Shown here piece after piece: positions 1-64,000 of a stretch of DNA of 64,000 bases (position 1 is the stretch's first letter; the number at the start of each line of letters is the position of its first letter). The stretch is taken from the NCBI RefSeq assembly GCF_900101335.1, contig NZ_FNKA01000003.1:1-64000 (forward strand), given 5' to 3'. The stretch comes from Quadrisphaera sp. DSM 44207 (lineage in GTDB: Bacteria > Actinomycetota > Actinomycetes > Actinomycetales > Quadrisphaeraceae). The notes beneath the pieces were generated by a model that saw nothing but the letters and a program-made list of their open reading frames with translations, had not been told where the DNA came from and searched no databases. The translations under genes were made by a program, and so were the position numbers.

Positions 1-201
1 CAGTACCTGCGCCCCAGCGTGCGCCACCACCCGGTGGCGCGGTGGGTGCGCCCGGAGGAGTTCGTGGCGCTGGCCGCGGAGGCGGAGCGGATCGGGTTCC
101 TCGGCGTCCTATCGGGGCCGCTGGTGCGCTCCTCCTACCGCGCTGGGCGGCTCTACCAGCACGCCGTCGCCGCCCGGGCCGGCTCCGCCGCGCTGCCGTG
201 A
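1..201 (+). CDS. lipA: Lipoyl synthase, C-terminal 66 residues (5' end outside window)
   Basis: The reading frame is open from the first base and ends in TGA. The tail matches the end of LipA, the radical-SAM enzyme that inserts sulfur at C6 and C8 of octanoyl groups on lipoyl domains of 2-oxoacid dehydrogenases and GcvH. Visible family signatures are QYLRP near the start, RWVRPEEF, and the highly conserved VRSSYRAG near the end. The FeS-cluster cysteines lie upstream of the window. The stop overlaps the next gene's GTG, so the two are probably translationally coupled, consistent with lipoate metabolism. Confidence 0.93.
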
Positions 202-257
202 CCGCTGCCGTGACCGCCGGCGTGACCGCTGCCGTAACCGGTGCCGTGACGGCGGCG
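198..257 (+). repeat. Five 12-nt units of GTGACCGCTGCC type at the start of the lipoate ligase gene
   Basis: Units start at 198, 210, 222, 234 and 246. They encode [16 protein letters not shown] and V-T-A-A. Four of the five begin with GTG, so unit gain or loss would change both the number of candidate start codons and the amino-terminal length. Confidence 0.8.
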
Positions 258-1049
258 CGGCTGCCGGGTCCCCGGCTCGCCCTCCCGGGCGCCCCGCCGT
301 CCCAGCGGCGCGTGGACGCCGTCCTGGCCGACCTCGCCGCCCTCGGCGAGCCGGGGGCGGGCTGGGGCCACCTGGAGGTGCACCGGCCGGCGCCGACCGC
401 GGCGTTCAGCCGGCGCGACGCCCTCGCCGGCGGGTTCGGGCAGGCGCAGGCGGCGGCGTCCGCCCGCGGCTTCGCCCCCGTCGTGCGACCGGCCGGAGGG
501 CGCCTGGCGGCCTACCACGGCGGCGCCCTCGTGCTCGACGTCGTGGCACGGCACCCGGACCCGCGCGCGGACGTCCGGCCCCGCTTCGCCGCCCTCGGCG
601 CGTGCCTCGCCGCGGCGCTGCGCGCCCTCGGGGTCGACGCCCGGGTCGGCGCCGTGCCCGGCGAGTACTGCCCGGGGGAGTTCAGCGTCAACGCGCGCGG
701 CGCGACCAAAATCGTCGGCACCGCGCAGCGCCTCACGCGCCGCGCCTGCTACCTCAGCGCCGTGGTGCTGGTGGAGGACGCCGAGCCGGTGCGGGCCGTC
801 CTGAGCGAGGCGTACCCGCTGATCGGCCTGGACTGGGACCCCCGCACGGTCGGCTGCGTGGCGGACGAGGTGCCGGGCGCGTCGGTCGAGGAGGTGCGCG
901 CGGTGCTCCTGGAGCACCTGGGGCGCCTGCTGCCGCTGGCGCTCCCGCACCCCCCGGGTCCTCCGCACCTCCTCGACCCCGCGGGCGCCGCCGTGCTGCG
1001 CGTGCCGCTGGACGCGCGCTGGGACGCGTCGTGGCCGGAGCCGGGATGA
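198..1049 (+). CDS. Lipoate-protein ligase A family protein
   Basis: This protein of about 283 residues belongs to the BPL/LplA/LipB fold family, which transfers lipoate or octanoate to lipoyl-domain lysines. Visible motifs are a [13 protein letters not shown] segment, matching the family RRxSGGxxVYH substrate loop, and [11 protein letters not shown] with the conserved lysine near residue 171. The position directly after lipA supports a role in lipoylation or salvage. The start is uncertain: five near-identical 12-nt units each begin with GTG or GTA, giving several in-frame starts, and no clear Shine-Dalgarno selects one. I chose the first because its GTG overlaps the lipA stop. Whether it is a true ligase or an octanoyltransferase cannot be decided here. 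Confidence 0.8.
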
Positions 1050-1858
1050 CCCTCGCCGAGCACGTGGCGCGCTGGCCGGTGGGGTCGGCGTCGGTCGCCG
1101 TCGTCGGCCCCGGGGGCGTGCTCGAGCGGTGCGGACCCGACGACGCCCGGCCCTGGGCGTCGGTGACGAAGCTGCTCACGGCCCTGGTCGTGCTCACCGC
1201 GGCCGAGGACGGCCGCCTCGACCTCGACGAGCCGGCCGGGCCCGCGGGGTCCACGGTCCGGCACCTGCTGGCGCACGCCTCCGGGCTCTCGCTGGACTCC
1301 GACCGCGTGCTGGCCCCGCCGGGCCGTCGCCGCGTCTACTCCAACCGCGGGATCGAGCTGGCGGCCGGCCACGTGGAGCGGCGCCTGCGCGCCCCCTTCG
1401 AGGCCCTGCTGCGCGAGCGCGTCCTCGGTCCGCTCGGCATGGTCGCCACCGTGCTGGCGGGCTCGCCGGCGCACGGGGCGCGCGGTCCGGTCGGCGACGT
1501 GGCGCTGCTGGCCCGAGAGCTCCTGCGCCCCGCCGTCCTGCCCGGCGGCGTCGTGCAGCTCGCCCGCCGCACGGCGTTCCCGGGCCTGTCCGGCGTGCTG
1601 CCGGGCTTCGGCCGCCAGGACCCGAACGACTGGGGGCTGGGCCCCGAGGTCAGGGGCGCCAAGTCGCCCCACTGGACGGCCCCGGAGGGGTCCGCGGCGA
1701 CCTTCGGGCACTTCGGCCAGAGCGGCTCCTTCTGCTGGGTGGACCCCGAGGCGGACGTCGCCTGCGCCTGCGTCGGCGACACCCCGTTCGGGCCGTGGGC
1801 GGCGACGGCCTGGCCGGCCCTGGCCAGCGACGTCCTCGCCCGCCACCGGACCCCTTGA
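1046..1858 (+). CDS. Serine hydrolase, beta-lactamase class C / penicillin-binding-protein-like family
   Basis: The 270-residue product carries the three catalytic signatures of this acyl-serine fold: SVTK at residues 39-42 (SxxK with nucleophile Ser39), YSN at 98-100, and an HFGQSG segment in place of the KTG triad. The HLLAHASGL segment is also typical. There is no clear signal peptide, so a cytoplasmic esterase or peptidase-like role is more likely than cell-wall transpeptidation. The ATG overlaps the preceding stop (ATGA), making it the third gene of a coupled lipA-ligase-hydrolase run. The substrate is unknown. A TTGACA-like hexamer overlaps the 3' end, but no well-placed -10 box follows. 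Confidence 0.85.
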   Translation: MTLAEHVARWPVGSASVAVVGPGGVLERCGPDDARPWASVTKLLTALVVLTAAEDGRLDLDEPAGPAGSTVRHLLAHASGLSLDSDRVLAPPGRRRVYSNRGIELAAGHVERRLRAPFEALLRERVLGPLGMVATVLAGSPAHGARGPVGDVALLARELLRPAVLPGGVVQLARRTAFPGLSGVLPGFGRQDPNDWGLGPEVRGAKSPHWTAPEGSAATFGHFGQSGSFCWVDPEADVACACVGDTPFGPWAATAWPALASDVLARHRTP

Positions 1859-1914
1859 CACCCCTCCGGCGCCCGGAGCAGACTGCCCGTAATGCCGATG
1901 CGACTATTAACTAA

Positions 1915-1925
1915 ATATTCACCCG
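1915..1925 (+). promoter_or_regulatory. Candidate operator ATATTCACCCG in an AT-rich island before the sugar ABC operon
   Basis: An unusually AT-rich patch (ACTATTAACTAAATATTCA) lies about 40-60 nt before the binding-protein start in an otherwise extremely GC-rich window. An 11-nt core matches 10 of 11 bases of a site upstream of the convergent epoxide hydrolase. It could be a repressor site or part of a promoter. The regulator is not in the window. Confidence 0.3.
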
Positions 1926-1965
1926 AACGCCACGGCAGCGGACGAGCGATGACGAAGGAGTCACC

Positions 1966-3132
1966 ATGTCCCCCAGGAAGAGCTTCCGCCGCGCGGCCCT
2001 GGGCCTGACGGCGCTGACCGCGACCGGTGCCCTGCTCGCGGGGTGCGGCACCACCGGCGGCACCGGGAGCGGCACCGCGGCCGTGGGTGCCGGTGGCGGT
2101 GCCGGGTGCAACGAGCCGACGCCCCCCGAGGACGTCCTGCTGGTGCTCTCCGTCATCAACACCACGAACCCCTACATGGCGTCGATGATCCAGGGCGCCG
2201 AGGCGCTGGCCGAGGAGCTCGGCTCCGAGCTGCGGATCGTGGACTCCCAGAACAGCTCCCAGACGGAGATCTCCCAGATCCAGGCGATCCTCGCCGAGGG
2301 CAAGAAGGTCGCCATGATCGTCAACACGGTCGCCAGCTCGGACGCCGTGCCGATCGTCAACGCGGTCGGGCAGGCCGGCGGCTGCGTCGTCATCTGGTGG
2401 AACAAGCCGGACGACTTCGAGCCCAAGGAGGTCGGCGACCACTTCGTGGCCTTCCAGATGCACTCCGGCGTGGACGCCGGCCGGTGCAACGGGAAGCTGC
2501 TCGCGGAGTCCCTGGGCGGCCAGGGCAGCATCGTCGCCTTCCCCGGCGTCCTCGACAGCACCGTGAGCCAGCAGCGCGTCGCCGGCATGAAGGACGCCCT
2601 GAAGGAGTACCCGGGCATCACGATCCTCGAGGAGCGCCCGGCCAACTGGGACCAGGCGATCGCCCTGAAGGAGGCCCAGAGCCTCATCGCCAAGCACGGG
2701 GACGCGATCGACGGGGTGTGGACGGCCGACGACGCGATGCTGCTCGGCGCGCTGGAGGCGTTCAACAAGGCCGGCATGACCGAGGAGGTGGACTTCGTCG
2801 GCGAGGGCCTGTACCCGCCGGTCGTCGACATCATGCAGAACGGTGGCGACCACATCGTGGGCGAGACCTTCCACCGCGGCTACATGGCCGCCCCGATCGG
2901 CCTGTACACCGCCTACCTCGCGGCGACCGGGGAGATGCAGGTCTCGGAGATGACCGACGAGCAGCGCAACGGCCTGTTCGAGATCCAGTGCGTCACCCCG
3001 CAGAACTACACCGAGTTCCTCACCTACGACCAGGACGTCCCCGGCTGGATCGACACCCTGATCGAGAACGGCCCCTTCGACACCGAGCCCGTCCCGCTGG
3101 TCGGTGGCGGCCCCGTCGAGCTGCCCCAGTGA
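1966..3132 (+). CDS. Sugar ABC transporter substrate-binding lipoprotein (periplasmic-binding-protein type 1)
   Basis: The 388-residue precursor begins with a basic N-terminus, a hydrophobic stretch and a lipobox LLAGC with Cys27 as lipidation site, so it should be anchored outside the membrane. A Gly/Thr linker (about 28-48) leads into a Peripla_BP_4-like domain with NTTNPYMASMIQGAEALA, the usual opening for ribose/galactose/rhizopine-type binders. AAGGAG lies 5 nt before the ATG. It is the first gene of a four-gene importer operon and supplies ligand to the two permeases downstream. The exact sugar or polyol cannot be inferred. A tryptophan pair (IWWNK) inside the likely binding cleft could stack on a ring substrate. 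Confidence 0.88.
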   Translation: MSPRKSFRRAALGLTALTATGALLAGCGTTGGTGSGTAAVGAGGGAGCNEPTPPEDVLLVLSVINTTNPYMASMIQGAEALAEELGSELRIVDSQNSSQTEISQIQAILAEGKKVAMIVNTVASSDAVPIVNAVGQAGGCVVIWWNKPDDFEPKEVGDHFVAFQMHSGVDAGRCNGKLLAESLGGQGSIVAFPGVLDSTVSQQRVAGMKDALKEYPGITILEERPANWDQAIALKEAQSLIAKHGDAIDGVWTADDAMLLGALEAFNKAGMTEEVDFVGEGLYPPVVDIMQNGGDHIVGETFHRGYMAAPIGLYTAYLAATGEMQVSEMTDEQRNGLFEIQCVTPQNYTEFLTYDQDVPGWIDTLIENGPFDTEPVPLVGGGPVELPQ

Positions 3133-3167
3133 CCGCGGCACCCCACGAGCGACCCCGGGAGCGAGCC

Positions 3168-4199
3168 ATGGTGGACACGCAGACGAGGGTGCAGGGCGCG
3201 ACGCGCGCCGGCGCGCCGGCGCTGCAGGAGCGCGGGCGCCGCCCGGGGAGGCTGCGGAGCCTGGGCGAGGTCGGCGCCCTCGTGCTGCTCGTCGCGGTGT
3301 TCTGGGTCCTGAACCCCGGCTCCTTCGCGACGCTGGCGAACCTGCGGACGATCCTCGACCAGGCGGCCCTGCCGCTCGTCGTCGGCGTGGGGGCCACGCT
3401 CGTCATCCTCATGGGCTCCATCGACCTCTCGGTCGAAGGGGTCATGGGAGCGGCGGGGATGACCTTCGTCCTCCTGTCGGCGAACAGCCGGGGCACCGCC
3501 GACCTCGGCCCGTGGGCCTTCGTCGCCGCGCTCGCGGTGGGGGCGGTGCTGGGCCTGCTGTCCGGGCTGGTCCTGACGAGGCTGAGGGTCCCGTCCTTCA
3601 TCGCCACGCTCGGCATGTGGTACGTCGGGCTGGGGATCGCGACGCTGCTGTTCGGTCGGGCCTCGATCCCCTTCCTCGCCGACGAGGCGCTCGTCGCGTG
3701 GCCGACCCGCACGCTGCTGGGCCTGCCGCACTCCTTCTGGCTCGCCGCGCTCGTCGTCCTGCTGGGCGCCGCGGTGGCGCGGTACACCCGGCTGGGCCGC
3801 AGCGCCTACGCCATCGGCGACAACGAGCAGGTCGCCCGGGACAACGGCGTGCCGGTGCTCAGGTACAAGGTCCTCGTCTTCACCGCGGCCGGGGTGTGCA
3901 GCGCCCTGGGCGGCGTCCTGGCGAGCGTCACGCTCGGGGCCGGGTCGGCGACCGTGGGCATCGGGACCCTCTTCCTGACCATCGCCGCCGTCGTCATCGG
4001 CGGCACGTCCCTCGGGGGCGGGCGGGGCGGCGTCCTGCGCACGGCGCTGGGGGTCCTCCTGCTGGTGGTCCTCAACAACGGCCTGATCCTCTCGGGGGTC
4101 AGCGCGAGCATCCAGTCCGGCGTCTCCGGAGCGGTGCTGGTCCTGGCGATCGTGGCGGCCGCGTGGCCCCACCGGAGCCGCCTGAGGGTGGTGAAGTGA
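3168..4199 (+). CDS. Sugar ABC transporter permease (RbsC/BPD_transp_2 family), first of two
   Basis: The 343-residue integral membrane protein has about 8-10 hydrophobic segments and the family landmarks MGSIDLSVEG after the second helix and AVVIGGTSLGGGRGG near the end. It should form half of the inner-membrane channel of the importer. The ATG at 3168 fits the family N-terminus after a short cytoplasmic tail; the longer open frame upstream is antisense-like shadow. It lies 35 nt after the binding-protein gene, and its stop overlaps the ATPase start (TGATG), indicating tight coupling. A second, divergent permease follows the ATPase, so the channel is probably a heterodimer. Confidence 0.88.
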   Translation: MVDTQTRVQGATRAGAPALQERGRRPGRLRSLGEVGALVLLVAVFWVLNPGSFATLANLRTILDQAALPLVVGVGATLVILMGSIDLSVEGVMGAAGMTFVLLSANSRGTADLGPWAFVAALAVGAVLGLLSGLVLTRLRVPSFIATLGMWYVGLGIATLLFGRASIPFLADEALVAWPTRTLLGLPHSFWLAALVVLLGAAVARYTRLGRSAYAIGDNEQVARDNGVPVLRYKVLVFTAAGVCSALGGVLASVTLGAGSATVGIGTLFLTIAAVVIGGTSLGGGRGGVLRTALGVLLLVVLNNGLILSGVSASIQSGVSGAVLVLAIVAAAWPHRSRLRVVK

Positions 4200-5809
4200 T
4201 GACCGTCAACAACCCCGCCAACCCCGTGGACGACCGCGTCGACCCCGTCGCCCGCACCCGCGACGGCGGGGCGGGTGCGCCCGTGACAGCGGTCCCCCCG
4301 GCCCTGAGGCTCAGCGGGATCACCAAGAGCTTCGGGCCGGTGCACGCCCTGAAGGGCATCTCGCTGGAGGTCCCCCGCAACGAGGTGCTCGGGCTCATCG
4401 GCGAGAACGGCGCCGGCAAGTCCACCCTGCTGAAGATCCTGTCCGGCGTCCACGAGCCGGACGCCGGCACGATCGAGGTGCACGGCCAGCCCGTGCGCCT
4501 GCGCCGTCCCCAGGACTCGGTGGCCGCCGGGATCGGGATCGTGCACCAGGAGCAGTCCCTGCTGACCAACCTCTCCGTCGCGGAGAACATCGCGATGAAC
4601 GTGGTGGGCGACAGGGGCGGGGCGACGAGGTTCGGGGTCTACCGCTGGGGGCGGCTGAACCGCGAGGCGGCCGAGGTGCTGGAGCGCGTCGGGGTCGGCG
4701 TCGACCCCCGCACGACGGTGAGCGACCTGTCCTTCGTCGACCGCCAGATGGTGGAGATCGCCCGGGCGCTGAGGGTCGACGAGGTCACGCACACGGCCCC
4801 GGTCGTCATCCTCGACGAGCCCACCTCCGTGCTGGAGCGCACCGAGAGCGCCGTCCTCGAGCGGGAGATCAGGGCCCTCAAGGACATCGGCTCGGTGATC
4901 TTCGTCTCCCACCGCCTCGACGAGGTGCTGCGCATCTGCGACCGCGTGGTCGTGATGCGGCACGGCGAGGTCGTCGGCGACCGCAGGACGGACGCGGTCA
5001 CCGAGGACGAGCTCTTCAAGCTCATGATCGGGCAGGAGTCCCAGGCGGCCGCCCGGCCGGCGGACCGCAGGGCCGCCTCGGCCGCCCCGGTGCTGCGCGT
5101 GGAGGGCCTGACCCGCAGGGGCGCCTTCAAGGACGTCTCCTTCGCGGTCAGCCCCGGGCGGACCGTGACCATCATGGGCACGAACAACTCCGGGCGGGAG
5201 GCGGTCTGCCGCGCGGTCTTCGGCGCCGAGCCCTTCTCCAGCGGGGTCCTCGAGGTCGACGGTCGGCAGGTGCGCTCCTGGAGCATCGGCGAGTCCGTGC
5301 GCAGCGGGATCGCCTACGTGCCCTCCGAGCGCAAGGTGGAGGGCATGGTGGGCGGCCTCACGGCTGCCGAGAACCTCACGCTCGCGCACCCCGGCAGGAG
5401 CCGCGTCGGCCCGTTCCTCAAGCGGCGCACGCGCACCGGCCTCGCGGCGCAGTGGTTCGAGGAGCTCGACGTCCGCCCCCGCGACCCCCGGCTGGAGCTG
5501 GAGCGCTTCTCCGGCGGCAACCAGCAGAAGGTCGTGCTGGCCAAGTGGCTGATGGCCGACGACCTGAAGGTGCTCGTCCTGGACCACCCGCTGCGCGGCC
5601 TGGACCCCGGGGCCGCCCGGACGGTCAACGCCCGCATCCGGGCCGCGTGCGAGCGGGGGGCCGCGGTGGTCCTCCTGCCCGACACCCTCGAGGAGGCCCT
5701 CGAGATGAGCGACGAGATCCTCGTCATGCGCGACGGCGAGGTGACGGCGCGGTTCGACCTGTCGGTCGAGCGTCCGACGTCCCTGGACCTGCTCGAGAAG
5801 ATGGTGTGA
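4199..5809 (+). CDS. Sugar ABC transporter ATP-binding protein, two fused nucleotide-binding domains with a degenerate second site
   Basis: The 536-residue protein has the RbsA/XylG/MglA tandem architecture. NBD1 has an intact Walker A (GENGAGKST, 68-76), Walker B (VVILDEPTS, Asp206-Glu207) and a diverged signature LSFVDRQ (177-183). NBD2 is more degenerate: the P-loop reads GTNNSGRE (about 327-334) with no GKS/T, and the Walker B is VLVLDHPLRG, where His463 replaces the usual catalytic Glu, although the signature FSGGNQQK (437-444) is kept. RbsA-type NBD2 P-loops are known to be weak, but the Glu-to-His change goes further. It should power import as an asymmetric ATPase with one working site. 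Confidence 0.88.
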   Translation: MTVNNPANPVDDRVDPVARTRDGGAGAPVTAVPPALRLSGITKSFGPVHALKGISLEVPRNEVLGLIGENGAGKSTLLKILSGVHEPDAGTIEVHGQPVRLRRPQDSVAAGIGIVHQEQSLLTNLSVAENIAMNVVGDRGGATRFGVYRWGRLNREAAEVLERVGVGVDPRTTVSDLSFVDRQMVEIARALRVDEVTHTAPVVILDEPTSVLERTESAVLEREIRALKDIGSVIFVSHRLDEVLRICDRVVVMRHGEVVGDRRTDAVTEDELFKLMIGQESQAAARPADRRAASAAPVLRVEGLTRRGAFKDVSFAVSPGRTVTIMGTNNSGREAVCRAVFGAEPFSSGVLEVDGRQVRSWSIGESVRSGIAYVPSERKVEGMVGGLTAAENLTLAHPGRSRVGPFLKRRTRTGLAAQWFEELDVRPRDPRLELERFSGGNQQKVVLAKWLMADDLKVLVLDHPLRGLDPGAARTVNARIRAACERGAAVVLLPDTLEEALEMSDEILVMRDGEVTARFDLSVERPTSLDLLEKMV

Positions 5810-5814
5810 GCGCC

Positions 5815-6834
5815 ATGGCGGAGAAGACCCTGCAGGAGGCCGCACCCCAGGTGGTGGCCGACCCTCCCGAGGCGCCCGCGCGGCGCCGCCTCGGCGCCCG
5901 CGGCGCGTGGCAGGCGGTCGGCCCGTTCGCGGTGTTCGTGGTGCTGTTCGCCGTCGTCGCCGTGCTCAACCCCCGGTTCCTCGGCGGTGGCGGCCTGAGC
6001 ATCCTGGCGGTGCAGTCCACGACCATCCTGCTCGTCGCCCTCGCCCAGGCCGTCGTCCTGCACGTGGGGTCGATCGACCTGTCGGTGGCCGCCATGGCGA
6101 TCCTCTCGGCGATCGTCCTGGCGCTGACGCTGGGGCCGCTGGGCGTCCTCGCGCCGCTGCTGTGCATCGCGGTCCTGGGCGTGGTCGGCGCCGTCAACGG
6201 GCTGCTCGTGGCCCACGCGCAGGTGCCGTCCTTCGCCCTCACCCTGGGCGCGCTCGGCATCCTGCAGGCCGCGTCGCTGGTGCTCAGCGGAGCGACCACC
6301 GTCTACGCCTCCGCCAACCAGCAGGTCGTGGGGTGGCTGTTCTTCCAGACCTTCGCGGGGCTGCCCGCGGCGTTCTGGGTCGCGGTGGTGCTCGCCGTCC
6401 TGCTCTGGGCGCTCCTGCGCTTCACCGCCCTCGGCCAGGGCATGACGGCGGTGGGCCACAACGAGACGGGCGCCCTCTTCTCCGGGCTGCGCACCCGCCT
6501 GCTCAAGGTCACCGCCTTCGCCCTCTCGGGCCTCCTCGCGGGCGTGGCGGGCATCATGATCATCGCGCAGGCGGGGGCCGCGTCGTCCTTCGGGCTCGGC
6601 AGCGACCTGCTGCTGCCGGGCATCGCGGCCGCCATCGTGGGCGGCACCGCCATCACCGGCGGCGTCACGAACCCGATCAACGTCGTCTTCGGCGCGCTCA
6701 CCGTGGCGCTCGTGCCCATCGGGGCCGCCGCGGTGGGCGTCACGCCGCAGGCGCAGAGCCTCGTCTACGGCGCGGTGATCATCGTGGCCGTCGCCCTGAC
6801 GATGGGCCGCTCGCGCACCCGGGTGGTGAAGTAG
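5815..6834 (+). CDS. Sugar ABC transporter permease (BPD_transp_2 family), second of two
   Basis: This 339-residue multi-span permease shares VGSIDLSVA and IVGGTAITGG with the first permease but differs elsewhere, so the two are paralogous partners rather than a recent duplication. The start at 5815 follows the ATPase stop by 5 nt and gives a normal-length cytoplasmic tail. Gene order binding protein-permease-ATPase-permease suggests a heterodimeric channel as in some autoinducer-2 (LsrC/LsrD) and rhizose-like systems. The operon ends at a strong hairpin shared with the convergent epoxide hydrolase. Confidence 0.88.
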   Translation: MAEKTLQEAAPQVVADPPEAPARRRLGARGAWQAVGPFAVFVVLFAVVAVLNPRFLGGGGLSILAVQSTTILLVALAQAVVLHVGSIDLSVAAMAILSAIVLALTLGPLGVLAPLLCIAVLGVVGAVNGLLVAHAQVPSFALTLGALGILQAASLVLSGATTVYASANQQVVGWLFFQTFAGLPAAFWVAVVLAVLLWALLRFTALGQGMTAVGHNETGALFSGLRTRLLKVTAFALSGLLAGVAGIMIIAQAGAASSFGLGSDLLLPGIAAAIVGGTAITGGVTNPINVVFGALTVALVPIGAAAVGVTPQAQSLVYGAVIIVAVALTMGRSRTRVVK

Positions 6835-6860
6835 CCCCCTCGGCCACCGGCCCCGGTCAC

Positions 6861-6900
6861 GACGGTGCCCCGCTGCGCGGCCGCGCAGCGGGGCACCGTC
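6861..6900. terminator. Bidirectional terminator: perfect 40-bp palindrome between convergent genes
   Basis: Bases 6861-6880 are the exact reverse complement of 6881-6900, giving up to an 18-bp stem with a 4-nt loop. No T-run follows on either side, as is usual for GC-rich actinobacterial terminators. It separates the importer operon from the oppositely oriented epoxide hydrolase. Confidence 0.85.
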
Positions 6901-6922
6901 GCGCTCGGGGAGCGCCGGGCGG

Positions 6923-8167
6923 TCAGCGGAACCGGCGGAAGAAGTCCCGGACGTCGGTGGTGTAGGTGTCCGGCACCTCCAGGGGCGCGAAGTGGCCGCC
7001 GTCGTCGTGCACCCGGTACTGCTGGAGGTTGAAGTACTTCTCCGTCCACGACAGCGGGGGCTTGTAGATCTCCCCCGGGTAGATCGCGACGGCGGTCGGG
7101 ACCGTGACCACGGGGAAGCCGGTGTGCGAGGGCCGCCACGGGTTGCCGCGGCACTCCCAGTAGTACCGCGAGGAGGTGCCGCCGGTGTTCGTGAGGAAGT
7201 ACACGGCGGCGGTGGTGACGAGGTCCTCCTTGGGCCACACCCGCTCGAAGGCCTCGGTGCCGACCCCGCGCTCCTCCAGGCCCCAGAAGTACCGCTTCTC
7301 CGTGATCCAGGCCAGCTGGCCCGCGGGGGAGTCCGCCACCAGGGCGGCGAGGGTCTGGGGCTTGGTCAGCTGGATCTCGCCGTACCCGCTCTCGTTCTCC
7401 ACGAAGAGCTTGCCGCGCTCGAACCAGCCCTCCTCGCCCTCGCCGTACTCCGACCTCGCCGGCAGCCCCAGCGTCGGGTCGTACTCGACCCCGGGGGGCG
7501 CGTCGGGGTGCTCGGCGAGGTAGTGGCTCATCTGGGCCGGGAAGTGGGTGTAGATGCCGAGCACGTCGTCCGCGTGCTTGTGGCCGTGCTGCTGGGTGAC
7601 GAGCGCGCCCCAGTCGCCCCCGGCGACGGCGTACCTCTCGTACCCGAGGACCTGCTTCATGAGCGCGTTCTCGAGGTCGGCCGTGCGCCACCAGTTCCAC
7701 CCCGGCTCCGTCAGGGGGGACGAGAAGCCGTACCCGGGCAGCGAGATCAGGACGACGTCGAAGGAGTCCGCCGGGTCGCCGCCGTGGGCGGCGGGGTCGG
7801 TCAGCGGGCCGATCACCTTGCGCACGTCCCAGAAGGTCCACGGCCACCCGTGGTGCAGCAGCAGCGGCACCGGGTTCGGGCCCTTGCCCTTCACGTGGAC
7901 GAAGTGCAGCGGCACGCCCATGAGGTCGACCTTGAAGTGCGGCAGCTCGTTCATGCGCCGCTCGACGTCCCGCCAGTCGTAGTCCTCGAGCCAGTACCGG
8001 ACCAGCTCGCGGTGGTAGTCGGTGTTGTAGCCGTACTTCCAGTCGTCGTTCGCGAAGTCGACGGGAAACCGGGTGCGGCGCAGCCGCTCGTGCACGTCCT
8101 GCAGCTGCTCGTCCGGGATCGCGATGGTGAACTCCGTGACCTTCTGCTGGTCAGCGGTGGTGGTCAC
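6923..8167 (-). CDS. Epoxide hydrolase (EHN domain plus alpha/beta hydrolase fold)
   Basis: The 414-residue enzyme has an N-terminal EHN-type lid segment (about 8-115) followed by an alpha/beta hydrolase core. HGWP forms the oxyanion/lid motif, AGGDWG carries the nucleophilic Asp, and DDGGHFAP near the end carries the catalytic His. This is the microsomal-type epoxide hydrolase layout, which opens epoxides to vicinal diols via an ester intermediate. The GTG at 8167 was chosen because GAGGAGG lies 8 nt upstream. The further-upstream in-frame start lacks such a site. Substrate is unknown. It shares a possible 11-nt operator sequence with the adjacent sugar importer. Confidence 0.88.
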   Translation of the reverse strand: MTTTADQQKVTEFTIAIPDEQLQDVHERLRRTRFPVDFANDDWKYGYNTDYHRELVRYWLEDYDWRDVERRMNELPHFKVDLMGVPLHFVHVKGKGPNPVPLLLHHGWPWTFWDVRKVIGPLTDPAAHGGDPADSFDVVLISLPGYGFSSPLTEPGWNWWRTADLENALMKQVLGYERYAVAGGDWGALVTQQHGHKHADDVLGIYTHFPAQMSHYLAEHPDAPPGVEYDPTLGLPARSEYGEGEEGWFERGKLFVENESGYGEIQLTKPQTLAALVADSPAGQLAWITEKRYFWGLEERGVGTEAFERVWPKEDLVTTAAVYFLTNTGGTSSRYYWECRGNPWRPSHTGFPVVTVPTAVAIYPGEIYKPPLSWTEKYFNLQQYRVHDDGGHFAPLEVPDTYTTDVRDFFRRFR

Positions 8168-8296
8168 GCCAGCACCTCCTCGTTGATGGCCCTGCGCGGT
8201 GGCCCGCCCCACCTGCGTCGGCGGGGTGGGGCCGCTGACCACCGGACGGGCCGCTCGTCGGCGGGCGAGGGCCCGTTCCCGAGTGCGGCCGAATGG

Positions 8297-8307
8297 ATAT
8301 TCATCCG
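8297..8307 (+). promoter_or_regulatory. Candidate operator ATATTCATCCG upstream of the epoxide hydrolase
   Basis: An AT-rich patch (GAATGGATATTCATCC) about 130 nt upstream of the hydrolase start contains overlapping short inverted repeats (GAAT/ATTC and GGAT/ATCC). Its core matches the site upstream of the sugar importer at 10 of 11 bases. The rest of the 258-nt gap between the hydrolase and phoU shows no other feature I can support. Confidence 0.3.
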
Positions 8308-8424
8308 GTGAATCGCGACCGAGGCAGTCTCGTGCGGGCGCTGTCGGGTGTCAAGGAGCCACCGGCCGCCGACGAGCGGTGCAGTCACGCGGTGCAGCCT
8401 GCGGCGCCGTCCGGCCGCGCGCGC

Positions 8425-9081
8425 TCAGACGGAGCTGTGCGTGCGCCAGTCGCCGGTGACGAGGAAGACGACGCGGTGGGCGAGGGAGACCGCGTGGTCG
8501 CCGTAGCGCTCGAAGTAGCGGCTCGTGAGCGTCACGTCGGCCGTCGTCTCCCCGCTGTGCGTCCAGCCCGGCGCGGAGACCGCGGCGAAGACCGCGCGGT
8601 GCAGCTCGTCGAGGACGTCGTCGTCGCGCTCGAGCTGCGCGGCGGCCTCGAGGTCGCGGCTGCGGATGACCTCGCCCGCCGTCGACGCCACGCCCTGCGC
8701 GATCTCGCCCATGCGCGCGAAGGTGCCCACCAGCTCCTCCGGGACGGCGTGGCGCGGGTAGCGCAGCCGGGCGAGGGCCGCGACGTGGCGGGCGAGGTCG
8801 CCCATGCGCTCCAGGCTCGAGCTCATCCGCAGGCTCGCCACGACCGTGCGCAGGTCGGTGGCCACGGGGGACTGGCGCGCGAGGATCTCGACCGCCTGCT
8901 CGTCCAGCTGGCGCTGGGCGTCGTCCACCTCCGCGTCGGCGGCGATGACGGCCTCGGCCAGCTGCAGGTCGGCCTCGAGCAGCGCCCGCGTGGCGCTGCC
9001 CATGGCGGCGCCGACGAGGTCGGTCATGTCGACCAGCCGCGCGGCGAGCCGGTCGAGCTCGTGGTGGAAGACGTCGCGCAC
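8425..9081 (-). CDS. phoU: Phosphate-transport accessory / signaling protein PhoU
   Basis: The 218-residue all-helical protein shows the PhoU double three-helix-bundle pattern, with the family ERMGDLARH segment in the first half and RYFERYGDHAVSLAHRV in the second. PhoU dampens the phosphate two-component system through the Pst transporter and the sensor kinase. The GTG at 9081 has AGGAGG just upstream and gives the canonical start VRDVFHHELDRL; extending to the upstream in-frame start adds an unconserved tail. It is transcribed divergently from the SenX3-RegX3-like pair, the usual actinobacterial arrangement. Confidence 0.92.
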   Translation of the reverse strand: MRDVFHHELDRLAARLVDMTDLVGAAMGSATRALLEADLQLAEAVIAADAEVDDAQRQLDEQAVEILARQSPVATDLRTVVASLRMSSSLERMGDLARHVAALARLRYPRHAVPEELVGTFARMGEIAQGVASTAGEVIRSRDLEAAAQLERDDDVLDELHRAVFAAVSAPGWTHSGETTADVTLTSRYFERYGDHAVSLAHRVVFLVTGDWRTHSSV

Positions 9082-9223
9082 GGGTTCCTCCTGTTCGTGT
9101 GCCGGTCCACTCTCGCCCGCCGCGGTGAACGGCGCCTGCTGGGCAGGTGAACGCTGCGCCAACCGGGCCCCTGCGGACGGCCGGTCGGTGCACCGGCGTT
9201 CCGAGCAGCCCGGTGGCCGCGCC

Positions 9224-9229
9224 TACGCT
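9224..9229 (+). promoter_or_regulatory. -10 box TACGCT for a leaderless sensor-kinase transcript
   Basis: TACGCT lies 7 nt before the GTG of the sensor kinase and no Shine-Dalgarno is present, the geometry expected when transcription starts at the start codon. Confidence 0.5.
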
Positions 9230-9236
9230 GCCCGGC

Positions 9237-10448
9237 GTGGACACCGCTGCGGTGGTCGCCGGCCTGCTCGGAGCAGCGGTCGGCGCCCTCGTCGCAGCCA
9301 TCCTCCTCCTGCGCCGGCCCTCCCGGCCAGCGACCCGGCGCGCCGTCGCCCCTCCGGCCGCGGGAGCGGGGCCGTCGGGGCCGGCGGGGTCGTCGGGGCC
9401 GGGGGACGGGGACGGCGCGCCCGAGCTGCCCGGTGCCGCGCTTGAGGTCCTCGCCGCCCTCGACGGCCCGGTCGTCGTCCTCGACGGCGCGGACGAGGTC
9501 GTCGTCGCCTCGCCCGCCGCCCGCTCCAGCGGGCTGCTGCGCGAGCGGCGGCTGGCGCCCGCCGAGCTGGTGGAGGCGGCTCGCGCCACGCGGCGCGACC
9601 GGCAGGGCCGGCGCCTGGAGCTGCAGCTGCCGCGCGGCCCGCTCGGGCGCGGCCGCGTCGTCCTCGCCGTGCGCACGGCCGCCCTGGACGGCGGGCACGT
9701 CCTCGTCCTCGGCACCGACCTGACGGAGGCGCGGCGCCTGGACGAGGTGCGCCGGGACTTCGTCGTCAACACCAGCCACGAGCTCAAGACCCCCGTCGGG
9801 GCGGTGGCCCTGCTCGCCGAGGCCATCGGGGACGCCGCCGAGGACCCCGAGGCGGTGCGCCGCTTCGCCGGGCGCCTGCGCTCGGAGTCCCAGCGCCTGA
9901 CCTCCCTGGTGCAGGACGTCGTGGACCTCTCGCGCGCCCAGGGCGCCGCCGTCCCCGGCGCGCAGGCGATCGTCGACGTCGACGCCGTCGTGGAGGAGGC
10001 CGTCGACCGCTGCCGCACGACGGCGGAGGACCGCGGCACCGCCGTCGAGGTCGGGCCGCCGTCGGGGGCGCGGGTGCGGGGGGACGCCGAGCTGCTCACC
10101 ACCGCCGTGCGCAACCTCGTCGACAACGCCCTGCGCTACTCCGAGGCCGGCACGCGCGTGGGCGTCGGCGTGCGCCGCGCCGGGGGGGCGGTGGAGGTGG
10201 CGGTGACCGACCAGGGCATCGGCATCAGCCCGCAGGAGCAGGAGCGCGTCTTCGAGCGCTTCTACCGGGTCGACCCGGCGCGCTCGCGCGCGACCGGCGG
10301 GACGGGCCTGGGCCTGAGCATCGTCAAGCACGTCGCCGCCGGCCACGGCGGGGACGTCGCCCTGTGGAGCCAGGTCGGGGAGGGCTCCACCTTCACGCTG
10401 CGCCTGCCCGAGGCGCCCGCCCCGGACGGGAGGAGCACGCACCCATGA
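9237..10448 (+). CDS. senX3: Phosphate-sensing histidine kinase (SenX3-like)
   Basis: The 403-residue kinase starts with one or two hydrophobic segments (about 2-25), then a degenerate PAS-like region, an H-box VNTSHELKTP with the phospho-accepting His near 181, and an ATP-binding domain with NLVDNALRYS (N box), DQGIGI (G1) and GTGLGLSIV (G2). Family members phosphorylate RegX3 under phosphate limitation. The GTG start follows a -10-like box by 7 nt with no ribosome site, suggesting a leaderless mRNA. Its last codons overlap the response regulator ATG. Divergent phoU supports the assignment. Confidence 0.9.
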   Translation: MDTAAVVAGLLGAAVGALVAAILLLRRPSRPATRRAVAPPAAGAGPSGPAGSSGPGDGDGAPELPGAALEVLAALDGPVVVLDGADEVVVASPAARSSGLLRERRLAPAELVEAARATRRDRQGRRLELQLPRGPLGRGRVVLAVRTAALDGGHVLVLGTDLTEARRLDEVRRDFVVNTSHELKTPVGAVALLAEAIGDAAEDPEAVRRFAGRLRSESQRLTSLVQDVVDLSRAQGAAVPGAQAIVDVDAVVEEAVDRCRTTAEDRGTAVEVGPPSGARVRGDAELLTTAVRNLVDNALRYSEAGTRVGVGVRRAGGAVEVAVTDQGIGISPQEQERVFERFYRVDPARSRATGGTGLGLSIVKHVAAGHGGDVALWSQVGEGSTFTLRLPEAPAPDGRSTHP

Positions 10449-11140
10449 CGCGGATCCTGGTGGTCGAGGACGAGGAGTCCTTCAGCGACCCGCTGTCCTA
10501 CCTGCTGCGGCGGGAGGGCTTCGAGGTCGAGGTCGCCCCGGACGGGCCCTCGGCGCTGGAGGCGTTCGAGCGCGGCGGCGCCGACCTGGTGCTCCTGGAC
10601 CTGATGCTGCCCGGCCTGTCCGGCACCGAGGTGTGCCGGCAGCTGCGCGCGCGCAGCGCCGTGCCGGTGATCATGCTGACGGCCAAGGACAGCGAGGTGG
10701 ACGTCGTCGTCGGCCTCGAGCTCGGCGCCGACGACTACGTGACCAAGCCGTACTCCGCGCGCGAGCTGCTCGCCCGGGTGCGCGCGGTGCTGCGCCGGCG
10801 GGCGGAGCCGGAGGACCCGGCGCCGGCCGCGCTCGAGGTCGGCCCCGTGCGCATGGACGTCGAGCGGCACGTCGTCACCGTGCTCGGGCAGCCGGTGCGG
10901 CTGCCGCTGAAGGAGTTCGAGCTGCTGGAGCTGCTGCTGCGCAACGCCGGGCGCGTGCTCACCCGCGGCCAGCTCATCGACCGGGTGTGGGGCTCGGACT
11001 ACGTGGGGGACACCAAGACCCTCGACGTCCACGTCAAGCGGCTGCGCGCCAAGGTCGAGGAGGACCCCTCGGACCCGCGCTTCCTCGTCACCGTGCGGGG
11101 CCTGGGCTACAAGGTCGACCCGCCGGCGGAGCGGGGCTGA
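10445..11140 (+). CDS. regX3: Phosphate response regulator (RegX3-like, OmpR/PhoB family)
   Basis: The 231-residue protein has a receiver domain (1-118) with acidic pocket VVEDEE, phospho-acceptor Asp52 in LVLLDLMLPG and the conserved Lys in VTKPYSARELL. A winged-helix DNA-binding domain follows (about 130-228) with LPLKEFELLELLL and TLDVHVKRLRAKVE, typical for OmpR/PhoB. The ATG overlaps the kinase stop (ATGA), so kinase and regulator are co-translated. Known relatives activate pst and other phosphate-scavenging genes. Confidence 0.92.
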   Translation: MTRILVVEDEESFSDPLSYLLRREGFEVEVAPDGPSALEAFERGGADLVLLDLMLPGLSGTEVCRQLRARSAVPVIMLTAKDSEVDVVVGLELGADDYVTKPYSARELLARVRAVLRRRAEPEDPAPAALEVGPVRMDVERHVVTVLGQPVRLPLKEFELLELLLRNAGRVLTRGQLIDRVWGSDYVGDTKTLDVHVKRLRAKVEEDPSDPRFLVTVRGLGYKVDPPAERG

Positions 11141-11176
11141 GGCGCGGGCCCTCGCAGACGGCCGCCAGGGGAGCCG

Positions 11177-11851
11177 CTAGAGGGAGCCGCTGCCCGCGGT
11201 CTCCTCGTTCTCCGCCAGCCCGCCGATGTCGCCGGGGTCCTGCTGGGTGTCGTCGCCGCCCTCGCCGGTGCCGTCGCCCTCGCCCTCGGTGGCGGCGCCG
11301 CCCGTCTCGCCGCCCGTCTCGCCGGGAGTGGTGCCGCCGGCCCCGGGGGCGGGCGCGGTGGGCGCGGTGCTGGTGGGCGTGGGCACCAGCGTCGCGTACT
11401 CGTCGTGGACGCCGCTGAGCACCGGCACCGTCACCTCGGTGCTCTCGCCCGTCGAGGCGGTGATCACCACGGGCACGAGCTCGCCGGGGATGGCCCCCAC
11501 GGGGTCGATGGTCACCGTCTCCTCGCCCTCCGGGCCGATCGCGAGGGTGCTGCCGGGGGCCACGTCGAAGGTCTCCTCCAGCACGGACGGCGCCTCCGCG
11601 GCGAAGGTCACCGACACCGGCTCCGAGGTGCTGTTGACCACCCGCGCCAGCAGGGTCCCCGGGGCGTCCTCCGCCGCGGCGAGGATCATGATGCTGGCGA
11701 TCGTCGTCGTGCCGAGGCTCGCGGTCGCGCCGTCCGACGGGGTGTACTGCAGCTGCGTCGTCTGCGGGTTGGTGGCGGTGCACCCGGCGACCAGCGCCAG
11801 GGGGGCGACGGCGAGGCTCGTCCGGGCGAGGGCGCGGCGGGTGCGGTTCAC
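11177..11851 (-). CDS. Putative secreted lipoprotein, Thr/Gly/Glu-rich tail, unknown function
   Basis: The 224-residue protein has a signal peptide with lipobox LVAGC (Cys24). A beta-rich middle section (about 45-155) follows, with alternating V/T/E segments such as [14 protein letters not shown], resembling DUF4232- or copper-chaperone-like immunoglobulin folds but not diagnostic. The last 70 residues are low complexity (Pro/Thr then Gly/Glu-rich). The GTG start at the lipoprotein signal is 7 nt after a TAGCAT box, suggesting a leaderless transcript. It is convergent with regX3. I do not recognise a function; many actinobacterial lipoproteins of this type are surface proteins. Confidence 0.78.
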
Positions 11852-11858
11852 AGGCCGG

Positions 11859-11864
11859 ATGCTA
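11859..11864 (-). promoter_or_regulatory. -10 box TAGCAT for the lipoprotein gene (leaderless geometry)
   Basis: TAGCAT on the minus strand ends 7 nt before the GTG start; no ribosome-binding site lies between. Confidence 0.5.
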
Positions 11865-11992
11865 CCGGCGGCCGCTCCCCCCGCCCGCCGATGCACGTCG
11901 CGGGCCCTGGTGTCAAGTCCCCGGTGGCGCCCGCACGCCCCTGACCTGCGCAAACGGCCGCCGGGGGCTGTGGGGTGCGTCACGCGCCGTGG

Positions 11993-11998
11993 TAGGCT
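11993..11998 (+). promoter_or_regulatory. -10 box TAGGCT of carD
   Basis: TAGGCT lies 25 nt upstream of the carD ATG and is followed by a purine-rich AAAGGGGA ribosome site, consistent with a short-leader housekeeping promoter. Confidence 0.5.
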
Positions 11999-12023
11999 GG
12001 CCGCCGCGAAAGGGGACCAGCAG

Positions 12024-12506
12024 ATGGCATTCAAGGTCGGTGAGACGGTCGTCTACCCCCACCACGGGGCAGCGCTGATCGAGGAGATCAAGAACCGCAC
12101 CATCCGTGGCGAGGACAAGCTGTACCTCCGGCTGAAGGTCGCCCAGGGCGACCTGACCATCGAGGTGCCGGCGGAGAACTGCGACCTCGTGGGCGTCCGC
12201 GACGTCGTGGACAAGGCCGGCGTCGACCGCGTCTTCGGGGTGCTGCGCGCCCCGTACACCGAGGAGCCGACCAACTGGTCGCGCCGGTACAAGGCGAACC
12301 TCGAGAAGCTCGCCTCCGGTGACGTGATCAAGGTGGCGGAGGTGGTGCGCGACCTGTACCGCCGCGACCAGGACCGCGGCCTGTCCGCCGGGGAGAAGCG
12401 GATGCTGGCCAAGGCGCGCCAGATCCTCGTCTCCGAGCTGGCGCTGGCCGAGAAGACCGAGGAGTCGCGCGCCGAGGCGCTGCTCGACGAGGTCCTGGCC
12501 AGCTGA
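12024..12506 (+). CDS. carD: RNA-polymerase-binding transcription factor CarD
   Basis: The 160-residue protein opens with [17 protein letters not shown], the start of the RNAP-interacting CdnL/CarD Tudor-like domain (1-65). A helical C-terminal DNA-binding domain follows (about 70-160), with [17 protein letters not shown] and [19 protein letters not shown]. CarD stabilises open complexes at rRNA and housekeeping promoters and is essential in mycobacteria. The ATG follows an AAAGGGGA ribosome site. A very strong hairpin follows the gene, so it is largely a monocistronic unit even though ispF lies just downstream. Confidence 0.96.
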
Positions 12507-12536
12507 GGCCGGCACGCACCTCCCGCACCGCGTTCG

Positions 12537-12585
12537 ATCCGGCCGACGGCCCCGGGGCGAGCCTCCCCGGGGCCGTCGGCCGGAT
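12537..12585 (+). terminator. Strong hairpin terminator after carD (21-bp stem, 7-nt loop)
   Basis: The arms 12537-12557 and 12565-12585 are exact reverse complements. No U-tract follows. It isolates carD transcription from ispF. Confidence 0.85.
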
Positions 12586-12612
12586 GCTGCCGGAGCCGGG
12601 GAGGGGCCGCGC

Positions 12613-13137
12613 GTGAGCGCTGTGCCGCGCACCGGCGTCGGGGTCGACGTCCACCCGTTCGCGCCCGCCGGCCAGCAGCGCCCGCTGCGCGTGGCGGGCC
12701 TGGAGTGGCCGGGCGAGCCGGGGCTGGCCGGGCACTCCGACGCGGACGTCGCCGCGCACGCAGCGTGCGACGCGCTGTTCTCCGCGGCCGGCATCGGGGA
12801 CCTGGGCGCCCACTTCGGCATCGCGGAGCCGCGCTGGGCGGGGGCCGCCGGCGCGGTGCTGCTCGCCGAGGCCGCGCGGCGGGTGCGCGAGGCCGGGTTC
12901 GAGATCGGCAACGTGGCCGTGCAGGTGGTCGGCCAGCGGCCGCGGCTGGGCCCGCGGCGCGAGGAGGCGCAGCAGGTGCTCTCCGCCGCGTGCGGGGCGC
13001 CCGTGTCGGTCTCGGCGACGACGACCGACGGGCTGGGCCTGACCGGCCGGGGCGAGGGGATCGCCGCGATCGCGACGGCCCTCGTCGTCCCGACCGCGAC
13101 GGCCCCTGTCGTCCCGACGCCTCCGACCCCGGCGTGA
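12613..13137 (+). CDS. ispF: 2-C-methyl-D-erythritol 2,4-cyclodiphosphate synthase
   Basis: The 174-residue enzyme makes the cyclic diphosphate of the MEP isoprenoid pathway. Zinc ligands are visible in GVDVHPF (DxH, about 11-13) and in GHSDADV with the conserved His. TTTDGLG near 135 matches the CDP-binding TTxEkLG motif. The start is GTG. An acidic/Thr-Pro tail of about 15 residues extends past the usual end. In mycobacteria carD-ispD-ispF-cysS are adjacent; here no ispD lies between carD and ispF, and the stop lies inside a hairpin, so the gene ends its transcript. Confidence 0.93.
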
Positions 13138-13179
13138 TCGTGCACGTCCGGCTCGCGCGGGCCGGACGTGCACGATCAC
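13134..13179. terminator. Bidirectional terminator between ispF and sodA (19-bp stem)
   Basis: The arms 13134-13152 and 13161-13179 are perfectly complementary with an 8-nt loop. The left arm overlaps the ispF stop codon. The converging sodA gene ends about 44 nt further on. Confidence 0.85.
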
Positions 13180-13222
13180 GCGCAGAGGTGCGGGCCGGGC
13201 GCGGCTCAGCGCGCCGGGCGCC

Positions 13223-13855
13223 TCAGAGGGCCGTGGGGGTGATCAGGCCCGCCGTCTTCGCGCGCGCGGCCTCGAAGCGCTGGGTCGCGTCGGCCCAGTT
13301 GACGACGTTCCACCACGCCGAGACGTAGTCCGCCTTGACGTTGCGGTACTGCAGGTAGAACGAGTGCTCCCACATGTCGAGCATCACGACCGGGACGACG
13401 CCGACGGGAACGTTGCCCTGCTGGTCGTAGAGCTGGAACATCACGAGCCGCTGGCCGAGGCTGTCCCACGCCAGCACCGCCCAGCCCGAGCCCTGGATGG
13501 TCGTCGCGGTGGCCGTGAACTGGGCCCGGAACCCGTCGAAGGAGCTGAAGTGCTCGTCGATGGCGGCACCCAGCTCCCCGGCCGGCCTGTCCCCGCCGTC
13601 CGGGGAGAGGTTCGGCCAGAACACCGAGTGGTTCACGTGCCCGCCGAGGTTGAAGGCGAGGGTCTTCTCCAGGCCGACGATGGAGTCGAAGGAGTTCTTC
13701 TCCCGCGCCTCGGCCAGCTTCTCCAGGGTGCTGTTCGCGGCGGAGACGTACGTGGCGTGGTGCTTGTCGTGGTGCAGCTGCATGATCTCGCCCGAGATGT
13801 GCGGCTCGAGCGCGGCGTAGTCGTAGGGCAGATCGGGCAGGGTGTACTCGGCCAT
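13223..13855 (-). CDS. sodA: Superoxide dismutase, Mn/Fe family
   Basis: The 210-residue enzyme converts superoxide to hydrogen peroxide and oxygen. Metal ligands are His28 in LHHDKHH, a His in [10 protein letters not shown], and the Asp and His of LDMWEHSFY. The glutamine in DQQGN matches the position favoured by Mn-type enzymes, so manganese is the likelier cofactor, though this cannot be proven from sequence. The ATG at 13855 gives the canonical start [12 protein letters not shown]; the longer upstream extension is unconserved. No signal peptide is seen, so it acts in the cytoplasm. It begins a block of redox/one-carbon genes. Confidence 0.95.
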
Positions 13856-13931
13856 CGGGTCCTCCGTCGCGACGGGCGTGCTCTGACGCTGATCGATCCT
13901 CGCCCACCCGGTGGGCTCCGGCAACGCCGGG

Positions 13932-14561
13932 TCAGCGGCCGCGGTCGATCCACTCCTGCAGGTGCGGCGCCTCGTCCCCGATGGTCGTCGAGCCCCCGTG
14001 CCCGGTCAGCACCGTCGTGGCCGGCGGCAGCGCCAGCAGGCGCTCGCGGATCGACTCGATGATCGTCGGGAAGGAGCTGTAGGAGCGGCCCGTGGCTCCC
14101 GGCCCGCCGGCGAACAGCGTGTCGCCGGTGAACACCGTGGCCAGGCCCGGCGCGTAGAAGCACACCGAGCCGGGGGAGTGGCCCGGGGTGTGCAGCACGT
14201 GCAGCTCCTCCCCGCCGACGGCGATCACCTCGCCGTCCTCGAGGAGGGAGTTGGGGGAGGAGTCCGGGTGCACCGTCGCCCACAGCGCCAGGTCGTCGTG
14301 GTGCAGGCGGGTGGGCGCCCCGAAGCGCTGCCCGGCGTCGGGTGCGCGCCGCACGTGGTCGTCGTGGGCGTGGGTGCACAGCACCGCGAGCACCCGGCGC
14401 GGGCCGACGACCTCGGCGATCGCCGCCAGGTCGTGGGGCGCGTCGATCACGATGCACTCCTCGTCGTCCCCGACCACCCAGATGTTGTTCTCCACGTCGA
14501 ACGTCTCGCCGTCGAGCGTGAAGGTGCCCGAGGCGACCCCGGAGTCGATGCGCGCGCTCAC
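13932..14561 (-). CDS. Metallo-beta-lactamase-fold hydrolase, candidate S-formylmycothiol hydrolase partner of MscR
   Basis: The 209-residue enzyme has the full binuclear metal site: THAHDDH (HxHxDH), a His in HTPGHSPG, the bridging Asp in FTGDTLF and a final His in LTGHGG. It resembles glyoxalase II-like hydrolases. It lies directly downstream of the S-(hydroxymethyl)mycothiol dehydrogenase, as the mycobacterial Rv2260 neighbour does next to Rv2259, suggesting it hydrolyses the formyl- or related mycothiol thioester. That role is inferred from context. Translation starts at a GTG preceded by GGAGGAGGAG, which lies in the second copy of a perfect 68-bp duplication. Confidence 0.87.
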
Positions 14562-14629
14562 AGCTCCTCCTCCGTCGTCGCCGTGAGCGTCGCCCTGTGC
14601 TCGACGGTTCGCGCGCTCCGCGCGCTCAC
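14558..14629 (-). CDS. Coupled 23-codon mini-ORF (copy 2) before the metallo-hydrolase gene
   Basis: It starts with GTG after a GGAGGAGGAG ribosome site and ends in a TGA that overlaps the GTG of the downstream hydrolase. Sequence begins [11 protein letters not shown] and ends TTEEEL. It arises entirely from a tandem duplication, so it is probably a translational relay rather than a functional peptide. Confidence 0.35.
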   Translation of the reverse strand: MSARSARTVEHRATLTATTEEEL

Positions 14630-14698
14630 AGCTCCTCCTCCGTCGTCGCCGTGAGCGTCGCCCTGTGCTCGACGGTTCGCGCGCTCCGCGCGCTCACA
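14563..14698 (-). repeat. Perfect 68-bp tandem duplication carrying ribosome site and start codon
   Basis: Bases 14563-14630 and 14631-14698 are identical over all 68 positions. Each unit carries a GGAGGAGGAG ribosome-binding site followed by a GTG. Lack of any divergence implies a recent event or ongoing homogenisation. Confidence 0.95.
14626..14697 (-). CDS. Coupled 23-codon mini-ORF (copy 1) immediately after mscR
   Basis: It encodes the same 23 residues as copy 2. Its GTG overlaps the mscR stop and its TGA overlaps the GTG of copy 2, so ribosomes could pass mscR to copy 1 to copy 2 to hydrolase by termination-reinitiation. Peptide function is doubtful. Confidence 0.35.
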
Positions 14699-15779
14699 GG
14701 ACCACCACCGAGCGCAGGACCTCGCCGCGGCCCATCTTCGCGAACGCCTCCTCGACGTCGCCGAGGCCGACGGTCTCGGACACGAAGTCCTCCAGCGGGA
14801 AGCGGCCCTGGCGGGAGAGCTCCGCGAGCACCGGGAAGTCGCGGCTGGGCAGGCAGTCGCCGTACCAGCTGGACTTCAGCGCGCCGCCACGGCCGAACAC
14901 GTCGAGCAGCGGCAGGGTGATCTCCATGGACGGCGTCGGGACCCCGACGAGCACCACCGTGCCCGCCAGGTCGCGGGCGTAGAACGCCTGCCGGTAGGTC
15001 TCCGGGCGCCCGACGGCGTCCACGACGACGTCCGCGCCGACGCCGCCGGTGAGCGCGCGGACCGCCTCGACCGGGTCGCTCTCGCGGCTGTCGACGACGT
15101 GGGTGGCGCCGAAGCGGCGGGCCTGCTCCAGCTTCCGCGGGTCGACGTCGACGGCGATGATCGTCGTGGCGCCGGCCAGCGCCGAGCCCGCGATCGCCGC
15201 GTTCCCCACGCCGCCGCACCCGATCACGGCGACGCTGTCCCCCCGCGTGACGCCGCCGGTGTTCACGGCGGCGCCGAAGCCGGCCATGATCCCGCACCCG
15301 AGCAGGCCGGCCGCCGCCGCGGGCACGGCCGGGTCGACCCTCGTGCACTGGCCCGCGTGCACGAGGGTCCTCTCGGCGAAGGCGCCGATGCCCAGCGCGG
15401 GGCTGAGCGGCGTGCCGTCGGCCAGCGTCATGGGCTGGGCCGCGTTGTGGGTGTCGAAGCAGTACCAGGGCTCCCCGCGCCGGCACGCGCGGCAGTGCCC
15501 GCACACCGCGCGCCAGTTGAGGACGACGAAGTCGCCGACCGCGACGTCCGTGACGCCCTCCCCGACGGCGGAGACGGTGCCGGCCGCCTCGTGCCCCAGC
15601 AGGAAGGGGAAGTCGTCGCTGATGCCGCCGTCGCGGTAGTGCAGGTCGGTGTGGCACACCCCGCACGCGGCGACGTCGACGACCGCCTCGAACGGACCGG
15701 GGTCGGGGACGACGACGTCCGCGACCTCGACGGGGTCGCCCTTGCTGCGGGCGATGACGCCCTTGACGGTGCTGGCCAT
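14694..15779 (-). CDS. mscR: S-(hydroxymethyl)mycothiol dehydrogenase
   Basis: This 361-residue zinc-dependent medium-chain dehydrogenase oxidises the formaldehyde-mycothiol adduct with NAD, the actinobacterial counterpart of glutathione-dependent formaldehyde dehydrogenase. It has the catalytic zinc site [13 protein letters not shown] and GHEAAG, the four-cysteine structural zinc lobe ([15 protein letters not shown]) and the Rossmann motif IGCGGVGN. The start LNWRAVCG and APALGIGAF-type segments closely follow known MscR proteins. The ATG is 6 nt after a TAGCGT box, implying a leaderless transcript. It is divergent from the APC transporter/formamidase pair and coupled to a metallo-hydrolase. 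Confidence 0.92.
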
Positions 15780-15785
15780 GGCCGG

Positions 15786-15791
15786 ACGCTA
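15786..15791 (-). promoter_or_regulatory. -10 box TAGCGT for leaderless mscR
   Basis: The minus-strand TAGCGT lies 6 nt before the ATG of mscR. The whole gap to the divergent transporter gene is only 93 nt, so both promoters share it. Confidence 0.5.
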
Positions 15792-15831
15792 GCCGACGCG
15801 CTCCGGGAGGGCACGGCCCCGGCGCGGGGTC

Positions 15832-15837
15832 TACGGT
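15832..15837 (+). promoter_or_regulatory. -10 box TACGGT for the APC transporter-formamidase operon
   Basis: TACGGT lies 35 nt upstream of the GTG, leaving a short leader with a weak TGGAG ribosome site. It lies back-to-back with the mscR promoter. Confidence 0.4.
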
Positions 15838-15872
15838 CGGGCACGTCCCGCCCCGCGATCCCTGGAGTCGCC

Positions 15873-17333
15873 GTGGACGACCGACCCACCCGCAGCACGG
15901 TCACCGGCGCCGAGCCGGCCGGTGGCGCCCCCTCGGCTGCCGAGGAGCTGGCCCAGCTCGGGTACAAGCAGGAGCTGCGCCGCTCCCTGTCGACCTGGGA
16001 CCTGCTCGTGTACGGGCTCGTCTTCATGGTGCCGATCGCGCCGTGGGCGATCTTCGGCGTGGTCTACAACGCCTCCTCCGGCATGGTGCCGCTGGTCTAC
16101 GTCATCGGCCTGGTCGCGATGATCTTCACCGCGCTGGCCTACGCGCAGATGTCGCGGGCGTTCCCGGTCGCCGGGTCGGTCTACGCCTACGTCGGCCGCG
16201 GCGTGCACCAGAACCTCGGCTTCCTCGCCGGCTGGACCATCCTGCTCGACTACCTGCTCGTGCCCACATTGCTCTACGTCTTCGCCGCGGAGTCCATGGC
16301 CGGGGTCTTCCCCGGCGTGCCGCGCTGGGTGTGGATCATCGTGTTCCTCGCGGTCAACACCACCGTCAACTACGTCGGCATCTCCTTCACCGCGGTGGTG
16401 AACCGGCTCTTCCTCGCCGCGGAGCTGCTGTTCGTCGCGATCTTCGTGGTGATGGCCGTGGTGGCGATCAGCCGCGGGGTGAACGGGGCGGTGTTCAGCA
16501 CGACCCCGCTCTTCGACGCCGCCGACTTCACCCCGGGGCTCGCCGCGGCGGCGCTGTCGATCGCCGTCCTCAGCTTCCTCGGCTTCGACGGCATCGCCAC
16601 GCTCGCGGAGGAGAGCCGGGGCGGACGCCGTTCCGCCGGCCGAGCCATGATCGCCGGCCTGCTGCTGGTGGCGACGTTCTTCATCGTCCAGACCTGGATG
16701 GCCGCCCTCCTCGTGCCCGACGTGGAGCAGTTCGGCGAGGACGAGGTCAACAACGCCTTCTTCGGCATCGTGGAGACGATCAGCAGCCACGGGTGGCAGA
16801 TCGCCTTCCTCGTGATGAACACCCTCGCCGTCGGCATCGCCAACGCGGTCGCGGCGCAGTCGGCGACGTCCCGCCTGCTGTTCTCCATGAGCCGCGACGG
16901 CCGCCTGCCCCGCTGGCTGTCCCACATCAACCCCCGCACGCGGGTCCCCGACCGGGCGATCCTCCTGGTGGGTGCGCTGACGCTCCTGCTCGGCCTCAGG
17001 TTCGTCGGCCAGATCGGCCTGATCTCCTCCCTCGTCAACTTCGGCGCGCTGACCGCGTTCCTGCTCCTGCACGTGTCGGTGGTCAGCCACCACCTGGTGC
17101 GCTCGGGCAGCCGCAACTGGTTCCTGCACCTGGCGGTCCCGGTGATCGGCTTCTGCATCATCGGGTACGTGCTGCTCAACGCGGGGCTGCCGGCGCAGCT
17201 CGGCGGCCTCGTGTGGCTGGTGGTCGGCGCCGGTGTGCTCCTGGTCTACCGCTCCCGGAACCGGGACGCCGTCATCGCGCCGGAGCACGCCGCCTCCGAC
17301 CGCCCGACCCTCGTGGAGACCGACCGTGGCTGA
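15873..17333 (+). CDS. APC-superfamily amino acid/amine permease
   Basis: The 486-residue protein has about 12 membrane spans. Family landmarks are the opening helix WDLLVYGLVFMVPIAPW, FPVAGSVYAYVGRG in helix 2, the helix-6 segment LGFDGIATLAEES, and MSRDGRLPRW in a cytoplasmic loop. The pattern fits the amino acid-polyamine-organocation group used for amines, ethanolamine or small amino compounds. It overlaps the formamidase start by 8 nt, so a substrate linked to amide hydrolysis is plausible. Direct substrate evidence is absent. The GTG start follows a TGGAG site; the upstream open frame is antisense to mscR. Confidence 0.87.
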   Translation: MDDRPTRSTVTGAEPAGGAPSAAEELAQLGYKQELRRSLSTWDLLVYGLVFMVPIAPWAIFGVVYNASSGMVPLVYVIGLVAMIFTALAYAQMSRAFPVAGSVYAYVGRGVHQNLGFLAGWTILLDYLLVPTLLYVFAAESMAGVFPGVPRWVWIIVFLAVNTTVNYVGISFTAVVNRLFLAAELLFVAIFVVMAVVAISRGVNGAVFSTTPLFDAADFTPGLAAAALSIAVLSFLGFDGIATLAEESRGGRRSAGRAMIAGLLLVATFFIVQTWMAALLVPDVEQFGEDEVNNAFFGIVETISSHGWQIAFLVMNTLAVGIANAVAAQSATSRLLFSMSRDGRLPRWLSHINPRTRVPDRAILLVGALTLLLGLRFVGQIGLISSLVNFGALTAFLLLHVSVVSHHLVRSGSRNWFLHLAVPVIGFCIIGYVLLNAGLPAQLGGLVWLVVGAGVLLVYRSRNRDAVIAPEHAASDRPTLVETDRG

Positions 17334-18282
17334 GCACCTGATCGGCAAGCAGCACGCCACCGCGAGCTTCTCCGCAGCGCACCCGCCGGTCCTGCGCGTC
17401 GTCGCCGGCGCCGGCGACCGGATCACCGTCGAGACCGACGACGAGGCCTACGCCCAGATGGAGGCGACCCGGGACCTGGCCGCCGTGACGGCGACCCTGA
17501 ACCCCGTCACCGGGCCCGTCTTCGTCGAGGGCGCCGAGCCGGGGGACGCCCTCGCCGTGACGGTCCACGACATCACCCCCGGCGAGCAGGGCTGGTCGGT
17601 CTACCTGCCCGGCGTCGGCGCGCTGGCGCGCCCGATGGGCGAGGAGATGTTCGTCCGGCGCATCCCGCTGCGCGACGGCCGCGCCCACCTGGCGCAGGGC
17701 CTGGCCGTGCCCGTGCGCCCGATGATCGGCTGCATCGGGGTCGCCCCGGCGAGCAGCGAGGCGTCCACGGTCATGCCGTCCTACCCCACCGGCGGCAACA
17801 CGGACCTGACCGACGTCGCCCCCGGTGCCACCGCGTACCTGCCGGTGCAGGTCGAGGGCGCGCTGCTCTCGATCGGGGACCTGCACGCGGTGATGAGCCG
17901 CGGGGAGTCCTCCTTCGTGGCGATCGAGGTCGCCGGGACGGCGACGGTCAGCGTCGACGTCGTCAAGGGCCTGCACCTGCGCGCCCCCCGGGTCGACACC
18001 GGGCGCGAGGTCGTCTGCGTCGGGCTGGGGGACCCGGTGCAGGCGTCGATCACCGCCGCGTACGAGGACCTGTTCGCCCACCTCGTCGACGAGCGCGGCT
18101 GGGACCGCGGCGACGCCTACGTGGCGATGAGCGCCGAGGCGCACACCGAGCTCGGGGGTCCCACCGGCTCACGGGTGCCGGACCCGCTGCACCCCCTGAC
18201 CCCGGTCGGCGCCGTCACGCTGGCGCGGATGGCGCACGAGGTGGTCGACGCCCTGGCCACCCGCCCGGCCCGGCGTCCCTGA
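17326..18282 (+). CDS. Acetamidase/formamidase family amidohydrolase
   Basis: The 318-residue protein belongs to the FmdA/AmdA family, which hydrolyses formamide or acetamide to the acid and ammonia. Family segments are VEGAEPGDALAV, the central MIGCIGVAP followed by PTGGNTDLTD, and LLSIGDLHAVMSRGE carrying predicted metal/catalytic residues. The GTG start overlaps the transporter stop, indicating one transcript with the APC permease. Together they suggest uptake and use of an amide or amine as nitrogen source, releasing formate beside a formaldehyde-oxidising module that also yields formate. The exact substrate is inferred. Confidence 0.88.
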   Translation: MAEHLIGKQHATASFSAAHPPVLRVVAGAGDRITVETDDEAYAQMEATRDLAAVTATLNPVTGPVFVEGAEPGDALAVTVHDITPGEQGWSVYLPGVGALARPMGEEMFVRRIPLRDGRAHLAQGLAVPVRPMIGCIGVAPASSEASTVMPSYPTGGNTDLTDVAPGATAYLPVQVEGALLSIGDLHAVMSRGESSFVAIEVAGTATVSVDVVKGLHLRAPRVDTGREVVCVGLGDPVQASITAAYEDLFAHLVDERGWDRGDAYVAMSAEAHTELGGPTGSRVPDPLHPLTPVGAVTLARMAHEVVDALATRPARRP

Positions 18283-18359
18283 GGAGCAGCTGCCTGTCAG
18301 CGCCGGCACGCGCAGGAGGCCGTGCTCGTGCTGGCAGGAGGTGCGGCCGGCGGCGCCGG

Positions 18360-18365
18360 TAGGCT
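18360..18365 (+). promoter_or_regulatory. -10 box TAGGCT for leaderless cysS
   Basis: TAGGCT is followed by exactly 6 nt and then the cysS GTG. No ribosome site is present. Confidence 0.55.
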
Positions 18366-18371
18366 CGGGCG

Positions 18372-19820
18372 GTGACGCTGCGCCTGTACGACACCGCCAC
18401 CGCCGCGGTGCGTGACTTCACCCCGCTGCAGCCGGGGCGGGCGGGCGTCTACCTGTGCGGGGCCACCGTGCAGGCGCCGCCGCACATCGGCCACCTGCGC
18501 TCCGGCGTCGCGTTCGACGTCCTCACCCGGTGGCTGGAGACCGGCCACGGGCTCGCGGTCACCTTCATCCGCAACGTCACCGACATCGACGACAAGATCC
18601 TCGCGAGGTCCGCGGAGGCGGGCGCGCCCTGGTGGGCGTGGGCGTACACGCACGAGCAGGCGTTCACCGCCGCCTACGACGCCGTGGGCGTGCGGCGCCC
18701 GACGTACGAGCCGCGCGCGACCGGGCACGTGCCGGAGATGGTCGAGCTGGTGCAGGTCCTCCTCGAGCGCGGGCACGCCTACGCCTCCTCGGGCGAGGGC
18801 GCCGCGGCCGGTGACGTCTACTTCGACGTCCGCTCCTTCCCCCAGTACGGCTCGCTGACGCACCAGCGCCTCGACGACATGGCCCCCGCCGAGGACGCCG
18901 ACCCGCGCGGCAAGCGCGACCCGCGCGACTTCGCGCTGTGGAAGGCGCACAAGCCCGGGGAGCCGGAGTCGGCGTCCTGGCCGACGCCGTTCGGGCGCGG
19001 GCGCCCCGGCTGGCACCTGGAGTGCTCGGCGATGGCGCGCCGGTACCTCGGCGACGCCTTCGACGTCCACGCCGGCGGCCTGGACCTGCGCTTCCCCCAC
19101 CACGAGAACGAGCAGGCGCAGTCGCGCGCCGCGGGCCTGCCCTTCGCCGCGTACTGGCTGCACAACGGCTGGGTGACGCAGGGCGGGGAGAAGATGAGCA
19201 AGTCGCTCGGCAACTCCCTGGTGGTCTCCACCGTGCTCGAGCGCACCCGGCCGCTGGCGCTGCGCTACTACCTCGGCTCGGCCCACTACCGCTCGGCGCT
19301 GGAGCACTCCCCGGAGTCCCTCGCCGAGGCCGAGGCCGCCGTCGGGCGCGTGGAGGCCTTCCTCGAGCGCGGGGCGCGGTGGCGCGGCGCGACGGCCTCC
19401 GAGGAGCTGCCGACCGCGTTCCGCGCCGCCATGGACGACGACCTCAACGTGCCGGCGGCCCTCGCCGTCGTGCACGAGACCGTGCGCGCCGGCAACGCCG
19501 CGCACGACGCGCGGGACGACGACGCCGCCTACGCCGCCTGGGTGGCGGTGTGGAACATGACGGACGTGCTCGGGGTGAACCCGATGCACCCGCACTGGAG
19601 CGCCGGGGAGCGCGACACCGCGGCGCTGGCGGCGCTCGACGCGCTCGTGCGGGCGCAGCTGGCGGCCCGCGCCGACGCGCGGGCGCGCCGCGACTACGCG
19701 AGCGCGGACGCCGTGCGCGACGCCCTCGCCGCTGCTGGGATCGCCGTCGAGGACACCCCCGACGGCGCCCGCTGGACCCTCGCCCCCGCCCGGGGCGTCG
19801 ACGTGGCTGGGAGGTCCTGA
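18372..19820 (+). CDS. cysS: Cysteinyl-tRNA synthetase
   Basis: The 482-residue class I synthetase charges tRNA-Cys. It has the zinc/cysteine-binding CGATVQ near residue 29, the HIGH motif as [14 protein letters not shown] and FPHHENE for metal and adenylate binding, and [11 protein letters not shown] as the KMSKS loop. Length and the presence of a C-terminal anticodon-binding half separate it from MshC, the mycothiol-pathway paralogue of about 410 residues. The GTG follows a TAGGCT box by 6 nt. It is followed one base later by rlmB, as in other actinobacteria. Confidence 0.94.
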
Positions 19821-19821
19821 G

Positions 19822-20904
19822 ATGGCCGGCAACTCCGCGCGCCGCGGCGCCGTGCGCAAGCCCGGGTCGAAGAAGGGCGCGACCGTCGGCACCGGCGGCA
19901 AGAACCGCCGGTCCCTGGAGGGTCGCGGCCCCACGCCCCCGGCCACCGAGCGCACGGGGCACCCCGCCGCGCGGCGCGCCGCCGCGGCGGAGCGCCGCGC
20001 GGCGAGCGGCTCCGGCCGCTCCGGCGGCTCCGGCGGCGGCGGCGGTGGCGGTGGCGGCCGCGGTGGCTCCGGCGGTGGCGGCGGTGGGGGCCGCGGCGGC
20101 GGGGGACGCGGTGGCGGTCGCGGCGCGGGCGGGCGCGCCTCCTCGGCGGAGGCGGTGGCCGGGCGCAACTCCGTGGTCGAGGCGCTGCGGGCGCACGTGC
20201 CGGCCACGGCGCTGCACGTCGCGGCCCGCATCGACACCGACGACCGCGTGCGCGAGGCCCTGAAGACGGCGTCCGCGCGCGGGCTGCCGGTGCTGGAGAC
20301 CACGCGCGGCGACCTGGACCGGATGACGGACGGCGCGATCCACCAGGGCCTCGTGCTGCAGGTTCCGCCCTACGAGCACGCCAGCCTCGACGACCTGCTC
20401 GCCCGGGCGGCCGACGCCGGCCAGGAGCCGCTCGTCGTCGCCCTCGACGGCGTGACGGACCCGCGCAACCTCGGCGCCGTCGTCCGCTCCGCCGCCGCGT
20501 TCGGCGGGCACGGCGTCCTCGTGCCCGAGCGCCGCTCGGTGGGCATGACCGCGGCGGCGTGGAAGACGTCCGCGGGCGCGGCCGCGCGCGTGCCCGTGGC
20601 GCGCGAGACCAACCTCACCCGGGCGCTGGAGGCCGCCCAGCGCGCCGGCTGCGCGGTCGTCGGCCTCGACGCCGACGGCGACGTCGCGCTGCGCTCGGAG
20701 GACCTCGCGCGGGTCGCCGACGGCCCGCTCGTGCTCGTCGTCGGGTCGGAGGGCAAGGGCCTCTCGCGCCTGGTGCGCAGCACCTGCGACCTGGTCGCCT
20801 CGATCCCGATGGCCGGGCCGGTGGAGTCCCTCAACGCCGGCATCGCCGCCGCGGTCGCCCTGTACGAGGTCGCCAGCCGCCGCGCGGAGGCCGACCGGCG
20901 GTGA
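19822..20904 (+). CDS. rlmB: 23S rRNA (guanosine-2'-O-)-methyltransferase RlmB/TrmH with RGG-like amino-terminal region
   Basis: The 360-residue SPOUT enzyme methylates ribose of a peptidyl-transferase-loop guanosine. A basic N-terminus leads into a Gly/Arg-rich segment (62-105), then an L30e-like substrate-binding domain (about 108-185) and the knotted catalytic domain with [25 protein letters not shown] and [21 protein letters not shown]. The usual SLNVS is SLNAG here. The Gly-rich stretch is mostly G with interspersed R, resembling eukaryotic RGG boxes and much longer than linkers in most homologues. The start ATG follows cysS by one base. Confidence 0.92.
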
Positions 20905-20907
20905 CCG

Positions 20908-20934
20908 CTCAAGGCGCCGCCGGGCGGCGCCGAT
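20908..20934 (+). promoter_or_regulatory. Sigma-28 (FliA/WhiG)-type promoter CTCAAG-N15-GCCGAT before the first GGDEF-EAL gene
   Basis: CTCAAG at 20908-20913 and GCCGAT at 20929-20934 are separated by exactly 15 nt. The GCCGAT -10 element is the hallmark of flagellar-type sigma factors. An identical architecture precedes the second GGDEF-EAL gene. It also argues that translation starts downstream at a GTG, not at the ATG inside the -10 element. Confidence 0.6.
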
Positions 20935-20983
20935 GCACCCGGTCGGGGCGCGCCGCCGGGGCTGCGCGGAGCGGGGGTGTGCC

Positions 20984-22792
20984 GTGGCAGCGTCGTCCTT
21001 GCGCCTGTGGCGCACCGGCCGCTGGTCCGCGCTGACGACCCCTCCCGCCGTGGCCACGCCCCGCGTCATCGCCCTGTGCACGGGCCTGATGTACGTGGTC
21101 GGCGGCCTCGTGGCGTGCGCGACCACCCTCGTCGAGGGCCGCCCGGGCCGCGACGAGGGCGTGCTGCGCCTCATCGCCGTCACGGGGTTCGCCATCGGCG
21201 TCGCCGTCCTGCTCTCCCGGGGCTGGCGCTCGCGGTGGGCGGACCACGCCAGCGTGCTCGGCGGCACCGCCATGGTCACCTGGGGCGTCACGGTCTCCGG
21301 CGGCGGGACGTCGGCGCTCGGCTACGCCGCCCTCTACGTCCTCGTCGTCGTGGACGCGTTCTTCTTCTTCTCCTGGCCCCTGGCGCTCGCGCACCTGCTC
21401 GGCGTCCTGCTGCTCGGCGGCGCCGCCCTGGCGTCCCAGTCCTTCGTCGGGCCCGACGCGCTCGTCATGGGCGGCGGCACGGTCGTGATGTGCTCGGCCA
21501 TCGTCGGGTGGCTCGTGCGGGCGACCGCGGCGGCCGAGCAGGACCCGCTGACCGGCCTCGTGAACCGCCGCGGCCTGGAGCGGCGCCTGCAGGAGGCGAT
21601 CGCGCACGCCGAGCGCGGCGGGCCCGGCCTCGCCGTGGCGCTGGTGGACCTCGACCGGTTCAAGTCCGTCAACGACGCCGAGGGCCACGGCGCCGGCGAC
21701 CGCCTGCTGCGCTCCGTGGGGCGCGGGTGGGCCGGGTGCGTGCCGCCCGGCGCCGTCCTCGGCCGCTGGGGCGGCGACGAGTTCGCCCTGCTGCTGTCCG
21801 GCGGCACGGGCGCGGAGGCCGCGCGCGTCGTGGACGAGCTGCGCGCCCAGCTGCCGCCGGGGCGCACCTGCTCGGCCGGCACCGCGGAGTGGGAGGCCGG
21901 GGACTCCGCCTCCCTGCTCACCGCGCGCGCCGACGCCGCGCTGTACCAGGTCAAGCGCACGGGGCGGGGCCGCACGAACGAGCACGCCAGCGCCGTCGCC
22001 GACGGGCGCGCGGTGCGCGCCGGCCTCGAGCGCGGCGAGTTCGAGGTGCACCTGCAGCCGGTCGTGGACCTCGCCGCCGGGGCCGAGGTCGTGGGCGCCG
22101 AGGCGCTCGTGCGCTGGCGCCACCCCGAGCGCGGCCTCGTGATGCCCTCGGAGTTCCTGCCCCAGGCGGAGCTGAGCGGCGTCGTCCTCGACGTCGGCCG
22201 CTGGGTGCTCGCCACCTCGTGCCGCCTCGCGGCGTCCTGGCCCCTGCGCGCGGACGGCACCCACCGCGTCGTCAACGTCAACGCCTCCGGCCGCGAGCTG
22301 GAGCAGCCGGGCTACGCCGCCGGGGTGCGCCAGGCCCTCGCCGAGGCCGGGCTGCCGCCGCGCGCCCTCGTCCTCGAGATCACCGAGGGCGTCCTGGACC
22401 TGGAGTCGCCCACCGTGCTGGCGTGCCTGGCGGAGCTGCGCGAGCTCGGGGTGCGCGTGGCCATCGACGACTTCGGCACCGGCTTCTCCAGCCTCTCGCG
22501 CCTGGGCCGCCTCGACCTCGACGTCCTGAAGGTCGACCGCTCCTTCGTCGCGGCCATCCGGCGCGCGGACGGCGAGGCGCCCCTGGTGGCCGCGATCCTC
22601 GCCCTGGCCCGCGCCCTGGAGATGGACGTCGTCGCCGAGGGCGTGGAGACGTCCGAGCAGGCGGAGTGGCTGCGCCGCAACGGCTGCCGGGACGCCCAGG
22701 GCTACCTGTTCTCCCGCCCCGTGCCCGCCGCGGAGTTCGCCCTCCTGCTCGAGGCTCAGGCCGGGCGGTCGGTGGAGACCGCCGGCACCTGA
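20984..22792 (+). CDS. Membrane-bound c-di-GMP turnover protein with GGDEF and EAL domains
   Basis: The 602-residue protein has about five to six N-terminal membrane spans (about 25-180) as a probable sensor. A diguanylate cyclase domain with intact GGDEF (about 263-267) and a phosphodiesterase domain with EALVRW (Glu373) and IDDFGTG follow. Both active-site motifs look intact, so it could make, degrade, or switch between making and degrading c-di-GMP. A start at 20984 (GTG, purine-rich GGAGCGGGGG upstream) is preferred because the sigma-28-like -10 element covers the earlier ATG. Control by a flagellar-type sigma would tie it to motility or spore release. Its 3' end overlaps the convergent DUF4032 gene by 37 nt. 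Confidence 0.92.
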
Positions 22793-24084
22793 GGGGCGCG
22801 CTCGGCGGGCGGGACCACCGGCAGCGGGCCGGTGGGGGAGACCGCGGTCATCTGGCCCGTGCCGGTCACGAGCACGGCCGCCTCGTCGGGGCGGTGGCGC
22901 AGCACCCCATCGACGTAGCTCTGCACCGCCTCCGAGAGCGGCACGTCGCGGCCCAGCTGCTCCGAGCGGTACCACCGGTGCTCGAGGACCTCGTGGAAGA
23001 CCTCCGCGGGCTCCAGCTTGCGCCGCAGCTCGCGCGGCACCACCCGCACCACCGGCTCGAAGACGCTGGTCAGCCAGTCGTGGGCGACGATCTCCTCGTC
23101 CTCGCCCTGGCGGTCGGTCGCGGCCCGGTAGCCGTCGAGGTCGTTGAGCAGGCGCCGCGCCTGGTTCTGCTGCACGTCCAGGCCCGTCAGGCGCAGCAGC
23201 CGCCGCGAGTGGTGCCCGGCGTCGACGACCTTCGGCTGGATCTGCACCATCGCGCCGCCGACGTCGGTGCTGATCGCCAGCTCCCCGACGTCGAAGCCGA
23301 GGTCGTTCAGGCGCTGGATGCGCGCCTGCACGCGCCAGCGCTCACCCTGCTCGAAGGACTCCAGCTCGGTCAGCTCCGTCCACAGCGACCAGTAGCGCTC
23401 GACGATGTGGGAGGCGACGGCCACCGGGTCGACGTCCTCGTCGAGGTACTCGCCGGCCTGCAGGTCCATCAGCTCGCCGGCGATGTTCGTGAACGCGACG
23501 TCGAGGTCGTACTCGCGCTGGCCGTCCGAGAGCCGGTCGTGCAGCTCCCCGGTCTCGGCGTCGACGAGGTACGCCGCGAACTCGCCGGCGTCGCGGCGGA
23601 AGAGGGTGTTCGACAGCGACACGTCGCCCCAGAAGAAGCCCGTCAGGTGCAGGCGCACCAGCAGCACGGCGAGGGCGTCGACGAGCCGGCGGGCGGTGTC
23701 GGGCTGCAGCGAGCGGCTGAACAGCGCCCGGTACGGCAGCGAGAACTGCAGGTGCTGGGTGACCAGGGCGGGGTCCATCTCCGCGCCGCCCGGGGTGGTG
23801 CGCCCGGAGACGACGGCGACCGGGCTCACGCAGGGGACGTCCAGGCGCTTGAGGAGGCGCAGCAGCTCGTACTCGCGGCGGGCGAGGGACTCGCTGATCT
23901 CCTTGACGGCGAGCACGCGCCCCGACAGGCGCACGAAGCGCACGACGTGCCGGGAGATGCCCCGGGGCAGCGCGGCGAGGGTCTCGGCGGGCCAGTCCTC
24001 CAGGGGCAGCTGCCACGGCAGGTCCGGCAGCGCGAGCGCGGCCGGGTCCGTGGTCGCTGCGGTGATCTGCAGGGACGGCGCCAT
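22756..24084 (-). CDS. DUF4032 / kinase-fold (LPS-kinase-like) protein
   Basis: The 442-residue protein resembles actinobacterial DUF4032 proteins. A kinase-like catalytic-loop motif [18 protein letters not shown] (about 150-168) contains the HxxGFxWGDxSxxN pattern of lipopolysaccharide/aminoglycoside kinase-fold enzymes, and [11 protein letters not shown] could supply the second metal ligand. The C-terminal 200 residues form the DUF4032-specific part, with a low-complexity Pro-rich tail. GGAGG is spaced 9 nt from the ATG at 24084; the ATG three codons earlier abuts that site, so 24084 is preferred. Substrate and role are unknown. Confidence 0.78.
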
Positions 24085-24116
24085 GGGCAGCATCCTCCCA
24101 CCGCCGGGCGCGGCGG

Positions 24117-24191
24117 AGGGGGCGCACCGCGCAGGCGGTGCGCCCCCTCTCGCGGCGGCGGCCGGTCGGGTTGGTCGGGCCGGCCGCCGCC
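24117..24191 (-). terminator. Two hairpins downstream of the MsiK-like ATPase gene
   Basis: A 12-bp stem (24154-24165 with 24180-24191) lies next to the stop, followed by a 14-bp stem (24117-24130 with 24135-24148). Together they should end the ATPase transcript before the co-oriented DUF4032 gene. Confidence 0.75.
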
Positions 24192-24196
24192 TGCGC

Positions 24197-25279
<1,083 letters not shown>

Positions 25280-25424
25280 GGTGTGTCCTCCCACCGGCAG
25301 GAACGTGCCGGACGATCCGAGTGAGGGGCCTGCGCGGGCCGGGCGGCGCGCGCAGAGGACGCGGCGACCGTCGGGACGCCGGTGTCCGCGATGGAGTCTG
25401 CCCCATGCGGCGCGGCGCGGGAAG

Positions 25425-25508
25425 CCCGGCGCGGCAGGCCCGGCGCGGCAGGCCCGGCGCGGCAGGCCCGGCGCGTCAGGTCCGGCGCGTCAGGCCCGGC
25501 GGGAGAGC
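25425..25508. repeat. 14-nt tandem repeat (about 6 units of CCCGGCGCGGCAGG) at the end of otsB
   Basis: Units start at 25425, 25439, 25453, 25467, 25481 and a partial one at 25495. Units 1-3 are identical; 4 and 5 carry point changes. The array starts in the intergenic gap and runs across the otsB stop codon. Confidence 0.85.
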
Positions 25509-26253
25509 AGGTGCTGCAGCAGGACGGCGACCGCCTCGGGGTCGGGCACGCGGTACGGCGCAGCGGTCTCGCCCGGGCCGACCTTGACCGGCACGTCGCC
25601 CGCGGCGGTGTCGAGGACGGCGAAGGCGTCCTCGTCCGTGACGTCGTCCCCGGCGAACAGGGCGGCGTCGACGCCGAGGCGGGAGCGCAGGGCGGCGACC
25701 GCGCTGCCCTTGTCGGCGTCGACCACCGACAGCTCCACGACCTCCTTGCCCCGCATCGCGCGCACCCCGGGCAGCGTCGCCGGCCCCGTCAGGGCCGCCG
25801 CGGTCGCCTCCGCCGCGACGTCCGGGCTGGCGCGCCGGGTGTGCAGGACCGCGCCGGCGGGCTTGCGCTCGAGCGCGGTGCCCTCGTGGGCCGCGACGAC
25901 CGCCCCCAGCCCCTCGACGACCTGCGCGAGCAGGGCCTCCTGCTCGGCGCTCAGCTCCAGCACCGCGCCGGCGACCTCCGCGCCGTGGCTGGCGACGAGC
26001 ACCGCGGACGGCGGCGGGTCGGCGACCGCCCGCAGGCTCTCCAGCGAGCGGCCGCTGACCAGGGCCACCGTGACGCCGTCCGCCGCGGCCAGACCGGCCA
26101 CCGCGGCGGCGGAGGCCGGCAGCGGCCGCGCGTCGCCCGGCTGGGCCACGATGGGCGCCAGGACGCCGTCGAAGTCGAGGGCGACGAGCACGGGGGAGCG
26201 GGCGGCGAAGGCCTCCAGCGCGGTGAGCAGCGACGGGTCGAGCGCCGGCGCGG

Positions 26254-26257
<4 letters not shown>
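25490..26257 (-). CDS. otsB: Trehalose-6-phosphate phosphatase
   Basis: The 255-residue HAD-superfamily enzyme dephosphorylates trehalose 6-phosphate. Catalytic motifs are DFDGVLAPI (DxDG, nucleophile Asp), the motif II Ser in LVSGRSLE, and [10 protein letters not shown] (motif IV, metal-binding). Its GTG overlaps the otsA stop (GTGA), so the pathway's two steps are co-translated. A GGAGG site precedes the GTG. The C-terminal [10 protein letters not shown] ends inside a 14-nt tandem-repeat array, which makes the last residues likely to vary between strains. Confidence 0.93.
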
Positions 26258-27732
<1,475 letters not shown>

Positions 27733-27763
27733 GCGCGCCCCTCCCGTCGGGATCCGACTCGTC

Positions 27764-27769
27764 AGCCTA
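27764..27769 (-). promoter_or_regulatory. -10 box TAGGCT of otsA
   Basis: The minus-strand TAGGCT lies about 31 nt before the otsA GTG. The 88-nt gap to the divergent protein kinase gene therefore carries both promoters. Confidence 0.45.
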
Positions 27770-27808
27770 GTGATCGGGCGCGCGACGGCATCCCGAGCGC
27801 GCTCCGCG

Positions 27809-27814
27809 TACGGT
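27809..27814 (+). promoter_or_regulatory. -10 box TACGGT for leaderless protein kinase gene
   Basis: TACGGT is followed by 6 nt and the ATG. There is no ribosome site. Confidence 0.5.
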
Positions 27815-27820
27815 GGCGGC

Positions 27821-29695
27821 ATGCACGGCGCAAGCCCCTCGCGGCTGGGCCCGTACCGGCTGCTGCACGTCATCGGCGGCGGTGGCATGGGCGTCGTCCA
27901 CCTGGCGGTGGACCCGCAGGGGCGCGCCGTGGCCGTCAAGGTGCTGCGGCCCCACGTGGCCGCCGACCCCAGCGCGCGGCACCGCCTGGCGCGCGAGGTC
28001 GACACCCTGCGCCGGGTGCGCTCGCCGCACGTCGCTGAGGTGCTGGACGCCGACCCGGACGCCGAGCCGCCCTACCTCGTCACCCAGTTCGTGCCCGCGC
28101 CGCCGCTGGACGCGCACGTGGAGGCCGTCGGGCCGCTGGCCGGGGCGGACCTCGCGCGCCTCGGCCTGGGCCTCGGGGACGCCCTGGCCGCGATCCACGA
28201 CGCGGGCGTGGTGCACCGCGACCTCAAGCCCGGCAACGTCCTCGTCTCCGACGGCGACCCCGTCGTCATCGACTTCGGCATCGCCCAGATCGCGGACGAC
28301 GTCCGGCTGACCAGCACCGGGCTCGTCATGGGCACCCCCGGCTACCTCTCGCCCGAGGTGCTGGACGGCGGTGCGGTGACCGTCTCGGCCGACTGGTGGG
28401 GCTGGGCCGCCGTGCTGGCCTTCGCGGCCACGGGGCGCCCGCCGTTCGGCACCGGGCCGGCCGAGGCCGTGCTCAGCCGGGTGCGGCGCGGCGAGGCCGA
28501 CCTGGACGGCGTGCCCGCACCGCTCGCGCCCGTGCTCGCGGCGGCCCTGCGTCCGGACCCCGCCGACCGCCCGACGCCGCGGCGCCTGCGCGAGGCGGTG
28601 CAGGCGCTGCCCGCCGCCGTGCCCGCGTCGTCCGTGCCCGCGTCGTCCGCGCCCGCGGCGTCCGAGCGCGCCCACCCGGACGAGGAGGACCGCACCCGGG
28701 TCGTCGCGGTGCCGGCGGGCGCAGCGGGTGCGGTGACGACACCGCTGCTGCGCGGCGGCGCCGGGTGGGACGAGCGCGACGACCCGGACGCCACCACGCA
28801 GGTCCCGGCGTCGACGGCGCCGCTGGCGGCGGGCTCCGGCGCGGGGGCCGCCGGTGCCGCGGCCACCCGGCCGGTGCCCGCGGCGACGCAGCCGGTGGCG
28901 ACCGGCGCGCCGTCCCCGGCGGCGGCCACGACGCAGCTGCCGGCGGGGACGGCCGGTGCCCCCGCGCAGGCCGCCGTCCCCGCGCCGCCGCCGGCGCCCG
29001 CGGTGCCCTGGGGCCCCGGCCCGTACGCGGGCCACCCGGTGCCCGGCGGCTACGGCGCGCCGGCGTGGCCGCACGAGCAGGGCGCGCTCGCGCCGCCGGC
29101 CCGGCGCAGCGGCACCCTCGCGGCGCTGCTGCTGGCCCTGGTCGTGAGCGCGGCGGTCGCGCCCCTCACGACGGCGATCCTCGCCGCGCTCCTCGGGGTG
29201 GCGGCCCGCACCGTCGACCGCGTCGCCGGGGCCGCTGCCCGCCGCCGCTTCGAGCGGGGGCCGCGCCGCTCCGACGGCGCGCTGACCGCCCTGGGCGTCC
29301 CCGGGCACCTGCTCGCCGCGCTCCTGACGTCGGTGCCGGCGCTGCTCCTGCCCGCGCTCGTGGGCGTCAGCGTCGCGGCGCTCGTCGGCTGGGCCGTCGA
29401 CCCGGCCACGGCGGTCGCGCCCGGCCAGTCCCTGCCGCTGGCCGCCGGCGCCGCGGCCGCCGTCCTGACCGCGTGGTGGGGCCCCGGGTCCGCCTCGCTG
29501 CGCTCGGGGTCGCGCCGGATCGTGCGCGCGGTGGCGCCCGGGCCCGTCGGCGCGCAGGTCGCCGTCGCCGTCCTGGTGCTCGTCGCGCTCGCGGCGGTGC
29601 TCGTCGTGCTCGGCAACCAGGGACAGCCGGACTGGAGCCCGCTGCCGGCCTCGCCGCTGCCCGCGGGAGCGGCGCTGGGGTCGTTCCCGACCTGA
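27821..29695 (+). CDS. Serine/threonine protein kinase with multi-span membrane C-terminus
   Basis: The 624-residue Hanks-type kinase has a P-loop GGGGMGVV, Lys40 in VAVKVL, the catalytic loop HRDLKPGN (Asp134), DFG (Asp151) and an APE-like SPE. A low-complexity linker (about 270-420) rich in Ala/Pro/Thr contains repeated ATQ/TTQ sites, possibly autophosphorylated or FHA-docking. The C-terminal 200 residues hold four to five hydrophobic segments rather than the single span plus PASTA domains of PknB, so it may be a membrane-channel-like or lipid-sensing kinase. The ATG is 6 nt after a TACGGT box. Confidence 0.88.
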
Positions 29696-29862
29696 CCCCG
29701 GCGTGGGCGCCCTCCTCGGCGCGCGGGGGAGGGGAGTGCGTTCCGGGCGAGGCCGACACCGGGTGGGGTCTGCGGCGCGAGCCTGTGGACGCACGGGCGG
29801 CGCCACCCGGACGGCGGTGCGCTGCCGGCCCGCGCCCGGGTGCGGTGCCTACCCTGGAGGAC

Positions 29863-30522
29863 ATGACCGTCGGACCTCGTGCACGCGCCGCCCTGCTGGC
29901 GCTGCTGACAGCGCTGCTCCTGCCGGTGGGGCTGGTCGCCACCGCCGGTGCCGCGAGCGCGCACACCCGGCTCGTCGCCACCGACCCCGCGGACGGCGCT
30001 CGGCTCGACGCCCCGGCCGGCGCGATCACCCTGACGTTCAACCAGTCCGTGATCGCGCTCGGCACCGAGGTGGCGGTCGCCGGCCCCGGGGGGCCGGTCG
30101 CGGTGACGGACCTGTCGGTGGACGGCGAGACGGTCACCGCGCGCCTCGACACGAGCGGGCCGGCGGGGGAGCACACCGTGACCTGGCGCGCGACGTCCGC
30201 GGACGGGCACCCGGTCTCGGGGGAGTTCGGCTACACCGTGGCCACGGCGCCCGAGCCGAGCACCGCACCGAGCACCGCACCGAGCACCGCACCGAGCACC
30301 GTGCCGAGCGAGGACCCGTCCGCCGGGGCCGCTGCGGCGCCGTCCGCGTCGTCCCCGCCGGCGCCGTCCTCCGGGGCGGACACCGACGCCGAGGCGGCGA
30401 TGGCGACGGAACCGGCCCCGGCGTCGGGCGGCTCCGTGCCCGTGGTCGCGTGGTTCGTCGTCGCCGCGGTGGTGCTCGTGGCCGCCGGTGGCATCCTCAC
30501 CCGGGCGCGGCGCCACCCCTGA
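29863..30522 (+). CDS. CopC-domain copper-resistance-like exported protein
   Basis: The 219-residue protein has a signal peptide cleaved after ASA, exposing an N-terminal His (HTRLVATDPADGA) as in CopC/YcnJ copper proteins. A beta-barrel CopC domain follows (about 33-125; GEHTVTWRATSADGHPVSGEFGYTV near the end holds the second His ligand). A Ser/Thr/Ala/Pro linker then leads to a C-terminal membrane span (about 190-212). It likely binds Cu(II) at the cell surface. A TACCCT box and GGAGG overlap just before the ATG. The upstream 167-nt gap shows nothing else. Confidence 0.85.
   Translation: MTVGPRARAALLALLTALLLPVGLVATAGAASAHTRLVATDPADGARLDAPAGAITLTFNQSVIALGTEVAVAGPGGPVAVTDLSVDGETVTARLDTSGPAGEHTVTWRATSADGHPVSGEFGYTVATAPEPSTAPSTAPSTAPSTVPSEDPSAGAAAAPSASSPPAPSSGADTDAEAAMATEPAPASGGSVPVVAWFVVAAVVLVAAGGILTRARRHP
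30256..30303 (+). repeat. 12-nt tandem repeat (4 units of CCGAGCACCGCA) in the CopC-like gene
   Basis: Units begin at 30256, 30268, 30280 and 30292 and encode P-S-T-A, three times exactly and once with one change, forming part of the extracytoplasmic linker. Confidence 0.85.
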
Positions 30523-30637
30523 GCCCGCCCTCGCGCCGATCACGGACTGATCCGGGGTGTCGCGGCCCAGTACCCCGGACGAGCCCACGATCACCGGTCG
30601 CTGCCCGCCGCCGCACGCCTCGGAGGCGATGGCGCCC

Positions 30638-30643
30638 TAGGCT
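30638..30643 (+). promoter_or_regulatory. -10 box TAGGCT of the tRNA gene
   Basis: TAGGCT lies 12 nt upstream of the mature tRNA 5' end, a typical distance for a tRNA promoter. Confidence 0.5.
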
Positions 30644-30655
30644 GGACGGCGCTCC

Positions 30656-30728
30656 GCCAGCATGGCGCAACTGGTAGCGCACCCGACTTGTAATCGGGCG
30701 GTTGCGGGTTCGAGTCCCGCTGCTGGCT
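30656..30728 (+). tRNA. tRNA-Thr, anticodon TGT
   Basis: The 73-nt sequence folds as a cloverleaf. The acceptor stem pairs GCCAGCA with TGCTGGC, the anticodon stem pairs CCCGA with TCGGG around the loop CTTGTAA (anticodon TGT reading ACA), and the T arm contains GGTTCGAGTCC. Discriminator base is T. No CCA is encoded. G1-C72 and C2-G71 match threonine tRNA identity. Confidence 0.95.
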
Positions 30729-30785
30729 CCGTCGTCGACCTGCCGGTCGCGCCTCAGTCGGCCTCTGCCGCGGGGGTCGAGCTCC

Positions 30786-31235
30786 TCACCCGTGGGCGCT
30801 GGCGCCGAGGAAGGGGTCGATGACGGCGAAGGTGGCCGCGGGGGCCTCGCTGGTGGGCAGGTGCCTGGCCCCCGGGACGACGGTGAAGCGGGCGTCGGCG
30901 AAGGCGTCGGCGTAGGCGCGCCCGTAGGCAGGCGGGACGACGGGATCCCGCTCGCCCCAGACGACCAGCACGGGAACGCGGACGGCCGCCAGGCGGTGGA
31001 GCAGGGAGGCGTCCCACATCGTCGGGCCGGTGTAGTGCTGCAGCAGGGCGAGGGCCGCCGGCGACGGGCCGCGACCGGGAGGGGGCGCGGCGGGCGGCTC
31101 GGCGGGCTCGGGGCCGACGGCTCCCACCAGCACCAGGCGGCCGACGCGACCGGTGGTGTCCCGCGCGGCCATCTCCGCGGCGACCCAGCCCCCGAAGGAG
31201 CTGCCCAGGACGGCGACGTCCTCCAGCCCCAGGTC
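30786..31235 (-). pseudogene. Amino-truncated alpha/beta hydrolase remnant
   Basis: About 149 codons match the C-terminal part of an alpha/beta hydrolase: GSSFGGW carries the nucleophile Ser, GERDPVVP the Asp and PGARHLP the His. The first 80 or so residues, including the oxyanion-hole HG loop, are absent; no ATG/GTG lies near the start of similarity, and the frame runs straight into the neighbouring ABC permease end. This looks like a 5' deletion joined to the exporter operon rather than a functional gene. The catalytic triad is kept, so inactivation may be recent. Confidence 0.75.
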
Positions 31236-31291
31236 CGCTGACGCAGTGCGGCGGGTACGCGCCGGCCCAGGTCCAGGCGTGGCTCGAGCGG

Positions 31292-32212
31292 TCAGGCGTC
31301 CCGCCTGGTCAGCATCACCACGCCCGCGACGAGGGGGACGAGGGCCCAGGCGGCCAGCGTCCCGGCCGCGGCGGCGTCGGAGATGGCGGCGGCACCGGGC
31401 ACCGTCGAGGTCAGCGAGTCCCCGGCGGCGCTGGGGAAGTAGTCCGCGGCCGTCTCCACCCAGCTCCACGGCAGCAGGGGCAGGATCGGGGGGATCACGA
31501 AGGCGATGGCGACGAGCGCCGTGATGCTCATCGCCGTGCTGCGCGCCATCGCGGCCAGCCCCAGCCCGAGCAGCGCGACCGCCATCAGGTACCCGGCGTT
31601 GCCCAGGACCGCGCCCCAGGAGAACGCCAGGCCCCCCTCGACGACGAGGGACCCGACCCACAGGGCCCCGGCCGACAGCCCCAGGGCCACCGGTGCGACC
31701 ACCGCCACGAGCACGACGGCCTTGGCCAGCAGCACCGGCCACCGTCGCGGCACCGCGGTCAGGCTGGCCGTGATCGTGCCGGTGGCGTACTCCCCGGACA
31801 TCTGCAGCACACCGAGCACCCCGAGCACGAGGCCGGCCAGCCTCGTGCCGGCCAGCACCGCGCGCACGGAGTCCCCGCCGAAGGTGTCGCCGAAGTCGGC
31901 GTCGTCCCCGCCGAAGCCGCCGCCGTCGCTGCCGAGGTCGGAGCCGATCGCGGCGGCCAGGCCCAGGCTGACGGCCACCGCGAGGGCCAGGGCCATCCAG
32001 GTCGAGCGCAGGGAGCGCGTCTTGGTCCACTCCGAGAGCACCGCGCGGGGCAGGCCGGCGCCGCGCCGCTCGGGCCGCTCGGGCCGCTCCGGCCGCTCCG
32101 GCCGCTCGGAGTGCGAGGGGTGGGCGGGGTGGGCGGGGTGGGCGCTGCCGGGGCGCTGCGGCGCGCGTCCGCCGCCGTCGGTGGTGGTCACGGGGACCAG
32201 GGTGGTGGTCAT
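31292..32212 (-). CDS. ABC-2 type exporter permease (DrrB-like)
   Basis: The 306-residue protein has about six membrane spans after residue 65 with LSEWTKTRSLRSTWMALAL at the first helix, typical for ABC-2 permeases acting with DrrA/BcrA ATPases. A long external loop follows helix 1 (Gly/Asp-rich). The N-terminus is unusual: short repeats of AHP (three) and ERP (four) precede the first helix in the cytoplasm. Its ATG overlaps the ATPase stop (ATGA), so the two are co-translated. Function is export of a lipophilic compound or lantibiotic resistance; the substrate is unknown. Confidence 0.85.
   Translation of the reverse strand: MTTTLVPVTTTDGGGRAPQRPGSAHPAHPAHPSHSERPERPERPERPERRGAGLPRAVLSEWTKTRSLRSTWMALALAVAVSLGLAAAIGSDLGSDGGGFGGDDADFGDTFGGDSVRAVLAGTRLAGLVLGVLGVLQMSGEYATGTITASLTAVPRRWPVLLAKAVVLVAVVAPVALGLSAGALWVGSLVVEGGLAFSWGAVLGNAGYLMAVALLGLGLAAMARSTAMSITALVAIAFVIPPILPLLPWSWVETAADYFPSAAGDSLTSTVPGAAAISDAAAAGTLAAWALVPLVAGVVMLTRRDA
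32067..32144. repeat. 9-nt tandem repeats in the ABC permease N-terminus
   Basis: Five units of CGCTCGGGC type (32067-32111) and three units of GGGTGGGCG (32118-32144), read on the minus strand as ERP and AHP repeats. Confidence 0.85.
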
Positions 32213-33183
32213 GCTGCGTCCTCGAGGGTCTGGGCGTGGCTGGAGCGGTCGGTCGAGCGGGCGGTCGGGCGGCCGTCGGTCCCGTCGGTGCGGTACTCGC
32301 GGCTGGTGTCGGTGAGGGCCATGTAGGCCTCCTCCAGGGAGGCGGTCTCGGTGCGCAGCTGGTGCAGCGGCAGCCCGTGGGCGGCGGCCAGGTCGCCGAT
32401 CGCGTCCGCGCCGGCGCCGCGCACGCTCATCCGCCCGGGCTCGACGTCGGTGACCGAGGCGCCGGACGCCAGCAGCAGCCGTGCGAGGTCGGCGGCCCGC
32501 GGGGAGGCCACGGTCACCGGCCGGTCGGTGGCCGTGGCGATCAGCCCCTCGACGGTGGTGTCGGCCAGCAGCCGGCCGCGACCGATGACGATCAGGTGCT
32601 CGGCGGTCACGGCCATCTCGCTCATCAGGTGGCTGGAGATGAGGACGGTGCGGCCCTCGGCGGCCAGGGAGCGCAGCAGGGTGCGGATCCAGAGCACCCC
32701 GTCGGGGTCCAGCCCGTTGACGGGCTCGTCGAGGATGACCGTGGCCGGGTCGCCGAGGAGCGCTACGGCGATCCCGAGGCGCTGGCCCATGCCGAGGGAG
32801 AACGACCCGGCCCTCCTGCGGGCCGCGCTGCGCAGGCCGACCAGGTCGATCACCTCGTGCACCCGCCGGCGCGGCAGCCCGTGGGTCTGGGCCAGGGAGA
32901 GCAGGTGGTGGTAGGCGCTGCGACCCGGGTGCACCGCCCTGGCCTCCAGCAGCGCCCCCACCTGCCGCAGCGGCGCCCGGTGCTGGACGTAGGAGCGCCC
33001 GTCGACCAGGGCCGACCCGCTGGTGGGCCTGTCCAGACCCATGACCATGCGCATGGTGGTGGACTTCCCGGCGCCGTTGGGCCCCAGGAACCCGGTGATC
33101 GCGCCGGGGCGGACGGTGAAGCTCAGGTCGTCGACGGCGGTCTTGTCGCCGTACCGCTTGGTCAGGCCTCGGACCTCGATCAT
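32209..33183 (-). CDS. ABC exporter ATP-binding protein (DrrA/BcrA-like)
   Basis: The 324-residue ATPase has Walker A GPNGAGKST, Q-loop, signature FSLGMGQRLGIA, Walker B VILDEPVNGLDP and an H-loop ISSHL. The LGMGQ signature and a C-terminal domain of about 90 residues are typical of bacitracin/daunorubicin-type exporter ATPases. The ATG has AGGAGC 6 nt upstream. It overlaps the permease gene by 4 nt. The divergent region of 273 nt towards the flippase-like gene must carry its promoter, but I see no clear -10. Confidence 0.9.
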   Translation of the reverse strand: MIEVRGLTKRYGDKTAVDDLSFTVRPGAITGFLGPNGAGKSTTMRMVMGLDRPTSGSALVDGRSYVQHRAPLRQVGALLEARAVHPGRSAYHHLLSLAQTHGLPRRRVHEVIDLVGLRSAARRRAGSFSLGMGQRLGIAVALLGDPATVILDEPVNGLDPDGVLWIRTLLRSLAAEGRTVLISSHLMSEMAVTAEHLIVIGRGRLLADTTVEGLIATATDRPVTVASPRAADLARLLLASGASVTDVEPGRMSVRGAGADAIGDLAAAHGLPLHQLRTETASLEEAYMALTDTSREYRTDGTDGRPTARSTDRSSHAQTLEDAA

Positions 33184-33456
33184 GCGCTGCTCCTGGAGTC
33201 GTCGGTGCGGGCCGCTCCGGCCTGCTCCGACGCTAGGGAGCCCTCCGGTGCGGGCACGAGCACCGGAAGGACCGACCGCACCCCCCGGCTGCTCCTCCTC
33301 ACGTCGCACCCCCTCCGACCTCCGGGGGATGCGCGAGGGCGGAAGTTCATCCCTGCGGTGCTGGGACCGGCAGCCGCGGCGCTCCAGTGTGGGCACCGGC
33401 CGCGACGGCGGGTGCGAGCACCCGGCCGCCTGGGCCCCCGACCCGCAGGAGGTGCC

Positions 33457-34548
33457 GTGTCCGACGTCCGCACCGCCGTGCTCCCGCGCCCGACCACGAC
33501 CGCTGACGCCGCCGGAGCGCCGGGAGCGGGCCGCACCGCCCTCCGCACCGCCCGCCGCACCGGCCACCGCACCGCCCGCCGCACCGCCCGCCGCACCGGC
33601 CACCGCACCGCACACCGCACCGCACACCGCACACCGCACCGCACCGGCCGCCGCCTGGTCCTCGCGGTCCTGGGCCTGCTCACCGTCGTCGTGCTGGTCG
33701 TGCAGCTGGGCTCCGTGGACCTGCTCGCCCAGCTCGCCGGCGCCGACCCGGGGTGGGCGCTGGTCGCCGTGGCCGCCTCGCTGGTCCCCGTCCTGGGGGC
33801 CGCGATCAGCCTCGCCGCGTTCGCTCCGGGGAGGATCCCCTGGGGGCGCACCCTCGGCGTCCAGGTCGCCTCGAGCTTCGTCAGCGTGGTGATGCCGCCG
33901 TCCGTCGGGCAGCTGGCGGTCAACGCGCGGTTCCTGCACCTGCTCGGCCACAGCGCCGCGGGCGTGACGGCCACCGTCGGGCTGACCCAGCTCTCGAGCG
34001 TGGTCGTCACGCTCGTCCTGCTCGCGGGGGCCGTGGCCGTCAGCGGGGCCCCGATCCCTGCGGTGCCGTGGACGGCGGTCCTCGCGGTGGCGGCCCTGGC
34101 CGGCGCGGGCCTCGTGGTGGCGGCGCTGCCGCGGCCGCGGCGCTCGCTCGCGGCCGTGCTGCACCGGCACCTGGAGCAGGTGGGCCCCCGCCTGCGCGAG
34201 GTCGGCCGGCGACCGGTCAGGATCGCCGCCGGCGTCGGCGGTAACCTGCTGATCACGGCCGGGTACGTCGCCGTCCTCGACGCCTCGCTGCGCGCCTTCG
34301 ACGTCTCCCTGCCGCTGCTGCAGACCGCGCTCGTGATGCTGGTCGGCAACGCGCTCGGCTCGGCCGCCCCCACGCCCGGCGGGCTGGGCGCCGTCGACGC
34401 CGCGCTGAGCGCCGGGCTGGTGGCCGCCGGCCTGCCCGCCGCCGAGGCGCTGTCCGCGGTGCTCCTGTACCGCTGCACCACGGTGTGGCTGCGGGTGCCG
34501 CCCGGCTGGCTGGCCTTCACGCTGCTGCGCCGCCGGCACGCCCTGTGA
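33457..34548 (+). CDS. Lysylphosphatidylglycerol-synthase/flippase-like membrane protein (UPF0104) with cationic repeat tail
   Basis: The 363-residue protein has about eight membrane spans of the AglD/MprF-N family, with SSFVSVVMPPSVGQLAVNARFL, TPGGLGAVDAALSAGL and ALSAVLLYRCTT near the end as family signatures. This domain is linked to polyprenyl/phospholipid translocation; no aminoacyl-transferase domain is present. The amino-terminal 66 residues are extraordinary: ten RT-x-[RH/L] tetrapeptides (26-65) make a cytoplasmic tail rich in Arg and His. CAGGAGG lies 4 nt before GTG. It is divergent from the DrrAB-like exporter, and a cyclase-like gene follows. Confidence 0.8.
   Translation: MSDVRTAVLPRPTTTADAAGAPGAGRTALRTARRTGHRTARRTARRTGHRTAHRTAHRTPHRTGRRLVLAVLGLLTVVVLVVQLGSVDLLAQLAGADPGWALVAVAASLVPVLGAAISLAAFAPGRIPWGRTLGVQVASSFVSVVMPPSVGQLAVNARFLHLLGHSAAGVTATVGLTQLSSVVVTLVLLAGAVAVSGAPIPAVPWTAVLAVAALAGAGLVVAALPRPRRSLAAVLHRHLEQVGPRLREVGRRPVRIAAGVGGNLLITAGYVAVLDASLRAFDVSLPLLQTALVMLVGNALGSAAPTPGGLGAVDAALSAGLVAAGLPAAEALSAVLLYRCTTVWLRVPPGWLAFTLLRRRHAL
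33532..33651 (+). repeat. 12-nt tandem repeats (about 10 units of CGCACCGCCCGC type)
   Basis: Ten units encode RTAL, RTAR, RTGH, RTAR, RTAR, RTGH, RTAH, RTAH, RTPH and RTGR at the start of the flippase-like gene. Higher-order order (RTAR-RTGH alternation) suggests unequal crossing-over. Confidence 0.9.
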
Positions 34549-34610
34549 GGGCGCTCTGGCCCTGGGCGCGCCGAGGGCGTCCTGTCGCACGCGGGCAGCA
34601 CACTCGGCCC

Positions 34611-35468
34611 GTGAGCGCTGAGCCCGTGACCGACGTCGCCGCCGCCCGCCGGTTCGTGCAGCTGCACGGCCGCCTGCTGGACCGGCGGCGCCTGGCGCAC
34701 CTGCTCGAGGGCGCACCGGCCGCGGCGGTGGCCGCGGCGGTGGCCGCCTACGCCAACCCCGACGGCGGGTACGCGGGTCTGGTCGAGCCGGACGTGCGGA
34801 CGCTGAGCAGCCAGCCGATCGCGGTGCTGACCGCCTTCGACGTCCTGGGCGAGGTCGGCGCGCCCGCGCCGGTGGAGGCGCTGGCGTGGCTGGCCGCGGT
34901 CAGCGACGACGACGGCGGCATCCCGTTCCACCTGCCGGCCGCCGACGGCGCCCCGCAGGCGCCGTGGATGCGACCCGACCCCGCCTCGTCGCTGCACATG
35001 ACCGCCGCGGTGGCCGCCGCCGCGCTGCGCCTGGGCGCTACCGGTGCCTGGGTCGAGGCCGCCAGCGCCTACTGCCGCCGAGCGATCGACGCCGCGGACC
35101 GGCTGAGCGCGCACGAGACGATGTACGCGCTGCACCTCCTCGACGCCGTCGGCGACGCCCCGGGGGTGCAGGCGCTGGGCCGCCGGCTGCCCCGCGACGG
35201 GCGCCTGGCGGTCGAGGGCGGCACCGAGGACGAGGCGCTGCAGCTCCTGGACCTGGCGCCCAGGCCCGGCACGGCGGCCCGGCGCCTGTTCGACCCGGAG
35301 GTCGTCGACGAGGAGCTCGACCGGCTGGCCGCCGGGCAGCGCCGCGACGGCGGGTGGGACTTCACCTGGCGGGCCTGGGCCCCGGCCGTGGCCTTCGAGT
35401 GGCGCGCCCGGCTGACGGTCGACGCCCTCGCCGCCCTCGCCCGCCACGGTCGCCTGCCCGCCGCCTGA
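34611..35468 (+). CDS. Prenyltransferase/terpenoid-cyclase-like alpha-toroid protein
   Basis: The 285-residue, Ala-rich helical protein has repeated aromatic/Gly turns (NPDGGYAG near 47, DDDGGIPFHLP near 101, RRDGGWDFTW near 245), the QW-like signatures of alpha-alpha toroid enzymes such as squalene cyclases or prenyltransferase beta subunits. No DxDD cyclase motif or zinc triad can be identified with confidence, so enzymatic activity is uncertain. The GTG at 34611 follows the flippase-like gene by 62 nt in the same direction; they may be co-transcribed. Confidence 0.72.
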   Translation: MSAEPVTDVAAARRFVQLHGRLLDRRRLAHLLEGAPAAAVAAAVAAYANPDGGYAGLVEPDVRTLSSQPIAVLTAFDVLGEVGAPAPVEALAWLAAVSDDDGGIPFHLPAADGAPQAPWMRPDPASSLHMTAAVAAAALRLGATGAWVEAASAYCRRAIDAADRLSAHETMYALHLLDAVGDAPGVQALGRRLPRDGRLAVEGGTEDEALQLLDLAPRPGTAARRLFDPEVVDEELDRLAAGQRRDGGWDFTWRAWAPAVAFEWRARLTVDALAALARHGRLPAA

Positions 35469-35485
35469 TGCGCGGGTCAGCGCCG

Positions 35486-36103
35486 TCAGCGCCCACCCCC
35501 CGCGGGCCCACCCCCCGCGGGGGCGGGCGCGGGCGCGGAGGCGGGGTGGGCCATGCCGGCCGTGAGGGTCGTCGCCCACGAGGGCGTGAGGTCCACCAGG
35601 CCGGCGGCCACGATCAGGTGGCACAGCTGGCCGTAGGCCATGAACCGCTGCACCGCGTCCTGGGGGGCGCCGGTGTGCTCCGCGGCCCGGGTGACCACCT
35701 GCTCGAGCCCGCGCTGCAGCGCGGCGCGGATCTCCGGGACGTCCCCGGCGCTGAGGGCGTGCACCTGGAGCATCAGCAGGCTGCGGTCGGCGATCAGCCG
35801 GGCGTACGCGTCGCCCATCGCCGCGAGCACCGCCTCGGGGTCCTCGGCGTCGGAGGCGTCCGCGCCCTCGGCCAGGCTGCGCAGGACGCGCCGGAAGCAC
35901 TCGTCCAGCGCCGCGACGAACAGGGCCAGCTTGCTGGGGAAGAGGCGGAAGACGTACGCCGGGGAGATCTTCGCCGCGTCGGCCACCTCGGTGACCGGGG
36001 TGGCGTAGTACCCGGTGCGGGCGAACACCGTGATCGCGCACGAGAGCACGGTCGCGCGGCGGGCGTCCGCCGTCGAGCGGGGGGCGGGCGTGGTGGCCGT
36101 CAT
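35486..36103 (-). CDS. TetR-family transcriptional regulator
   Basis: The 205-residue protein has an N-terminal three-helix DNA-binding domain (about 14-62) with TVFARTGYYATPVTEVADAAKISPAYVFRLFPSK-type spacing and a ligand-binding all-helical C-terminus ending in a Pro/Ala/Gly tail. Direct repeats of GTCAACAG upstream could be its operator. It is convergent with the toroid gene and divergent from a PadR regulator with a HAAS membrane protein. Its target and ligand are unknown. Confidence 0.87.
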   Translation of the reverse strand: MTATTPAPRSTADARRATVLSCAITVFARTGYYATPVTEVADAAKISPAYVFRLFPSKLALFVAALDECFRRVLRSLAEGADASDAEDPEAVLAAMGDAYARLIADRSLLMLQVHALSAGDVPEIRAALQRGLEQVVTRAAEHTGAPQDAVQRFMAYGQLCHLIVAAGLVDLTPSWATTLTAGMAHPASAPAPAPAGGGPAGGGR

Positions 36104-36111
36104 GTGAGTGA

Positions 36112-36142
36112 GTCAACAGTGACGTCCCGGGCGCGTCAACAG
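36112..36142. promoter_or_regulatory. Direct-repeat operator candidate GTCAACAG x2
   Basis: GTCAACAG at 36112-36119 and 36135-36142 are 23 nt apart (start to start), in the gap between tetR and padR where a TetR dimer pair would bind one DNA face at about two turns. Confidence 0.4.
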
Positions 36143-36166
36143 CGCGGACGCTCGCCCCTTGTGCTG

Positions 36167-36176
36167 CTATGCATAG
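36167..36176. promoter_or_regulatory. Perfect palindrome CTATGCATAG before padR
   Basis: A 10-bp palindrome with a second ATG-containing half (CTAGGTATGAG) 7 nt further on; PadR family regulators commonly autoregulate through ATGC/ATGT-type inverted repeats near their starts. Confidence 0.35.
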
Positions 36177-36217
36177 GGCTGCTAGGTATGAGGCCTCCTC
36201 GTCCGGCTGGAGGTCTC

Positions 36218-36574
36218 GTGCGCATCGACAAGGACCTGGTGGCGGCCTCGGCGACGCCGCTGGTGCTGGCCATCCTCGCCGGGGGCGAGAGCTACGGGTA
36301 CGCGCTCTCCAAGCGCGTCCGGGAGCTCTCCGGCGGGGAGCTGGAGTGGAGCGACGGGATGCTCTACCCGCTGCTGCACCGCCTGGAGCGGCTGGAGTGG
36401 GTGAGCACCACCTGGCGCACCCCGCCGCAGGGCCGGCGCCGGCGGTACTACGCCATCACCGACGCCGGGCGCAGCGCGCTCGCGGACCAGCGGCGGCAGT
36501 GGGCCGCGGTCACGCACGCCCTGGGCGGCGCCTGGGACCGGCTCGCGCCGCAGCCCTCCCTCGGGACGGCCTGA
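36218..36574 (+). CDS. PadR-family transcriptional regulator
   Basis: The 118-residue protein is a compact winged helix with LVLAILAGGESYGYALSKRV at the start, SDGMLYPLLHRLERLEWV as the recognition/wing segment and RRRYYAITDAGRSALADQ near the C-terminus. GGAGG precedes the GTG start by 7 nt. It precedes a HAAS-domain membrane protein by one base. PadR plus HAAS protein is a common two-gene set in Gram-positives in which the regulator controls the membrane partner. Confidence 0.92.
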   Translation: MRIDKDLVAASATPLVLAILAGGESYGYALSKRVRELSGGELEWSDGMLYPLLHRLERLEWVSTTWRTPPQGRRRRYYAITDAGRSALADQRRQWAAVTHALGGAWDRLAPQPSLGTA

Positions 36575-36575
36575 G

Positions 36576-37937
36576 GTGGCGACGCGGGCCGGGGCGGGGA
36601 CGCTGGAGGCGCAGATCGGCGAGTGGCGCTCCTACGTCGGTCGCGCCCGCGGCGTGCGCGGAGGCGACGTCGAGGAGCTGGAGGCCCACCTGCGCGAGCA
36701 GATCGACGCCCTCGCCGACGTCGGGCTCGCCGACGACGAGGCGTTCCTGGTGGCGGTCAAGCGGCTGGGGGCCGTCGACGCCCTCTCCCGCGAGTTCGCC
36801 CGCGAGCACAGCGGCAGGCTGTGGAAGCAGCTGGTCCTGACGGGCGACGCCGAGCCCGAGCGCCCCTCCAGCGGCCTGACCAGCGCGCTGGTGCTGGCGG
36901 TGGCAGCGGCCGTCGCCGTCCACGTCCCGCGCGCGCTCGGCCTGGGGGAGGAGGAGCTGGCCACCCTCTACCTGCGCAACGCGGGCCTGCTCGTGCTGCC
37001 GTTCCTGGCCGCCTGGTTCGTCCTGCGGCGGGGGCTGACCCGCCGGCAGGTGCTGGGGACCGCGGCGCCCTTCGTCGCCGCCGCCGTCGTGGTCAACGCC
37101 TACCCGTGGGCGCCGGGCTCCTCGACCGAGCTGCTCGCGGCCCTGCACCTGCCCGTGGCGCTGTGGTTCGCCGTCGCCTCCGCCTCCATGGGCGGCACCT
37201 GGCGCTTCCACGAGCGGCGCATGGACGTCGTCCGCTTCACCGGCGAGTGGGTCATCTACTACGTGCTCATCGCCCTCGGCGGCGGGGTGCTGCTGGGGCT
37301 GACCGCGGCTCTCCTCGACCCGGTCGGCCCGGGCCTCGTCGAGCCGATGTTCGAGTGGGTGCTCCCCTCCGGCGCCGCGGGTGCCGTGGTGGTGGCGGCG
37401 TGGCTGGTCGAGGCCAAGCAGGACGTCGTCGAGAACATGGCCCCGGTGCTGACCGCGGTCTTCACCCCGCTGTTCGCCGTCGTGCTCGCCGGCGCCGCCG
37501 CCACCTACCTCGTCACCGGGTCCTCCGGGGACTTCCAGCGCGAGGTGCTCGCGGTCTTCGACGTCCTGCTGCTGGTGGTGCTCGGGCTGGTGCTCTACAG
37601 CACCTCGGCGCGCGACCCGGTGCGGCCGGCGGGGGTGCTGGACCGCCTCCAGCTCGTCGCGGTCGCCAGCGCCCTGCTCCTGGACGCGGTGGTGCTCGCG
37701 GCGATGGTCGCCCGCGTCGGCGACCTCGGCTGGACGCCGAACCGGGTCGCGGCCCTCGGCCTGAACCTCCTGCTGCTGGTGAACCTGGCCCGGGCGGCGC
37801 TGCTGTCGGCCCGCTTCCTCGCCGGCCGGGTCGCCTTCTCCCGCCTCGAGCGCTGGCAGACGACCTACCTGCCGGCGTACGGCCTGTGGGCCGCCGCCGT
37901 GGTCGCCGTCCTGCCGCTGCTGTTCGCGTTCGCCTGA
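36576..37937 (+). CDS. HAAS/permease-prefix-domain membrane protein
   Basis: The 453-residue protein has an N-terminal soluble HAAS-like domain (about 8-85; VEELEAHLREQIDALADVGLADDEAFLVAVKRLG) followed by about 10 membrane spans. Such proteins accompany PadR regulators; a sensory or envelope-homeostasis role is proposed for the family. The GTG start is 1 nt after the padR stop. The transmembrane part is rich in Leu/Val/Ala and has no transporter motif I recognise. Confidence 0.82.
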   Translation: MATRAGAGTLEAQIGEWRSYVGRARGVRGGDVEELEAHLREQIDALADVGLADDEAFLVAVKRLGAVDALSREFAREHSGRLWKQLVLTGDAEPERPSSGLTSALVLAVAAAVAVHVPRALGLGEEELATLYLRNAGLLVLPFLAAWFVLRRGLTRRQVLGTAAPFVAAAVVVNAYPWAPGSSTELLAALHLPVALWFAVASASMGGTWRFHERRMDVVRFTGEWVIYYVLIALGGGVLLGLTAALLDPVGPGLVEPMFEWVLPSGAAGAVVVAAWLVEAKQDVVENMAPVLTAVFTPLFAVVLAGAAATYLVTGSSGDFQREVLAVFDVLLLVVLGLVLYSTSARDPVRPAGVLDRLQLVAVASALLLDAVVLAAMVARVGDLGWTPNRVAALGLNLLLLVNLARAALLSARFLAGRVAFSRLERWQTTYLPAYGLWAAAVVAVLPLLFAFA

Positions 37938-38006
37938 GCGGGCAGCGGCCCGCGCGGGTGCGTCCACCCGGGTGATCACGCGGTGTAGACCTATCCCACA
38001 CACAGA

Positions 38007-38029
38007 GTGAGGACCCAGTCTCTCCTCAC
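38007..38029. promoter_or_regulatory. Inverted repeat GTGAGGA-N9-TCCTCAC upstream of the subtilase
   Basis: Two 7-bp arms spaced by 9 nt lie about 20 nt before the protease start, next to a possible TAGACCTAT promoter box at about 37986. It could be an operator or small leader hairpin. Confidence 0.35.
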
Positions 38030-38049
38030 ACCACTCGGAGGGACTGGGC

Positions 38050-39930
38050 ATGGATGAGATGAGCACGCGCCGCCCGCACGGCGGCGCTGGGGAGGACGCG
38101 ACGGTGCAGGCGCGGCCGTGGCTGCGCGGCGCGGTCGCCGCCGGCGCGGCGGGCGCGACGTTCGCCGCACTGGTCCTCGGCGGCGCTCCGGGCGCCGCCG
38201 CGGAGCCGGCCGAGGGCGAGGCGCAGGTCGCGGTCGTCGTCGAGGGCGGCGGGCAGGCCGCCGCCGCCGCGGTCGAGCGCTTCGGGGGCAGCGTCGAGGG
38301 GCGGCTGAGCGTCCTCGACGGCCTGCACGGGCGGGTGCCGTCGAGCCGCGTCGAGGACCTGCTCGACGTCCCCGGCGTCCGCGCGGTCACCCCCGACAGC
38401 GCGCTGCGCCCGCTGGACGAGGCGTGGGGCGACGACACCACGGGCGAGGGCGCGCAGGCGACCCTGGCCACCGGCTCCTGGCAGGCCGACCACGACCAGG
38501 GCTCCGCCTTCACGATCACCAAGACGACCGGCGCCCAGGTCGTGTGGGGCAAGTCCGACCCCAACAACGGCAACCGCAAGCTCACCGGCCACGGCGTGGG
38601 CGTCGCCCTCGTCGACACGGGCGTGGCTCCCGTGGAGGGCCTGATCACGACCGGCAAGGTCGTCAACGGCCCCGACCTCTCCTTCGAGTCGCAGGTCGCG
38701 GGCACCCGGTACGTCGACGGGTTCGGGCACGGCACGCACATGGCCGGCCTCATCGCCGGCAAGGACAGCGCCGTGCCCGCCGGCGGCGAGGCCGACGCGA
38801 AGCACTTCGTCGGCATGGCTCCCGACGCGAGGATCGTCAACGTCAAGGTCGGCGCCGGTGACGGCGGCGTCGACGTCTCCCAGGTGGTCGCGGGCATCGA
38901 CTGGGTGGTCACCAACCGCAGGAGCCACAACATCCGCGTGCTGAACCTGTCCTACGGCACCGACTCGACCCAGCCGGCCGCGCTCGACCCGCTGGCCCAC
39001 GCGGTCGAGAGCGCGTGGCGGGCCGGCATCGTCGTGGTCGTCGCTGCCGGCAACGACGGCGAGGCGGGCCCGCGGCCGCTGACCATGCCCGCGATCGACC
39101 CCTTCGTCATCGCGGTCGGCTCCAGCGACCACCTGGGCACCGACGCGCCCACGGACGACCGGGTCGGCGCCTGGACGAACTCCGGCACCACCACCCGCCG
39201 CCCGGACCTGCTGGCGCCGGGCAAGTCGGTGGTCAGCCTGCGCGTGCCGGGCTCCCGCGCGGACGTCGACCACCCCGAGGGCCTCATCGCGGGCGAGGTG
39301 ACCAAGCGCATGTTCCGCGGCACGGGCACCTCGCAGTCCGCGGCCGTGGTCTCCGGCGCCGCCGCCCTGCTGCTGCAGCGCAACCCGAGCCTGACCCCGG
39401 ACCAGGTCAAGGGCCTGCTGCGGGCCAGCGCGGACAAGCTGGCGGTCACCAACGCCACCCAGGGCGCCGGCGTCCTCGACGTCATGGGCGCGGTGGAGCT
39501 GCTGGAGAAGGGCACCCCGCCCAGCTACGCGCAGACCTTCGCCCGCTCCACCGGCACCGGCACCCTGGAGGCCTCCCGCGGCGGCAGCCACGTGGTGGAC
39601 CCCGCCAACGCGGCGGTCCTCAGCGGTGAGAAGGACGTCTTCGGCGTCGCCTGGAACGCGAGCGGCTGGGCGAGCGCCTCGACGGCCGGGACGGCGTGGA
39701 GCGGCGGCACCTGGCGCGGCCGCGCGTGGGCCGGCACCGGCTGGTCCAACGGCGCCTGGGCGCCCGTGACCTGGGCCGGCACCTCCTGGTCGGGCCTGCA
39801 GTGGGCGGGCCGCCGCTGGTCCACCATGACCTTCCTCGGCCGCCGGTGGAGCGGCGACGACTGGTCCGGCCGCCGCTGGAGCGACGAGAGCTGGTCCGGG
39901 CGCCGCTGGTCCGGCGAGAGCTCCTGGTAG
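38050..39930 (+). CDS. Secreted subtilisin-like (S8) serine protease with Trp-rich repeat tail
   Basis: The 626-residue preproprotein has a signal peptide (about 25-52), an inhibitor-I9-like propeptide (about 55-125) and an S8 catalytic domain with Asp189 in DTG, His227 in HGTHMAG and Ser428 in GTSQSAA. The last 95 residues form an unusual Trp-rich module, with Trp every 5-8 residues in patterns such as WSGRRWS, WAGTSWSG and AWAGTGWSN; similar tails occur in some actinobacterial subtilases. Function of the tail is unknown; carbohydrate or wall binding, or beta-sheet stacking, are possible. GGAGGG lies 8 nt before the ATG. A terminator follows. Confidence 0.9.
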   Translation: MDEMSTRRPHGGAGEDATVQARPWLRGAVAAGAAGATFAALVLGGAPGAAAEPAEGEAQVAVVVEGGGQAAAAAVERFGGSVEGRLSVLDGLHGRVPSSRVEDLLDVPGVRAVTPDSALRPLDEAWGDDTTGEGAQATLATGSWQADHDQGSAFTITKTTGAQVVWGKSDPNNGNRKLTGHGVGVALVDTGVAPVEGLITTGKVVNGPDLSFESQVAGTRYVDGFGHGTHMAGLIAGKDSAVPAGGEADAKHFVGMAPDARIVNVKVGAGDGGVDVSQVVAGIDWVVTNRRSHNIRVLNLSYGTDSTQPAALDPLAHAVESAWRAGIVVVVAAGNDGEAGPRPLTMPAIDPFVIAVGSSDHLGTDAPTDDRVGAWTNSGTTTRRPDLLAPGKSVVSLRVPGSRADVDHPEGLIAGEVTKRMFRGTGTSQSAAVVSGAAALLLQRNPSLTPDQVKGLLRASADKLAVTNATQGAGVLDVMGAVELLEKGTPPSYAQTFARSTGTGTLEASRGGSHVVDPANAAVLSGEKDVFGVAWNASGWASASTAGTAWSGGTWRGRAWAGTGWSNGAWAPVTWAGTSWSGLQWAGRRWSTMTFLGRRWSGDDWSGRRWSDESWSGRRWSGESSW

Positions 39931-39949
39931 TACCGCGAGCGGACGGGTC

Positions 39950-39987
39950 CCGAGAGGGGCGGGTGCACCTGCACCCGCCCCTCTCGG
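39950..39987 (+). terminator. Hairpin terminator after the subtilase (16-bp stem)
   Basis: The arms 39950-39965 and 39972-39987 are exact reverse complements with a 6-nt loop; a sigma-28-like promoter begins only 4 nt later. Confidence 0.85.
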
Positions 39988-39990
39988 CGT

Positions 39991-40017
39991 CTCAAGCGGC
40001 CGCCGCCCGGTGCCGAT
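39991..40017 (+). promoter_or_regulatory. Sigma-28 (FliA/WhiG)-type promoter CTCAAG-N15-GCCGAT before the second GGDEF-EAL gene
   Basis: CTCAAG at 39991-39996 and GCCGAT at 40012-40017 are separated by exactly 15 nt, identical in both hexamers and spacer length to the promoter of the other GGDEF-EAL gene about 19 kb away. A GGGAGG ribosome site and GTG follow. Confidence 0.65.
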
Positions 40018-40044
40018 GCCCGGGGGGAGGACGGGAGGTGGGCA

Positions 40045-42603
40045 GTGCTCAGGACGGACGGTCGCCGCACCGCCGCGATCGCGGCGCTGTGCGCGGCGAT
40101 GCTCGGCGGTGCCGCGCTGCTGCAGGCGGGGCCGCTGCACGGCCTGCCCGCGCCCGACGGCCGCGCCGGGCTGCCCTGGTGGGCCCTCGTGCCGCTCTTC
40201 ACCGCGGCGGAGCTCCTCATCGTCCACGTGCAGGCCCGGCGGGAGACGCTGTCGGTCTCGTTCGTGGGGGTGCCGCTGGTCCTCGGGCTGGTGGTGCTCA
40301 CCCCGCTCGAGCTGCTCCTGGCCAGCGCCGCCGGCGCCACCCTCGTGGTGCTCAAGCGCCGGCAGGCGCCCCTGAAGGTGCTCGTCAACACCAGCCTCAT
40401 CGTCGTCGAGGCGACGTGCGCCGCGGCGCTGTACCACCTCGCCCTGGCCGGCGCCGACCCGGCGGGGCTGCGCGGCGTCGCGGCCGCGCTGACGACGACC
40501 GTGCTGACCGACCTGGTCAGCGCGACCGTCCTGACCCTGGTCATCTACCTCAGGGTCGGCGACTACGACGACGGGGTCCTGCGCGAGGCCGTCAGCTCCG
40601 GCCTGTTCCTGGCCGTCGCCAACACCAGCGTGGGCCTGCTGGTGGCGGTCCTGCTCGGCACCGCGCCGGCGGCGCTGGTGCTGGTGCTCGTCATCGCGGC
40701 CGTGCTGGTGCTCGCCTACCGCGGCTACACGGAGCAGGGCCAGCAGCACGCGCGCCTGGAGTCCCTGTACCGGTTCACCCGCACCGTCGGCCGCACCGTC
40801 GAGACCGACGCCGTGGTCGAGTCCGTCCTGCGCCAGGCCCGCGACGTGCTGTCCGCGGACGGCGCGGAGCTGGTCCTCCTCGGCGCGGCACCGACCGGGG
40901 CCACCACGGGCACCGCCGCCGGGATCGCCCGCCGCCTGCGCCTGAGCGGCGAGGACGCCGTCGAGGAGCTGGCGGGCGGCGAGGCCGCGCCCGCCGCCTG
41001 GTGGCGGGCGGCGCTGGAGGGCCGGGCCGTGCGCGCGACCCGGTCCGGGGAGCTGCACGACGGCGCCCGCGACGGCCTGGCGGCGCCGGTCGGCGTCGCG
41101 GACGACGTCGTCGGGGTGCTCGTCGTCACCGACCGGCCCCGGCACCTGCCGACCTTCACCGAGGCGGACCTGCGCCTGTTCGCGTCCCTGGCCAGCCACG
41201 CCAGCATCTCGCTGCAGAACTCGCGCCTGGTCGACCAGCTGCGCTCCGAGGCCGCCGCGCAGCAGCACCGCGCCCTGCACGACCCCTCCACCGGCCTGCC
41301 CAACCGCCTGCACTGCCTGCGCGCCCTGGAGGAGGCGCTGCGGCGCAGCCCGCGCGCCGCCGTCCTCGTCCTCGACCTCGACGGCTTCAAGGAGGTCAAC
41401 GACGCGCTCGGGCGGAGCACCGGGGACGAGCTGCTGGCCGAGACCGGGCGCCGCCTGCGGGCGATCGAGCCGCGGCCGGGGCACGTGGCCCGGCTGGGCA
41501 ACGACGAGTTCGCCGTCCTGCTGCCCGAGGTCGACGGCGCGGACGGGGCCGAGCGGTGGGCCCGCGAGGTGCTGCGCGCCGTCACCGCCCCGCTGGCGCT
41601 GCACGGCCTGGGCATCGACCTGCGCGCCAGCGCCGGCCTGGCCGTCGCCCCCGACCACGGGCAGGACGCGGAGGCCCTGCTGCAGCACGCCGACACCGCG
41701 GTCTACGAGGCCAAGAGCCGGCGCGAGCCCCTGCGCACCTGGGACGCGGCCTCCGCCGGCGACAGCGCCCGCCGGCTCGCGCTGCTGGCCGACCTGCGCG
41801 ACGCGATCGCCGACCGCCAGCTGCAGGTGCACTACCAGCCGAAGGTCGCGCCCGGCACCGCCCGCCCGTACGGTGCCGAGGCGCTCGTGCGCTGGGAGCA
41901 CCCCACGCTCGGACGGCTCTCCCCGGACCGCTTCATCCCGCTCGCGGAGCACTCCGACCTCGTCCAGCCGCTCACGGCGGTGGTCCTCGACGAGGCCCTC
42001 GCGCAGTGCGCCCGCTGGCGCGCCCGCGGCGCGCTGCTCTCGGTCGCCGTCAACCTCTCCACGCGCAGCCTCGCCGACACCGCGATCGTGAAGACGGTGG
42101 CCGGGGCCCTCGAGCGCGCCGGCGTGCCCGCCGAGGCGCTGACCCTGGAGATCACCGAGACCGCCGTGATGGGCGACCTCGACCGCGCCCTGGAGGTGCT
42201 GCACGGCCTGCGCGCCCTCGGGGTGCGGCTGTCCGTGGACGACTTCGGCACCGGTCAGTCGTCCCTGGGGTACCTCAAGCGGCTGCCCGTCCACGAGGTC
42301 AAGATCGACAAGTCCTTCGTGGACGGGCTCGCCGGCGCCTCCGGTGACGCGCGCGCCACCGCCGTCGTCAAGGCCGCGGTCGACCTCGGCCACGCCCTGG
42401 GGCTGCAGGTCGTCGCCGAGGGCGTCGAGGACGAGCCGACGCTGCGCCAGCTCGACGACCTCGGCTGCGACCTCGTGCAGGGCTACGTCATCAGCCGCCC
42501 GCTGCCCGCGGGCGCGTTCGTCGACTGGCTGGGGACGGCGGCCTCCTGCGGCGCGCCGCCGTTCTCCGCCGCTCCGGCCCCCGCGGCGCCCGGCTCCTGC
42601 TGA
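40045..42603 (+). CDS. Membrane GAF-GGDEF-EAL c-di-GMP protein with degenerate GNDEF site
   Basis: The 852-residue protein has about 6-8 N-terminal membrane spans (1-230), a GAF sensory domain (about 245-405), a GGDEF domain whose active-site motif is GNDEF (485-489) and an EAL domain with intact EALVRWEHP (Glu612), NLS and DDFGTG. The Gly-to-Asn change may weaken or abolish cyclase activity and leave the domain as a GTP sensor, so net activity is probably phosphodiesterase. GGGAGG lies 6 nt before GTG. A sigma-28-like promoter precedes it. Its 3' end overlaps the convergent VOC gene by 121 nt. Confidence 0.92.
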   Translation: MLRTDGRRTAAIAALCAAMLGGAALLQAGPLHGLPAPDGRAGLPWWALVPLFTAAELLIVHVQARRETLSVSFVGVPLVLGLVVLTPLELLLASAAGATLVVLKRRQAPLKVLVNTSLIVVEATCAAALYHLALAGADPAGLRGVAAALTTTVLTDLVSATVLTLVIYLRVGDYDDGVLREAVSSGLFLAVANTSVGLLVAVLLGTAPAALVLVLVIAAVLVLAYRGYTEQGQQHARLESLYRFTRTVGRTVETDAVVESVLRQARDVLSADGAELVLLGAAPTGATTGTAAGIARRLRLSGEDAVEELAGGEAAPAAWWRAALEGRAVRATRSGELHDGARDGLAAPVGVADDVVGVLVVTDRPRHLPTFTEADLRLFASLASHASISLQNSRLVDQLRSEAAAQQHRALHDPSTGLPNRLHCLRALEEALRRSPRAAVLVLDLDGFKEVNDALGRSTGDELLAETGRRLRAIEPRPGHVARLGNDEFAVLLPEVDGADGAERWAREVLRAVTAPLALHGLGIDLRASAGLAVAPDHGQDAEALLQHADTAVYEAKSRREPLRTWDAASAGDSARRLALLADLRDAIADRQLQVHYQPKVAPGTARPYGAEALVRWEHPTLGRLSPDRFIPLAEHSDLVQPLTAVVLDEALAQCARWRARGALLSVAVNLSTRSLADTAIVKTVAGALERAGVPAEALTLEITETAVMGDLDRALEVLHGLRALGVRLSVDDFGTGQSSLGYLKRLPVHEVKIDKSFVDGLAGASGDARATAVVKAAVDLGHALGLQVVAEGVEDEPTLRQLDDLGCDLVQGYVISRPLPAGAFVDWLGTAASCGAPPFSAAPAPAAPGSC

Positions 42604-43025
42604 GCCGGAGCCTCGCTGCGCTCGCCGAGGACCGCGAGGTAGTGCGGGTTGTGGATGATGCCGAGCAGGTTGCCGAACGGGTCGACCACGGCCGCGGTGA
42701 GGATCATGCCGTGCGGCGTCAGGGGCTGGTACTCCCGAGCGCCCATCGACATCAGCCGCTCCAGCACGGCCTCCACGTCGTCGACGTGCCAGTGCATGAC
42801 CGCGCCGCCCGGTCCGGCCCCTGTGCCGGCGGGGGCGAAGGAGCGGTTGGCGATGGCCAGCTCGGCCTGGTAGTCGCCGATGCGGAACTTGGCGTAGTTC
42901 AGGCCCCCGTTGGGCCCGGGCCGGGTGAAGTACGGCTCCACCCCCGTCAGCCGCGCGTACCAGGCCACGGCCGCGCTCACGTCGTCCGCCCAGTAGTTGA
43001 GCGTGCTGAACCCTCGCAGCGTCAC
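42483..43025 (-). CDS. VOC-superfamily (glyoxalase/bleomycin-resistance-like) protein
   Basis: The 180-residue protein opens with STLNYWADDVSAAVAWYARLTGVEPYF, the first VOC beta-alpha-beta module, and has HWHVDDVEAVLERL and VVDPFGNLLGIIHNP as the second module. The fold is complete by about residue 132; metal ligands cannot be firmly placed. The remaining 45 residues are Ala/Pro/Glu-rich and lie antisense to the end of the EAL gene, so they look like a read-through extension after loss of an earlier stop. The GTG has GAGGGG 7-8 nt upstream. Function is unknown. Confidence 0.83.
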   Translation of the reverse strand: MTLRGFSTLNYWADDVSAAVAWYARLTGVEPYFTRPGPNGGLNYAKFRIGDYQAELAIANRSFAPAGTGAGPGGAVMHWHVDDVEAVLERLMSMGAREYQPLTPHGMILTAAVVDPFGNLLGIIHNPHYLAVLGERSEAPAQQEPGAAGAGAAENGGAPQEAAVPSQSTNAPAGSGRLMT

Positions 43026-43134
43026 GATGCGTCCCCTCGTCGTCGTCGTGCCGGGACGCCGACCGTATCTAGGGCGGCGCGCGAGGGGTAGGGGTGAGGG
43101 CTGCCGGCCGCTCCGGCTGCGGGCGCCGCCGGCG

Positions 43135-43653
43135 TCATCCCGGCCCGCGACCGGCCCGCTCCCGCTCGAAGGTCTCCACCAGCTGCGCGGCGAGCTGCTG
43201 CAGCCGCTCGACCTGCGCCGCGGACAGCTCGTGCGGCTCCGTGTCGAAGACGCACAGCGTCCCCACGGTGTGCCCGCGCCGGGTCACCAGGGGCGCCGAG
43301 GCGTAGAAGCGCACGTCCCCGCGGCGCCCGTCGACCCAGGGGCTGTCGGCGAAGCGGGGGTCCGAGCGGGCGTCGGCCGCGTGCACGAACGCCCCGGAGC
43401 GCAGGGTGACGTCGCACATGGCCTCGCGGCGCGGCGACGGCGCCCCCTCGAAGCCGGTGGTGGCGCACTGGTGCTGCCGCTCGCGGTCGAGGAGGTTGAG
43501 CGTGGCCATCGGCACGCCCGCGACCGCGGCGGCCTCCGCCACGAGGTCGAGGACCTCCTGGCTCTGCACGGCCTCGGGATCGGCGAGCCGGTGCAGCTCG
43601 GCCAGCCGCTCCTCCTCCCGCGCGGCCTCCTGCGCGGTCTCAGCAGGGGACAT
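43135..43653 (-). CDS. GAF-domain sensor protein
   Basis: The 172-residue protein has a helical lead-in (1-35) and a single GAF domain (about 38-165), with VPMATLNLLDRERQHQCATTGF, DARSDPRFADSPWV and YASAPLVTRRGHTVGTLCVFD. Two Cys (in QHQCATTG and EAMCDVT) could support redox sensing. No effector domain is present. It overlaps the anti-sigma-type ATPase by 14 nt and follows it on the same transcript, suggesting the GAF protein gives a signal to the ATPase/sigma system. Confidence 0.83.
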   Translation of the reverse strand: MSPAETAQEAAREEERLAELHRLADPEAVQSQEVLDLVAEAAAVAGVPMATLNLLDRERQHQCATTGFEGAPSPRREAMCDVTLRSGAFVHAADARSDPRFADSPWVDGRRGDVRFYASAPLVTRRGHTVGTLCVFDTEPHELSAAQVERLQQLAAQLVETFERERAGRGPG

Positions 43654-44041
43654 CGGCCCACACGACCTTGCCCGCCGCGCTCGGCTCCCAGCCCCACCGC
43701 AGGCTCAGCGCCTCGACGATGACCATGCCGCGGCCGCTCTCGTCGTCGAGGCGGGCGCCGCGGGGCGCCGGCGGGGCGATCGAGCCGTCCGCCACGGCGA
43801 TGCGCAGGACCCCCTCGCTGCGCCGCAGCCGCACCTGCACCGACTCGCCCTCCGCGTGCCGGACGGCGTTGCCGACCAGCTCGCTGAGCACGAGGCAGGC
43901 GTCGTCGAGCAGCTCCCCGTCGCACCCCCAGCACTCGAAGGTGCTCCACAGCAGCGAGCGCAGGCGCCGGCCCGCGTCGGGCGTCCGGGGGACGGCGGCC
44001 ACGCTGCTCGACCCCACTGCAACCCCTCCCCGCGTCAGCAC
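43640..44041 (-). CDS. HATPase_c anti-sigma/regulatory ATP-binding protein (RsbW/SpoIIAB-like)
   Basis: The protein of about 133 residues has the GHKL ATP-binding motifs: SELVGNAVRHA (N box), IAVADGSI (G1-like) and SGRGMVIVEAL (G2-like). Such stand-alone ATPases bind and inhibit sigma factors or phosphorylate anti-anti-sigma proteins. A start at GTG 44041 is preferred, because TAGAGT is 7 nt upstream (leaderless geometry); the earlier GTG at 44050 overlaps that box. Cys residues in CWGCDGE are not usual and may be redox-active. It forms an operon with the downstream GAF protein. Confidence 0.82.
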   Translation of the reverse strand: MLTRGGVAVGSSSVAAVPRTPDAGRRLRSLLWSTFECWGCDGELLDDACLVLSELVGNAVRHAEGESVQVRLRRSEGVLRIAVADGSIAPPAPRGARLDDESGRGMVIVEALSLRWGWEPSAAGKVVWADVPC

Positions 44042-44048
44042 GTCGTTC

Positions 44049-44054
44049 ACTCTA
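44049..44054 (-). promoter_or_regulatory. -10 box TAGAGT for the anti-sigma-type ATPase gene (leaderless geometry)
   Basis: The minus-strand TAGAGT is 7 nt before a GTG start; no ribosome site is present. Confidence 0.4.
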
Positions 44055-44220
44055 CGTCGCTGTCAAGCCACGCAGCGTGTCGAACAGTCGGACGACGTCC
44101 CGGCCCGGCAGGTCCCTGCCGATGGCCCTGTCCGGCCGCGCCGTCCCGGCCCGGGCACCGGCGCTGCGCCGTCGGAGCGGCGGCGCGGCGCGGCGGTGTG
44201 CGCCCGCGCCGCCCGTCGGG

Positions 44221-44226
44221 TAGGAC
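44221..44226 (+). promoter_or_regulatory. -10-like box TAGGAC for the ATP-grasp operon (leaderless geometry)
   Basis: TAGGAC is followed by 6 nt and the GTG start. The last base departs from the TANNNT consensus. Confidence 0.35.
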
Positions 44227-44232
44227 GGCGCT

Positions 44233-45111
44233 GTGCGCGTCGCCCTGGTGATCACTGACGAGGACTTCTACGCGGGCACCGGGTACGCGCAGGCGTGGAC
44301 GCGCGCGCTGCAGGACGAGGGGTGCGAGGTCGAGCGCCTCGCCCGCGTCCCCGCCGCGTGGGGCTCGCGCGGGCCGGAGCCGGGCCGCTACGACCTCGCG
44401 GTCGCGCACGTGCTGGTCGAGGAGGTCGCCGCCCTCGCGCCCACCCTGCGGGTCGCGGCCGTGCTCGAGGCGTGCGGCGTGCCGCTGCTCAACCCCGTCG
44501 CCTCCCTGGTGGCCTCCTCCGACAAGCTCGTCACGCACGCGGTCTGGGCCGCCGCGGGCCTGCCTCAGCCCGCCACGTGGGACCTGGACGGCGTGCGCGA
44601 GTGGCCCGCGCCCGGCCGGCCGGTGGTGCTCAAGCCGTCGCTGTGCGACGGCGCCCGGCACGTGCAGCTCGTGCACGACCTCGACGAGGCCCGCTCGGCG
44701 GTGGCGGCCTGGCGCGCGGACGAGGCGGCCGGCGGCGAGCGGCGCGGGACCGCGCTGCTGCAGGAGTGGGTCGAGCGCCCCGCGTGCGTGCGCCTGTACG
44801 CCACGCCCGAGGACACCTCGCCGGCCTACGAGAAGTCCCGCGAGCAGGACGCCCTCGTCACGCACGGCACGGTCTACGCGCGCACCTACCCGCCGCCGGA
44901 GCCGCTCGCCGCGCTCGCCCGGCGCATGGTGGCCTCTCTCGGCGGCGGCCTGATGGGCGTCGACGTGCTCCTGGACGGCGCGGGCCGGGCGCTGGCGCTG
45001 GAGGCGAACGCGCCCTTCGGCTTCGACGTCACCGACCCCGAGCAGGGCCGCTGGATCGCGCGCGCCGCGATCGGGGCCGCCCGCCGCGGCGCACCGCCGC
45101 GCGCGGCGTGA
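44233..45111 (+). CDS. RimK-like ATP-grasp ligase
   Basis: The 292-residue protein has the ATP-grasp fold: an N-terminal pre-grasp domain with NPVASLVASSDKL, an ATP-binding Lys in VVLKPSLCDGARHV, the adenine-binding LLQEWVERP, and the metal-binding LEANAPFGFDV near the end (ExN). Such enzymes join a carboxylate to an amine via an acylphosphate. It shares overall layout with RimK/glutathione-synthetase-like ligases. Its stop overlaps the next gene's GTG, a second ATP-grasp enzyme, so the pair probably make a peptide or amide product together. The substrate is unknown. Confidence 0.83.
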   Translation: MRVALVITDEDFYAGTGYAQAWTRALQDEGCEVERLARVPAAWGSRGPEPGRYDLAVAHVLVEEVAALAPTLRVAAVLEACGVPLLNPVASLVASSDKLVTHAVWAAAGLPQPATWDLDGVREWPAPGRPVVLKPSLCDGARHVQLVHDLDEARSAVAAWRADEAAGGERRGTALLQEWVERPACVRLYATPEDTSPAYEKSREQDALVTHGTVYARTYPPPEPLAALARRMVASLGGGLMGVDVLLDGAGRALALEANAPFGFDVTDPEQGRWIARAAIGAARRGAPPRAA

Positions 45112-46550
45112 CCGGCGTGAGCACCGGCACGACCACCGGCACGACCACCGGCGCGAAGCTCGAGGGGAGCGTCGACAGGACCGCCCGCGGGGCGCTCGAG
45201 GAGGCCCTGGCGCTGGACGAGGCCCTGGCGCCCGACGGGCGCGAGCGCCCGCACGCCGCCGCCGCGCTGGCCGCCGTCCGCCGCCACGACCTCGCCGCGC
45301 TCGCGGCCGAGGTGGCCCGGGACGCTGAGCGGCGCGGGCTGCACCGCGGCATCGGGAGCGAGGACGACGTCCTGCCGGTCGACCCGGTGCCGCGGGTGGT
45401 CCACGGCGCGGAGTGGGACCGCCTGGCGTCCGGGCTCGCGCAGCGGGTGCGGGCGCTGGAGGCCTTCGCGGCCGACGCGCACGGCGCCCGGGAGGCGGTG
45501 CGCGCCGGGGTGGTCCCGGCGCAGGTCGTGGACTCCAGCCGCTACCACGCCCCCGGCCTGCCGCCGCCGCGCGTGTTCGTCGGGATGGCGGGCCCGGACG
45601 TCGTGCGCGGGGCCGACGGGCGCCTCGTCGTCCTGGAGGACAACGTGCGCACCCCGACGATGCTCGCCTACGCCCTGGCGCTGCGGGAGGTCGTGGGGGA
45701 GCGCCTGCGCGTGCGGCCGGGGCCGCGCCCGGTGCGCGCCGCCGCCCGCGCGGCCGCCTGGGGCGTGCTGCGCGCCGCGACGCCGGTGCCCGACCCGGTG
45801 GTGGCCGTCCTCGACGACGACGGGCCCGGACGCGTGCGGTGGGAGGTCGGCGCGCTCGCGGCGCTGCTCGGGGTGCCCGCCGTCCGCCCGGCGCAGCTGC
45901 GCCCGCGCGGCGGTGCGCTGGTGCTGCCCGACGGCCGGCGCGTCGACGTGCTGTGGCGGCGCACGAGCGAGGAGCGGCTGCACGACGACGCCGGGCGCCT
46001 CAACGCCCTCGGGCAGCTGCTGCTGGGCCCGCTGCGCGCCGGCTCGCTCGCGGTCGTCAACGCCTTCGGCAGCGGCGTCGCCGACGACAAGCGCACCTAC
46101 CCCTACGTCGAGGACCTCGTGCGCTTCTTCTGCGGCGAGGAGCCGCTGCTGGGCTCGGTGCCCGCCTACGACCTCGGCGACCCGCGCCAGCTCGTGCAGG
46201 CCCTGCCGCGCCTGCACGAGCTGGTGGTCAAGCCCCGCTCCGGCTCCGGCGGTCGCGGCGTGCTCATCGGGCCGCGGGCGAGCGCGCAGCAGCTGGCGCG
46301 GGCCCGCGCGGCGGTCGCCGCCGAGCCCGGGGAGTGGATCGCCCAGGAGGTCGTCGCCCTCTCCACGCACCCGACCGCGGTGGACGGCGCCCTCGTGCCG
46401 CGCCACGTGGACCTGCGGCCCTTCGCCTTCTGCGACGGGGAGCGGGTGGTGGTCCTGCCCGGCGGGTTCACCCGCGTCGCCCTGGGGGCGGGGGAGCTGG
46501 TCGTCAACGCCTCCCAGGGCGGGGGCGCCAAGGACACCTGGGTGGTCTGA
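45108..46550 (+). CDS. Circularly permuted ATP-grasp type 2 family protein
   Basis: The 480-residue protein matches CP_ATPgrasp_2 (DUF404/DUF407-like) proteins: RGIGSEDDVLPVDPVPRVV, PRVFVGMAGPDVVRGADGRLVVLEDNVRTPT, VDVLWRRTSEERL, VVNAFGSGVADDK and HELVVKPRSGSGGRGV. These proteins are thought to form amide bonds in peptide-like metabolites or tagging systems. The family usually sits with an alpha-E protein and a transglutaminase; here the partner is a RimK-like ligase instead. The GTG overlaps the previous stop. The first residues are a Gly/Thr repeat (GTTTGTTTG) and are unlikely to matter for catalysis. Confidence 0.83.
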   Translation: MTGVSTGTTTGTTTGAKLEGSVDRTARGALEEALALDEALAPDGRERPHAAAALAAVRRHDLAALAAEVARDAERRGLHRGIGSEDDVLPVDPVPRVVHGAEWDRLASGLAQRVRALEAFAADAHGAREAVRAGVVPAQVVDSSRYHAPGLPPPRVFVGMAGPDVVRGADGRLVVLEDNVRTPTMLAYALALREVVGERLRVRPGPRPVRAAARAAAWGVLRAATPVPDPVVAVLDDDGPGRVRWEVGALAALLGVPAVRPAQLRPRGGALVLPDGRRVDVLWRRTSEERLHDDAGRLNALGQLLLGPLRAGSLAVVNAFGSGVADDKRTYPYVEDLVRFFCGEEPLLGSVPAYDLGDPRQLVQALPRLHELVVKPRSGSGGRGVLIGPRASAQQLARARAAVAAEPGEWIAQEVVALSTHPTAVDGALVPRHVDLRPFAFCDGERVVVLPGGFTRVALGAGELVVNASQGGGAKDTWVV

Positions 46551-46571
46551 GCGACCACTGCCGGATGCGGG

Positions 46572-46609
46572 GCCGGGGCGGGCCGACGTCCGCGCCGGCC
46601 CGCCCCGGC
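46572..46609. terminator. Bidirectional terminator after the ATP-grasp pair (14-bp stem)
   Basis: The arms 46572-46585 and 46596-46609 are exact reverse complements with a 10-nt loop, placed between two convergent genes. Confidence 0.75.
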
Positions 46610-46628
46610 AGGACCGGGTGCGACCGCG

Positions 46629-46874
46629 TCAGTCGCCGTAGTTCTCGAAGATCAGGTCGTCGGTGTTCTTGTCGAACTGCATGGAGCCGCTGTTCTGGAT
46701 CAGGCGGGCGATGGTGCTCGCCTCGCTCTGGTCCACGGCCAGCAGGTACTCCTCCACGCCGTCGTCGAGGGTGAACTCGAAGGTGTACGCGCCGGAACCG
46801 CTGTCGCCCTGCTTGCTGCGCACGACGTCGACGCTCGTGACGCGGCGGATGTTCTTGCCCTGGCCTGCGGGCAC
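46629..46874 (-). CDS. Small conserved-looking soluble protein, unknown function
   Basis: The 81-residue acidic protein starts with GTG behind GAGGAGG, a strong ribosome site. It is beta-rich in the middle (TSVDVVRSKQG, AYTFEFTLDDGVEEYLLAV) and ends in a hydrophilic helix plus FENYGD. It has no signal peptide or membrane segment. It lies alone between a convergent ATP-grasp operon and a citrate-lyase-like gene. I do not recognise a family; the quality of the ribosome site and codon use indicate a real gene. Confidence 0.7.
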   Translation of the reverse strand: MPAGQGKNIRRVTSVDVVRSKQGDSGSGAYTFEFTLDDGVEEYLLAVDQSEASTIARLIQNSGSMQFDKNTDDLIFENYGD

Positions 46875-46962
46875 GGTGGCCTCCTCGGGTGGTGATCCGG
46901 TGGGACGCCGGGGCCATACCCCTGCGCCGCAGGATCCACGCCCCCGTCCGCAGGAGCGGTGC

Positions 46963-47808
46963 TCAGCTGGAGGGGCGGACGCCGAACGCCGTCGCGAGGT
47001 CCTCGATCTTGCGGGCGCGGGCCAGGCGGGGCAGGTCGCTGCCGTCGCGCACGACCTCGCCGTCGGCGACGAAGCCGGCGATGAAGTCGCGCGCCCACGA
47101 CACGTCCGAGGGGGTCGGGCTGATCACCTCGTTGACCACGGGCACCTGCTCGACCTGCAGGCACAGCTTGCCGGTCAGGCCGAGGGCGACCGTGGTGCCC
47201 GACTGCTCGCGCAGCACCGCGTGGCTGGTGCCGACCGTGGGGCCGTCGATGGGCCCGGGCAGCCCGCCGATGCGGCTGGCGATCACCAGGCGCGAGCGCG
47301 GGTACGCCATCGCCAGGTCGTCGGCGCTGGTGCCGGTGTCCCGGCGGTAGTCACCGCTGCCGAAGGCCAGGCGGAAGGCCCCGCGCGCCCGGGCGATGGT
47401 CACGGCCTCCTCGATGCCGACGGCCGACTCGATGAGCGCCAGCACCGGCGTGGTGCCGCCGAGGCGGTCGAAGGTCTCCGTGACGTGCTCGGCGGCCTCG
47501 GTCTTGGCCAGCATGACGCCGACGAGCCCCGGGGTGCCGGCGAGCTCGGAGACGTCGTCGTGCCAGAACTGCGTGGAGCGGTCGTTGATGCGCACCCAAG
47601 CGCGGTTGCCCCGGCTCAGCCACTCGATCACGCCCTCGCGCGCCTGCGCCTTGTGCTTGGGGTCGACGGCGTCCTCGACGTCGAGGATCACCTGGTCGGC
47701 CCGCGAGGCGCGCGCCGCGTCGAAGAGCTCCCGCCGGTGGGCGTTGACCAGCAGCCACGAGCGGGCGATGTCGGCAGCCACGCCGACCTCGGTGCCGTTG
47801 CCGTCCAT
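46963..47808 (-). CDS. CitE-like HpcH/HpaI aldolase/citrate-lyase family protein
   Basis: The 281-residue protein is a TIM-barrel member of the HpcH/HpaI family closest to CitE-like lyases: DQVILDVEDAVDP (metal-binding Glu/Asp), RINDRSTQFWHDD, VLALIESAVGIEEA and FGSGDYRRDTG. These use Mg to cleave or form malyl-, citramalyl- or beta-methylmalyl-CoA type esters. The ATG at 47808 has GAGGAG 8 nt upstream; the earlier in-frame start lacks one. It lies downstream of the NAD-glutamate dehydrogenase on the same strand. The exact CoA substrate is unknown. Confidence 0.87.
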   Translation of the reverse strand: MDGNGTEVGVAADIARSWLLVNAHRRELFDAARASRADQVILDVEDAVDPKHKAQAREGVIEWLSRGNRAWVRINDRSTQFWHDDVSELAGTPGLVGVMLAKTEAAEHVTETFDRLGGTTPVLALIESAVGIEEAVTIARARGAFRLAFGSGDYRRDTGTSADDLAMAYPRSRLVIASRIGGLPGPIDGPTVGTSHAVLREQSGTTVALGLTGKLCLQVEQVPVVNEVISPTPSDVSWARDFIAGFVADGEVVRDGSDLPRLARARKIEDLATAFGVRPSS

Positions 47809-47890
47809 GCGCTCTCTCCTCGTGCTGCTGCTCGGTGGGGCGGTGACGCATCGTCGCAGAGGCACGACCCGCCGCGCACGGACCCTCGGC

Positions 47891-50800
47891 TCAGGCCGAC
47901 CCGGAGCGCACGACGGACCGCAGCGAGCGCAGCGCCACCGACAGCGGGGCCAGGTCGCTGCGCTCCTGGCCCCGGACCTCCGCCAGCGTGGTGCGCACCC
48001 GCTCCAGCTGCCCGGCGTTGCCCCGCTCCCACGCCTCCACCCGCTCCGCCGGGTCGCCGGTGCCGGTGGCGGTGCCGGTGGCGGTGCCGGTGGCGGTGCC
48101 GGTGGCGGTGCCGGTGAGCACCGCGCGGGTCAGCCCGGCGAGCACGGCGTACAGGTCGTCGCGCAGCGCCGCGCGCGCGAGCGCCTGCCACCGGTCGTCG
48201 CGCGGCAGGCGGCTGATGCTCGAGAGCAGCGCGTCGGCGCCGTAGCGCTCGGAGACGCAGAAGTACACGGGCGCCACCTCGTCGGGGTCGAGGCCCTCCG
48301 CCGCGGCCACCTCCGTGATGTCGAGCAGGGAGAACGCGTCGAGCAGGCCCGCGCAGCGCTCGGCCAGCTCGCGCGGCACGCCCTCGTCGACGAGGAGCGC
48401 GACGGCCCGCTCGAAGCGCTCCCGCTCGGCGCCGACGAGCAGCTCCCCGACCCGTCCGGACCACCGCTGCACGATCGGGCGGAACCGCGCCACCTCCGCC
48501 TCGACGTCGACGTCCTCCTTGAGGTTCTGCACGAACCACCGCGTGGCGCGGTCCAGCAGCCGCCGCAGCTCCAGGCGCAGGCGGGTCTGGACGGCGGTGG
48601 GCACGGCGCCGTCCAGGGCCGCGACCTCGGCGGCGAAGCCGACGGCGTCCACGACGTCGCGGCAGGCGGCGTAGGCGCGCACGACGTGCTCGGGGCTGGC
48701 GCCGGTCTCCTCGACCGCGCGGTGCACGAAGGTGATCCCCGCGCGGTTGACGAGGTCGTTGACGAGGCAGGTGGTGACGATCTCCCGGCGCAGCTGGTGG
48801 TGCTCGAGGCGGTCGGGGTAGCGCTGCACGAGCTGGTGCGGGAAGTAGTCGCGCAGCAGGTGGCCGAACGCCGGGTCGTCCGGCAGGGACGTCGCCAGCA
48901 GGTGCGCGGCGAGGGCGTTCTTCACGTGCGCCATGAGCACGGCGAGCTCGGGGGAGGTCAGGCCCAGGCCCCGCGCGGCGCGGTCGGCCACGGCCGCGTC
49001 GTCCGGCAGCGCCTCCAGCTCGCGGTCGAGCGCGCCCTGGGCCGCCAGCGCCGCCACCAGCCGCCGGTGCACCGGCAGCATCGAGGGCGCCTGGGCGCGG
49101 GCGGTGGTCAGCAGCGCGTTCTGCTCGTCGTTGTCGCGCAGCACCACGGCCGCGACGTCGTCCGTCATCTCCGCCAGCAGCAGGTCGCGCTGCTTGGTCG
49201 TCAGGTCGCCGGTGGCGACGACGTCCGCGAGCAGGATCTTGATGTTGACCTCGTGGTCGGAGCAGTCCACGCCCGCGGAGTTGTCGACCGCGTCGGTGTT
49301 CAGGCGCACCCCGGCCAGCGCCGCCTCGACCCGCCCGCGCTGGGTCAGGCCCAGGTTGCCGCCCTCGCCGACGACGCGGGCGCGCAGCTGCGGCGCGTCG
49401 ACGCGCACGGCGTCGTTGGCCCGGTCCCCGACGTCGGCGTGCGTCTCGGTGGAGGCCTTCACGTACGTGCCGATGCCCCCGTTCCACAGCAGGTCCACGG
49501 GCGCGGCCAGGACGGCGCGCACGACCTCGGCGGGCGGGAGGCGGGTGGTGCCCTCCGGCAGCCCGAGCGCCCGCACCGCCTGGGCGGAGAGGGGGATCGA
49601 CTTCGCGGAGCGCTCGAAGACCCCGCCGCCCTGGCTGATCAGCGCCGGGTCGTAGTCGGCCCAGGAGGAGCGCGGCAGCGCGAACAGCCGCCGCCGCTCG
49701 GCGAAGGACGCCGCGGGGTCGGGGTCGGGATCGAGGAGCACGTGGCGGTGGTCGAACGCCGCGACGAGCCTCACGTGCTCGCTCAGCAGCATGCCGTTGC
49801 CGAACACGTCGCCGCTCATGTCGCCGATCCCGGCCACCGTGATGTCGGTGGTCCGGGGGTCCACGCCCAGCTCGCGGAAGTGGTGGCGCACCGAGACCCA
49901 CGCGCCGCGGGCGGTGATGCCCATGGCCTTGTGGTCGTACCCGGCCGAGCCGCCGGAGGCGAAGGCGTCGCCGAGCCAGAAGCCGTGCTCGGCGGCGATG
50001 GCGTTGGCGGTGTCGGAGAACGTCGCGGTGCCCTTGTCGGCGGCCACGACGAGGTAGGGGTCGTCGCCGTCGTGGCGGACGACGGACGGCGGCGGCTGCA
50101 CCCGCCGCCGCCCCGGCGCCTGCGGGTCCACGACGAGGTCGTCGGTGACGTCGAGCAGCCCGTGCACGAAGGTGCGGTAGGCGCGCAGCCCCTCGGCCAG
50201 CCACGCCTCCCGGTCGACCGCGGGGTCGGGCAGGGCCTTGGCGACGAAGCCGCCCTTGGCGCCGGTGGGCACGATGACGGCGTTCTTCACCGTCTGCGCC
50301 CTGACCAGCCCCAGCACCTCCGTGCGGAAGTCCTCGCGCCGGTCGCTCCAGCGCAGCCCGCCGCGCGCGACGGCGCCGAAGCGCAGGTGCACGCCCTCCA
50401 CGCGCGGGGAGTACACCCAGATCTCGTACGCCGGGCGCGGCTCGGGCAGGTCGGGCAGGCGCCGGGGGTCGAGCTTGAGCACCACGTGCGCCTTCGGGCG
50501 CCCGTCGGCGCCCACCTGGTAGGCGTTGGTGCGCAGCGCCGCCAGCACCAGCGCCAGGAACGAGCGCAGGATCCGGTCGTGGTCGAGGCTGGCGACGTCG
50601 TCCAGGCGCGCCCGCAGCTCCTCGGCGAGGGCGTCGACGACCTCGCCGGGAGCGGCGAGGGCCTCCCCGCCGGACGTCGTCCCCCGCGGCGCGAAGCGGG
50701 CCTCGAACAGGCGCACCAGCTCGCGCGCGAGGGGCGCGTTCGCCACGAGGCACTGCTCGAGGTACTCGTGGGAGAACGTCGAGCCCGCCTGGCGCAGGTA

Positions 50801-52945
50801 GCGGGCGCAGGCGCGCAGCACGACCACCTGGCGCCAGGACAGGCCGGCGCGCAGCACCAGCTGGTCGAAGCCGTCGGACTCGCTGCGCCCGTCCCACGCC
50901 GCGATCAGGGCCTCGGTGAACAGCGCGCCGGCGCCCTCCTCGACGCCGGGCGGCAGGCGCAGCCCGAAGTCGTACACCCACGCCTGCCGGCCGTCGCCGC
51001 CGTCGAGGTGGTACGGCCGCTCGTCGACGACCTCGACGCCGAGGTTGCGCAGCAGCGGCAGCACGCGCGTGAGCGACAGCGGCCGGCAGCGCACCAGCTT
51101 GATCCGGCGCTCGTCCGGCGCGGCGCCCACCGGCTGGTACAGGTGCGTGCGCACGACCCGGTCGACGTCCTCCTCGTCGCCGAGGGCCGCTGCCTCCTCC
51201 GCCACGGCCTGCACGCGGCGCAGGTCCGCCACCGCCACCTGGGCGGGGAAGTCCTCCTTGTACGCCTCCGGGAACGCCCGGCCCCACGCGCGGCGCAGGT
51301 GCGCGGCCTCCTCCTCGCCGAGCTCGGCGCGCAGCGCGTCGGCGAGGTCCTCGTCCCAGGTGCGCGTGGCCTCCACCAGCCGCCGCTGCAGGGCGTCGGC
51401 GTCGACGTCGGGCAGGTCCCGCCCCGGGGGCACGCGCACCACGAAGTGGACCCGCGCCAGCACCGACTCGCTCACCCGCGTGGTGAAGTCGACCGAGGAG
51501 GCGCCGAAGGCCTCCTCCAGCACGGCCTGCATCCGCAGGCGCACCGGCGTGGTGTACCGGTCGCGCGGGAGGAAGACCAGCGCCGACTCGAACCGGCCGT
51601 ACTCGTCGCGGCGCAGGAACAGGCGGGTGCAGCGGCGCTCCTGCAGGTGCAGCACCGCCACCGCCGTCTCGTGCAGCTCCTCCACGCCCATCTGGAACAG
51701 CTCGTCGCGCGGGTAGGTCTCCAGCACCGTCAGCAGGTCCTTGCCCGAGTGCGAGCCCGCCGCGAACCCCGAGCGCGCCAGCACCGCGGCGACCTTCGCG
51801 TCCAGCAGCGGCACCCGGCGCACGCTCTCGGTGTACGCCGCCGACGCGAACAGGCCCAGGAAGCGGCGCTCGCCGACCACCCGCCCCTGCGCGTCGAAGG
51901 ACTTCACGCCGACGTAGTCGAGGTAGGCGGGCCGGTGCACGGTCGCGCGCGAGTTCGCCTTGGTCAGCACGAGCACCCGCCGCTCGCGGGCCCGGGCGCG
52001 CACGCGCGGGGGCAGGCGCGCGAAGCTGTCGCTGCCCCGCCCGTCGCCGTCCGCCCGCCCCGGGCCCTCGTCCTGCGCCCGGGAGCGCGCCTCGCGCAGG
52101 ATCCCCAGCCCCGTGCCGGGCACCACGCGCAGCACGTCCTCGCCGCCGACCTGGGCCAGCACGTACTCGCGGTGCCCGAGGAAGGTGAAGTTCTCGTCCG
52201 CGAGCCAGCGCAGCAGGCGCTCGGCGTCGCGGGCCTCGCCCTCCAGCCCGGACGGCGGCCGCGTCGCCATCTCCTCCGCCACCGCCAGGGCGGCCGCGCG
52301 CATCGGCGCCCAGTCCTCCACCGCCGCCCGCACGTCGTCCAGCACCCGCTCGACGCCGCGGGTGATGGCCTGCAGGTCCGCGTCGTCGCTCTCGCGGTCG
52401 ACCTCGACGTGCATCCACGACTCGGCGAGCGCGTCCTGCGGCCACGACGGGTCGCGCCCGCCCGCCGGCAGGTCGGACGTCGAGACGTCGAGCACCTCGA
52501 GCAGCCGCCCCTCGGCGTCGCGCCGGACGACGAAGGTCGGGTGGACGACGAGGTGGATCGCCCGCTCCAGGCGCGTGAGCTCGGCGGTGACGGAGTCGAC
52601 GAGGAAGGGCATGTCGTCGGTGACGACCTCGACGACGGTGTGGCCGGTGCTCCACCCGTGCTCGTCCACCGTCGGCGTCAGCGCGCGCATCAGCGCCGTG
52701 CCGGGCCGCCGCTGCGCGGCGGAGCGACGGTGGCTCAGGCACGCCCCGGCGACGTCCACCGGGTCGCGCTCGGTGAGGTCCTCGTCGGCGACGTGCCGGT
52801 AGTAGCGCCCCAGCAGCGTCCGCAGCTCCTCGGCGGCCCGGCCGGAGCCGGCGGCCGCGGCGGCGGCGCGGTCGAGCGCCTCGGCGCGGGGGTCCTCGGC
52901 GTGCGAGGCGTCCTCGGTGCGCGCGCGCACCACCTGCGCGGACAT
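47891..52945 (-). CDS. gdh: NAD-specific glutamate dehydrogenase, large (about 180 kDa) class
   Basis: The 1684-residue protein oxidises L-glutamate to 2-oxoglutarate and ammonia with NAD. N-terminal ACT-like regulatory segments (about 60-700) precede the catalytic core, with [11 protein letters not shown] (catalytic/substrate Lys region), [24 protein letters not shown] and [13 protein letters not shown] long helical C-terminal region follows and ends after a Thr/Ala/Gly repeat (GTATGTAT...). It is the L_180 type used in Streptomyces and Mycobacterium, in mycobacteria regulated by GarA. GAGGAGG precedes the ATG by 8-9 nt. The gene occupies 5 kb without interruption. Confidence 0.95.
48059..48116. 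repeat. 12-nt tandem repeat (nearly 5 units of GGTGCCGGTGGC) near the end of gdh
   Basis: Four exact units from 48059 to 48106 and a partial fifth; on the coding strand they encode TGTA repeats in a linker near the C-terminus. Confidence 0.9.
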
Positions 52946-53053
52946 GGTGTCGCACCTCCTCGTGGTGCACCGATGCTCCCAGGGGCGCGGGGAGGCGTCC
53001 AGGCGCCCCGCCGACGAGGCGCCGGTCCGATCGGCGCCGGCTCGGACCGGTCG

Positions 53054-53641
53054 TCACCGGCCGGGTCGTGCGCGCATCCCGTCGATCGCCACGTCCAGCA
53101 GGCGGACCGCCGCGCCCTCGTCAGCACTGCGCTCGGCGACCAGCGAGATGGCGTTGACGAGCGCGAGCAGGTCGTCGAGGGAGACGTCGGGGCGCACGGC
53201 GCCCGCCGCGCGGGCCGCCTCCAGCAGCTGACCGCCTGCGTCGCTGACCATCGCGTGGCAGGTGCCGCCCTGCTCCTCCGGACCGGCGGCGCGGGCGCCG
53301 TCCAGCAGGGAGGCGGCCAGGCCCCGCGTGGCCGAGGCGTGGGCGCCGAGGGCACGGAGCCAGGCGGCGAGCGCCGTCGCGGGCTCGCAGTCGCGGGCCA
53401 GCTCGCGCGCTCGGGCGCAGAGCACCTCGACGCGGTCGTGGAACACCGCCTCCAGCAGGGCCACCCGGGAGGGGAAGTGCCGGTGCAGCGTGGCGGAACC
53501 GACGCCGGCCCGGCGCGCGACCTCCTCCAGCGAGGCCTCGGCCCCGTGCTGCGCGAAGGCCGCCTCGGCCGCGGCGAGGATCCGCTCGCGGTTGCGCCGC
53601 GCGTCCGCGCGCAGCGCCCGCGGCGTGGTGGCACCGGGCAC
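53054..53641 (-). CDS. TetR-family repressor divergent from an oxidoreductase
   Basis: The protein of about 195 residues has an N-terminal HTH (RERILAAAEAAFAQHGAEASLEEVARRAGVGSATLHRHFPSR pattern) and a TetR C-terminal helical domain. GGAGG lies 5 nt before GTG 53641. The earlier ATG at 53680 is also in frame, but a TACGAT -10 box lies directly against it, putting transcription start inside that longer frame, so 53641 is preferred. A 12-nt direct repeat flanks the promoter and is the likely autoregulatory operator, also covering the divergent quinone-oxidoreductase-like gene. Confidence 0.85.
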   Translation of the reverse strand: MPGATTPRALRADARRNRERILAAAEAAFAQHGAEASLEEVARRAGVGSATLHRHFPSRVALLEAVFHDRVEVLCARARELARDCEPATALAAWLRALGAHASATRGLAASLLDGARAAGPEEQGGTCHAMVSDAGGQLLEAARAAGAVRPDVSLDDLLALVNAISLVAERSADEGAAVRLLDVAIDGMRARPGR

Positions 53642-53660
53642 GGCGTCCTCCGTCGCTCGA

Positions 53661-53706
53661 CAACCGGGGTGGTCTTCCATATCGTACCGAGGATCAACCG
53701 GGGTGG
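53661..53706. promoter_or_regulatory. Direct-repeat operator CAACCGGGGTGG x2 around the tetR promoter
   Basis: CAACCGGGGTGG occurs at 53661-53672 and 53695-53706 with no mismatch. The minus-strand TACGAT (53681-53686) lies between them, so one copy lies near -35 and one just after the predicted transcription start: a classic repressor layout. Confidence 0.6.
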
Positions 53707-53750
53707 CCCTCCGCTTCGGTGTCCGCCCGGTGTCGGTGTCAGGAGCTCTC

Positions 53751-54707
53751 GTGCGCGCGGTCCGGTACCACCAGTACGGCCCTCCGGAGGTCCTCCGCGT
53801 CGAGGAGGTGCCACCCCCGCAGGCCGGTGCGGGAGAGGTGCTGGTGGAGGTACACGCGGCGAGCGTGGGCGGCGGCGAGCTCGCGATCAGGTCGGGCGGG
53901 CTCCGCCGGCTCCTGCGCCTGCGGCTGCCCCAGGGCGTCGGCGTCGACTTCGCCGGCCGGGTCGCCGCCGCGGGCGCCGGCGTGCGGGGAGCACGGGTCG
54001 GGGACGCGGTGTGGGGCCTCCTGCCGCACGGCGCGTTCGGCAGCACCGCCGAGCACGTCGTCGTCCCCGAGCGCAGGCTCGGGCCGGCTCCGCGCGACGT
54101 GGACCTCGTCGCGGCCGCCGCGCTGCCGGCGGTGGGCACCACCGCGATCACCGCCTTGGTGGAGCGGGCGCGGCTGCGCAGCGGCGAGCGCCTCCTCGTC
54201 CGCGGCGCCAGCGGCGGCCTCGGCAGCACCGCCGTGCAGCTCGGCAAGGCCCTCGGTGCGCACGTGACCGCGCTCGCCGGCGCCCGGAACCTGGACTGGG
54301 TCGCCGAGCTCGGCGCCGACACCGTGCTGGACCACCGCAGGACCGCGCCGGCGGACCTCGGCCGCTTCGACGTCGTCCTCGACGCCGTCGGCACCGACCT
54401 GGCCGCCTACCGCCGCACGCTCACCCGCAACGGCCGCATGCTGGCGCTGGCGCTGGACCCGCACCACCCGGTCAGGTCCGCCGCGTTCGTGGCCTGGAGC
54501 GGGATCGCCCACCGCGGACGGGTGCAGGCCTTCAGCAACGACCCGTCCGCTGAGCGCATCGCCGAGCTGACCCGGTACGTCGAGTCGGGCGCGATCCGCC
54601 CCCTGCTCGACACGGTCTTCCCGATGGACGACGTCGCGGAGGCCCACCGCAGGCTCGAGGCCGGTGGAGTGCGCGGCAAGCACGTCATCGCGGTGCGGGG
54701 CGCGTGA
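53751..54707 (+). CDS. Zinc-independent quinone-oxidoreductase-like (MDR) NAD(P)-dependent enzyme
   Basis: The 318-residue medium-chain reductase/dehydrogenase has the opening VRAVRYHQYGPPEVLRVEEVP, the GVGVDFAGRV entrance to the catalytic domain, and LVRGASGGLGSTAVQLGKALGA as the nucleotide-binding Rossmann segment. It lacks the GHE and Cys ligands of zinc enzymes. AGGAG lies 5 nt before GTG. Being divergent from a TetR gene with shared operator suggests induction by a toxic or quinone-like ligand. Substrate is unknown. Confidence 0.88.
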   Translation: MRAVRYHQYGPPEVLRVEEVPPPQAGAGEVLVEVHAASVGGGELAIRSGGLRRLLRLRLPQGVGVDFAGRVAAAGAGVRGARVGDAVWGLLPHGAFGSTAEHVVVPERRLGPAPRDVDLVAAAALPAVGTTAITALVERARLRSGERLLVRGASGGLGSTAVQLGKALGAHVTALAGARNLDWVAELGADTVLDHRRTAPADLGRFDVVLDAVGTDLAAYRRTLTRNGRMLALALDPHHPVRSAAFVAWSGIAHRGRVQAFSNDPSAERIAELTRYVESGAIRPLLDTVFPMDDVAEAHRRLEAGGVRGKHVIAVRGA

Positions 54708-54733
54708 CGGACCGGGCCGGCGGTGGTGCCCGA

Positions 54734-54786
54734 CCCGGGTCGGTCCGTGTCCCGGGTCGGTCCGGTGTCCCGGGTCAGTCCGGTAT
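54734..54786. repeat. 17-18-nt tandem repeat (3 units of CCCGGGTCGGTCCGGTGT)
   Basis: Units run 54734-54750, 54751-54768 and 54769-54786, in the short gap between two convergent MDR genes and into the end of the second. Confidence 0.8.
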
Positions 54787-55767
54787 CGCGAGCAGGACGC
54801 GCTCGCGGGTGCCGGCGTCGACGCGGTCGTGGGCCTCCGCCGCGCGCTCGAGGGGCAGGGGATCGCCGATCGCGATCGACAGGGCGCCCTCGGCGGCCGC
54901 GGCGGTCAGATCCGCGGCCGCCTCGTCCTCGGCCTCGGCCGGGAAGTCGTCGCTGCCGAGCAGGCGGATGGTGACGTTGTCGAACAGCATCGGCCAGAAC
55001 GGGAGGTCCGGGCGCTCGGCCCGGGTGGCGTAGGCGGCGAGGACGGCCCCGTTCCTCACCACGGCGGCGTCGAGGTCGACGTTGTCGGAGAACGCGACCT
55101 CGACGATCCGGTCCACCCCTCCCGGGGCGTGCGCGCGGACGGCGCCGGCCGGGTCGGGCCCGTCGAGCGCGACCACGTGCGCGAGCACGTGCGCGAGGCC
55201 GGAGGCGCCCACCCGCGCCAGGTCGCCGCTGCGCCGCACGGTGCCGATCACGCTCGCGCCGCCCCGGTGCGCCAGCTGCGCGGCCAGCGCCCCGACCCCG
55301 CCGAGGACGCCGTGCACCAGGACGGTGGCGCCGGTGACGGGACCGTCGGCGAACACGGCCCGGTGGGCGGTGGTGCCGGGGATGCCCAGGCACGCCCCGA
55401 CCTCGTCCGGCACGCCGTCCGGGAGGTCGACGGCCAGCCGGTCGGGGACGACCGCGGCCTGCGCGGCGGTGCCGGACGGCCGGTAGGACTGGGCGCCCCG
55501 GACCCACACCCGCCGGCCGACCCTGCCCGGGTCGACGCCCTCGCCGACGGCGTCGACGACCCCCGCGCCGTCGCTGTGCGGGACGACGCGCGGGAACGGC
55601 ATCGTCGAGCCCAGCCATCCGCGGCGCTTCTTGGTGTCGCCGGGGTTGACGCCGGAGAGGCGCAGCCGCACCCGGACCTCGCCCGGGCCGGGCTGCGGGT
55701 CGGGCAGCTCGCCGACCTGCAGCACCTGCCCCGCCGGACCCTGCCGCTCGTACCAGACCGCGCGCAC
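54775..55767 (-). CDS. Quinone-oxidoreductase-like (MDR) NADPH-dependent enzyme, second copy type
   Basis: The 330-residue protein begins VRAVWYERQGPAGQVLQVGELP and carries PHSDGAGVVDAVGEGV and VLVHGVLGGVGALAAQLA as the Rossmann motif; it resembles NADPH:quinone reductase (QOR) enzymes. It has no zinc-binding Cys set. The GTG at 55767 has GGAGGAG 5 nt upstream; the in-frame GTG five codons earlier abuts that site. It is convergent with the first MDR gene; the two are only distantly alike and probably handle different substrates. Confidence 0.88.
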   Translation of the reverse strand: MRAVWYERQGPAGQVLQVGELPDPQPGPGEVRVRLRLSGVNPGDTKKRRGWLGSTMPFPRVVPHSDGAGVVDAVGEGVDPGRVGRRVWVRGAQSYRPSGTAAQAAVVPDRLAVDLPDGVPDEVGACLGIPGTTAHRAVFADGPVTGATVLVHGVLGGVGALAAQLAHRGGASVIGTVRRSGDLARVGASGLAHVLAHVVALDGPDPAGAVRAHAPGGVDRIVEVAFSDNVDLDAAVVRNGAVLAAYATRAERPDLPFWPMLFDNVTIRLLGSDDFPAEAEDEAAADLTAAAAEGALSIAIGDPLPLERAAEAHDRVDAGTRERVLLAIPD

Positions 55768-55880
55768 GCGCTCCTCCTCCACCCCTCGGTGATCACCGGC
55801 CCCGCATCATCCTCACGGATGACGCAGGACCACCCGGACGGCGGACGCCCGTGCCGCGCGCCCGGGGCAGGGTCGTCACC

Positions 55881-56279
55881 ATGGTCATCCGGCTCGCTGC
55901 CGCCCCACCCGCGGCTCCCTCGACCGTCGCGGTCGTGGACCGCGACCGCTTCTCCTCGCTCACCGGCGACCGGGCGGACGGCGTCCGGCTGCCCGCGTGG
56001 GCCGAGGCGGACCCGCGCTGGTGGCCGCTGGCGCTCGCGTGGGCGGACGCGCACGGCGACCCGGTGGCCGCCGTCCTCGTGGCGTGCCGCCACGTGCCCG
56101 GCACCGGCCGCTTCCTCGCCGTCCTGACCTCCGCGCCGGTGCTGCTCCGGGAGCCCGGCTCCGCCCCGGAGGAGGTCCTGGGCGCGTGGCTGCCCGCGGC
56201 GACCGCGCTGCTGCACCGCCGGGGCGCGTTCGCCGTGCGAGCCGGTCACGGCCGGTCCGTGCGCGAGCGTGCGCGCTGA
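55881..56279 (+). CDS. Hypothetical protein, unknown function
   Basis: The 132-residue frame begins at ATG and is Ala/Arg-rich with several Trp (DPRWWPLALAWADA). No signal peptide, membrane span or family motif stands out. The ribosome site is weak. Codon third-position GC matches real genes. Its last 34 nt overlap a small minus-strand gene. It could be a spurious frame. Confidence 0.45.
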   Translation: MVIRLAAAPPAAPSTVAVVDRDRFSSLTGDRADGVRLPAWAEADPRWWPLALAWADAHGDPVAAVLVACRHVPGTGRFLAVLTSAPVLLREPGSAPEEVLGAWLPAATALLHRRGAFAVRAGHGRSVRERAR

Positions 56280-56431
56280 GCGCGGCGGGGGCCCTCGCCG
56301 AAGCGGGTGCCGCGCGGGGCGACGAGCGGGGGCTCGACGGCCCGGCCCACGGCCGCCAGGCGACCGGCGCCCGCGCTCACGAGCACCACGGCGCCGAGGA
56401 CGACTCCGAGGACCAGCAGGAGAGCGGACAC
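56246..56431 (-). CDS. Small single-span membrane protein
   Basis: This 61-residue protein starts with GTG behind GGGAGG 5 nt upstream. It has a hydrophobic N-terminal span (SALLLVLGVVLGAVVLVSAGA, about 2-21) followed by an Arg-rich cytoplasmic tail, the pattern of small regulatory membrane proteins. It is divergent from the His-rich Clp-N/SRPBCC fusion, so it may share a regulatory region with it. No family is recognised. Confidence 0.6.
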   Translation of the reverse strand: MSALLLVLGVVLGAVVLVSAGAGRLAAVGRAVEPPLVAPRGTRFGEGPRRAQRARSRTDRP

Positions 56432-56639
56432 GAGGCCTCCCTCGATGCCGACGCGGTGTCGGCGACGAGATCCATGCTGTTCGTCCCGCGTTGCGCGGAC
56501 ATCGGTCGTCGGTGGGGACGTCCGTCAGCCTTCGGGAGGAGCCGCACGGCGCGTCGTCCTCCTGCGGAGCAGGGCCCGGAGCACCCGGGTGCACCAGAGG
56601 ACCAACGGATGCCGGCGACGCCGGCGGGAAGGAGCACCG

Positions 56640-56748
56640 ATGCACCAGCACCAGCACCAGCACGGGCACCAGCACGGGCACCAGCACGGGCACCAGCAGG
56701 GGCACCAGCAGGGGCACCAGCACGGGCACCGGCACGGGCACGGGCGCG
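56640..56748 (+). repeat. 12-nt tandem repeats encoding the His-rich N-terminus
   Basis: Repeats of CACCAGCACGGG with substitutions (CACCAGCAGGGG, CACCGGCACGGG) encode HQHG, HQQG and HRHG. Several adjacent units are identical. Confidence 0.85.
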
Positions 56749-57746
56749 CGGGGCGGAGCATGGCCCAGGAGGGCTACCGCATCCGGATGGCGGCGGCGAC
56801 CGAGGCGGTCGCCCTCGGCCACCCCGAGGTCGACGTGGAGCACCTGCTGCTCGGCCTGCTCGTCGTGGGCGGGCCGAGCGCCCGGGCGCTGATCAGCACC
56901 GGAGCCGACCTGCGCGGGCTGCGGCGGGCCGTGGCCGAGGTGGCCGAGGAGGACCCGTCCGACCCGGGGGCCGCCGAGCCGCGTGGCCCCGGGGCGCGCG
57001 CCGCCACCTGGCGCGCCGCGCCGTCCGTGCCCCTGGGCCGCCGGGCCCGGTACCTCCTGGAGAGCGCGCCCTTCCGCGGTGACGACCGCGGGCTCCTGCG
57101 GGTCCTGCTCGACGACGAGGACCGGCGCGCCCAGGTCCTGCTCGAGCACGCCGGCGTCGACGTCGACGCGCTCAGCGACCGGGTGCGGTGCGACGAGGCC
57201 CCTCCCGGTGCAGCACCGGACGCCGTCGCGGACGACCGCGCCGCCGCGGAGGACGCCGTCACAGAGGACCGCGCCGCCGCGGAGGACCACGCAGCGCTGC
57301 GCGGTCCGGCGCCGGCGGGCGCGGCCTGGGCGGAGGCCTCCTGCTCCCAGCTCGTGCCCGCCCCGGTCGAGCGCGTCTGGGCGCTCGTCAGCGACCCGTC
57401 GCGCCGGCCGCAGTGGGACTTCGCGTCCACGGCCGTCACGGTCACCGCCGACGGCCTCGAGCAGTGGACCCGGCCGGACGGGAGCGCGGTGACCCGGGCG
57501 GTGGTCCAGGTCGAGCCCGGGCGCGCCATCGCCTGGCGCGAGCACGGGAGCGGCAGCGCCGCCGGGACCGCGGACCACGGCGTCCTGCAGCTGGTGCTGC
57601 ACCCGAGCGGGCAGACCACGCGGGTGCACCTGCGGCGCAGCTGGCTCGTGCGGGGTCGGGCGTGGCGCCTGGCCGGTCCGCTGCTGGTGCGGATGGCGCG
57701 CGCCCGGCTGCGCGTCCAGGCCCACGGCATCGCCCAGGCCGCCTGA
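56640..57746 (+). CDS. His-rich-repeat / Clp-N / SRPBCC fusion protein
   Basis: The 368-residue protein has three parts. Residues 1-36 hold 15 His spaced by Gln/Gly in an HQHGHQHG-type array (likely metal-binding). Residues about 42-190 carry two Clp-N repeats (MAQEGYRIRMAAATEAVALGHPEV and LGRRARYLLESAPFRGDDRGLLRVLLDDEDRRA). Residues about 235-365 form an SRPBCC/START-like hydrophobic-ligand domain (PAPVERVWALVSDPSRRPQWDF). There is no AAA+ ATPase domain. AAGGAG lies 5 nt before ATG, firmly supporting the His-rich start. Acid/Ala repeats (EDRAAAED) join the domains. It may be a metal- or ligand-regulated adaptor for a Clp protease. I know no described protein of this layout. Confidence 0.83.
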   Translation: MHQHQHQHGHQHGHQHGHQQGHQQGHQHGHRHGHGRAGRSMAQEGYRIRMAAATEAVALGHPEVDVEHLLLGLLVVGGPSARALISTGADLRGLRRAVAEVAEEDPSDPGAAEPRGPGARAATWRAAPSVPLGRRARYLLESAPFRGDDRGLLRVLLDDEDRRAQVLLEHAGVDVDALSDRVRCDEAPPGAAPDAVADDRAAAEDAVTEDRAAAEDHAALRGPAPAGAAWAEASCSQLVPAPVERVWALVSDPSRRPQWDFASTAVTVTADGLEQWTRPDGSAVTRAVVQVEPGRAIAWREHGSGSAAGTADHGVLQLVLHPSGQTTRVHLRRSWLVRGRAWRLAGPLLVRMARARLRVQAHGIAQAA

Positions 57747-57831
57747 GCCCGGCAGCAGCCGCCGGGTGCGCCGGCGCGCGGCTCCTGGGAACCTGGCGGA
57801 CCACCACCGGCGCAGCAGGAGAGGCGAGCGG

Positions 57832-58821
57832 ATGCCCCAGGAGACCCCCCGTCCCACCCAGGTGGACCACCCCGACCGCAACCTGGCGCTCGACCTCGTG
57901 CGCGCCACCGAGGCGGCGGCCATCCGCGCCGTCCCGTTCATCGGCAGGGGCGACAAGAACGCCGTCGACGCCGCGGCGGTGGACGCCATGCGCGCCTTCC
58001 TCGGCACCGTGGACTTCGACGGCGTGGTCGTCATCGGCGAGGGCGAGAAGGACCAGGCGCCGATGCTCTACAACGGGGAACGGGTCGGCAACGGCCGCGG
58101 GCCCGCCTGCGACGTCGCGGTCGACCCCGTCGACGGCACCGCGCTGGCCGCCGCCGGCCGGCTGAACGCGCTGTCGGTGATCGCGGTCGCCGACCGCGGC
58201 TCCATGCTCGACGCCTCCAGCGTCTTCTACATGGACAAGCTCGTCACCGGCCCGGAGGGCGTCGGCGTCGTCGACGTCCGCCGGCCGATCGGCGAGAACA
58301 TCCGCGCCCTGGCGCAGGCCAAGGGCAAGCCGGTGCAGGCGGTGCAGGTCGCCATCCTCGACCGCCCCCGCCACGAGGACCTCGTCCGGCAGATCCGCGA
58401 GGCGGGCGCCGGGACCCGCCTGCTGCTCGACGGGGACGTCGCCGGCGGCATCAACGCCGCCCGCGAGGACAGCCGCATCGACATGTGCGTCGGTATCGGC
58501 GGCAGCCCCGAGGGCGTCGTGACGGCCTGCGCCGTCAAGGCCCTCGGCGGGGTGATCCAGACCCGCCTGGCCCCCCGCGACGACGCCGAGCGCCAGCGCG
58601 GCACCGACGCCGGCCTGGACATGGACCGCGTCTACGAGGCCGACGACCTCGTCGCCTCCGACAACACCTTCTTCGTGGCCACGGGCGTCACGGACGGCGG
58701 CCTGGTCGACGGCGTGCGCGAGCGCGGGTCCACGATCCGCACGGAGTCGGTCGTGCTGCGCGCGCGCTCGGGCACGGTGCGCCGGATCGTGGCCGACCAC
58801 CTGACCGAGAAGTGGCTCTGA
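57832..58821 (+). CDS. glpX: Fructose-1,6-bisphosphatase, class II
   Basis: The 329-residue GlpX-type enzyme removes the 1-phosphate of fructose 1,6-bisphosphate in gluconeogenesis. Metal- and substrate-binding motifs are GEGEKDQAPMLYNGE, VDPVDGT, and DGDVAGGI. AGGAGAGG lies about 9 nt before the ATG; this start gives the usual N-terminus (HPDRNLALDLVRATEAAA). It is transcribed convergently with the HpaI-like aldolase gene. The next 36 nt before that gene show nothing of note. Confidence 0.95.
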   Translation: MPQETPRPTQVDHPDRNLALDLVRATEAAAIRAVPFIGRGDKNAVDAAAVDAMRAFLGTVDFDGVVVIGEGEKDQAPMLYNGERVGNGRGPACDVAVDPVDGTALAAAGRLNALSVIAVADRGSMLDASSVFYMDKLVTGPEGVGVVDVRRPIGENIRALAQAKGKPVQAVQVAILDRPRHEDLVRQIREAGAGTRLLLDGDVAGGINAAREDSRIDMCVGIGGSPEGVVTACAVKALGGVIQTRLAPRDDAERQRGTDAGLDMDRVYEADDLVASDNTFFVATGVTDGGLVDGVRERGSTIRTESVVLRARSGTVRRIVADHLTEKWL

Positions 58822-58857
58822 GCGGCGGCGCTCAGCCGTCGTCCGGGCCCGCGGCGC

Positions 58858-59682
58858 TCAGCCGCGCTCAGCCGCGCCGGTCAGCTCCCGCCAGGTCCGC
58901 TCGGCCGCCGCGCGCAGCAGCGCGGTGTCCTGCGCGGCGGTGAGCATGCGCACCCCGCGCCCGGCCCAGTGCGTCGCCATCTCGACGTCCGAGCAGTGCA
59001 GGCCCGCGACGACGCCGGCCTCGCGGCACGCGTCGACGACCCGCGCGACGAGCCGGTCGACCTCGGGGGAGTCGCGGTAGGTGGCGCGCCCGTGCCCGCA
59101 GCCGAGCGCCAGGTCGTTGGGTCCGACGTAGACGCCGTCGACGCCCGGCACCCGCACGATCTCCTCCAGCGCGTCGACGCCGGCGCGGGTCTCGACCATG
59201 ACGAGGCAGAGGACGGCGGCGTCGTGCTCGGCGGGCGGCGGGGCGCCGCCGGGCAGCGCGTCGGCCCACATCGGGCCCCAGCTGCGGCTGCCGGCGGGCG
59301 GGAACCGGCAGGCCGAGGCGGCGCGGGCGGCGTCCTCGGCCGAGTCGACCATCGGCACCAGCACGGCGGCCGCCCCGGCGTCGAGGGCGCGCATGACCGC
59401 CGCCGGCTCGTTCCACGGCACCCGCACCACCGGCGCGCGGCCGGCGGCCCGCATGGCCTGCAGCAGCCCCGGCAGCTGGCCCGGGGCGGCCAGGCCGTGC
59501 TGCAGGTCGACGCAGACGTAGTCGAAGGGCCCGGCGGCCACCAGCTCGGCGACGGCCGGGTCGGCGAGGTGGTTCCACAGCCCGAAGGCCGGGCGGTCCT
59601 GGGCCCACAGCTCGCGCAGCCGTGCCGCGCTACGGGCGGCGACGCCGGAGCTGCCGGAGCTGCCGGAGCTGCGGTCTTCCAC
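58858..59682 (-). CDS. HpcH/HpaI-type class II aldolase
   Basis: The 274-residue TIM-barrel enzyme has FDYVCVDLQHGLA (catalytic His region), VVRVPWNEP, AAVLVPMVDSAEDA and VMVETRAGVDALEEI (metal-binding Glu/Asp), all of the HpcH/HpaI pyruvate-aldolase family. It cleaves a 4-hydroxy-2-oxo acid to pyruvate and an aldehyde, or the reverse. The GTG at 59682 has GAGGAGG 5 nt upstream, preferred over the longer frame. Acyl or sugar-acid substrate is unknown. It is unlike the CitE-type member 11 kb away. Confidence 0.88.
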   Translation of the reverse strand: MEDRSSGSSGSSGVAARSAARLRELWAQDRPAFGLWNHLADPAVAELVAAGPFDYVCVDLQHGLAAPGQLPGLLQAMRAAGRAPVVRVPWNEPAAVMRALDAGAAAVLVPMVDSAEDAARAASACRFPPAGSRSWGPMWADALPGGAPPPAEHDAAVLCLVMVETRAGVDALEEIVRVPGVDGVYVGPNDLALGCGHGRATYRDSPEVDRLVARVVDACREAGVVAGLHCSDVEMATHWAGRGVRMLTAAQDTALLRAAAERTWRELTGAAERG

Positions 59683-59814
59683 GGTGCCTCCTCGGCTCGG
59701 GCGGCCGCTCGCGCGCGGCCGCGTCCTCGCAGGCACTGTCCTGCGTCCGGCCCCCGAGCGCACCCGGGTGGGCGGCCGCCGTCCGCCGTCCGCCGGGTGT
59801 CGTGGCCGTGCGCG

Positions 59815-60672
59815 TCAGCGCGCGGCGGCCCGGACGGCGTCGGCCAGCGGCGTGCTGGGCCGCCCGAGCAGGGAGACCAGGTCGGTGTCCGGCGCGTCCA
59901 GGTCGCCGCGGGCGGTCGCCTCCTCCAGGGCGGCGACGAAGCGCGCGCTGCCCTCGTCCAGGCCCGCCCCCACGAGCTCGGCGACGAGGTCGTGGGGGCT
60001 CACGTCGCGGTAGCGGACCCGGGTGCCGGTCACCTGCGTGATCGTCGCGGCCAGGTCCGCCATCGTGAAGGGGCTGCCGGCCAGCTCGTAGACGGCGCCC
60101 TCGTGGCCCTCGCCCGCCAGCGCGGCAGCGGCCGCGGCGGCGTAGTCGGCCCGCGTCGCCGCGGCGACGCGCCCCTGCCCGGAGGCGCCGACGACCTCCC
60201 CGGTCGCCAGGTGCTGGGCGAGGCGGTCGGTGTAGTTCTCCGCGTACCAGCCGTTGCGCAGCAGGGTCCACGCCAGCCCCGAGCCGCGCAGCACCTCCTC
60301 GGTGGCCCGGTGCTCGGGCGCCAGCGGGTTCTGCGTCGTGCCCGCGCGCAGGATGCTCGTGTAGGCGACGCGCCCGACGCCGGCGTCCCGTGCGGCCTCG
60401 ACGACCGCGGTGTGCTGGGCGACGCGCCGCCCGACCTCGTCCCCGGAGACCAGCAGCACGCTCGCCACCCCCTCCAGCGCCGGGCGCAGGATCTGCGGAC
60501 GGCTGTAGTCGCCCTCGCGCACCTGCACGCCGAGCTCGGCGAGGTCGCCGGCGCGCGAGGGGGTGCGGGCGAGGGCGACGACGTCGCCCGCCGGCACGCC
60601 GCGCTCGAGCAGCGACCGGACGACGAGGCGGCCGAGGCGGCCGGTGGCGGCGGTGACGGCGAGGACGGGCAC
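59815..60672 (-). CDS. NmrA-like NAD(P)-binding reductase (QorB/SDR-a5 type)
   Basis: The 285-residue atypical short-chain reductase opens with VLAVTAATGRLGRLVVRSLLERG, a Rossmann motif with the GxxGxxG variant, and follows the NADPH:quinone oxidoreductase QorB/NmrA pattern (ASVLLVSGDEVGRRVAQHTAVVEAARDAGVGRVAYTS). Ser/Tyr catalytic residues of classical SDRs are not clear. AGGAGG lies 6 nt before the GTG. It could reduce quinones or sense redox state. It is co-oriented with the DUF2171 gene upstream. Confidence 0.87.
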   Translation of the reverse strand: MPVLAVTAATGRLGRLVVRSLLERGVPAGDVVALARTPSRAGDLAELGVQVREGDYSRPQILRPALEGVASVLLVSGDEVGRRVAQHTAVVEAARDAGVGRVAYTSILRAGTTQNPLAPEHRATEEVLRGSGLAWTLLRNGWYAENYTDRLAQHLATGEVVGASGQGRVAAATRADYAAAAAAALAGEGHEGAVYELAGSPFTMADLAATITQVTGTRVRYRDVSPHDLVAELVGAGLDEGSARFVAALEEATARGDLDAPDTDLVSLLGRPSTPLADAVRAAAR

Positions 60673-60767
60673 GGGACCTCCTGGGTCGTGGACGGCACCG
60701 GCGGCAACCGCCGCGGCGCCGCCCGTCATCCCGCGCCGGTGGTCCCGCCGGTGGTCCCCGCCGGCGC

Positions 60768-61115
60768 TCAGCCGTCGAGGAGCTGGTCCGCGGGGACGGA
60801 CAGGTGCACGGCGTCGCCCTCCACGGCGCGGATCCGGTCCGCCTCGACGTACCCGTGACCGCTGAGGACGCCGCTGCGGTCGACGCGGACGTACCCCACG
60901 CGCAGCATCCGCTCGGCCGCCTGCGGGTGCACCCGGGGCCCGCTGCCGAAGGCCCGCGCCACGTCCTCCAGCAGGCCGCCGCCGGGGTCCACCTCCTGCC
61001 CTGCGGAGGTGAGCGCCTCGGGGTCGCCGGCCTTCAGGTCGTCGACGGTGCCGACGTCCGCGCCGGTGCTGTCGATCACGCGCATGCCCACGCGCACCTG
61101 GTCCATCACGTCCAC
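60768..61115 (-). CDS. DUF2171-like (PRC-barrel-type) small protein
   Basis: The 115-residue acidic protein resembles DUF2171: GMRVIDSTGADVGTVDDLKAGDPEAL at the start, followed by VEADRIRAVEGDAVHLSV as a second beta-strand repeat. It has no membrane span or catalytic motif. GAGGAGG lies 5 nt before the GTG. Function of the family is unknown; PRC-barrel-type proteins often sit near stress or RNA-related genes. Confidence 0.8.
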   Translation of the reverse strand: MDVMDQVRVGMRVIDSTGADVGTVDDLKAGDPEALTSAGQEVDPGGGLLEDVARAFGSGPRVHPQAAERMLRVGYVRVDRSGVLSGHGYVEADRIRAVEGDAVHLSVPADQLLDG

Positions 61116-61394
61116 GGTCGCCTCCTCGTCGGTGGTGGTCCTCCAGGCTGGCGGGCCCGGACGCCGCGCACGCGCCCGCCCGGGCTTCCGACACGACCTC
61201 GTCGCCGCACCGACGCCGGAGCGTCACGGTCGCGGGCGCAGGTGGAGATCTCGTGACGACCCCCCGCACCGGGCGCCGTCCCGCTGGAGGAGCGGCGCGG
61301 CTGCGGGCACGCTGGCCGCGAGCACCCGGGAGGCGAGCGTGCGGGCAGGGGACGACCAGGCGTCCGGCCGGACGGCGGGGAGTCGGGCGGCGGC

Positions 61395-61803
61395 GAGGTG
61401 GAGGTCTCCGTCTCCGCCGACAACGCGAGCGTGCGCACGGAGATCGCCGCGTTCGAGGCCTTCGGGTACCCGCTGAGCTCGCGCACCCTCCTCGTGCAGC
61501 ACGACCCCGACGGCCTCTCGCCGTACGCTCAGGCCGAGGCGTGCGCGGCGTCGCCGTCACCCGGGGCGGGTACGGCGACCTCACCCCGATCCTGGGCGCC
61601 CTGCCGGTGCCGAACACCCTCGGCCTGTTCCCGTCCTCCTCCTCCGCGGGGACGACAGTGGTCACCTACCTGTTCGTGCGCCCCGGCGCCGGGTTCGCGC
61701 AGCAGACCGGCGCCGCCCGCGAGTTCGCCGCCGAGCACGTCCCGGAGCCGGAGGACGCCCTCGTCGGTGTCACCGGCTCCGTGCCGGCCCGCGCGGGCGC
61801 CGG
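61395..61803 (+). pseudogene. Frameshifted remnant of an MMPL/RND-family transporter
   Basis: Two adjoining frames encode a typical MMPL periplasmic porter-loop stretch. The first reads VSVSADNASVRTEIAAFEAFGYP and continues to YAQAEA; the second, shifted one base at about 61538, continues as RGVAVTRGGYGDLTPILGALPVPNTL and ends VGVTGSVPARA. No membrane helices precede or follow, and the 3' side abuts the end of the MscS gene. It is therefore a decayed internal fragment, cut at both ends and frameshifted by about one base. Family assignment is from memory of MMPL loops and is moderate. Confidence 0.6.
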
Positions 61804-62772
61804 TCACCGCCCGCCGTCCGGCCCCGTCCGCCCGTCCCGCCCGTCCCGCCCGGCCGCCGGTCGCTGCGGGTCCTGCGGGTCGCGCCCGGCCAGGGCGGCG
61901 GCGAGGCGCGGGGAGGCGTCCAGCAGCCTGGTCTCGGGCGGCATCTCGACGCCCTCGCGCTCGAAGGCGGCCACGACGGCCTCGATCACCCGGTCGCGGG
62001 TCTCCAGGGCCTCCAGCTGCCGGGCTCCGGACCAGAAGCGCAGCTCGAAGACCACCGAGGAGGCCCCCAGCTCGCACAGCAGGCACTGCGGGGCGGGGGC
62101 CTCGGCCACGCCCGGCAGGTCGTGCACCGCGGCCAGGGCCACCGCGCGGGCCCGGGGGAGGTCGGTGCCGTAGGCCACGCCGACCTCCACGGACGTGCGG
62201 ATGCTGTCGTAGCCGGTCTGCACCGTGACGACCTCCCCGTGCACGGTGCTGTTCGGCACCAGCACACGGCGGCCGTCGAAGGTGCGCACGACCGTCTCGC
62301 GCAGGTTCACCTCCTCCACCGTGCCGCGCACCTCGTCGACGGCGATCTGGTCGCCGGCGCGGAACGGCTCGCGCACGAGGATGAGCAGTCCCGCGAAGAG
62401 GTTGGACAGCACGTTCTGGAAGGCGATGCCGACCGCGACCGACACCACGCCCAGGCCGCCGAGGACGTCGACCGGGCGCACGCTGGGGAAGGCGACGGTC
62501 AGCCCGGCTCCCACGCCGAGGGCGGCTGCGGCGAAGCCCGCGAGGGTGGCGAAGACGCGGGCGTAGGAGGCGGTGTGGCGCCGGGCCAGCCACGCGCGCA
62601 CGGCCCACCGCACGAGCCGGGCGAGCAGGAAGCCGGCGAGGACGACGCCGGCGCCGACGGCGACCTGGCGCGGCTCGATCGGCGGCAGGCGCAGCGCCTC
62701 CTCGAGGTCCACCCCGGAGGACGCGAGGAGGCGCGCGCTCAGCGCGAGCACGGAAGAGCCGGTCCCCAGCAC
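61804..62772 (-). CDS. MscS-family small-conductance mechanosensitive channel
   Basis: The 322-residue protein has three N-terminal membrane spans and the conserved pore/beta-domain transition: VDVLGGLGVVSVAVGIAFQNVLSNLFAGLLILVREPFRAGDQI, RGTVEEVNLRETVVRTFDGRRVLVPNS and VEVGVAYGTD. It opens under membrane tension during osmotic downshock. A Gly/Asp-rich C-terminal tail follows. The GTG start overlaps the GerMN lipoprotein gene by 34 nt with no separate ribosome site, so it is translated by coupling and belongs to that operon. Confidence 0.87.
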   Translation of the reverse strand: MLGTGSSVLALSARLLASSGVDLEEALRLPPIEPRQVAVGAGVVLAGFLLARLVRWAVRAWLARRHTASYARVFATLAGFAAAALGVGAGLTVAFPSVRPVDVLGGLGVVSVAVGIAFQNVLSNLFAGLLILVREPFRAGDQIAVDEVRGTVEEVNLRETVVRTFDGRRVLVPNSTVHGEVVTVQTGYDSIRTSVEVGVAYGTDLPRARAVALAAVHDLPGVAEAPAPQCLLCELGASSVVFELRFWSGARQLEALETRDRVIEAVVAAFEREGVEMPPETRLLDASPRLAAALAGRDPQDPQRPAAGRDGRDGRTGPDGGR

Positions 62773-63449
62773 GGGGCCAGTCTCGTCGAGGTCGTGGGCG
62801 CGTCCGTGGCGGCACCCGCGACGGGGCCCGTGGTGCCCGTGCCCGTGCCCGTGGCGGTGCCCGTGCCAGGGTCCGGCGCCGCCGGCGGTGCCACGGAGGC
62901 GTAGTCCGACCGCTCGACCGGGTCGCCGCTCAGCCCGGTGTCGGTCGGCACCTCCACGGGCACCCCCTCGATGGTGAACCGCACCCGCTGCACACCGGGA
63001 GCACCCGTGACCGTCCACACCAGCTGGGCCACGGCCAGCAGCTGCGCGCCTCCCGAGACGCTGGCGAGGTCGCCCGTCGCGGCGACGACGACGGTGGCGG
63101 GGTCGCGCTCCGGGTCGGGGCCGGCGGCGAAGCGCTGCGGCACCAGCGCGGTGCGGGTCCCCGCCACGACCTCGGCGCTCGAGGGGCCGACGACCAGCTG
63201 GTCCAGCGCCGCCTGAGCGGAGCGCTCCGGCGCGGGACGGGCGACCTCGTGCAGCCGGGAGCCGCGCACGAAGAACACGGCGACGTCCGCGCTGCCGCTC
63301 GGCGGCGCCGTCGCCGTCCGCGACGGCGCGCCGACCTCGACGGGCTCCGGGTGCTCCTGCGGGCGCACGCTGCAGCCGGCCAGCGCCGCGGCCAGGACGG
63401 CGCAGGCCAGCGCAGCGAGCACCGCGGCGACGGGGCCGCGTCCGCTCAC
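62739..63449 (-). CDS. GerMN-domain lipoprotein
   Basis: The 236-residue precursor has a signal peptide with lipobox ALAGC (Cys26) and a GerMN domain (about 55-180): VAVFFVRGSRLHEVAR, AALDQLVVGPS, and AQLVWTVTGAPGVQRVRFTIEG. The C-terminal 50 residues are Ala/Thr/Gly repeats (GTATGTGTG). Its GTG overlaps the kinase stop (GTGA). Histidine kinase followed by GerMN lipoprotein resembles MtrB-LpqB, but this protein is less than half the length of LpqB and lacks its beta-propeller, so it is a different lineage. Confidence 0.87.
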   Translation of the reverse strand: MSGRGPVAAVLAALACAVLAAALAGCSVRPQEHPEPVEVGAPSRTATAPPSGSADVAVFFVRGSRLHEVARPAPERSAQAALDQLVVGPSSAEVVAGTRTALVPQRFAAGPDPERDPATVVVAATGDLASVSGGAQLLAVAQLVWTVTGAPGVQRVRFTIEGVPVEVPTDTGLSGDPVERSDYASVAPPAAPDPGTGTATGTGTGTTGPVAGAATDAPTTSTRLAPCWGPALPCSR

Positions 63450-64000
63450 GGGCGCACCTCCCGCGCGGGCAGGGCGACGACGAACCGCGCCCCTGCCGAT
63501 GGGCTGGCCCGCACCTCCAGGCGCCCGTGCAGCAGGTGCACGTGGCGCGCGACGAGGGAGAGGCCCAGCCCGGCCCCGCACGTGCTCGTGCTGGCGCTGC
63601 CGCGCCCGCGCGCGAAGCGCTCGAGGACGCGCTCGCGCTCCTCGGGGGCGACGCCCGGGCCGTCGTCGTCCACGCAGACCCGCGCCTCGCCGTCCCCGGC
63701 CTCGACGCGGACGGCGCTCAGCCCGCCCCCGTGGCGCTCGGCGTTGTCGACGAGGTTGGCGACCACGCGCTCGAGGCGGCGCTTGTCGGCGCGCACCACG
63801 AGCGCCCCGGCCTCCGGTGCCACGACGAGGCGGCCGCGCAGCCCCGCGGGCAGCGCGTGCTCGACGAGGGAGGGCAGGTGCACGTCCTCCAGGACGACGT
63901 CGGCGCTGCCGGCGTCCGCGCGCGAGATCTCCAGCAGGTCCTGCACCAGCCGGGTGAAGCGGTCGAGGTCCGCGCGCAGCAGGTCGAGCGCCTCCTGGCC
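63446..64000 (-). CDS. Sensor histidine kinase, C-terminal part (5' end outside window)
   Basis: The open frame reaches the window edge. Visible are part of the dimerisation helix (FTRLVQDLLEISRADAG), the N box NLVDNAERHG, the G1 box VDDDGPGV, the F box ERVLERFARG and the G2 box GAGLGLSLV. The ATP-binding domain is complete, but the phospho-accepting His lies outside. A response regulator probably precedes it. The stop overlaps the GerMN lipoprotein start, so lipoprotein and channel are co-expressed with the kinase and may report envelope stress. Confidence 0.9.
   Translation of the reverse strand, partial: GQEALDLLRADLDRFTRLVQDLLEISRADAGSADVVLEDVHLPSLVEHALPAGLRGRLVVAPEAGALVVRADKRRLERVVANLVDNAERHGGGLSAVRVEAGDGEARVCVDDDGPGVAPEERERVLERFARGRGSASTSTCGAGLGLSLVARHVHLLHGRLEVRASPSAGARFVVALPAREVRP

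Follow-up and report, generated by a model that had tools for sequence, protein, structure and literature searches.

ClpC uses its Clp_N domain to bind clients and adaptors. In the genome of Quadrisphaera sp. DSM 44207, one open reading frame encodes such a domain between a histidine-rich start and an SRPBCC domain, which raises the question of what a protein of this kind does and where it comes from. The whole stretch of DNA analysed, 64 kb long, is referred to here as the window, and the gene and its product as the window gene and the window protein.

Domain architecture and translation start

The features of the locus, by window position, are as follows.

56640–57746, plus strand: complete open reading frame of 368 aa, composed of His repeat, Clp_N, linker and SRPBCC
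56628–56634, plus strand: GAAGGAG, Shine-Dalgarno-like by sequence, 5 nt 5' of ATG 56640
56642–56741, plus strand: 12-bp tandem repeat GCACCAGCACGG, 8.3 copies (TRF), encoding the His/Gln/Gly array of residues 1–34 (pLDDT 44–49)
56760–56762, plus strand: internal Met codon (MAQEGYR), an alternative start, which in the alignment falls within the coding region of homologues, immediately behind a conserved GRS
56793–56942, plus strand: Clp_N repeat 1 (41.8 bits, E = 4.3e-10)
57027–57182, plus strand: Clp_N repeat 2, degenerate (profile match at 57093–57182, 22.5 bits, profile positions 18–47)
57345–57728, plus strand: SRPBCC/Polyketide_cyc2 helix-grip domain, residues 236–363 (Pfam, AlphaFold model and Foldseek)
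56249–56431, minus strand: small divergent open reading frame with a hydrophobic N-terminus (VSALLLVLGVVLGAVVLVSAGAG...), start GTG 56431, a doubtful gene

In the Pfam search, Clp_N (PF02861) was matched in two stretches of the window protein with 54.8 bits (cut-off 20.7, E = 1e-14), and Polyketide_cyc2 (PF10604, SRPBCC) with 45.1 bits (cut-off 27.4, E = 1.6e-11). AHSA1 was also matched (E = 2.1e-6), and no AAA+ or ATPase domain was present. The Pfam matches thus bore out the initial annotation, which had seen in it a Clp_N protein that stands alone, carries a START/SRPBCC domain and has no ATPase. It had also counted two Clp_N repeats; both were detected, but the second is degenerate. The best PDB sequence matches of the Clp_N part were to the ClpC/ClpC1 N-domain. 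Codon-position GC showed a strong coding pattern over both the Clp_N and the SRPBCC part. Matches to FliH in NCBIfam were rejected as low-complexity artefacts of the His/Gln repeat.

An AlphaFold model built with 13 homologues gave a mean pLDDT of 80.7. Residues 1–36 were disordered in the model, helices at 41–184 made up the Clp_N part, and a helical linker led to the helix-grip SRPBCC domain, which ended in a long C-terminal helix (341–367). Foldseek matched the C-terminal domain to SRPBCC structures at a probability of 1.00 (3f08, 3cnw, 2ns9 and PYR/PYL receptors). The domain therefore resembles SRPBCC/Polyketide_cyc2 helix-grip proteins both by a match above cut-off and by fold, but it differs from them in being fused to Clp_N.

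The closest homologues (a paralogue in the same genome and relatives in the genomes G057, G008 and G072) had roughly 10–18 residues before a GRS, GRT or ERS, which aligned with the GRS just before the Met of MAQEGYR; more distant homologues began near the Clp_N domain. A start at MAQEGYR (56760) is unlikely, because the closest homologues are already coding 5' of it, and ATG 56640 is therefore a plausible start. Translation from the His-rich side, as originally proposed, agrees with this and with the GAAGGAG before the ATG. The contrary expectation, that homologues would start at MAQEGYR and lack the array, was borne out by these closest homologues only as regards the array, which is indeed missing from them. 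No sigma-70 promoter or terminator was found at the window gene in a scan that is uninformative at this G+C.

The small divergent frame had been described as a membrane protein. Its hydrophobic N-terminus is there, and GAGGGAGG precedes the GTG at 56431, but its standing as a gene is doubtful. Matches were found in only one of 12 same-family genomes, the best of them weak (E = 5e-4), so that this frame may not be a gene.

Homologues and their operon

The architecture was found to recur in other genomes, where the initial annotation had suggested looking for it. By profile search it was present in 13 of 395 sampled genomes of the class, in 9 genera, and both Clp_N and Polyketide_cyc2 were found in all 13 aligned family members. 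An order-level protein search returned full or partial relatives in the Quadrisphaera genome itself and in G057, G008 and G072. The paralogue lies at about 515 kb (G000:C2) and is ~40% identical to the window protein. In the phylum sample, most matches outside the class were confined to one half of the profile, as a rule that of Clp_N, and a peptide-pattern scan of the genome contigs gave only three distant Clp_N loci. No report of Clp_N combined with SRPBCC was found in the literature search.

At 14 of 16 homologous loci, that of the paralogue included, a gene of ~80 aa encoding a helix-turn-helix (HTH) protein was found directly upstream of the Clp_N-SRPBCC gene. At the loci examined, it overlapped the start of the latter or sat a few bases away; among the first four junctions, three were ATGA overlaps and the fourth was TGATG. 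This layout is called here the parent operon. The HTH gene is preceded by the operator GCAACnnnnGTTGACR, which is usually doubled. The same 14 loci that have the HTH gene carried at least one exact CAACnnnnGTTGA site, and 12 of the 16 carried two or three exact copies, with neighbours 27–28 bp apart. The last copy ended a few bases 5' of the ATG or GTG of the HTH gene. The exceptions were L071, with a truncated HTH gene and no operator, and L070, with neither. The genome of the window has a single exact GCAACnnnnGTTGACG site, which lies at the paralogue; a second copy, 28 bp from it, has one mismatch. The CAACnnnnGTTGAC palindromes, usually doubled, occupy the place expected for the promoter of a leaderless transcript.

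Two loci showed further variation. The homologue of G072 (L034:1507–2142) lacks most of SRPBCC and keeps its last strand and C-terminal helix, and the HTH gene and both operators are intact despite the loss. Separately, a PhnD-like ABC substrate-binding gene (GAIPDQDPEVLQRLY) was seen beside the operon in two genera (L032:5504–6670 and L033:3361–4434), in one of them upstream and in divergent orientation, in the other downstream.

The HTH profile matched RelI (9sdc) with E = 3.8e-6. Its match to the truncated ClpC2 N-domain 8ADA, whose chain ends at residue 72, was marginal (E = 0.026). RelI and the HTH region of ClpC2 have been reported to match at 99% in HHpred (PMC13284704). The RelI antitoxin (Rv2664) thus has an HTH akin to the one encoded upstream of Clp_N-SRPBCC in the homologous operons. 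The partner of RelI is the RelS ribonuclease, whereas the window gene has no HTH partner.

A broader search found HTH relatives in 187 of the 395 class genomes. In nearly all of the loci read (L102–L120), a stand-alone Clp_N gene came after the HTH gene, and the same operator was present at many of them; within L103–L120, mostly from the families f37 and f38, many loci had doubled TCAACnnnnGTTGAC operators just before the HTH start. These split operons, which belong to other genera of the class, share with the parent operon a related HTH, the operator and a downstream Clp_N. Their Clp_N protein, however, is about 200 aa long, starts with MFERFT like ClpC1 and has no SRPBCC. No description of a split operon of HTH and stand-alone Clp_N was found in the literature searched. 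A split ClpC2-type layout is therefore widespread in the class, with Clp_N-SRPBCC as a less common variant. In the Clp_N tree, the SRPBCC-type proteins formed a group of their own (95/93), and the stand-alone HTH-paired Clp_N proteins were placed with ClpC N-domains. Because the two types group apart, the two kinds of operon may have separate origins, each type of protein having joined the same regulator on its own. The window protein fell in no well-supported clade; a recent duplication of the paralogue was ruled out by the ~40% identity and by the lack of a well-supported sister relation.

The nearest described system is mycobacterial ClpC2 (Rv2667), which like the window protein has Clp_N without AAA+. 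Its operator, CGTCAAC-n5-GTTGACG, lies 1–2 nt 5' of the open reading frame, is often doubled and overlaps the -35/-10 region of a leaderless transcript; ClpC2 represses itself, the repression is lifted by cyclomarin binding, and the protein acts as an antibiotic sponge (PMC10030653). A later proteomic study confirmed the cyclomarin-specific rescue by ClpC2 (PMC12913811). ClpC2 and the parent operon are alike in an HTH-type partner and in a usually doubled CAAC-n-GTTG operator just 5' of a probably leaderless start. They differ in that ClpC2 fuses an HTH/dimerisation domain to Clp_N, whereas the parent operon has separate genes, and in the operator spacer, which is 5 in ClpC2 and 4 in the parent operon.

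The window copy as an orphan

The window gene had no HTH relative, fused or adjacent, and none was found anywhere in the 64-kb window; operator matches at up to one mismatch were likewise absent from it. A search for a relic of either near the gene found none. The gene adjoins glpX, and the glpX neighbourhoods of same-family genomes from other genera contained no Clp_N gene and no relative of the window gene. By alignment, the cyclomarin-contact positions F2, F80 and E89 of ClpC1 correspond to G38, L132 and E141, so that one of the three reported contacts is kept. Since the F2 and F80 positions are changed, known ClpC1-directed peptides may not bind the window protein. It shares Clp_N with ClpC/ClpC1 but differs from them in these replacements, in its degenerate second repeat and in the missing AAA+ ATPase modules. 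ClpC2 has no SRPBCC and keeps the equivalents of all three contacts, whereas the window protein adds SRPBCC. On sequence grounds, the window gene appears to be an orphan, SRPBCC-fused relative of the split ClpC2-type system. It was not filed as ClpC2, three features of which it does not have, but it may work like ClpC2. We prefer to read it as an orphan of that family and probably an uncoupled decoy or sensor for ligands or clients, a reading to which we give about an even chance.

Orphan status could also mean lost function, though the frame and codon bias are intact. A pseudo-paralogue in decay, that is, a copy of the second gene of the operon which was inserted beside glpX and is losing regulation and function, is unlikely, but it would fit the missing HTH gene and operator, the lack of a relative beside glpX in other genera of the family, the 5' repeat expansion, the changed pocket residues and the loss of most of SRPBCC at the related G072 locus. 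Against decay, the 368-aa frame is intact, the codon-position bias is strong over both domains and the ribosome site is strong. The ~40% identity to the paralogue and the placement outside well-supported clades suggest that the frame has been open for a long time.

The initial annotation had pictured a new regulatory adaptor or competitor, a view that holds only in part. As an adaptor, the window protein would not be a decoy but would connect ClpC, by substrate-type contacts, either with ligand-loaded SRPBCC cargo or with a protein bound to SRPBCC. The binding of clients and adaptors by Clp_N domains and the suitability of a two-domain architecture for delivery speak for this, but adaptors bind the ClpC N-domain, whereas the window protein copies it. 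No MecA or ClpS family was among its Pfam matches up to E = 10, and the ClpC2-like split operon of the homologues resembles a self-regulating sensor. We therefore consider the adaptor frame rather improbable.

The His-rich start had been taken for a metal sensor. The count of fifteen His in residues 2–34 was exact, and the array is the product of a 12-bp tandem repeat, whose units gave 94% matches in TRF, not a chance composition. A scan of the genome at up to one mismatch gave 24 matches, overlapping ones in the array included, with variants at about ten other sites; the reversed pattern, used as control, gave one forward and one reverse match. As judged by codon-position GC, which left the frame unclear at some loci (e.g. 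L052 and L054), the likely frame at the other sites was mostly Thr-Gly/Ser, and Ala-Pro in one or two cases. Wherever it could be judged, the frame was not the His frame, and no homologue of the window protein had the array in the alignments.

Repeats of this and other kinds were seen elsewhere. At L055 (G000:C3:649900–651900), a YtxH-like small protein (MGKITFAAGAAVGYVLGARAGRERYEQ...) has a long Ser/Thr/Gly tail from a 12-bp repeat of the same type; a long His-rich alternative frame, present at this locus alone, is better read as the Thr-Gly tail of this different protein. In the window, a perfect 12-bp tandem repeat of the same class (CGGTGCCGGTGG, 4.9 copies, 48058–48116), read as (TGTA)n, lies inside a large minus-strand open reading frame (47891–52945) resembling NAD-glutamate dehydrogenase. 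A perfect 68-bp tandem repeat occurs in 2.2 copies at 14551–14699. A 14-bp repeat (GGCCCGGCGCGGCA) occurs in 6.6 copies at 25409–25501; its period is not divisible by three and would shift the frame inside a gene.

The most economical reading is that the 12-bp repeat happened to expand in the His frame in the window gene; the protein most likely tolerates the His-rich start as a disordered tail of microsatellite origin. A metal-responsive Clp regulator, in which the array would bind Ni/Zn and tune a Clp_N and SRPBCC adaptor or competitor, can appeal to 15 His in 33 residues with H-x-H spacing, which would probably chelate metal in vitro, to the good ribosome site at the His start and to the translation of the closest homologues from upstream of MAQEGYR. 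However, the array is disordered in the model, its near-perfect repeat is prone to slippage and no metal genes were seen beside the window gene. As the array is not conserved and the repeat DNA is found across the genome, the metal-sensor reading is unsupported and we regard it as highly unlikely; metal binding may be incidental, with weak affinity possible. A toxin-antitoxin-like pair, in which the HTH protein would be the antitoxin, the counterpart of RelI in its pair with RelS, and toxicity would reside in the SRPBCC half, would accord with the RelI match of the HTH profile and a weak NCBIfam match of the SRPBCC domain to the Rv0910 toxin model (E = 0.039), but is barely credible given that this match is far below cut-off (13.9 bits against 100), that the orphan persists without an adjoining HTH gene and that sibling operons are entirely without SRPBCC.

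Possible function and wider meaning

For the window protein, we infer a ligand-responsive ClpC decoy function from these comparisons. In the parent operon, the HTH protein would act as repressor together with its Clp_N partner. Repression would be relieved when a client binds. The client could be unfolded protein, or else a ligand, either a small hydrophobic molecule or a peptide, accommodated in the Clp_N groove, the SRPBCC pocket or both. The derepressed Clp_N-SRPBCC protein could then accumulate as a decoy, sponge or holdase-like competitor for ClpC N-domain ligands or clients. The window copy retains the effector half alone, would be transcribed from a promoter of its own and has a good ribosome site, and for this reason is probably an uncoupled, differently expressed decoy or sensor. 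It could also pair in trans with the HTH protein that the operon of its paralogue encodes.

A more specific version is possible but doubtful. The operon may be a two-input sensor, whose Clp_N half would monitor ClpC clients or ClpC-directed peptides and whose SRPBCC half would respond to a small hydrophobic ligand, with both inputs controlling a repressor at the doubled operators and the window gene being a constitutive decoy split off from it. For ClpC2, the operator has been proposed in the literature to be read by a C-terminal arginine helix. If the two-input reading is true, the N-terminal HTH of ClpC2 would read the operator, rather than or together with that helix.

Several antitubercular natural products act on ClpC N-domains, and one of these is blunted by ClpC2. 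Across the class, the operator and HTH described here are found with Clp_N encoded by a separate gene, and in some genera a ligand-pocket domain has been added to Clp_N. Such a pattern suggests that a switch for Clp surveillance, in which sensor domains can be exchanged, is widespread, and the clear operator motif offers a means of finding further examples. DNA recognition is predicted to reside in the HTH part, and the window copy would represent a naturally occurring, uncoupled decoy.
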